A program made the translations under genes and the position numbers. A DNA stretch of 32,352 bases from Chloroflexota bacterium (GTDB lineage Bacteria; Chloroflexota; UBA6077; CF-72): the NCBI GenBank assembly GCA_005883405.1, contig VBGG01000195.1, positions 1-32,352 of the forward strand. Direction: 5' to 3'. The notes under the pieces were generated by a model. The model was not told where the DNA came from. It ran no database searches and saw only the letters and a list, made by a program, of their open reading frames with translations. Below are positions 1 through 32,352 of the stretch, one piece after another (positions within the stretch are counted from its first letter, which is position 1; each line of letters begins with the position of its first letter).

Positions 1-2
1 TC

Positions 3-488
3 GCGCAGCTGCAGCAGAAGGCTGGCTCTGAACAGACACTGCCGGACATGTCGGTCACGGTACAGCCCAGCAATCAGACGTTTGACCACAACGTCGGCGA
101 CGAAACAGACCAGCTGACTGGTCGGTTAACCGCGAACGTCTCGGGCACCGTGTTTCCCAACCTGGCCTACAACGACCTGGTGGGCAAGGTGCTGGCGCTG
201 AGCGCTGGGCCCGACTTCAAGCTCGGCGCACCGGCCAAAGTCGAGACGCCCGGTGTGCTGAATGTGGACGGGCACAAGGTTGTGCTGCGCTGCGATGCGT
301 CCGGCGTGCTCGAGAGCGCGATCGACGCGGATGGCATCCGCCGTGCGCTGACCGGCAGCACCCTTCAAGACGCCAGGAGCTATCTTGCGCGGTTGAGCGG
401 GCTGGCCGAGCCACCCAGCGTGGTGCTGACCCCAACGTGGGCACCGCGCGCCTTCCGGATCGACGTCAACGTCCAGGGCCCCAAGTAG
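3..488 (+). CDS. C-terminal fragment of a conserved protein, possibly baseplate J/gp47-like (5' end outside window)
   Basis: Frame is open from base 3 through the listed ORF 48..488 (AQLQQKAGSEQTLPDMSVTVQPS...); product guess rests on the usual neighbour of ruvX/mltG in Chloroflexota. Confidence 0.5.
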   Translation, partial: AQLQQKAGSEQTLPDMSVTVQPSNQTFDHNVGDETDQLTGRLTANVSGTVFPNLAYNDLVGKVLALSAGPDFKLGAPAKVETPGVLNVDGHKVVLRCDASGVLESAIDADGIRRALTGSTLQDARSYLARLSGLAEPPSVVLTPTWAPRAFRIDVNVQGPK

Positions 489-510
489 CTCGGCGGTACG
501 CCTGGGGCGG

Positions 511-1008
511 GTGCTCGGCATCGACGCCGGCGAACGGCGCGTCGGCGTGGCGATGAGTGATGCTTCGCGAGCGCTTGCGAGCCCCCTGGTAGTGCTCGAC
601 CGTGGCGGCGGCCTGGCGCCGGTGCTGGATGCGCTTGCCTCGCTGGCTCAACGTGAGGGGGTGGTGGAGATGGTGGTCGGCTTGCCGCTGAACGCCGACG
701 GCTCACGTGGGCCTCAGGCGCGGCGTGCGCAGGACTTCGCCCGCGTCGCCTCGCGCGTGGTCGGCGTGCCGGTCTCGTTGTGGGACGAGCGTCTGTCCAC
801 CCAGGAAGCCGAGTCCATCGTCCGCGCTCAGGGCCGCAACCTCCGCCGCCTCCGCCAGCGCGGCCAAATAGACGCCATCGCTGCTGCCGTCATCCTTCAA
901 GACTTTCTGGATCACAGTGCCGCCGGCCATCCGGCTAGCGATGCCGCAGCCAGCCAATCGCGAGCGGACGGAAGCAATTCCGAGGGGTCCCCTCTGGCAA
1001 AGGCATGA
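511..1008 (+). CDS. ruvX: Holliday junction resolvase-like RuvX/YqgF
   Basis: GTG start; LGIDAGERRVGVAMSD, VVGLPLNADGS, WDERLST, DAIAAAVILQDFL motifs. Confidence 0.92.
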   Translation: MLGIDAGERRVGVAMSDASRALASPLVVLDRGGGLAPVLDALASLAQREGVVEMVVGLPLNADGSRGPQARRAQDFARVASRVVGVPVSLWDERLSTQEAESIVRAQGRNLRRLRQRGQIDAIAAAVILQDFLDHSAAGHPASDAAASQSRADGSNSEGSPLAKA

Positions 1009-2096
1009 TCGCAAGAATCCTCGTGGTCCTGTTTGCTCTGATCGTGATCGGCGTGGGGGTGGCGATTGGCTACTTCGTGCTGGGCGACCAGAGCACGCCG
1101 TTGGGCAGTCGCATTGCGCAGCTTGCCGACCCGACGGCGGCGGTCGATCCACAGGACAGCACGAAGGTCGTGGTGACCGTTCCCCAGGGCGCCACGGCTG
1201 GCGACATCGGTCAGCAGCTGCAGCAGCTCGGCCTGATCCGCTCGGGCCTCGTCTTCAGGCTGGCCGCCGAACAGGCGGGGGTCGGTAGCAGCCTGGCAGC
1301 AGGCGATTACGAGCTCAGCAAATCGATGTCGACCTCCGAGATCATCCAGGTCCTCGCCAAAGGCCAGGTCAAACGCGGTCTACTGGCGACGATCCCTGAA
1401 GGCTGGCGCAGCGAGCAGATCGCCGATCGCCTCGAGGCCACCGGTTTCGCCTCACGCGACGAGTTCCTGCAAGCCGTTGCGTCGCCGGTCGCCGTCCCGG
1501 CGGTGGACTTGATCGCCGAGCCTCCGCCGCCACGCCTGGAGGGCTACCTCTTCCCCGAAACCTACGAAGTGCCGCAGAGAGTCAGTGGCGCACACGCCGC
1601 CGAGCTCATGCTCCGAATGTTCAACCAGCGCGTCGCCGAGGCGCTGCACTCCCCGTCCGAAACACGCCTCACCAGCCAGCAGGTGATCACGCTTGCCTCG
1701 ATCGTCGAACGCGAAGCCAAGGTGCCGTCTGAGCGGTCCACGATCGCCAGCGTGTACCTCAACCGTTTATCCGAAAGCATGCCGCTACAGGCCGATCCGA
1801 CCATCCAGTACGCCGTCGCCACCCGAGACGGTCCCGCTGCAGCTGGCTATAACTACTGGCGCGACCTGTCGACCGCCGATCTCGAGATCTCCTCGCCGTT
1901 CAATACCTACACCAACGCAGGCCTGCCGCCCGGGCCGATCTGCAATCCCGGCGAGGCCTCGATCAAAGCCGTCCTGCAGCCCGCCAGCACCTCGTACCTC
2001 TACTTTGTCGCGACCACTGACGGCTCTGGAAAACACCTCTTCGCCAGAACCCTGGACGAGCACAACACGAACGTCGCCAAAGTCAATAGCCATTAG
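1005..2096 (+). CDS. mltG: Endolytic transglycosylase MltG (YceG-like)
   Basis: N-terminal TM segment; LEGYLFPETYEV, LASIVEREA, YLNRL, LQADPTIQYA, SPFNTYTNAGLPPGPICNPG; ATGA overlap with ruvX. Confidence 0.93.
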   Translation: MIARILVVLFALIVIGVGVAIGYFVLGDQSTPLGSRIAQLADPTAAVDPQDSTKVVVTVPQGATAGDIGQQLQQLGLIRSGLVFRLAAEQAGVGSSLAAGDYELSKSMSTSEIIQVLAKGQVKRGLLATIPEGWRSEQIADRLEATGFASRDEFLQAVASPVAVPAVDLIAEPPPPRLEGYLFPETYEVPQRVSGAHAAELMLRMFNQRVAEALHSPSETRLTSQQVITLASIVEREAKVPSERSTIASVYLNRLSESMPLQADPTIQYAVATRDGPAAAGYNYWRDLSTADLEISSPFNTYTNAGLPPGPICNPGEASIKAVLQPASTSYLYFVATTDGSGKHLFARTLDEHNTNVAKVNSH

Positions 2097-2106
2097 CTAC
2101 GTTTCG

Positions 2107-2112
2107 TATACT
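2107..2112 (+). promoter_or_regulatory. Candidate -10 element TATACT for the rpsB operon
   Basis: TATACT in the mltG-rpsB gap; no clear -35. Confidence 0.4.
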
Positions 2113-2130
2113 TTTGGTGTTCATTCCACA

Positions 2131-2177
2131 CGCGGCCGACGCACGCTCTCCGTGCCCCACGAGGGTCCCCGGCCGCG
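2131..2177 (+). promoter_or_regulatory. Structured 5' leader of rpsB
   Basis: Perfect 8-bp helix CGCGGCCG (2131-2138)/CGGCCGCG (2170-2177) enclosing hairpin GCACG-CTCTC-CGTGC (2141-2155). Confidence 0.5.
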
Positions 2178-2210
2178 GAGGATCTAACGGAGGTTCAAAA
2201 AAAGTACACC

Positions 2211-3035
2211 GTGCCTGCACCTGTCCAGATGAAGACGCTGCTCGAAGCTGGCGTCCATTTCGGCCATCAGACGCGTCGGTGGGATCCGCGCATGCGGCCA
2301 TTCATCTTCACCGAGCGTAATGGCATTCACATCATCGATCTTCAACAGACTGTCCGCCGCCTCGACGAAGCCATGACGTTTGTCCGCCAGCAGGCCGCTG
2401 ATGGCAAGACCATGTTGTTCGTGGGCACCAAGAAGCAAGCCCAGGACACCATCTCCGAAGAGGCCGCCCGTGCCGGTATGCCGTACGTCAACCAGCGCTG
2501 GATGGGCGGAACGCTGACCAACTTCGCCACGATCTTGACGCGCTTGCGGCGCATGGAAGATCTCGAGCGCCGCAAAGAGGCGGGCGAGTTCGAGGCGCTA
2601 CCCAAGAAGGAAGCCATTCGTCTTCAGGACGAGCTCGAGAAACTGCAGCGTATGCTCGGCGGTCTGCGCAAGACGTACCGCCTGCCCGACATGGTCTTCG
2701 TCGTCGACCCGCACCGCGAGGCCATCGGCGTTGCCGAGGCCAACCGGCTCAAGCTGCCCATCATCGCCATGGTCGACACCAACTGCAACCCGCAGCTGAT
2801 CGACTGGCCGGTGCCGTCCAACGACGACGCCATCCGCGCCGTACGGCTGATCGCCGGCAAGATTGCCGACGCCATCATCGAGGGTCGCGAACAGCGCGCG
2901 GCGGTCATGGGCGAAGTCATTCCCGAGGCTGGCCTCGAAGAGGGCGAAATCGAGGCGATGCCAGCCGAGCTGCCCATGATGACCGAAGAGGACTTCATGA
3001 TGGAGTACGAGCTCGACGAGGACGAGGACGCCTGA
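2211..3035 (+). CDS. rpsB: 30S ribosomal protein S2
   Basis: GTG start with GGAGGT upstream; [38 protein letters not shown]. Confidence 0.97.
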
Positions 3036-3038
3036 TCG

Positions 3039-3527
3039 ATGCCAAGCTCAACTGAACTCATCAAAGAGCTCCGCGACAAGACCGGCGCGGGCATCATGGA
3101 ATGCAAGAAGGCGATCGAGGATGCCCTGGGCGACGTGGGCAAGGCCGAGCAATTGATCAAAGAGCGCGGTCTTGCCATGGCCGAAAAGAAGGCCGGTCGC
3201 GAAGCGGGCCAGGGGCTGATCGAAACCTACGTGCACGCGGGCCGCATCGGCGCCCTGATCGAGCTGAACTGCGAGACCGACTTCGTCGCCCGCACCGACG
3301 ATTTCAAAACCCTGGCACGTGAGATCGCCATGCAAGTCGCGGCGACCAACCCCGGCCGTGTCAGCGGCCAGGAAGCGTCAGTCGACGGCGACGTCCCACT
3401 GCTGGATCAGCCGTATATTCGCGACCCCGGCAAAACCATCCAGGACCTGGTGAACGAGACGATCGCCAAGGTGCGCGAGAACATCGTCATCAGGCGCTTC
3501 GCCCGTTTCGAGTTGGGCGGTCTGTAG
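3039..3527 (+). CDS. tsf: Elongation factor Ts (short form)
   Basis: [38 protein letters not shown]. Confidence 0.96.
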
Positions 3528-3531
3528 CGCA

Positions 3532-4254
3532 TTGAATGGCGAGCTCCGCTACAGGAGGATCCTCCTCAAGCTGAGTGGGGAGGCCCTCCAGGGTTCTGCG
3601 CCCTACGGCATCGACTTCGGCTCAGTGGAGTCGATCGCCCGCCAGGTAGCCACCGTCGTCGCCCGTGGTGTCGAGGTCGGCATGGTCATCGGCGGTGGCA
3701 ACATCTGGCGCGGCGAGCCAGCCGCCGCGCGCGGCGTGGAGCGCGCCACCGCCGACTACATGGGCATGCTGGCGACGGTGATGAATGGGCTGGCGCTGCA
3801 GTCGGCGCTGGAGCGCATCGGACTACATACGCGCGTGCAGAGCGCGGTGACCATGACCGAGGTGGCCGAGCCATATATTCGCCGCCGAGCGATCCGCCAC
3901 CTCGAAAAGGGCCGCGTGGTGATCTTCGTCGCCGGCAGCGGAAACCCGTACTTCACGACGGACACCGCCGCGTCATTGCGCGCGCTGGAGATCGAAGCCG
4001 ACGTGCTGATGATGGCCAAGAACCGCGTCGACGGCGTCTACGATGCCGATCCCAACCGCGACGTAAATGCCAGGAAGTTCGATCACCTCACCTATATGGA
4101 AGCGCTCGAGCGGCGGCTGAAGGTGATGGACAGTACCGCGCTGTCTTTGTGCATGGACAACAAGCTGCCCATCATCGTCTTCGACCTGACGGACGAAGGG
4201 AATCTCTTGAGGCTCGTCGAAGGCGATCGAACGGTTGGCACGCTCGTCTCGTGA
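3532..4254 (+). CDS. pyrH: UMP kinase
   Basis: TTG start; [37 protein letters not shown]. Confidence 0.95.
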
Positions 4255-4255
4255 C

Positions 4256-4407
4256 CAGTCGCGAGTCTTGAGTCATGAGTCGCGGCGTTGCCGATACTTG
4301 GGCGGTATTGTCGGTAAATCGAGCGGTAAGTCACCATCGGAAAGGACGAGTTGCTGATGACTCATGACTCACGACTCATGACTCTCGACTCATGACTACT
4401 CAAGACT
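4256..4407. repeat. Inverted heptanucleotide-repeat element, locus 1 (pyrH-frr)
   Basis: Left arm 4256-4283 (cagtcgc gagtctt gagtcat gagtcgc), right arm 4359-4407 (gactcat gactcac gactcat gactctc gactcat gactact caagact); arms are complementary. Confidence 0.85.
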
Positions 4408-4964
4408 CCCTGGACGGCATCATCAAATCCGCCGAACACCGAATGACTACGGCTGTCGAGATCCTGGGCCGCGACCTGCAGGCCATCCGCACCGGCCGCG
4501 CCAGCCCGCACCTTCTCGAACGCATCCAGGTCGACTACTACGGCGCGCCCACGCCGATCAATGGCGTGGCCAACATCAGCGCGCCCGATCCTCGAATGGT
4601 GGTGGTTCAGCCTTGGGATCGCACCATGCTCGGCCCGATCGAGAAGGCGATCCAGAAGTCTGACCTGGGCATCAACCCGACCAATGACGGGCAGGTCATT
4701 CGACTGGTGCTGCCGCAGCTGACCGAAGAGCGGCGTAAGGAGCTGGTCAAGCAGGTCCACCATCGTGCCGAGGAAGCTCGCGTGGCGGTGCGCAATTGCC
4801 GCCGCGACGCGCTCGATCACCTGCGCAAGGCGGAAAAGGACGGCGGCATCTCCCAGGAAGACGAGCGCCGCGCCCAGGACCGCCTGCAGAAACTGACTGA
4901 CACGTTCGTCAAGCGCGTCGACGAGGTCTCGAGGAACAAAGAGACCGAGGTGCTGGAGGTCTGA
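4392..4964 (+). CDS. frr: Ribosome recycling factor
   Basis: GRDLQAIRTGRASPHLLERIQVDYYGAPTPINGVANISAPDPRMVVVQPWD; start codon lies inside the heptad repeat. Confidence 0.96.
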   Translation: MTTQDSLDGIIKSAEHRMTTAVEILGRDLQAIRTGRASPHLLERIQVDYYGAPTPINGVANISAPDPRMVVVQPWDRTMLGPIEKAIQKSDLGINPTNDGQVIRLVLPQLTEERRKELVKQVHHRAEEARVAVRNCRRDALDHLRKAEKDGGISQEDERRAQDRLQKLTDTFVKRVDEVSRNKETEVLEV

Positions 4965-4969
4965 TCGAG

Positions 4970-5719
4970 GTGGCGATCGCGGGCGCGCAGGCCCAGTCCA
5001 CGACGAACGCAATAGCGGAGCCGCGGCCCGCGACGGTTCCCGCTCACGTTGGCATCATCATGGATGGCAATGGCCGCTGGGCTAACCGCCGCGGCCTGCC
5101 GCGCCTGGCCGGCCACCATGCCGGCACCGAGAACGTGCGCCGCATCACCATCGCCTGCGCAGACGCGGGCGTCGAAGTGCTCACGATCTATGCGTTCTCG
5201 ACGGAAAACTGGCGGCGCCCGGCCGATGAGGTCGTCGGGCTGATGCGACTGCTGTTGCAACGCATCGATCGGGAAGCTGCCGAGCTGCACCGCAACAACG
5301 TCAAGATCCGCCACGTCGGCGCGCTCGAGGGCGTCCAGCCGCGCCTTGCCGAGCGCGTGCGTGCCGCCGTTGACCTGACGCGCTCGAACACTGGCCTGGT
5401 GCTGAATGTGGCGTTCAACTATGGCGGTCGCCAGGAGATCGCGCGGGCGGTGCAGCGCCTCATGGCGCAGGGGGTTCGCCCCGAGGACGTGACGGAGGAG
5501 CTCATCGATCGACACCTCGATACCGCTGGGCTGCCCGACCTGGATCTGGTGATTCGGACCGGTGGCGAGATGCGCCTCAGCAACTTCCTCCTGTGGCAGG
5601 CGGCGTATGCCGAGTACTATTCGACACCGATATGCTGGCCCGACTTCGGGCGCGAGGAGCTGTACCAGGCCTTCGCGGAGTTCGGCCGGCGGGTCCGACG
5701 GTTCGGCGGCCTTTCGTAG
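4970..5719 (+). CDS. uppS: Undecaprenyl diphosphate synthase-type cis-prenyltransferase
   Basis: HVGIIMDGNGRWANRRGLPRLAGHHAGTENVRRI, YAFSTENWRRP, DLVIRTGGEMRLSNFLLWQAAYAEYY. Confidence 0.96.
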   Translation: MAIAGAQAQSTTNAIAEPRPATVPAHVGIIMDGNGRWANRRGLPRLAGHHAGTENVRRITIACADAGVEVLTIYAFSTENWRRPADEVVGLMRLLLQRIDREAAELHRNNVKIRHVGALEGVQPRLAERVRAAVDLTRSNTGLVLNVAFNYGGRQEIARAVQRLMAQGVRPEDVTEELIDRHLDTAGLPDLDLVIRTGGEMRLSNFLLWQAAYAEYYSTPICWPDFGREELYQAFAEFGRRVRRFGGLS

Positions 5720-5720
5720 C

Positions 5721-5857
5721 GTTCCGCGTTCCGGGTTCCGGGTTCCGCGTTGGGGCATTCGCCTCGACGCCAGCTAGACTCGCATGACTGCTTTGCCCGA
5801 TACGGCCACGGCCGCTCGCTCCGAACGCGGAACGCGGAACGCGGAACCCGGAACGGG
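5721..5857. repeat. Inverted heptanucleotide-repeat element, locus 2 (uppS-cdsA)
   Basis: Left arm 5721-5755 (gttccgc gttccgg gttccgg gttccgc gttgggg), right arm 5823-5857 (gaacgcg x3, gaacccg, gaacggg); ~17-bp perfect complementarity between arms. Confidence 0.88.
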
Positions 5858-6665
5858 ACGTCTGGCTCTCAGAGTGGTGAGCGGCTTCGTCGCCGTTCCC
5901 TTCTTGCTCGGCGTGGCCTATCTCGGGGACCCCGTGTACGGCGCCTTCATCTGTCTCGCAACGGGCTATGCCGCGTTTGAAATCCGCGGCATGCTGCGCG
6001 CTGGAGGCTATGCGCCGCTGGACTGGGCGCTCATCGGGCTGGCGGTGGTGTTACCGCTCGACAGATGGCTGGCCGGCTACGGGTGGCCCGCGCCCGACGG
6101 CCTGGCGGTGGTCACCGCCGTGGTGGTCGGAGGCCTGGTGGCGCTGCTCATTCGACCGACCTCAGAACGCGCCCTGGTGGACTGGGCTCTATCCGTTGGC
6201 CTCGCGCTCTATCTCGGTGGCCTGATGCAGTTCTACATGCCGCTTCGCGCGCAGCCGACGAGTCTGCCCGGGTTCTGGGTCATCGCCCTGCTGGTCCTGA
6301 GCTGGGTCTGCGACAGCTGCGCGTACTTCGTCGGCGGCGCCATCGGTCGAACTCGACTCGCGCCAAGCATCAGCCCCAACAAGTCGGTCGAGGGCGCGGT
6401 CGCGGGTCTCGTCGGCGCGGCCATCGTGGCGCCCTTGCTGGGCCTCGGCGTCGGTCTGGCCCCGGCGCTCATGGCCGGCTACGGCCTGGTCATCGGGCTG
6501 GCCACCGTCGTCGGCGACCTGATCGAATCGCTGATCAAACGCCATACCGGCGTCAAGGACTCAGGCGTACTCATTCCAGGTCACGGCGGCTTGCTCGACC
6601 GCATGGACAGCTTGCTGTTGTGCGCCCCGCTCGCCGTGCTGTACCTGCGCGTATTCGGCGGATGA
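5784..6665 (+). CDS. cdsA: Phosphatidate cytidylyltransferase
   Basis: Multi-TM; CDSCAYFVGGAIGRTRLAPSISPNKSVEGAVAG, GDLIESLIKRHTGVKDSGVLIPGHGGLLDRMDSLL; true start uncertain (in-frame GTGs at 5874/5877). Confidence 0.93.
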   Translation: MTALPDTATAARSERGTRNAEPGTGRLALRVVSGFVAVPFLLGVAYLGDPVYGAFICLATGYAAFEIRGMLRAGGYAPLDWALIGLAVVLPLDRWLAGYGWPAPDGLAVVTAVVVGGLVALLIRPTSERALVDWALSVGLALYLGGLMQFYMPLRAQPTSLPGFWVIALLVLSWVCDSCAYFVGGAIGRTRLAPSISPNKSVEGAVAGLVGAAIVAPLLGLGVGLAPALMAGYGLVIGLATVVGDLIESLIKRHTGVKDSGVLIPGHGGLLDRMDSLLLCAPLAVLYLRVFGG

Positions 6666-7765
6666 AGCGCATCGCCGTGCTGGGAAGCACGGGCTCGATC
6701 GGTCGTCAGACGCTCGACGTTGTGCGCTGGCATCCCGACTAATTCGAGGTTGTGGCGCTGGTCGCGGCGCGTCCTTCGCCGTTGTTCGAGTCTCAGGTCG
6801 CAGAGTTCGCCCCGCGCCTGACCTGTCTCACCGCGACAGACGGCGCCGACCGATTGGTCGAGATTGCCGATGACCCGGGCGTGGACCTGCTGGTGGTGGC
6901 AACCAGTGGCACGGTGGGCTTCCGTCCGACCATCACGGCGCTCGGCGCCGGCAAACCGGTCGCGCTCGCCAACAAAGAGACGCTGATCATGGCTGGCCAC
7001 CTGGTGACCGAGGCGGCCTCGGTTTCGGGCGCGCCGCTGCTGCCCATAGACAGCGAGCACAGCGCGATCTGGCAGTGTCTCGAAGGCGAGCAACCCTACG
7101 CCGAGCGCGTGCAGCGCTTGCTGCTGACAGCTTCTGGCGGGGCCTTTCGGGACCGCGCGCCCGAGACGCTGGCGGAGGTGACGCCTGCCGAGGCGCTCCA
7201 ACACCCGACCTGGAATATGGGCCCGAAGATCACCATCGATTCCGCGACGCTGATGAACAAGGGTCTCGAAGTGATCGAGGCGCACTGGCTATTTGGCTTG
7301 CCGTTCGACCAGATAGACGTGGTCATCCACCACCAGAGCGTGATCCACTCACTCGTCGAGTTCGTCGACGGCTCGGTCAAGGCACAGCTCGGCTTGCCCG
7401 ACATGCGGCTGCCGATCCAGTACGCGCTCGCACACCCGCGGCGGCTGCCTGCGCCCGTAGAACGGCTGGACCTGCCCAGCGTTGGCCAGCTGACGTTCAC
7501 CCGTGTGGATGCGGCGAAGTATCCATGTCTGGCGTTGGCGTACGAAGCCGGCCGCCGAGGCGGGACGTCTCCGACGGTGCTGAACGCCGCCAACGAGGAA
7601 GCCGTCGCCCGCTTACTGGCCAAAGATCTGGGGTTTGCTCAGATCGCCGAGCTGATCGACGCCGCGCTCCAGGCGCATACGCCGCGCACGCTTCCCACCC
7701 TTGAAGAAGTCATCGAAGCCGATGCCTGGGCCCGCGAGTTCGCGCGCCACTGGTCCTCCCCCTAA
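6662..7765 (+). pseudogene. dxr: 1-deoxy-D-xylulose-5-phosphate reductoisomerase interrupted by an in-frame TAA at 6740-6742
   Basis: [38 protein letters not shown]... continuing in the same frame to NKETLIMAG, PIDSEHSAIWQCLEG, NMGPKITIDSATLMNKGLEVIEAHWLF. Confidence 0.93.
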
Positions 7766-7818
7766 TAGTTCTGACCGCGGCGTTGATTGCTTATGATCCC
7801 GGCGCAAGGCCCCACTGA

Positions 7819-8880
7819 ATGAATGTCCTCTGGTTCCTCCCCATCCTGAGCATCATGATGCTCGTTCACGAGCTGGGACACTTCATCACGGCTCGGCTGT
7901 CGGGCATCACCGTGCTCGAATTCGGTTTTGGTCTGCCGCCACGCCTGTGGGGCTTCAAACGCAACGGCGTCGTGTACTCGATCAACTGGATCCCCTTCGG
8001 CGCCTTCGTCAAGATGCTCGGCGAAGAGGATCCGACCGCGCCCGGTAGCTTCGCCAGCAAGCCGCGTGGAATCCGCGCCATCGTGCTCGCAGCGGGTAGC
8101 GGCATGAACTTCTTGCTGGCCGTCGCCGCGTTCAGCATGGTCTACGTCGTGGGCGTCCCCGGCGTCGCGCCCGATGCGCCTGTCCAGATCGCGGACGTCG
8201 CACCCGATAGCCCGGCCCAGGCGGCCGGCCTCCAGCCCGGCGACGTGATCGTCACCCTGGATGGCCAACCCGTCAACGTCCAGTCCTTCCGCGAAGCGAC
8301 GCAGACCCACCTGGATCAGCCGATCGAGATCGGCTTCCGCCACGGCGCTGAGATCCGCACGGCCTCGCTGACGCCACGCTCCAACCCGCCCGACCGTCAG
8401 GGAGCCATCGGCATCGTCCTCGCCGGTGGCCTGATTCGCCTGAACCCGATCGCCGCGGTCGGCCAGGGCTTCACCCAGACGGTGCGCGCCATCGGCGCCA
8501 CGCTCAGTGTGCCCAAGATGCTCGTGGAAGGCAGTCTTGCGCCCGCCGATGCGCGGCTGATCGGCCTGGTCGGCATGGCCCAGGCAACGTCAGAAACCGT
8601 CAGCTACGTGGTCGACACCGGCTTCTGGTATCCGCTGTTCGTCCTCACTGGCCTCTTCAGCGCTGGCCTGTCGATCGCTAACATGCTGCCCATTCCGGCG
8701 CTGGACGGCGGCCGACTGTTCTTTGTCATCCTGGAGTGGATCCGTGGTCGGCGTATCCCGCCCGAACGCGAGGCCGCGTACCACTTTGTTGGCATTGTGG
8801 TGCTGTTGACGCTGATGGTGATCATCTCGTTCAACGACCTGCTCTCGCCCCTGCCAGCGATCAACTGGGGCGGACGCTAA
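7819..8880 (+). CDS. rseP: Site-2 intramembrane metalloprotease, RseP/MMP family
   Basis: MLVHELGHFITAR (HExxH), PDZ-like DSPAQAAGLQPGDVIVTLDGQPV, NMLPIPALDGGRLFF. Confidence 0.94.
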   Translation: MNVLWFLPILSIMMLVHELGHFITARLSGITVLEFGFGLPPRLWGFKRNGVVYSINWIPFGAFVKMLGEEDPTAPGSFASKPRGIRAIVLAAGSGMNFLLAVAAFSMVYVVGVPGVAPDAPVQIADVAPDSPAQAAGLQPGDVIVTLDGQPVNVQSFREATQTHLDQPIEIGFRHGAEIRTASLTPRSNPPDRQGAIGIVLAGGLIRLNPIAAVGQGFTQTVRAIGATLSVPKMLVEGSLAPADARLIGLVGMAQATSETVSYVVDTGFWYPLFVLTGLFSAGLSIANMLPIPALDGGRLFFVILEWIRGRRIPPEREAAYHFVGIVVLLTLMVIISFNDLLSPLPAINWGGR

Positions 8881-8906
8881 CACCTGCCGATAATGTCACT
8901 GATCCG

Positions 8907-10553
8907 ATGCTTCTAACCGCCCCGTCGTATTGCCCGAGCCGTTTCGTCTACCAACGCCGCAAGAGTCGCGAAGTCCAGATCGGCACGGTCGCCGTGGGCG
9001 GCACTCAGCCCATCCGTGTCCAGTCCATGACCACCACCCGTACCCAGGACGTGGAGTCCACGCTGGCCCAGACCATCCGCCTGGTGGAGGCCGGCTGCGA
9101 GATCGTACGCATCACCGCCCCGACCACCTCCGATGCCAAGGCGATCGGCGAGATCAAGCGGCGGCTGCGTGCCATCGGCCTCGAGGTGCCCCTGGTCGCG
9201 GACATCCACTTCAGTCCTGCCGCGGCCATGGAAGCCGCCGAGCACGTGGAGAAGGTTCGCGTCAACCCCGGCAACTTCGCCGATCAGAAGTTCTTCCGCG
9301 TCCGCGAGTACACCGACGAGGATTACGCCGCGGAGATCACGCGCATTGAAGAGCGGTTTGCACCGCTGGTCCTGAAGTGCAAGTCACGCGGGGTCGCCAT
9401 GCGCATCGGCTCCAACCACGGCTCGCTGTCGGACCGCATCATGAACCGCCACGGCGATACGCCGGCGGGCATGGTCGAGTCCGCGCTGGAGTTCGTTCGC
9501 ATCGCGCGCAAGCACGACTACCACGACATCGTGCTTTCGATGAAGGCATCCAACCCCAAGGTGATGATTCAGGCCTACCGGCTGCTGGTCGCGCGCATGG
9601 ACGAGGAAGGCATCGATCCCTACCCGCTGCATCTCGGTGTCACCGAGGCTGGGCTGGGCGAGGATGGTCGCATCAAATCCGCGGTGGGCATCGGCGCACT
9701 GCTGGACGACGGCCTGGGCGACACGGTCCGCGTATCGCTCACGGAGGAGCCCGAGGCCGAGGTGCCCGTCGCGCAGCGTCTGGTCGCTCCCTACAACGAC
9801 GGGCTTCGCTTTGCGCGATCGCTCTCTGATGGCGACGAACGTCTCGACCCGTACTCCTACGCGCGCCGCATGGCAGCGGCCGTTGACCTCGCCGGCCTCA
9901 CCGTCGGCGGCGGCGAGACGGTAGCGCTGCTTGATCCTCCCGAAGAGGCGTTCACTGGCACACCCGACCAGGCAGGCCTCGCGACGCTGGCCGAGCCAGT
10001 CCCGTGGTACGACGCAGTCCGCGCCTACCGCGCGCTGGCGAATGCGGCGGGCGATCGGCCGCTGCACCTGCAGATCGCGGTCGATGGCGACGAGCTGGAA
10101 GTGCTCCTTCGCGCGTCGACGGTCCTTGGTTCGCTGCTGTGCGACGGTCTGGGCGATTCGGTCGGCCTGACCGCGCCTCTGCCCGACGACGACCGATCGC
10201 GGCTGCTCTTCGGCATTCTGCAAGCCGCTGGCGTTCGTATCACCAAAACCGAGTTCGTTTCGTGCCCATCCTGCGGCCGCACGCTGTTCGACCTGCAGAG
10301 CACGACCGAGCGCATCGCCTCGCGGACCAATCACCTCAAAGGCGTCAAGATCGCGATCATGGGTTGCGTGGTCAATGGCCCCGGCGAGATGGCCGACGCT
10401 GACTTCGGCTACGTGGGCGGCTCGCCTGGTCATGTCAACCTGTACGTCGGCAAAGAGGTGGTCGAAAAGGGCGTTCCCGAAGCCGAGGCCGACGCGCGCC
10501 TGGTCGACCTGATCCGCCGCAAAGGCAAGTGGCAGGACCCCGCGACTCTGTAA
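8907..10553 (+). CDS. ispG: 4-hydroxy-3-methylbut-2-enyl diphosphate synthase, long form with insert domain
   Basis: RRKSREVQIGTVAVGGTQPIRVQSMTTTRTQDVE; C-terminal FVSCPSCGRTLFDLQ...GVKIAIMGCVVNGPGEMADADFGYVGGSPG; start placed at ATG 8907 rather than ORF start 8736. Confidence 0.95.
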   Translation: MLLTAPSYCPSRFVYQRRKSREVQIGTVAVGGTQPIRVQSMTTTRTQDVESTLAQTIRLVEAGCEIVRITAPTTSDAKAIGEIKRRLRAIGLEVPLVADIHFSPAAAMEAAEHVEKVRVNPGNFADQKFFRVREYTDEDYAAEITRIEERFAPLVLKCKSRGVAMRIGSNHGSLSDRIMNRHGDTPAGMVESALEFVRIARKHDYHDIVLSMKASNPKVMIQAYRLLVARMDEEGIDPYPLHLGVTEAGLGEDGRIKSAVGIGALLDDGLGDTVRVSLTEEPEAEVPVAQRLVAPYNDGLRFARSLSDGDERLDPYSYARRMAAAVDLAGLTVGGGETVALLDPPEEAFTGTPDQAGLATLAEPVPWYDAVRAYRALANAAGDRPLHLQIAVDGDELEVLLRASTVLGSLLCDGLGDSVGLTAPLPDDDRSRLLFGILQAAGVRITKTEFVSCPSCGRTLFDLQSTTERIASRTNHLKGVKIAIMGCVVNGPGEMADADFGYVGGSPGHVNLYVGKEVVEKGVPEAEADARLVDLIRRKGKWQDPATL

Positions 10554-10585
10554 ACAAACTCGAAAAACCGCCCTCCGGGCTGTGA

Positions 10586-10591
10586 TATACT
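10586..10591 (+). promoter_or_regulatory. Candidate extended -10 (TGaTATACT) upstream of nusA
   Basis: tgATATACT context in the ispG-nusA gap. Confidence 0.4.
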
Positions 10592-10635
10592 TGTCCGTGG
10601 CACGGCCAGACGGAGCCGTCGTCGGACGCTACGCT

Positions 10636-10665
10636 AAGAAGTGGGTAGCCCCCACTTCTTTTGTT
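10636..10665 (+). terminator. Intrinsic terminator/attenuator in nusA leader
   Basis: Perfect 10-bp stem AAGAAGTGGG (10636-10645) / CCCACTTCTT (10651-10660), 5-nt loop, followed by TTGTTG. Confidence 0.75.
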
Positions 10666-10711
10666 GTAGCGAGCGCGCGGCGGAGACGAATTTCGAAGTA
10701 GAGCGGAGGGC

Positions 10712-11854
10712 ATGCCAGACATGAAAAGTGAATTCGTGACTGCCATCACCCAACTCGCTGCGGAGAAAGGCGTGCCACGCGAGATGGTCATGGAGGCTAT
10801 CCAGCAAGCCCTCGTCTCGGCCTACAAACAGCACGAGGAAGACAGCCGTCTCATCACTGCCGAAATCGATTCCGATTCGGGCGAGCCGCACGTCTACCAC
10901 TGGCTGACCGTCGTCGAGGACATCCCTGACGACGTCGAGGACGACTCGAACCTGATCATCCTCGAGCAGGCTCGCACGCTGAAGAGTCCTGAAGGGCAGG
11001 TGCTGTTCCCCAACGCCCAGCCCGGCGATCAGATCTACGAGGATGTCACGCCGCCCCAGTTCGGCCGCATCGCCGCCCAGACCGCCAAGCAGGTGGTGAT
11101 GCAGAAGCTGCGCGATGCTGAGCGGCGGTTGGTCTTCAACCAGTTCGCCGAGCGCGAGGGCGAGATCGTCCACGGTGTCATCCAGCGCATCGAGGCAGGC
11201 ACGGTAATCATCGAGATCGATCGCGCCGAAGCCGTTATGCCGCGTACCGAGCAGGTGCCAACCGAGCGCTACTACCAGGGCCAACGTCTGCGCGTGTACG
11301 TCGCGGAAGTCCGCGATACGCCGCGCGGGCCGCAGGTGGTTGTCTCGCGCGCGCACCGGCTGATGCTGCGTCGGTTGTTCGAGCAAGAGGTCCCGGAGAT
11401 CTTCTCGGGCGCCGTGGAGATCAAGGCGATCGCCCGCGAGGCCGGTTTCCGCTCCAAGGTCGCCGTCGCGGCTCGCCAGGAGGGCATCGACCCGGTCGGG
11501 TCGTGCGTCGGCGTACGCGGCGTGCGCATCCAGAACATTGTCAACGAGCTCAACGGCGAGAAGATCGACGTGGTCGAGTGGAACGAGGATCCGGCCCAGT
11601 ACGTGGCCAACGCACTGAGCCCGGCTCAGGTGAGCCACGTCACCATCGACGAGGCCACGCGCACGGCCAAGGTCGTCGTGCCCGAGCGCCAGTTGTCGCT
11701 GGCCATTGGCAAAGAGGGTCAAAACGCGCGGCTGGCGGCCAAGTTGACCGGCTGGCGCATCGACATTAAGAGCGACGTCGCCACCGCCGCTACCGCCGCC
11801 GCCGCCGCCGCAGCAGCCGAGCAGACAGAGCCGGTCGGGGCCCGGAAAGAGTAG
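10712..11854 (+). CDS. nusA: Transcription termination/antitermination protein NusA
   Basis: [64 protein letters not shown]. Confidence 0.96.
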
Positions 11855-11859
11855 GCGGG

Positions 11860-12162
11860 ATGGCGCCCCCGCCGCGGGGGAGCCGGCCGCGGCACGTCCC
11901 CCAACGAACCTGCGTCGCGTGCCGCCAGACGAGCGCCAAGCGACAGCTCGTGCGCATCGTCCGCGGGCCGGACGGGACGGTTATCATCGATCCGACTGGC
12001 AAGCGATCGGGTCGCGGCGCCTACCTGTGTGAGTCGCCGGAGTGCTGGCAGGCTGGACTCACGCGCGGCGTGCTACCACGCGCATTGAAGATCGAAACTA
12101 TTCCGGAGGACGACCTCCAGAATTTGAGTGCATTCGCGCAGCGCCTCGGGCTGCAACCCTGA
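11860..12162 (+). CDS. ylxR: YlxR/DUF448 family RNA-binding protein (RnpM)
   Basis: PQRTCVACRQTSAKRQLVRIVRGPDG, GKRSGRGAYLC; located between nusA and infB. Confidence 0.93.
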   Translation: MAPPPRGSRPRHVPQRTCVACRQTSAKRQLVRIVRGPDGTVIIDPTGKRSGRGAYLCESPECWQAGLTRGVLPRALKIETIPEDDLQNLSAFAQRLGLQP

Positions 12163-12194
12163 GTCGGCCGCAGGCCGTACTCTTTCCAACAAAT

Positions 12195-12249
12195 GGCTCC
12201 TAGGGGCGGCCGGACTACCCCAGGAGCCGAATAAACCGCCCCTAGGAGC
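12195..12249 (+). promoter_or_regulatory. Candidate RNA switch in infB 5' leader
   Basis: Segment A 12195-12209 can pair with B 12218-12228 or with C 12236-12249; C carries AGGAG ~10 nt before the infB ATG. Confidence 0.6.
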
Positions 12250-12258
12250 TTCCATAAG

Positions 12259-14208
12259 ATGCCAAGACCACAACAACGCTCACGCCCAGCGAACCGCCCG
12301 GGCCAGACCCGCGGCGGGCGGCGCGGTCAGCTCGAAGCCTTCGAACGCCGCGCTGCCGAGGCGGCCAGTGCGACCGCGACCCGCGCCGCCGAGATTGGCC
12401 CGATCGAGCTGCCGTCCGTCGTTAGCGTCTCTGACCTGGCGGGCATTCTTGGCGTGCCCGTCACCCAGGTCATCAAGACCCTGTTCACCAACGGCACGGT
12501 CGCAACCATCAACCAGGCACTGGACTATGACACGGCTGCCGTGGTGGCCACGGATCTCGGCTTCGAGGTTCGCGAGCAACGCGTGGCAGCCGCGCCCGCG
12601 CCCGCGCCCGCCCCAACAGCGACTGCGACCGCGGTCGCGCCGCCCATCGCTGATGGCGCGGCGGAGCCGGCTGCACCCAGCGCCCCTGCCGAGGAAGCAG
12701 AGGACCCGAGCCTCCTCCAACCAAGGCCGCCGGTGGTCACCATCATGGGCCACGTCGACCACGGCAAGACCAGTCTGCTGGATGTGATCCGCAACACGCG
12801 CGTCGCGGCGGGTGAGGCGGGCGGCATCACCCAGCACATCGGCGCCTACCAGGTCGAGGTCAACGGCAGTCCGATTACGTTCCTCGACACGCCCGGCCAC
12901 GAGGCTTTCACCGCGATGCGTGCCCGCGGCGCGCAGGTGACCGATATCGCCGTGATCGTCGTCGCAGCGGACGATGGCGTCATGCCCCAGACGCGCGAAG
13001 CCATCGACCACGCCCGCGCGGCGCACGTCCCGATCATCATCGCCATCAACAAGATCGACCTGGCGTCGGCAAACCCGGACCGTGTCAAGCAGGAGCTGGC
13101 GGACCTCGGCGTCGTCGTGACCGAATACGGCGGCAGCATCGAGGCGATCCCCGTCTCGGCACGCACCCAGGCTGGCATCACGACACTGCTCGAGACCATC
13201 CAACTGGTAGCGGAGGCCGAAGTCGAGCCAAAAGCGAACCCGAACCGCCCCGCCTCGGGTGCGGTGGTCGAAGCCAGAATGGATAAGAGCCGTGGTGCGG
13301 TGGCCACGTTCCTCGTCCAGCGTGGCACCCTCCACGTCGGCGATCTGGTCGTCGCTGGCTCGATTCAGGGTCGCGTCAAGGCCCTTTTCGACGATCGTGG
13401 TCGACGCGTCAAGGACGCGCCGCCTTCGTTTCCGGTCGAAGTGCTGGGCCTCGGCGGTGTACCAGCGGCTGGCGATCACTTCACCGCGGTCACCGACGAG
13501 CGCACGGCACGAACGATGATCGAAGCCGCTCTTGGCGCTGGCCAGCGCGACGGCGAGGGCGAGCTGACGCTCGAGGCCGTCTTCGCGCGTATCCGCTCGG
13601 GGGCGATCAAGGAGCTGAACCTGATCGTCAAAGCCGACGTCCAGGGCAGTATCGAGCCGATCACCAACTCGCTCGAAAAGCTCGGCGATCAGACGGAGAC
13701 GCGCGCCAAAGTCATCCACTCTGGCCTGGGCAACGTGAATATCAACGACGTGAACCTGGCGGTCGCCTCGAAGGCCATGGTCATCGCCTTCAACGTCAAG
13801 ACAGAAGCTGACGCGCGCCGCGCGGCAGAGCTCCAGGGCGTGGCGATCCGTGACTACAACGTCATCTACACGCTGGTTGAAGACGTCGAGCAGATGCTCA
13901 CGGGCATGCTCGAACCGCGCTATCAGGAGGTCGTCCACGGCCACGCGGAAGTGCGGCAGGTGATCAAGGCCGGACGCAAGATGGTCGCCGGCTGCATGGT
14001 GATCGACGGAGTCGTGCATCGCCGCGATCGTGTGCGCCTGCAGCGCGCTGGCCAGCAGCTCTGGGAAGGCGGCATCGCCTCGCTCAGGCGCTTCAAGGAC
14101 GACGTGAACGAAGTGCGCGAAGGCTTCGAGTGCGGCATCACGCTTGACGGTTGGGACGACCTGACCGAGGGCGACCGCATGGAGATGTTCTCCAGCGAGC
14201 GGATCTGA
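12259..14208 (+). CDS. infB: Translation initiation factor IF-2
   Basis: [70 protein letters not shown]. Confidence 0.97.
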
Positions 14209-14224
14209 GCTCCACGGCGTTGCA

Positions 14225-14593
14225 ATGCCCTCCCGTCGGATTGAACGCATCAACCACCTCCTGCGCCAGGAGATCGCCGATCTCCTGACGCGCGAGGTCA
14301 AAGACGCGACGCTTCACAGCGCGCTGATCTCGATCACCGACGTGGAGACCTCGAGCGATCTACGATCGGCCAAGGTCTACTTCAGCGTCTATGGCGACGA
14401 GGAGGAGATCAAGGCAGCCGAGGCGCACCTGAAACGTGCCTCGGGGTTCCTGCACCACAACCTCAAGGAGCGCCTGGACCTGCGCCACACGCCGTATCTC
14501 GAGTTCGTGGTCGACCGCTCGCTGGCGCGCGGCGACCGCATCATGCGCCTGATGCGCACCATCGAAGAGGAGCGTGGGCATCAGGAGCCCTGA
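14225..14593 (+). CDS. rbfA: Ribosome-binding factor A
   Basis: RIERINHLLRQEIADLLTREVKD, KVYFSVYGDEEE, RHTPYLEFVVD. Confidence 0.94.
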   Translation: MPSRRIERINHLLRQEIADLLTREVKDATLHSALISITDVETSSDLRSAKVYFSVYGDEEEIKAAEAHLKRASGFLHHNLKERLDLRHTPYLEFVVDRSLARGDRIMRLMRTIEEERGHQEP

Positions 14594-15449
14594 TCTGACG
14601 GGCATCCTGAACGTCAATAAGCCGAAGGGCTGGACCTCACATGACGTGGTCGCCAGGGTGCGTCGACTGGCGGGCCAGAAGCGTGTCGGCCACGCCGGCA
14701 CCCTGGATCCTTTGGCCGAAGGCGTGCTACCCGTCCTGCTGGGCCGCGCCACGCGGCTGGCGGACTTCATCCAGGCAGGCCAGAAGACGTACAGGGCCGT
14801 GGTTTGCCTCGGGGTCGCCACTGAGACCGGCGACGCCGAAGGCGCGGTGATCTCGTCAGTGGCGGTCCCACCGCTGTCCGTTCGGCATTTGAGTGAGACG
14901 CTCGCCCGCTTTGAGGGCGAGATCCTCCAGACCCCGCCCCGCTACTCCGCCCTGAAGGTGGCCGGCCGCCGCGCCTACGCGGTCGCTCGCGGCGGCGGTG
15001 ACGCCGACCTCGCTCCTCGCCCCGTCACGGTGTATGACATGGCGCTGGTCGGCTGGACATCTGGCGAGCTCACCGTCGACGTGACGTGCTCCAAAGGCAC
15101 CTACGTGCGCGCGCTCGCGCGCGACATCGCCGCCGAGCTGGGTACCGTCGGCTATCTGGGCTCGCTCGTCCGCACGCGCGTCGGCCCGTTCCTTCTCGAC
15201 GATGCCGTAACTCTCGACCAGCTCGCTGAACGCGGCATCGAGCCCTTTCTGCTACCCGCGAGCTGCGCGATCCTTGATGCGCCGCGCTACTCCGCCGATG
15301 CGCTCCAGGCCGCCAGACTCGCCAACGGCCAGGCCGCGTCGGGGGCAGGCCTGCGCGCCGAGTCGGTCTGGGTCTACGATCCAGATGGTCTGCTCGTGTG
15401 CCTCGCCTCAGCGGACGGTACGCAGCTCCGACCGCGCCTCCTGCTATGA
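14574..15449 (+). CDS. truB: tRNA pseudouridine(55) synthase
   Basis: GILNVNKPKGWTSHDVV, KRVGHAGTLDPLAEGVLPVLLGRAT, CSKGTYVRALARDIAAELG. Confidence 0.96.
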   Translation: MGIRSPDLTGILNVNKPKGWTSHDVVARVRRLAGQKRVGHAGTLDPLAEGVLPVLLGRATRLADFIQAGQKTYRAVVCLGVATETGDAEGAVISSVAVPPLSVRHLSETLARFEGEILQTPPRYSALKVAGRRAYAVARGGGDADLAPRPVTVYDMALVGWTSGELTVDVTCSKGTYVRALARDIAAELGTVGYLGSLVRTRVGPFLLDDAVTLDQLAERGIEPFLLPASCAILDAPRYSADALQAARLANGQAASGAGLRAESVWVYDPDGLLVCLASADGTQLRPRLLL

Positions 15450-16186
15450 AGCCCGCGATTGTCACCATCGGCATGTTCGATGGGGTCCACCTCGGCCATC
15501 ACGAGCTGGTCAGCCAGGTGGTGGACCGCGCCCGCTCGCTTGGCCTGCGCAGCTTCGCGGTCACGTTCGATCCCCACCCTGAGCAGGTGCTCTACCCCGA
15601 GCGCAAGCTGACCTATCTATCGACCGCGGACGAGCGCCGGCTACTGATGCAGGAGTGCGGGATCGATAACGTCTGGGTTTGTCCGTTCACGATCGAGCTG
15701 GCCCGCCTGGAGCCGGAGGAGTTCGTGCGCCTGATCGTCGAGCGCCAGCCGATGGCCGAATTGTGGGTTGGGGCGGATTTTGCCCTGGGTCGGGGCCGCA
15801 AGGGCACGATCGCCGTGCTGGCCGAGATCGGCAGCAAACTCGGTTGGGGCCTGCATGTCGTGCCGCCCTACATGCTCGAGGGGCAGGTTGTCAGCAGCAC
15901 GGCGATTCGCACCCTGCTCGCCGCCGGCGCTGTCCGCGGCGCGGCCGACCTCCTCGGGAGGAACTACAGCGTGAGCGGTGAAATCGAAGGCGATGAGCTC
16001 GTTGTCGATCCCGACCGGGCCCTGCCGCGCCCCGGCCTGGAGTACGACGCCGAGCTACGCCAGGACGGCGCCACGTCCGAGCTGCCCGTCACCGTCCAAC
16101 CCACGCCCGGCCGCATCAGCCTGGAGCGCCCCGCTCCCCGCGGCAACGGCCCCGCCACCCTGACCTTCCTCCGCCGCGTCGGCTAA
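15446..16186 (+). CDS. ribF: RibF-like FAD synthetase; adenylyltransferase domain with short, degenerate C-terminus
   Basis: IVTIGMFDGVHLGHHELV, VTFDPHPEQVL, WVGADFALGRGRKG, VVSSTAIRTLL; only ~75 aa after the NTase domain. Confidence 0.85.
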   Translation: MKPAIVTIGMFDGVHLGHHELVSQVVDRARSLGLRSFAVTFDPHPEQVLYPERKLTYLSTADERRLLMQECGIDNVWVCPFTIELARLEPEEFVRLIVERQPMAELWVGADFALGRGRKGTIAVLAEIGSKLGWGLHVVPPYMLEGQVVSSTAIRTLLAAGAVRGAADLLGRNYSVSGEIEGDELVVDPDRALPRPGLEYDAELRQDGATSELPVTVQPTPGRISLERPAPRGNGPATLTFLRRVG

Positions 16187-16198
16187 TCCGACGCAGCG

Positions 16199-18244
16199 TC
16201 AATGCTCGCCGTTGGACTCCTTCTTGTGCTCCTCGATGATCTTCTGCTGCAGGTGCGCCGGCACGGGGTCATAGTGCGACACGCGCATCGTGTACGTCCC
16301 CCGCCCTTGCGTCATCGACCGCAGATCGGTGGCGTACCGAAGCATCTCGCTCTGGGGCACGCTTGCCTCGATCGAGGTATTCGGCCCATCGGGCGTCATG
16401 CCGTGGATGTGCGCGCGCCGCGTATTGAGATCACCCATGATGTCCCCGGCGAACTCGCTGGGCACGGTCACCTCGACGTGCATGACCGGTTCGAGCAACA
16501 CTGGATTGGCCTGCGTGAACGCCGCCTTGAACCCCACCGACCCCGCGGTCTTGAACGCGGCCTCCGAGGAATCCACCGGGTGGTACTTGCCGAAGACGAG
16601 TGCGCACCGCACGTCTACTACCGGGTACCCAGCAATGACGCCCTGGTCCATGGTTTCCCGCACACCCTTCTCAACGGCCGGTATGAACTGCTTTGGCACC
16701 ACACCTCCAACAATCTTGTCTACAAACTCGAAGCCTTCGCCGCGCGCCGTCGGCTCGACCTCCAGGTTGACCACTCCGTACTGCCCGTGCCCGCCAGACT
16801 GGCGCACGTGACGCCCCTCAGCCGCCGCCTTGGTGGTAACCGTCTCGCGGTAGGCCACCTTGGGCACGTCGAGCGTCACGTTGACGCCGAACTTGCGCTG
16901 CAGCCGCTGCGTCGCGACATCGAGATGTGAATCGCCCAGGCCCGACAAGATGACCTCGTTCGTCGAGGTCTCGCGGTGCATTCGCAGGCTCGGGTCCTCC
17001 TCCAGCAACCGCGTCATCGCCGTGCTGAGCTTGTCAACATCGCTCCGCGACTTCGGATGCACCGATGCGAAGTAGGCTGCCGCCGGGTAGTCGATGCCAG
17101 CCAGCTCGACTCCGCCGTCCCTGGTAGACAGCGTGTCGCCAGTCACCGACTCCGCCAGCTTGGGAATAACGCCGATGTCACCGGTGACCAGTCGCTGCGT
17201 CGCCTCCTGCGTCTTGCCGCGCACGTGAAAGACCTGACCGATCCGCTCGTCCTTGCTCTTCTGGACGTTCCACACGTGGCTGTCGGCGCCGAGCGTTCCG
17301 GAATAGACCCGGACATAGCTCAGGCGACCGATGTTCGGATCCGACACCGTCTTGAAGATGAGTCCCGCGAGCTTGTCATTCGCTTGCAGCGGCGAGCCAT
17401 TCGCCAGTGTCGCGGCCCCGTCTACCGGGGATGGCAGCAGCCGCACGATCTCGTTCAGCAGCGGCTCGAGGCCGATCGATTTGCTGCCCGCCGTTGCCAG
17501 TACGGGAAACAGCTTTTGTTCACGTACTCCCTGGCGTAGCGCCTTTGACAGCTCCTCGGACGTAATCTCTTCGCCTTCGAGGTATTTGTTGATCAGGTCG
17601 TCGTCGAGCTCGCAAGCGCTTTCGACCAGCATTTCGCGCAATTGATCGATGGTTGCCTGCTCTGTCGCGGGCGCATCCTGTGCGGACTGACTACCCGCCA
17701 TGTAGGCTTTGCGTTCGAGCAGATCGACCACACCGCTGAGGCTGTCCGCTCTGCCGATAGGAAAGACCAGCGGGACGATGCTCTTTCCATACCGCTCACG
17801 CAGCGCATCCAGGGCAGCGCGATAATCGGCATTCTCGCGGTCCATCTTGTTGATCACGAGCAGGCGCGGCAGATGCCCCGTTCGCTTCCACACCGCGTCG
17901 GTGCCGACCTGCGGACCGGCCACGCCATCTACCAGGATCAACGCGCTGTCGGCAACTCGCGTAGCCTCCGCGACTTCACCATAGAAATCAGCATAGCCGG
18001 GCGTGTCGAGGAGATTGATCTTGTGGCCCTGCCACTCGAGCGGCGCCACGGCCAGGCTGACCGACATCTGCCGCTTGAGCTCTTCGGGATCGAAGTCAGT
18101 GGTGGTATTGCCGTCCTCGACCGAGCCCGTGCGCGTGATGGCCCCCGCGCGAAACAGCAACGCCTCGACGAGTGTCGTCTTGCCCGCGCCACCATGCGAG
18201 AACAAACCGACGTTGCGTAGCTGCGCAGGTGCGTACTCTTTCAT
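16199..18244 (-). CDS. Elongation factor G-like GTPase (EF-G2-type)
   Basis: RNVGLFSHGGAGKTTLVEAL, LLDTPGYADFYGEV, VINKMDRE, HVRQSGGHGQYGVVNLEVEP. Confidence 0.93.
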   Translation of the reverse strand: MKEYAPAQLRNVGLFSHGGAGKTTLVEALLFRAGAITRTGSVEDGNTTTDFDPEELKRQMSVSLAVAPLEWQGHKINLLDTPGYADFYGEVAEATRVADSALILVDGVAGPQVGTDAVWKRTGHLPRLLVINKMDRENADYRAALDALRERYGKSIVPLVFPIGRADSLSGVVDLLERKAYMAGSQSAQDAPATEQATIDQLREMLVESACELDDDLINKYLEGEEITSEELSKALRQGVREQKLFPVLATAGSKSIGLEPLLNEIVRLLPSPVDGAATLANGSPLQANDKLAGLIFKTVSDPNIGRLSYVRVYSGTLGADSHVWNVQKSKDERIGQVFHVRGKTQEATQRLVTGDIGVIPKLAESVTGDTLSTRDGGVELAGIDYPAAAYFASVHPKSRSDVDKLSTAMTRLLEEDPSLRMHRETSTNEVILSGLGDSHLDVATQRLQRKFGVNVTLDVPKVAYRETVTTKAAAEGRHVRQSGGHGQYGVVNLEVEPTARGEGFEFVDKIVGGVVPKQFIPAVEKGVRETMDQGVIAGYPVVDVRCALVFGKYHPVDSSEAAFKTAGSVGFKAAFTQANPVLLEPVMHVEVTVPSEFAGDIMGDLNTRRAHIHGMTPDGPNTSIEASVPQSEMLRYATDLRSMTQGRGTYTMRVSHYDPVPAHLQQKIIEEHKKESNGEH

Positions 18245-18519
18245 GTGCAGTGGGACTCCTCACGGGGCGACACCCCAAGACCTACTAGTATACGAAGGGT
18301 CCTGAGTATGAACCCGATCCCCGCGGACTACTCCAGGCGCCCTCCGTCCGTTGCCGCCGCCGTACGCCACCGCCGCGGCATCCCCCGCTGCGCCTCTGGA
18401 GTGCGTGCGGCCGCTGGCATGGCACGCTGGGTCCCCTCCGGGGATTTTCCGCTTGTCGGCGCCGGGGCACGTCACGACGTCGAGCGATGGCTCGGCTCAA
18501 TCGCGCGTCTCGCTCCGCC

Positions 18520-19186
18520 ATGATCCCCATCAAGGACTATCCAGGCCCACGCCGCACGTTCCCGTGGGTGATGCTCACCATCCTGGTAGTGAACATCCTG
18601 GTCTTCATCTTCGAGCTCGGTGTTGGCGACACGAACTCACTGGATCAGCTTTTCATGTCGGCCGGGGTGGTCCCGGTCGAGTTCACCCGCGGCATCATCG
18701 TCGGCCCACCGCCGCCGTTCAAGATGCCGTGGATCACGCTCTTCACGAGCATGTTTTTGCACGGCGGCCTGCTGCACATCGCGTCGAACATGCTGTACCT
18801 GTTCATCTTCGGCGATAACGTCGGTATGCGGCCTGGCCGCGGGCGCAACCCACATCGTGGTCAATGCGGGCTCCTCGACGCCCAGCCTCGGCGCCTCCGG
18901 CGCTATCGCCGGTGTGCTGGCCGCGTACCTGCGGCTGTATCCCCACGCTGAGGTTCGCACGCTGCTGTTCATCGGCCCGATAGTCCTGGTGCCACGCATC
19001 GCCGCCGCATTCTTGATCGTCTTCTGGTTCTTCACTCAGTTCGTCTCGGGCATCATGACGCTGGGCGTCAACACCGATACGTCTGGTGGCGTGGCCGTCT
19101 GGGCGCACATCGGCGGCTTCATCGCCGGCCTGATCCTCGTCCAGATCATGGCGCCGCGTCCCAAGGCCCCCGCCATCGCCTACTGA
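18520..19186 (+). pseudogene. Rhomboid family intramembrane serine protease, split over two frames with missing segment
   Basis: Frame 1: MIPIKDYPGPRRTFPWVML...HGGLLHIASNMLYLFIFGDNV; frame 2: GLAAGATHIVVNAGSSTPSLGASGAIAGVLAAYLR...WAHIGGFIAG; junction near 18830. Confidence 0.88.
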
Positions 19187-19191
19187 GACCA

Positions 19192-19350
19192 GTTACGCGT
19201 TGCGCGTTACGCGTTGCGCGTTGGGGCTTCGCCCAGCTAGCGACGAGCTTGCTGACAGGGAGGCGATTTTTTGCGCCGGCTCGTTGTCGGCTGACCCGCG
19301 TTCTCCGCCATCACTCAACGCGCAACGCGTAACGCGGAACGCGGAACCTC
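19192..19350. repeat. Inverted heptanucleotide-repeat element, locus 3 (rhomboid-yebC)
   Basis: Left arm 19192-19226 (gttacgc gttgcgc gttacgc gttgcgc gttgggg), right arm 19316-19350 (caacgcg caacgcg taacgcg gaacgcg gaacctc); 21-bp perfect inverted match 19203-19223 / 19316-19336. Confidence 0.9.
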
Positions 19351-19361
19351 GCACGGAATCA

Positions 19362-20131
19362 ATGCTAGACTTGGACACCTCGGTCATAGCAAGTGGGCCC
19401 AGATCAAGCGCGCCAAAGGCGCGAATGACGTCAAACGCGGCCAATTGTTCACCAAGTTCGGCCGCGAAATCTCGGTCGCGGCCCGCGAGGGCGGCGCCGA
19501 TCCGGATGGAAACCCCCGCCTGCGCATGGCCATCGACCGCGCCCGCGAAGCGAACATGCCGATGGACACCATCCAGCGCGCGATTCAGCGTGGCGTCGGC
19601 GGTGGCGAAGGTGCTGCACTGGAGGAGGTCGTCTACGAGGCCTACGGCGCGGGCGGCGCCGCACTGCTGATCGAGGCCACCACGGACAACCGCAACCGCA
19701 CCGTCGCCGAAGTCCGCGCCACGCTCACCCGCGGCGGCGGCTCGCTGGGCGAATCTGGCTCGGTGGCGTGGAACTTCGAGTCCCGTGGCATCATCGTGGC
19801 CCAGCCGCGCGACAAAGCCGACCCCGAAGAACTGGCGCTCAAAGCGATCGACGCTGGCGCGGACGACTTCAGCGTCGATGGCCGCGACGTCGAGGTCTTG
19901 ACCGACCCCAGCCGCGTTGACGAGGTCCGCCGCGCGCTCGAGGCCGACGGCGCCAAAATCACCAACACCGACGTTGCCATGGTGCCCAAGACGCAGATCG
20001 AGCTTCCTGCAGATCAAACCACCGCCGTCATGCGTCTTGTCGAACGTCTGGAAGACCTCGACGACGTGACACGCGTATACACCAACGTGCACATCTCGGA
20101 CGAGGTGCTCGCCCAGGCCACCGCGGGCTAG
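19362..20131 (+). CDS. yebC: YebC/PmpR family transcriptional or translational regulator; apparent -1 frameshift near 19381
   Basis: GHSKWAQIKRAKGANDVKRGQLFTKFGREISVAAREGGADPDGNPRLRMAIDRAREANMPMDTIQRAI; GHSKW segment lies upstream of the first canonical in-frame start (TTG 19445). Confidence 0.9.
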
Positions 20132-20165
20132 AAAGCCTTTCAGCCTAATCAAAGGAATACGCACT

Positions 20166-20684
20166 GTGATCGATAGCTCGCGGAGCCTGGCGGATAGTAG
20201 CGTCGCCAGCAACGCCCCTGAAGAAGCCCGTTATTACCACGCCGATCCATCGTGGTTCGAAGAGAACAGCCTGTCCTTCGATGACGTGGTCCGCGCGCGT
20301 ATGTGCGACACCTGCCGTGCCAAGGTCGGCCAGGAAGTCGAGGAGCGTGCGCCCGTTTTTGACAAGTCTACGGGTCGCATGCGCTTCGAGGTGCAGAAGA
20401 CCACCTACGGCAGCGATCCGCTCAAATGCATCCGTGAGCACTGCGGTCGAGCGAAGAACTACATCCACCGCGACATGCCCACGCTCGAGGCCATCTTTCG
20501 CATCTTCCTCGCCAACGCGAACCAGCCGATGACGCTCGAGCAAGTGCGCGAACAGCTGGCTGAATGGTGTCCAGGCGGCGGCTGCCAATGGTTATTGCTG
20601 CCGCAGGAGATGGTCGAGCGGCTGGTGCAGAACGATCGTCATTACGGCCTGCGACAGACCGAAGCTCCAACGGCCCACGTCTGA
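20166..20684 (+). CDS. Conserved-looking Cys-rich hypothetical protein
   Basis: GTG start; three spaced Cys pairs: CDTC, CIREHC, CPGGGC. Confidence 0.75.
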   Translation: MIDSSRSLADSSVASNAPEEARYYHADPSWFEENSLSFDDVVRARMCDTCRAKVGQEVEERAPVFDKSTGRMRFEVQKTTYGSDPLKCIREHCGRAKNYIHRDMPTLEAIFRIFLANANQPMTLEQVREQLAEWCPGGGCQWLLLPQEMVERLVQNDRHYGLRQTEAPTAHV

Positions 20685-21903
20685 CCTCAGCCTTCACGAC
20701 GTACAGCAGGCGGCGGCCCGCCTGGCTGGTCGCGTCCACGTCACGCCCTGCTGGGAATCGCGCACGTTCTCGGCGCTGTGCGGCGGCCGCGTCTGGCTCA
20801 AGTACGAGAACCTGCAGCGCACCGGTTCCTACAAGATCCGCGGCGCACTGAACCGCATCCTCACGCTGCCGGCGGAGGCGCGTGAACGAGGCGTGATCGC
20901 TGCCTCGGCGGGCAACCACGGCCAGGGCGTGGCCGTGGCCGCCGCGCTTGCGGACGTTCGAGCGACGATCGTCATGCCCTGCCAGGCGCCGCTGGCGAAG
21001 GTCTCGGCGACCCGCGGCTACGGCGCGCGGGTGATTCTCTCCGGCGAAGTCTTCGACGAGGCGCACGCCGAGGCGCTGCGCGTGGCGGAGCTCGAAGGCC
21101 TCACGTACGTGCACCCGTTCGACGATCCGCTGGTGATGGCCGGCCAGGGCACCGTGGCCATCGAGGTGCTCGAGGCAGCGCCCGACGTGGATACGCTCGT
21201 GGTACCCATCGGCGGCGGCGGCCTGATCGCCGGGATGGCGGTGGCTGCCAGAGCACTCAGGCCTGACCTGCGCGTGTTCGGTGTCCAGGCAAGCGGCGCC
21301 AATGCCACGCACCTGGCGTTCCATGATCGCTTTCGAGGTCCGCTGTCGTCGCCCGAGACGATCGCCGACGGCCTCCTGACCCGCGCCCCGGGCGAGCGCA
21401 CGCTGCCCGTCATCCGCCGTCTCGTCGACGACGTGGTCACCGTGTCAGACGAGGCGATCGCCGAAACGGTGGTGTTGTTGATGGAGCGCGCCAAGACGGT
21501 TGCCGAGCCCGCTGGCGCGGTGGCGCTCGCGGCGCTGCTGTCGGGCGCGGTGGCGGCCGGCGGCCGAAGGAGCTGCGCGATCATCAGCGGTGGCAACGTC
21601 GACCCGAACCTGATGGATCGCCTGCTGCAGTTCGGTCTTGGCGCGGCCGGTCGACACCTGCGTCTGCGCACCGAGCTGAACGACCGCCCGGGTGCGCTCG
21701 TGCGCTTGTCGACGATCATCGCCGACCTGGGCGCCAACATCTTCGAGGTGGTCCATCACCGTATCGGCTCCGCGCGCTCGGTGAACCTCGTCGACCTGGA
21801 GCTGACGCTAGAAGTGCGCGACCGTGCCCACGGCGAAGCCCTGCTCGAAGCCATGCGCGCCGGGGGCTACGTGACCGAAGTCGTCGAGCCCTTCAGGCGC
21901 TAG
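20677..21903 (+). CDS. ilvA: Threonine dehydratase, PLP-dependent with C-terminal ACT-like domain; start noncanonical (ACG) or mutated
   Basis: LKYENLQRTGSYKIRGALNRI, AASAGNHGQGVAVAA, VPIGGGGLIAGMA, RPGALVRLSTIIADLGANIFEVVHHR. Confidence 0.92.
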   Translation, partial: TSDLSLHDVQQAAARLAGRVHVTPCWESRTFSALCGGRVWLKYENLQRTGSYKIRGALNRILTLPAEARERGVIAASAGNHGQGVAVAAALADVRATIVMPCQAPLAKVSATRGYGARVILSGEVFDEAHAEALRVAELEGLTYVHPFDDPLVMAGQGTVAIEVLEAAPDVDTLVVPIGGGGLIAGMAVAARALRPDLRVFGVQASGANATHLAFHDRFRGPLSSPETIADGLLTRAPGERTLPVIRRLVDDVVTVSDEAIAETVVLLMERAKTVAEPAGAVALAALLSGAVAAGGRRSCAIISGGNVDPNLMDRLLQFGLGAAGRHLRLRTELNDRPGALVRLSTIIADLGANIFEVVHHRIGSARSVNLVDLELTLEVRDRAHGEALLEAMRAGGYVTEVVEPFRR

Positions 21904-22145
21904 TGCAGCGAGATGTCGACGCGTTCTTTGGGCGGCGGCGGCGGATTGACCGGGCCGGCCTGCGTATAGATCGGCCACCAGCCCTCGCGGTCGCCGTAAA
22001 CCATCCAGCGCTGAATGCCATGAATGCGGGCGTACTCGACCGTCTCTTCAGGCGAACGGAACACGATCGGCTCGCCGCGCGATCGCACAATACTCGGTCC
22101 GCCATCGAGCAGAATCATCCCGTAGCGCGTCGCACGATCAGACAC
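21900..22145 (-). CDS. Small hypothetical protein (81 aa)
   Basis: GTG start, complete ORF, convergent with ilvA: MSDRATRYGMILLDGGPSIVRSRGEPIVFRSPEETVEYARIHGIQRWMVYGDREGWWPI. Confidence 0.6.
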   Translation of the reverse strand: MSDRATRYGMILLDGGPSIVRSRGEPIVFRSPEETVEYARIHGIQRWMVYGDREGWWPIYTQAGPVNPPPPPKERVDISLH

Positions 22146-22221
22146 GTGCGCGACTATACACGTCTCATCGCCATCGCGCCACGAACCCGCCCCGTACCGT
22201 TAAAATGCCGCAGTCCCCCCA

Positions 22222-22292
22222 GGCGACGTAGCCAAGTGGCAAGGCAGCGGTCTGCAAAACCGCGATCACCGGTTCGAATCCGGTCGTCGCCT
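22222..22292 (+). tRNA. tRNA-Cys (GCA)
   Basis: Acceptor GGCGACG/CGTCGCC, anticodon arm GCGGT-CTGCAAA-ACCGC, T arm CCGGTTCGAATCCGG; no encoded CCA. Confidence 0.95.
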
Positions 22293-22352
22293 CCCCGATT
22301 CTGAACTTGAAACGAGCCGTCCGGGCGCTCTTCACGTACCGAAAAGCGGCGT

Positions 22353-22374
22353 GGTCACCTTAACGGTCACCTTA
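22353..22374. repeat. Paired GGTCACCTTA boxes, 12-bp period (left)
   Basis: GGTCACCTTA-ac-GGTCACCTTA. Confidence 0.8.
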
Positions 22375-22694
22375 CGGACTCCCACTGATCGGACCCAGAT
22401 GTGGTCTCCATCAGATAGTCGGCGCCCGCACAGTCGGCCGGGAGGCACCCAGGGTGCACACAACGGCCACTCCGTCTGCCCAGTCGGTCGTCGGCGACCG
22501 AATTGCGCACCGCGCTTGTAAGCATGGTTCGAAGTCGGCAACCAGGACTCCTCAGCCGTTGTCCTTCAGTCTCCCTCGCTGGGAATGACTGCACCAGCAA
22601 GTCGACAGTGGACTGAGCCACGTGGTCGGCTGGGCACGACACTCTGGCGGCTGGAGGTCGACCTGGCTGCGAGCGCGTTGAAGCGCGCGCCGGT

Positions 22695-22717
22695 GGTCCA
22701 CCTTAATGGTCACCTTA
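22695..22717. repeat. Paired GGTCACCTTA boxes (right), first copy with one extra C
   Basis: GGTCCACCTTA-at-GGTCACCTTA. Confidence 0.8.
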
Positions 22718-22997
22718 GCCGGCGATTTCACGCGTACTTCGCCGCACATGCCCGGCCTCAACACCCTGCCAGGCGATCACCGGTTCAGAATCCGGTCGGC
22801 GCAGGCGCAGGACTGCCGGTTCTTCACACGATCCCATCGGCGATCGCCGCACCGCGCGCGAACAAGGGCCGCAGCATCCTTGACCCGATCCTGGCCCTTC
22901 TATACGAGTAACAGCATCGCCACGGCGCTGCAGCTGCTGCCGGCCCATGAGCGAATCGACGGTGTCGGTCCAGCTCGCCAGGCTTAGCCTCATCCGG

Positions 22998-24092
22998 ATG
23001 GATAGTCAGCTGAAGATCTTTGACGGCCACAACGACGTGATCTCAAAGTTGCTCGATGCCGAGCGCGCCAGCATCGCAAACGGCGAACGCCAAGCTGTTC
23101 GTGACTTCTTCACGCGCAGCGACGACGGCCACATCGACCTGCCGCGCGCCAGGGAAGGCAGCTTTGCCGGCGGCCTGTTCTCGATCTATGTCGCCGCTGA
23201 CCCGCAGGCGGCACCACCGGCTGGGCCAGTGCTCGGCAAGGTCGATGACGTGTCGATCAAGTTCCCGCGGCCGCTGGAGCTCGGCTACGCGCAACGTACA
23301 TCGCTCGCGCAGCTGGGGTTCCTGTTCCGACTCCAACGCGAGGGAAACGGGGACTTGCGCGTAGCTCGGTCGATCGACGAACTGAACGCAGCTCTGACGG
23401 ATGGAGCGATCGCCGCGGTTATTCACTTCGAAGGCGCCGAGGCCATCGATCCTCGGCTCGATGCGCTTGAGGTGTTCTACGCCGCCGGCATGCGCTCGCT
23501 CGGCCCGGTGTGGAGTCGGCCCAACGATTTCGGCGAGGGCGTGCCATACCTGTTTCCACACTCGCCAGACACTGGGCCCGGGCTGACCGACGCCGGTAAG
23601 GCGCTGGTGCGCGCCTGCAATTCGCTAGGCATCGTCGTCGATGTTTCGCACATCAACGAGAAGGGCTTCTGGGACGTTGCGCGGCTCACGAGCGCACCGC
23701 TGGTAGCGACGCACTCCAACGCCCACGCGTTGACGCCGTCACCCCGCAATCTCACCGATCGTCAGCTCGACGCGATCAAGGAGTCCGACGGTATCGTCGG
23801 TGTGAACTTTTATGTCGGCTTTCTGCGGGCCGACGGCCACGCCGACACGGACGCGCCGATCGCGCGTATTGTCGAGCATTTCCAGTATCTGATCGATCGC
23901 ATGGGTGTGGAACATGTCGGCTTCGGCGCCGATATGGATGGCGCTCGTATTCCCGTCGAAGTAGGTGACGTTGCTGGGCTGCCGCGCGTCATCACCGCGT
24001 TGCGCGCCGCCGGCTATGACGAACCTTCCCTGAAAAAGCTCGCCCACGAGAATTGGCTGCGCGTGCTGGGCGCGACGTGGAAATCCAGGTGA
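22998..24092 (+). CDS. Membrane dipeptidase (renal dipeptidase-like, peptidase M19)
   Basis: KIFDGHNDVI, IAAVIHFEGAEAI, VVDVSHINEKGFWDVARLTSAPLVATHSNAHAL, HVGFGADMDG; upstream alternative start 22947. Confidence 0.92.
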   Translation: MDSQLKIFDGHNDVISKLLDAERASIANGERQAVRDFFTRSDDGHIDLPRAREGSFAGGLFSIYVAADPQAAPPAGPVLGKVDDVSIKFPRPLELGYAQRTSLAQLGFLFRLQREGNGDLRVARSIDELNAALTDGAIAAVIHFEGAEAIDPRLDALEVFYAAGMRSLGPVWSRPNDFGEGVPYLFPHSPDTGPGLTDAGKALVRACNSLGIVVDVSHINEKGFWDVARLTSAPLVATHSNAHALTPSPRNLTDRQLDAIKESDGIVGVNFYVGFLRADGHADTDAPIARIVEHFQYLIDRMGVEHVGFGADMDGARIPVEVGDVAGLPRVITALRAAGYDEPSLKKLAHENWLRVLGATWKSR

Positions 24093-24150
24093 CGGTCCGC
24101 TGACTTGCGACAAAACGCCCGCGCATGTACCACCAGAAATACGGGGGTAA

Positions 24151-24651
24151 ATGATGCCGTCAAGCAAATTTCGACGTCGCCTCGAGGTGCCGCAGTATCT
24201 GTATGAGCAACTCCAGCGCATCGCCGTGAACGAGTCTCGCACTATCGCGAAGCTGGCGACGGAGGAGGCGCATCGATGGGGCCATAGTTACGTCGGCACC
24301 GAACACCTGCTGCTTGGATTGCTCGCGGACGGAGAAGGAGCAGCCGCGCGATACCTTCACGATCGCGGCGTTCAACTCGACGAGGTCCGCAAAACCGTCG
24401 AACGCCACATCGGGCGCGGCCAAACCCCGGTGTCTCAGGAGCTCGAATGGGTGCCTCGTGCCAGGCGTGCACTGGCGCTCGCGGTCGATGAAGTTCGGCG
24501 GCTGGGTCACGGTCGCGTTGGCACTGAGCACATCCTGCTCGGTCTGGCGCGTGAAGGACAGGTAGTGGCGGCTGGCATTCTCGACCGGCTCGGCATTGAC
24601 CTCGAGCAACTGCAGCAGCGCAAGCTGACCGCGCTGAGTCAACTCGACTAG
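24151..24651 (+). CDS. Stand-alone Clp N-terminal repeat domain protein (ClpC2-like)
   Basis: Two Clp_N repeats: EEAHRWGHSYVGTEHLLLGLLADGEGAAARYLHDRGV and DEVRRLGHGRVGTEHILLGLAREGQVVAAGILDRLGI; no AAA+ module. Confidence 0.88.
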   Translation: MMPSSKFRRRLEVPQYLYEQLQRIAVNESRTIAKLATEEAHRWGHSYVGTEHLLLGLLADGEGAAARYLHDRGVQLDEVRKTVERHIGRGQTPVSQELEWVPRARRALALAVDEVRRLGHGRVGTEHILLGLAREGQVVAAGILDRLGIDLEQLQQRKLTALSQLD

Positions 24652-24661
24652 GCAGATTCGA

Positions 24662-25795
24662 CTATCGCGGCGTTCGCGGCGGCTTCTGGATCGACAAGGC
24701 GCGCAAGCGCGGCACCCACTGAGCATTGCTGAGCACGTCAGTGGAGTCCGCCCACTGGGTCGTGTTGCCCAACCACCGCGGCAGCCGCTTGACGCTCTCA
24801 TCCTGGATCGCCGCGTGCAGTGCCGCGGCAAAGCGGTCGCCGTGGATCACCTGGAATGGACGGCCGTAGAAGGGCGAGACACGGTCCGGCAGCGGCTCGG
24901 TCAGGCCCAGCGCATTGTGCATGCGGGCTGCCGTTTCATAGACGGCGCTGAGATGCGGCTCGCGGGTTGACCAGTCGGTGGCAGCCAATGCAGCCAGCAG
25001 CGTCGGCTGCAGGACTGGCGCACACCGCAGCCGAGCGAAGGCGGTACCCAGCCACTTGCTGTATGGCAGGTACTCGCGCTCAAGCAGAAACGCCAGGTGC
25101 ATCACCTCGCGCACGAGCCGCCCAGCCACGACCCTCGAGCCGAGCTCGTCGCCGACCTCGGCGCAGCGGCCGGGGAACGCCTCCTCCTGCTCGATACGCC
25201 GCCACTGAGCAGCCAGCAGATACAGCCACACATCGTGCGGGTACCAGCGCAGAATGCCGCGCGCGCGTTCGAGGTCGCCAGTGCCGTCGTGCCAGACGCC
25301 GCCGGAGGCGACTGTACGCAGATGCTGCTCAGAAATCGGCAGCCAGTCGGCCGGGGCAAGCGGCGCCGCGAGCGGATCCACTCCCAGGTAGCCCGCGAAG
25401 AACCGTGGAGCGCTGGTGACCTCGACGAGGTGATTGATCGGCCGCTGATTGGTGCGCTCCATAAACACCGAGCCGGTGGCACGATCCACATCGCGCATAT
25501 GCGTTGGAAACCCGTGCACCTCGAAGGGAAGCTCCGCCGCCATGGCGTCTCGAATCTGATCGGCCAGCTCGGACGTGAACTCCTCGCCGCGGAGGAAGAG
25601 CGTGACACGCGGTCCCCACCAGTGGTCGGTGGAGCGTGGCGTGTCGAAGCCAAGCACTTCTGAACCGGTGCCCAGCAGTCCGGCGCTGTGGATCAGTCCC
25701 GCAAAGCGCGAGCCCAGGATAGGTGCGACGGCTTCCGTGTAGAAGAGCTGACTGAGCTCCAGGCCAGGCATGAATGGCTGAGCATGGCTGCTCAC
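24662..25795 (-). CDS. DUF4037-like (nucleotidyltransferase-like) protein
   Basis: GLLGTGSEVLGFDTPRSTDHWWGPRVTLFL, ARGILRWYPHDVWLYLLAAQWRRI. Confidence 0.75.
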   Translation of the reverse strand: MSSHAQPFMPGLELSQLFYTEAVAPILGSRFAGLIHSAGLLGTGSEVLGFDTPRSTDHWWGPRVTLFLRGEEFTSELADQIRDAMAAELPFEVHGFPTHMRDVDRATGSVFMERTNQRPINHLVEVTSAPRFFAGYLGVDPLAAPLAPADWLPISEQHLRTVASGGVWHDGTGDLERARGILRWYPHDVWLYLLAAQWRRIEQEEAFPGRCAEVGDELGSRVVAGRLVREVMHLAFLLEREYLPYSKWLGTAFARLRCAPVLQPTLLAALAATDWSTREPHLSAVYETAARMHNALGLTEPLPDRVSPFYGRPFQVIHGDRFAAALHAAIQDESVKRLPRWLGNTTQWADSTDVLSNAQWVPRLRALSIQKPPRTPR

Positions 25796-25877
25796 GTGTG
25801 TGCCTCCACTTGGGAGCGACGGGTTGCAACCTTACACACCCGGGCACGCATCTTGCCGCCCCAATGCGCCCGCGGGC

Positions 25878-27191
25878 ATGCGGATTTCGCGCCGCCGTCT
25901 CGTGACTGGGGCCGTAGCGCTGGCCGGGAGCGTTGCTGCCGCCGATCTGGGCAGGGCGCTGGCTCAAGTCATCCAGAGTCCGCTGCCGAATCCAGCCGCG
26001 TCTGGCATCCAGCACGTGGTGCTGGTGATGATGGAGAACCGCTCGTTCGACCACCTGCTGGGCTGGTTGCCGGGCGCGGACGGAACGCAGGCCGGCCTGA
26101 CATACGTCGACAATAACGGCGTCCCGCACGCGACCCATCGTCTGGCCCCGGACTTCCAGGGCTGCGCCCATCCCGATCCTGACCACTCGTACCAGGGTGG
26201 CCGCGTTGAGTACAACAGCACCCGCTGTGACGGCTGGCTGCGCGCGGGCGCCAATGATGTTCAGGCTATCGGGTACTACACCGACGACGACCTGAGTTTT
26301 CTCGGCACCGCCGCCCCAACGTGGACAGTCTGCGATCGCTACTTCGCGGCCATCATGGCACCAACTTTCCCAAATCGCCTGTACCAGCACGCGGCGCAGA
26401 CCGATCGGCTGACCAACGCCACCACCCGCACAACGCTCCCCACTATCTGGGACCGGCTCGCCGCCCACGGGCTGAGCGGCCGCTACTACTTCAACGATGT
26501 GCCGTTCCTCGCCCTCTGGGGGCCCACGTATCTGCCGATCAGCCGGCCGTTTGCTGCCTTCCTGGCGGACTGCGCCGCTGGAACTCTGCCGCACGTGTCC
26601 TTCGTCGATCCGCGCTTCACGGATGAGGACTCCGGCACGTCGAGCGACGACCACCCGCGCGCAGACATCCGCAGTGGTGAGACATTCCTCAACCAGGTCT
26701 ACGCCGCGATTACTTCGAGTCCGAACTGGTCGAGCACGGTGCTGGTCATCAACTACGACGAATGGGGCGGCTTTTTCGACCACGTGCCGCCCTCGCAAAC
26801 GCCGATTCCGGCCGCCGATCAGGTCGCAGGCAATGCGGATGGGCTGCGCGGCTTCCGCGTTCCCTGTCTGGCAATCGCGCCCTGGGCGCCCCGCTCGGCC
26901 GTCGCCAGAGGCGTTTACGACCACACATCCGTGCTGAAGATGATCGAGTGGCGCTGGGGTCTGGCGCCGCTCACAGTGCGCGACGCCAGCGCCAATAACC
27001 TGGCGGAGGTACTCGACTTCAGCCGCCCCAATCTCGCGGCGCCCGCCGTCGCCGTGCCGCCATCGCCAATCGGCGTGCCGTGCCCGGCGGGTGCGCTGCT
27101 GCCCAGCGGCCAGCCTGTCCCCGCGGGCGAAGAAGAGGACGAATGGGCGGCCCTGCGGCTCATCGCTCGGGACGACGGTTGGCCCGTGTAA
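25878..27191 (+). CDS. Secreted phosphoesterase (phospholipase C/acid phosphatase family) with Tat-type signal
   Basis: RISRRRLVTGAVALAG; HVVLVMMENRSFDHLLGWLPG, MAPTFPNRLYQHAAQTD, INYDEWGGFFDHVPP; ORF extends upstream to 25800. Confidence 0.92.
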   Translation: MRISRRRLVTGAVALAGSVAAADLGRALAQVIQSPLPNPAASGIQHVVLVMMENRSFDHLLGWLPGADGTQAGLTYVDNNGVPHATHRLAPDFQGCAHPDPDHSYQGGRVEYNSTRCDGWLRAGANDVQAIGYYTDDDLSFLGTAAPTWTVCDRYFAAIMAPTFPNRLYQHAAQTDRLTNATTRTTLPTIWDRLAAHGLSGRYYFNDVPFLALWGPTYLPISRPFAAFLADCAAGTLPHVSFVDPRFTDEDSGTSSDDHPRADIRSGETFLNQVYAAITSSPNWSSTVLVINYDEWGGFFDHVPPSQTPIPAADQVAGNADGLRGFRVPCLAIAPWAPRSAVARGVYDHTSVLKMIEWRWGLAPLTVRDASANNLAEVLDFSRPNLAAPAVAVPPSPIGVPCPAGALLPSGQPVPAGEEEDEWAALRLIARDDGWPV

Positions 27192-27216
27192 CTGGGCTAT
27201 CCTTGGCGGTGCGCGA

Positions 27217-27330
27217 ATGCCTGCGATCGGCGAAGTTGACCTGGCGCTGAGCCTGCTGTACTCAGCGCTCTTCGTCGTGCTGCTGGTTCTCAGCTATCGC
27301 TCGCTCTGGCGACGCAATAATCGCGACTGA
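27217..27330 (+). CDS. Candidate single-TM microprotein (37 aa)
   Basis: ATG MPAIGEVDLALSLLYSALFVVLLVLSYRSLWRRNNRD; one hydrophobic span with basic C-terminus. Confidence 0.4.
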   Translation: MPAIGEVDLALSLLYSALFVVLLVLSYRSLWRRNNRD

Positions 27331-28532
27331 CTGCCCACCAGCAATCCGAGCACAGCGACCATGCCGCGCGCCGTCAGAAGGAGCAAGAGCGGCTCAAGGC
27401 CCCAGCGGTGGCGTCCCTCGACGTAGGCCAGCGCGTGTATCACCGCAAGGCTGACGCCGACCGCGGCCAGCGTCGACAGCAGGTTGCGCTCCTCAGCGCT
27501 GCCGCCCCTCAAGATGCCGACGATGCCGACCGCGGCGAACGCATAGACGACGCTGGCGTACACCTGATAGGTCGCCAACCAGCTTGGCGGGTAGAGCAGC
27601 CCGGCTGGCTGAGGCAGCCACCAGAAGTACACGAACTTGCGAGCGAACAGGCTCGCGAACTGCTCGGGCCGCTGCTCGATGAAACTCAACGTTTCCTGCG
27701 CGAAGACGTCGTTGGCCTGCAGCTCATCGGCGTGCCAGATGCGATTGCGCAGATCGATGGGCGCGGCGCCGAAGACGTCTTGACCCGGCGCCAGCCAGCT
27801 CGATCCGCTGGACATCGGGTTGTTGCCCTTCCAGACGTCCTCGAAGCTGGTCGAGATCAGCAGTGGACGACCCAGGAACAGCCAATTGCGGGTGACCCAG
27901 GGTGCGCCGACTGCCAGGCCGAGCGCGATCACCGCGATCATCTGCCGCGAGCTGGCGCGGCGTGCGAACCAGCGCACGCTCAGCGCGGCCAAGCCGGCCA
28001 GAAAGAAGGTCGGCCGCGTCATCAGGTTCAAGCCGAGCGTCACGCCTGTCAGAAAGCCGCCGCCGCGCGTCCAGCGACCACGGGTTGTCCAGAGCACCAG
28101 CAACGCGAGTAGCAACACGTCCAATCCCAACGGGTGGAGCTTCAGCGAGTAGGCGAGCAGGCCCGGATGGAGCGCCGCGAGCACCGCGCCCAGCGCCGCG
28201 GTCCAGGCGCCAAACGGGCGCTCGCCAACCGCGAAGATCACCGGCGCCACGAAGGCCGCCAGCACAGCCTGGACCATGGCCAGGAGCACTGGCGTATGGC
28301 CGAAGACGGCGTACAACGCACCAGCCAGAAACGAGTACAGGTTGCCGTCGCCGAAGGCCAGAACAAGGTGGCCGAAGCGGCTGATCACGTACCCGTTTCC
28401 CGCCGCGATGCTCTGGGCCAGCGTCTCGTACTCCCAGGGCTGCAGATCTTCTGCGCGAGCGGCGACAAGCGCGAGCCGTGGGATCAGCCCGAGAGCAAAC
28501 AGCCCGAGCAGTAGCCAGCGACGTTGGCGCAC
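27294..28532 (-). CDS. GT-C fold glycosyltransferase (family 39-like) membrane protein
   Basis: Multi-TM; LQPWEYETLAQSIAAGNGYV...FLAGALYAVFGHTPVLLAMVQAVLAA, LNLMTRPTFFLAGLAALSV. Confidence 0.82.
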   Translation of the reverse strand: MRQRRWLLLGLFALGLIPRLALVAARAEDLQPWEYETLAQSIAAGNGYVISRFGHLVLAFGDGNLYSFLAGALYAVFGHTPVLLAMVQAVLAAFVAPVIFAVGERPFGAWTAALGAVLAALHPGLLAYSLKLHPLGLDVLLLALLVLWTTRGRWTRGGGFLTGVTLGLNLMTRPTFFLAGLAALSVRWFARRASSRQMIAVIALGLAVGAPWVTRNWLFLGRPLLISTSFEDVWKGNNPMSSGSSWLAPGQDVFGAAPIDLRNRIWHADELQANDVFAQETLSFIEQRPEQFASLFARKFVYFWWLPQPAGLLYPPSWLATYQVYASVVYAFAAVGIVGILRGGSAEERNLLSTLAAVGVSLAVIHALAYVEGRHRWGLEPLLLLLTARGMVAVLGLLVGSQSRLLRRQSER

Positions 28533-28703
28533 TGCTCAATCCGAGAGCCCAGCACTATCCTATGCAGCCAGACCGAGCGCGACGTAGGGCGTCCGCTGGC
28601 TGCTGGAGGACTGCGAAGCCACGTTGGCGTGCAATTGTGACAGGCACTCCAACGCAACGGGCGCAACTGACCGAAGGAAAACATGAGGACTGATGCCCGC
28701 CCG

Positions 28704-28709
28704 TATACT
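28704..28709 (+). promoter_or_regulatory. Candidate -10 (TATACT) of tRNA-Leu
   Basis: TATACT 11 nt before the tRNA. Confidence 0.4.
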
Positions 28710-28720
28710 TCGGGCGCACT

Positions 28721-28806
28721 GCCGGGGTGGCGAAACTGGAGAGACGCGGCGGACTTAAAATCCGCGGCCCCACAAGGGCATAGGGGTTCGAATCCCCTCC
28801 CCGGCA
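28721..28806 (+). tRNA. tRNA-Leu (UAA)
   Basis: Acceptor GCCGGGG/CCCCGGC, anticodon arm GCGGA-CTTAAAA-TCCGC, long variable arm, T arm AGGGGTTCGAATCCCCT. Confidence 0.95.
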
Positions 28807-28968
28807 TCAGACGGCGGCGATAGTGTGCGCCCGGTCGGGACCTTAGTCATGGCTGGGCTCCCCCACTCGGGGGGTGGGGACCCGCGGCGCCAGGCCGATG
28901 CTCTTCATAGGCCCGACGGAGTGGATCGGGGCCTGACAATGAGCAGCTTTCTGAGGAGAGGCTATCAG

Positions 28969-29115
28969 ATGTTTATTCAAGCACGGGACCGGGCCCAGGG
29001 CCTGGTCGAATATGGCCTGATCATCGCACTTGTCGCCGTTCTGGCTATCGCCGGTCTCATCATCTTCGGACCAGCCGTGAGCAGCCTGCTCAGCAAACTG
29101 GGCGGCTCGGTCTAA
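28969..29115 (+). CDS. Flp/Fap-type pilin subunit
   Basis: MFIQARDRAQGLVEYGLIIALVAVLAIAGLIIFGPAVSSLLSKLGGSV; GAGGAG RBS; alternative start 28939. Confidence 0.88.
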   Translation: MFIQARDRAQGLVEYGLIIALVAVLAIAGLIIFGPAVSSLLSKLGGSV

Positions 29116-29137
29116 CCCGAACCGAGAAACCACACCT

Positions 29138-29181
29138 AGCGCCCGCGCTGCTTGATCAAGAGCGGCGCGGGCGCTTTTTTT
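29138..29181 (+). terminator. Intrinsic terminator between the two pilin genes
   Basis: AGCGCCCGCGC (29138-29148) / GCGCGGGCGCT (29165-29175) followed by a T7 tract. Confidence 0.88.
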
Positions 29182-29241
29182 CGTCCCGGAGGCCGGGTCC
29201 TGGACGCGGATGGCTGCGTTCTACCAGGAGGAAGCACACAC

Positions 29242-29412
29242 ATGGAGCCGGTGCCAGTACGCAGTGAGCCCGCGCAGGGGCTCGTCGAATTCGGACTTCT
29301 GCTCGCCCTGGTCGCGGTCGTGGCGATCGCGGGCTTGTTGGTCTTCGGCACGACCGTAAGCGACTTGATCTCGACGCTGTCGCACACCGTGTCCTTGAAT
29401 CTCAGCCTGTAG
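29242..29412 (+). CDS. Second Flp-type pilin-like protein
   Basis: MEPVPVRSEPAQGLVEFGLLLALVAVVAIAGLLVFGTTVSDLISTLSHTVSLNLSL; AGGAGG upstream. Confidence 0.82.
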   Translation: MEPVPVRSEPAQGLVEFGLLLALVAVVAIAGLLVFGTTVSDLISTLSHTVSLNLSL

Positions 29413-29424
29413 CCAACTCGCGGC

Positions 29425-30607
29425 TCAGTCGGGCGATGGCGTGAGCGGCAGGCGGATGGTGAACGTGCTGCCCTTGTCGGGCTCGCTCTCCACCGACAGC
29501 GTGCCGCCGTGGCCCTGCACGATGCGCTGAGCGCTGGCAAGGCCAATGCCGGTGCCGCTGATGCGGCCGACGACGTTTTCTCCACGCCTGAACGGCTCGA
29601 ACACGTGCGGCAGGTCAGCCGCCGGAATGCCGATGCCTTGATCGCGCACAGCGATCGTCGCCCAGCCATCGTCGACGCTCACCTCGACCTTGACGCACCC
29701 GCCGTGGTTCGGCCTGGAACATCAGATCGTGGCGGCCTTCGTTCTGCCGATGCTCGTCGAGGGCGTCGTACGCCAGCTTTACCAGATCGGTGTGCTCGAG
29801 ATTGAGCAGCAGGTCTTCTGGACCGCGAAGGGTCGAGACCTCCAGGAGCTCGTCGATCCAGCGAGCCATGCGCGTCGCCGCGCGTTCGATGCGATCGATC
29901 CCCACCAGTATCTGGGGATCAGCACGGCGGCGCAGCACCTGCGCCTGGACTTTCACCACCGTCACGGGCGCACGCAGATCGTGCGTGACGCCAGTCAGCA
30001 TCGCGTCACGCAGGCGGACCGACTCGGCGAGCTCGCCGGCCGTGCGCTCGAGCGCGGCGTTGCGTTCGCTGATCGCGGCGTGCAAAGCCCTCTCGCGCCG
30101 CGACACCACCGCCGCGGCCTTGTGCATCAGAAAGGCGAGCACGGCCAGACCGGCCACGCCAGAGAGGGTCCATGCACCGCGCCGCCCATGGGTAGCGGCA
30201 GCAGCGACCACGAACAACAGGTACACGGTGTCGTAGTACGAGTCGTGAAGGAAGCCGTGGTAGTAGACCAGGACCAGGTACACCAGCCCGCAGTCCAGGA
30301 TCCGAAGCCACAGCTGGATGTCCAGCAGCAGCCTCGGGCGATAGCGCATCAACAAGCCGATCCACGTGAACGAGAGGGCTATGGCGATCGCGATGCCGAT
30401 CGCATACGGCACCGCGGGCAACCCGAAGGCCAACAGAATCAAGATGGGCGTGAGCAGAAAGCTCAGCCGCAGCCACTGCAACAGGTGCTCGAACTCGAGT
30501 CGCTCGCGCGGCTCGAGGATGTCGCCGACCAGCTGCTCGGCGCGTGCGCGTGCGCCAGCGTTGGTGCCCGAGAGCATCTCCAACTCAGCACTGTAGGGCA
30601 TCGCCAC
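29425..30607 (-). pseudogene. Membrane sensor histidine kinase with frameshift/deletion removing part of the ATPase domain
   Basis: 30607..~29700: TM region plus RLRDAMLTGVTHDLRAPVTVVKVQAQVL; 29682..29425 in another frame: VRDQGIGIPAADLPHVFEPFRRGENVVGRISGTGIGLASAQRIV. Confidence 0.85.
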
Positions 30608-30678
30608 TCGCGACCGTGAGCGTCACAAGCGACGTGCTACCGTTGAGCGACTTGTCGGGGAGGCTGTGAGAACGCCTG

Positions 30679-31158
30679 ATGGATCGTGCCACGTTCTTCG
30701 CCATTATGGGTGCGTTTCCAACCGGTGTGGCCGTCGTTACGACAATGGACGACCGCAATCAGCCGCGGGGGCTCACCACCAATGCGCTGTGTAGCGTGTC
30801 CGCCGAGCCACCGCTGCTGCTCGTGTGCGTCGACAAGAACAGCAACACGCTGCCGGGCTTACGGCACTCGCGCAAGTTCGTTGTGAACTATCTGTCGGCT
30901 GGGCGGGGCGACCTGGCCAACGTGTTTGCCTCCAAAGAGCCCGACAAGTTTCAGGGCGTGTCATGGCGGCCGGCGAGCAACGGCATGCCCTGGCTGCACA
31001 CGGACACGATCGCCCATGCGGAGTGCCTCATCAACCAGGAGATCGAGGCGGGGGATCACCTGGTGTTTGTGGGCGAAGTGGTCGACGGGCATCCACCTGC
31101 GCCCGGCACGAGGCCGCTGATGTACTTCCGGCGCACCTACGGCACGTGGGACGATTAG
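30679..31158 (+). CDS. Flavin reductase-like (FMN-binding) protein
   Basis: FPTGVAVVTTMDDRNQPRGLTTNALCSVSAEPPLLLVCVDKNSNTLPGLRHSRKFVVNYLSA. Confidence 0.93.
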   Translation: MDRATFFAIMGAFPTGVAVVTTMDDRNQPRGLTTNALCSVSAEPPLLLVCVDKNSNTLPGLRHSRKFVVNYLSAGRGDLANVFASKEPDKFQGVSWRPASNGMPWLHTDTIAHAECLINQEIEAGDHLVFVGEVVDGHPPAPGTRPLMYFRRTYGTWDD

Positions 31159-31688
31159 CGGGCGGGTGGTGCGGGCGAGACCGCCGATAACGTTGCGCTG
31201 ATCTGCGCGGCGTGCTCTTCGATGTGGTCCACCAGGAATCGGTCGACCACCTGCTCCACGCTCATCGCGCCGCGGCTGGGGTGCTGGCCGTTCGTGGCCC
31301 AGGCTTCGGGGGGCAGCGACCGCAGCGTGCCGAGGCAGTCGGCCAGGCTGGCGCGGATGCGGGGAACGATGGCGCCGATCGAGTCGTGGCCATGCTGGTC
31401 GATGGCGCCGACGCGCTCGGGATCATCGTGGGTCCGCCCGAAGGCAACGCCCGGGCTGCGAGCGATGCGCTCGGCCTGATGCGCCCAGTACGGCAGCAGC
31501 TCCGAGACATGCGCGAGCGTGCTCATCACTGGCCACTCACCGGGGCGAGGCTCGCGATAGAGCACGTCGGCGGGAAGTCGCTCGATCTCCTGGAGGAGGC
31601 GCTGCACGCTCGCCTCCAGACGTTGGGTGCGTTCTTCGGGCGTCACCCCGATCAGTGTAGCCGGCCTCTTGGAACGTCCCGAAGCCAT
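31155..31688 (-). CDS. DinB-like superfamily protein
   Basis: RPGEWPVMSTLAHVSELLPYWAHQAERIA, VDRFLVDHIEEHAAQI. Confidence 0.8.
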   Translation of the reverse strand: MASGRSKRPATLIGVTPEERTQRLEASVQRLLQEIERLPADVLYREPRPGEWPVMSTLAHVSELLPYWAHQAERIARSPGVAFGRTHDDPERVGAIDQHGHDSIGAIVPRIRASLADCLGTLRSLPPEAWATNGQHPSRGAMSVEQVVDRFLVDHIEEHAAQISATLSAVSPAPPAR

Positions 31689-31715
31689 TGCCTACACTGA
31701 AAGTTGCTGATCCTC

Positions 31716-32078
31716 ATGGAGAACGAAGAGCTCGCAGCGTTGCGCGCCACGCTCCTGGCCGCGCAGCGTCAACCGCTCGCGGTGAAGGTGCGTCAGGCGC
31801 GCTTGAGCGCGCTGCTAGCCGATGGCGACGAGTTGTTGCCGTATGTGCTCTCGCGGTCGTGCAGCGATCCGCGCGACCGCACCCTCGAGCGCGAGGAGCT
31901 TGTCCAGCTACGTGTCCTGGAGGGTGCCGACAAGCCGCGTGTCGCCACCGTACCCCGCGTGCCCAGGCACGAGCCGATTCCGTCACGGCCCAGTCGGCTG
32001 GCCGCGTTTCTTGCAGTGCTGATCGTGCTGTGCCTGATCAGCCAGATCCTGGGGATGGCGCTCGTCCACCTGCGCTAG
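31716..32078 (+). CDS. Hypothetical protein with C-terminal TM helix
   Basis: MENEELAALRATLLAAQRQPLAVKVRQARLSALLADGDELLPYVLSRS...LAAFLAVLIVLCLISQILGMAL. Confidence 0.6.
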   Translation: MENEELAALRATLLAAQRQPLAVKVRQARLSALLADGDELLPYVLSRSCSDPRDRTLEREELVQLRVLEGADKPRVATVPRVPRHEPIPSRPSRLAAFLAVLIVLCLISQILGMALVHLR

Positions 32079-32093
32079 GGACAAGCCACCGCG

Positions 32094-32352
32094 CTAGGGA
32101 CGAAGACCGATACGGGACAGGATCCAGTCCTTGTCGGACGGGCTGAACTGGAGCTTGACGTCCTGGCTGCGATGCGCCGACAGCCAGTCGTCGAAGGCCT
32201 TCTGGCGACCTGACGTCAACTGATCGGCAGGCAGCTCGCGAGCAGGATCGCGCTCGAGCGCCTGGACGATATGCCAACCGTCGGTGTCCTCGAACACGTC
32301 GCTCAATTGACCCGGTTGAAGGCCGAAGACGACGTCGTCGAACTGCTTGGTT
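32094..32352 (-). CDS. C-terminus of a PpiC/parvulin-type peptidyl-prolyl isomerase (continues beyond window)
   Basis: Reading on - strand: KQFDDVVFGLQPGQLSDVFEDTDGWHIVQALERDPAREL. Confidence 0.75.
   Translation of the reverse strand, partial: TKQFDDVVFGLQPGQLSDVFEDTDGWHIVQALERDPARELPADQLTSGRQKAFDDWLSAHRSQDVKLQFSPSDKDWILSRIGLRP

Follow-up and report, generated by a model that had tools for sequence, protein, structure and literature searches.

Two gene junctions in the window, by which we mean the whole 32,352-nt contig of a Chloroflexota bacterium analysed here, carry facing arrays of tandem heptads with a common string beside the left array. This raises the question of whether the string marks a family of mobile elements or whether the arrays themselves are what defines them. 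A sequence-only reading of the window had suggested that GTTGGGGC(A)TTCGCC...CAGCTAG is the conserved core of one element family with a recognition site, perhaps non-autonomous and mobile. We find that the two elements (elements 2 and 3 in Table 1) belong to a population of hairpins, built from facing heptad or octad arrays, that extends across the genome, and that the core does not extend to the rest of that population.

Table 1. Arms and loops of the three paired elements in the window.
Feature	Position	Strand	Description
Element 1 left arm	4263-4281	+	GAGTCAT word; 8 nt after pyrH stop
Element 1 loop	4282-4356		Native pyrH-frr leader (TATTGTCG ... GTCACCATCGGAAAGGA)
Element 1 right arm	4357-4391	-	ATGACTC heptads; between frr SD-like sequence and frr start at 4392
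Element 2 left arm	5721-5751	+	GTTCCGC/GTTCCGG heptads; begins 1-2 nt after uppS stop (5719)
Element 2 loop	5752-5823		72 nt; most of reported core and CAGCTAG (5771-5777)
Element 2 right arm	5824-5854	-	Inverted heptads (AACGCGG)
Element 3 left arm	19192-19222	+	Alternating GTTACGC/GTTGCGC heptads
Element 3 loop	19223-19316		94 nt; most of reported core and CAGCTAG (19234-19240)
Element 3 right arm	19317-19347	-	Inverted heptads; inner two units match left arm exactly

All three window elements show strong predicted RNA folding (z-scores of -4.1 to -6.8 against shuffles), and an Rfam scan of the window returned two tRNAs only, with nothing at the elements. The arms of element 1 bracket native sequence, since the same-genus genomes also carry the pyrH-frr leader. 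The loop of element 2 additionally holds a -10-like TAGACT (by eye) and, at 5784, the ATG with which the cdsA frame opens. If cdsA is started at this ATG, the right arm is read in frame and adds SERGTRNAEPGTG to the N-terminus; our codon-usage caller placed the start later, at 5874, which would keep the arm out of the protein. GTTCCGC-type arrays are stop-free in both directions.

Element 3 begins 5 nt past the stop of an upstream membrane-protein ORF (ending at 19186), and its loop contains an SD-like AGGGAGGCGA (19257-19266) that resembles the yebC leader of the same-genus genomes. In those genomes yebC is preceded by a -10-like TGTTAGACT and then, about 75 nt on, by AAGGAGGCGA...GTG. In the window, the -10-like motif directly adjoins the coding sequence, the SD-like motif lies between the arms of element 3, and in the region 19360-19400 yebC has no in-frame ATG, GTG or TTG start before GHSKW; either a local deletion or rearrangement or an assembly join accounts for this 5' region. 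The membrane-protein gene itself (18487-19186; rhomboid-like by eye) is split over two frames, with ORFs at 18487-18951 and 18620-19186, which suggests a frameshift or a sequencing error near 18.85 kb.

The strings on which the proposed core was based are present, GTTGGGGCATTCGCC at 5749-5763 and GTTGGGGCTTCGCC at 19220-19233, each with CAGCTAG downstream and, as claimed, directly 3' of the left heptad arm. The heptads of the two loci were also said to differ, which is right for the left arms, although both right arms contain GTTCCGC-type units. A core 13-14-mer never arose in shuffles of the window. Genome-wide, however, GTTGGGGC(N)TTCGCC has just two copies in 6.17 Mb (682 contigs), both in the window elements, so that there is no enrichment beside heptad arrays beyond these loci, and a search of 40 other genomes of the phylum gave five matches, none of them beside a heptad array. 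Absence from all other elements rules the string out as a family marker.

Comparison of 48 element loops gave a similar picture. By free local alignment the window pair scored 20, ranking 109th of 2256 comparisons, and when its two loops were shuffled 20000 times, 2302 trials (11.5%) did as well. With loops anchored at the arm end the window pair scored 18 and ranked 7th, and a best pair of at least 18 was reached in 5 of 60 shuffled loop sets. The likeness of the two loops is therefore unremarkable by free alignment and borderline when anchored on the arm. Since loops differ from element to element, a conserved core or recognition site is not supported. A MITE-like element that uses GTTGGGGC...CAGCTAG as its recognition site would account for the occurrence of one string in two elements in a matching position beside the arm, yet with two copies in the genome, a loop likeness that free alignment places within chance and matches in relatives that lack arrays, this explanation is barely credible. 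One other loop pair (C209:2244 and C239:27677) has a common 16-nt loop end beyond all shuffles in the anchored comparison; sequence may thus now and then be copied from one element to another.

The claim that did stand is that the elements are of a single kind, with inverted arms that vary, and occur in many copies at gene junctions. From the fetched stretches, many of them on contigs picked because they bear pairs, 49 paired elements were catalogued, 40 with a period of 7 and nine with a period of 8, with aligned stem lengths of 16-45 (median 27) and loops of 7-124 nt. Pattern searches of the whole genome gave 363 overlapping matches to heptad arrays (up to one mismatch) against 34 for the backward control. 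Density figures come only from the window and a sample of 20 contigs taken by number (C300-C319), 187 kb together, which held five pairs, three of them in the window; shuffled sequence held none. The assembly is fragmented (89.75% complete, 7.9% contamination), and gene calls were made with our own codon-usage caller, checked on window genes, so individual gene starts are approximate.

Several unrelated words and two unit lengths coexist in this genome, and the same word is found at dozens of loci. Apparent single arrays were mostly short-loop pairs that the pairing step had overlooked. The arms are repetitive and the loops unalignable across elements; save for the 16-nt case and one duplicated element, loops are not copied between elements. 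Arms resemble their own partners more than shuffled partners (mean score 19.2 versus 17.6, reached by 2 of 500 shuffles), although the effect is small. The duplicated element is a 90-nt octad element that occurs twice, about 1.2 kb apart (L359:11287-11376 and L359:12481-12570), through either duplication or an assembly artefact. A single intergenic region at L046 (contig C164, 9498-9682) holds a nested element, in which a heptad array is followed by an octad array and then by another heptad-rich palindrome. Three further arrays, L054 (C210:8304), L222 (C502:1195) and L056 (C216:5817), lie inside predicted long reading frames and are possibly in-frame insertions.

The two arms of a pair have a fixed polarity. 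A short-loop pattern search found 84 matches to GTT-in/AAC-out pairs and none to the reversed arrangement, and neighbouring arrays were inverted in 47 cases and direct in none; the pairs are thus always inverted and convergent, as they are in Xanthomonas. The same word stands on the left in every catalogued GTT-type (39) and octad (9) pair, and likewise in 10 of 10 GAGTGCT/GAGTCCT pairs of G007, a genome from another family of the order. Among 301 Chloroflexota genomes, GGATTNN heptads form convergent pairs in seven and reversed pairs in none. Hairpin stability does not explain this rule, because a reversed pair would fold equally well. A fixed polarity would follow naturally from copying of the pair as a whole, or from a process that reads the word's strand.

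Placement relative to genes is equally regular. Of 37 elements, 27 start no more than about 20 nt from a stop codon, most of them within 10 nt. Among the 23 elements that have over 40 nt of spare room between co-oriented genes, 21 lie nearer the stop (p = 7e-5), and 15 lie within 10 nt of it, against 1.9 expected under uniform placement. As in Xanthomonas, most pairs sit between co-oriented genes (34 of the 42 placed in this genome), and G007 has the same gene-end placement with other words. On contig C239 elements occupy the rplW-rplB, rplB-rpsS, rpsQ-rplN and rplN-rplX junctions (rplW and rpsS named by eye), whereas the matching contigs of the same-genus genomes carry none. Stable stems directly behind genes could be intrinsic transcription terminators, but at least five T in the next 10 nt were found at only 2 of 98 stem sides, so the elements lack the U-tract of canonical intrinsic terminators. 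They also lie inside essential operons (rplW-rplB, rpsQ-rplN-rplX), and we regard such a function as very improbable.

We compared the orthologous junctions of 22 elements in two same-genus genomes, and the pair was present in none of 40 comparisons. For the 33 comparisons in which the downstream gene served as anchor, the extra length minus the element length had a median of -12 nt, with single cases scattering widely. In the same-genus genomes the stop and start codons at rplN-rplX and rpsQ-rplN either overlap or stand just a few nucleotides apart, and the dnaN-recF junction is among those with an element here and none there. At C169 the second arm is in frame within the downstream gene. Inspection by eye for target-site repeats found a 9-nt repeat, CGTCTGATG, at C169 and no consistent duplication across elements; at rpsQ/rplN and rplN/rplX, 3-4 nt of the stop/start overlap occur twice (also by eye), a repeat that retention of both codons may itself require. 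Pairs occur in this genome and in G007, with different words, and none was found in 360 kb of the same-genus genomes or in shorter samples, most of 40 kb or less, from twelve other genomes of the order. Insertion is lineage-specific, and the expectation of a mobile or dispersing element agrees with the empty same-genus junctions.

These empty junctions bear on the proposal of a selected regulatory RNA, in which intercistronic stems would serve mRNA processing, 3'-end protection or the tuning of termination and re-initiation. Gene-end placement in two families, stems with a median of 27, strong predicted folding and the location inside ribosomal-protein operons are all consistent with such a role. 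However, the elements are not required at junctions where both same-genus genomes lack them, and folding leaves the polarity unexplained, so we consider selection for an RNA function unlikely as the explanation of the population.

A somewhat more plausible, though still doubtful, alternative is slippage with hairpin-templated growth in the absence of transposition. A seed heptad would expand by 7-nt slippage, template switching across the fork would copy an inverted partner nearby, and selection would remove copies that are not behind stops. The likeness of partner arms, the bracketing of native sequence at pyrH-frr and the variety of unrelated words and unit lengths in one genome all fit. In addition, heptads reportedly outnumber all other long simple repeats in most genomes, for which polymerase slippage was proposed (Mrazek 2007, as cited in PMC4679880). 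Against this, independent growth from random seeds would not put the same word at dozens of loci, and template switching should yield both polarities. Furthermore, whole pairs of 70-190 nt fill junctions at which the same-genus genes overlap or nearly abut.

The closest known parallel is the GGGAATC heptads of Xanthomonas. They pair in inverted, convergent orientation (70 and 75 cases, or 70-75 pairs per genome) where neighbouring genes are co-oriented, a short way past the stop codon and on the sense strand, and were treated in terms of G-quadruplexes (Rehm et al. 2015, PMC4692102). The architecture, for which the sequence-only reading knew no described family, was already published, and these pairs are nearer than the cyanobacterial STRR repeats that it had offered as the best analogy. 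The convergent, stop-proximal layout is the same and the words are different. Whereas Xanthomonas has one G-rich word, mostly common to two close species, here there are several words plus an octad, and every orthologous junction tested in the same-genus genomes lacks them. The words here also depart from the G-rich GGGANTN type, which is able to form G-quadruplexes: GTTGCGC/GTTACGC, GAGTCAT and CGTTCGCG arms have no G-tracts, although GTTCCGG units do give GGG. The occurrence of words without G-tracts argues against G-quadruplex potential as the common cause.

STRR and TAACTGA-type arrays are also tandem 7-nt units in intergenic regions with a patchy phylogeny (PMC4679880), and the Calothrix heptanucleotides, as cited in PMC4692102, can be grouped with them. 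TAACTGA arrays are mostly single, direct and just upstream of start codons, with a single inverted case in the studied Beggiatoaceae genome (MacGregor 2015, PMC4679880), a paper that also cites a general excess of heptads.

REPINs, in which the inverted doublet has been read as the replicative unit (Bertels & Rainey 2011, PMC3116915), are the analogue in functional terms. Our elements resemble them in being extragenic, hairpin-forming inverted doublets with a less conserved, variable spacer and many copies. They differ in that the arms are variable heptad arrays of several words, with no fixed 16-mer REP end. That the elements are REPINs proper, moved by a RAYT (Y1) transposase, is suggested by this likeness and is very unlikely nonetheless: three genomes that carry pairs (G203, G294 and G231) have no match to Y1_Tnp (PF01797), and the sole Y1_Tnp of the present genome has no heptad array nearby. 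A link to Y1 transposases had appeared as a correlation within the order, which broke down in other heptad-bearing genomes, and it is largely refuted.

We favour, at a probability of roughly 0.4, the reading that these are hairpin units akin to REPINs, which disperse in the form of convergent pairs and are retained at the ends of genes. By analogy with REPINs, the convergent pair would be the unit that spreads, and the spreading machinery would recognise which strand of the hairpin carries the word and ignore the loop. Slippage and hairpin-templated repair would then lengthen and homogenise both arms. Most surviving copies would be those just past a stop codon, where an insertion leaves coding sequence and promoters intact. 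Once in polycistronic mRNA, the stems between cistrons, about 27 bp each, could serve in processing or 3' protection instead of intrinsic termination. The uncopied loops count against dispersal as a unit, because a copied unit should carry its loop, as does the native pyrH-frr loop, a sign that arms may be placed on either side of DNA already there. Dispersal as a unit is further weakened because no transposase tracks with the elements, no consistent target-site duplication was found and the partner-matching effect is small.

For annotation, the elements carry a warning, namely that a right arm can be mistaken for the N-terminus of the gene that follows, as happens with the cdsA frame in this window. 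Their absence at the same junctions of same-genus genomes makes the origin of the pairs testable by strain comparison. More broadly, the reported over-representation of heptads in bacteria has no accepted cause. The same layout in a second phylum, with words free of G-tracts, points to architecture and strand, rather than G-quadruplex potential, as the common property. Tentatively, a hitherto undescribed process that is indifferent to the word, sensitive to strand and independent of a Y1 transposase may make or spread convergent heptad hairpins at gene ends in several phyla (Chloroflexota and that of Xanthomonas), and may do so independently in each lineage with different words.
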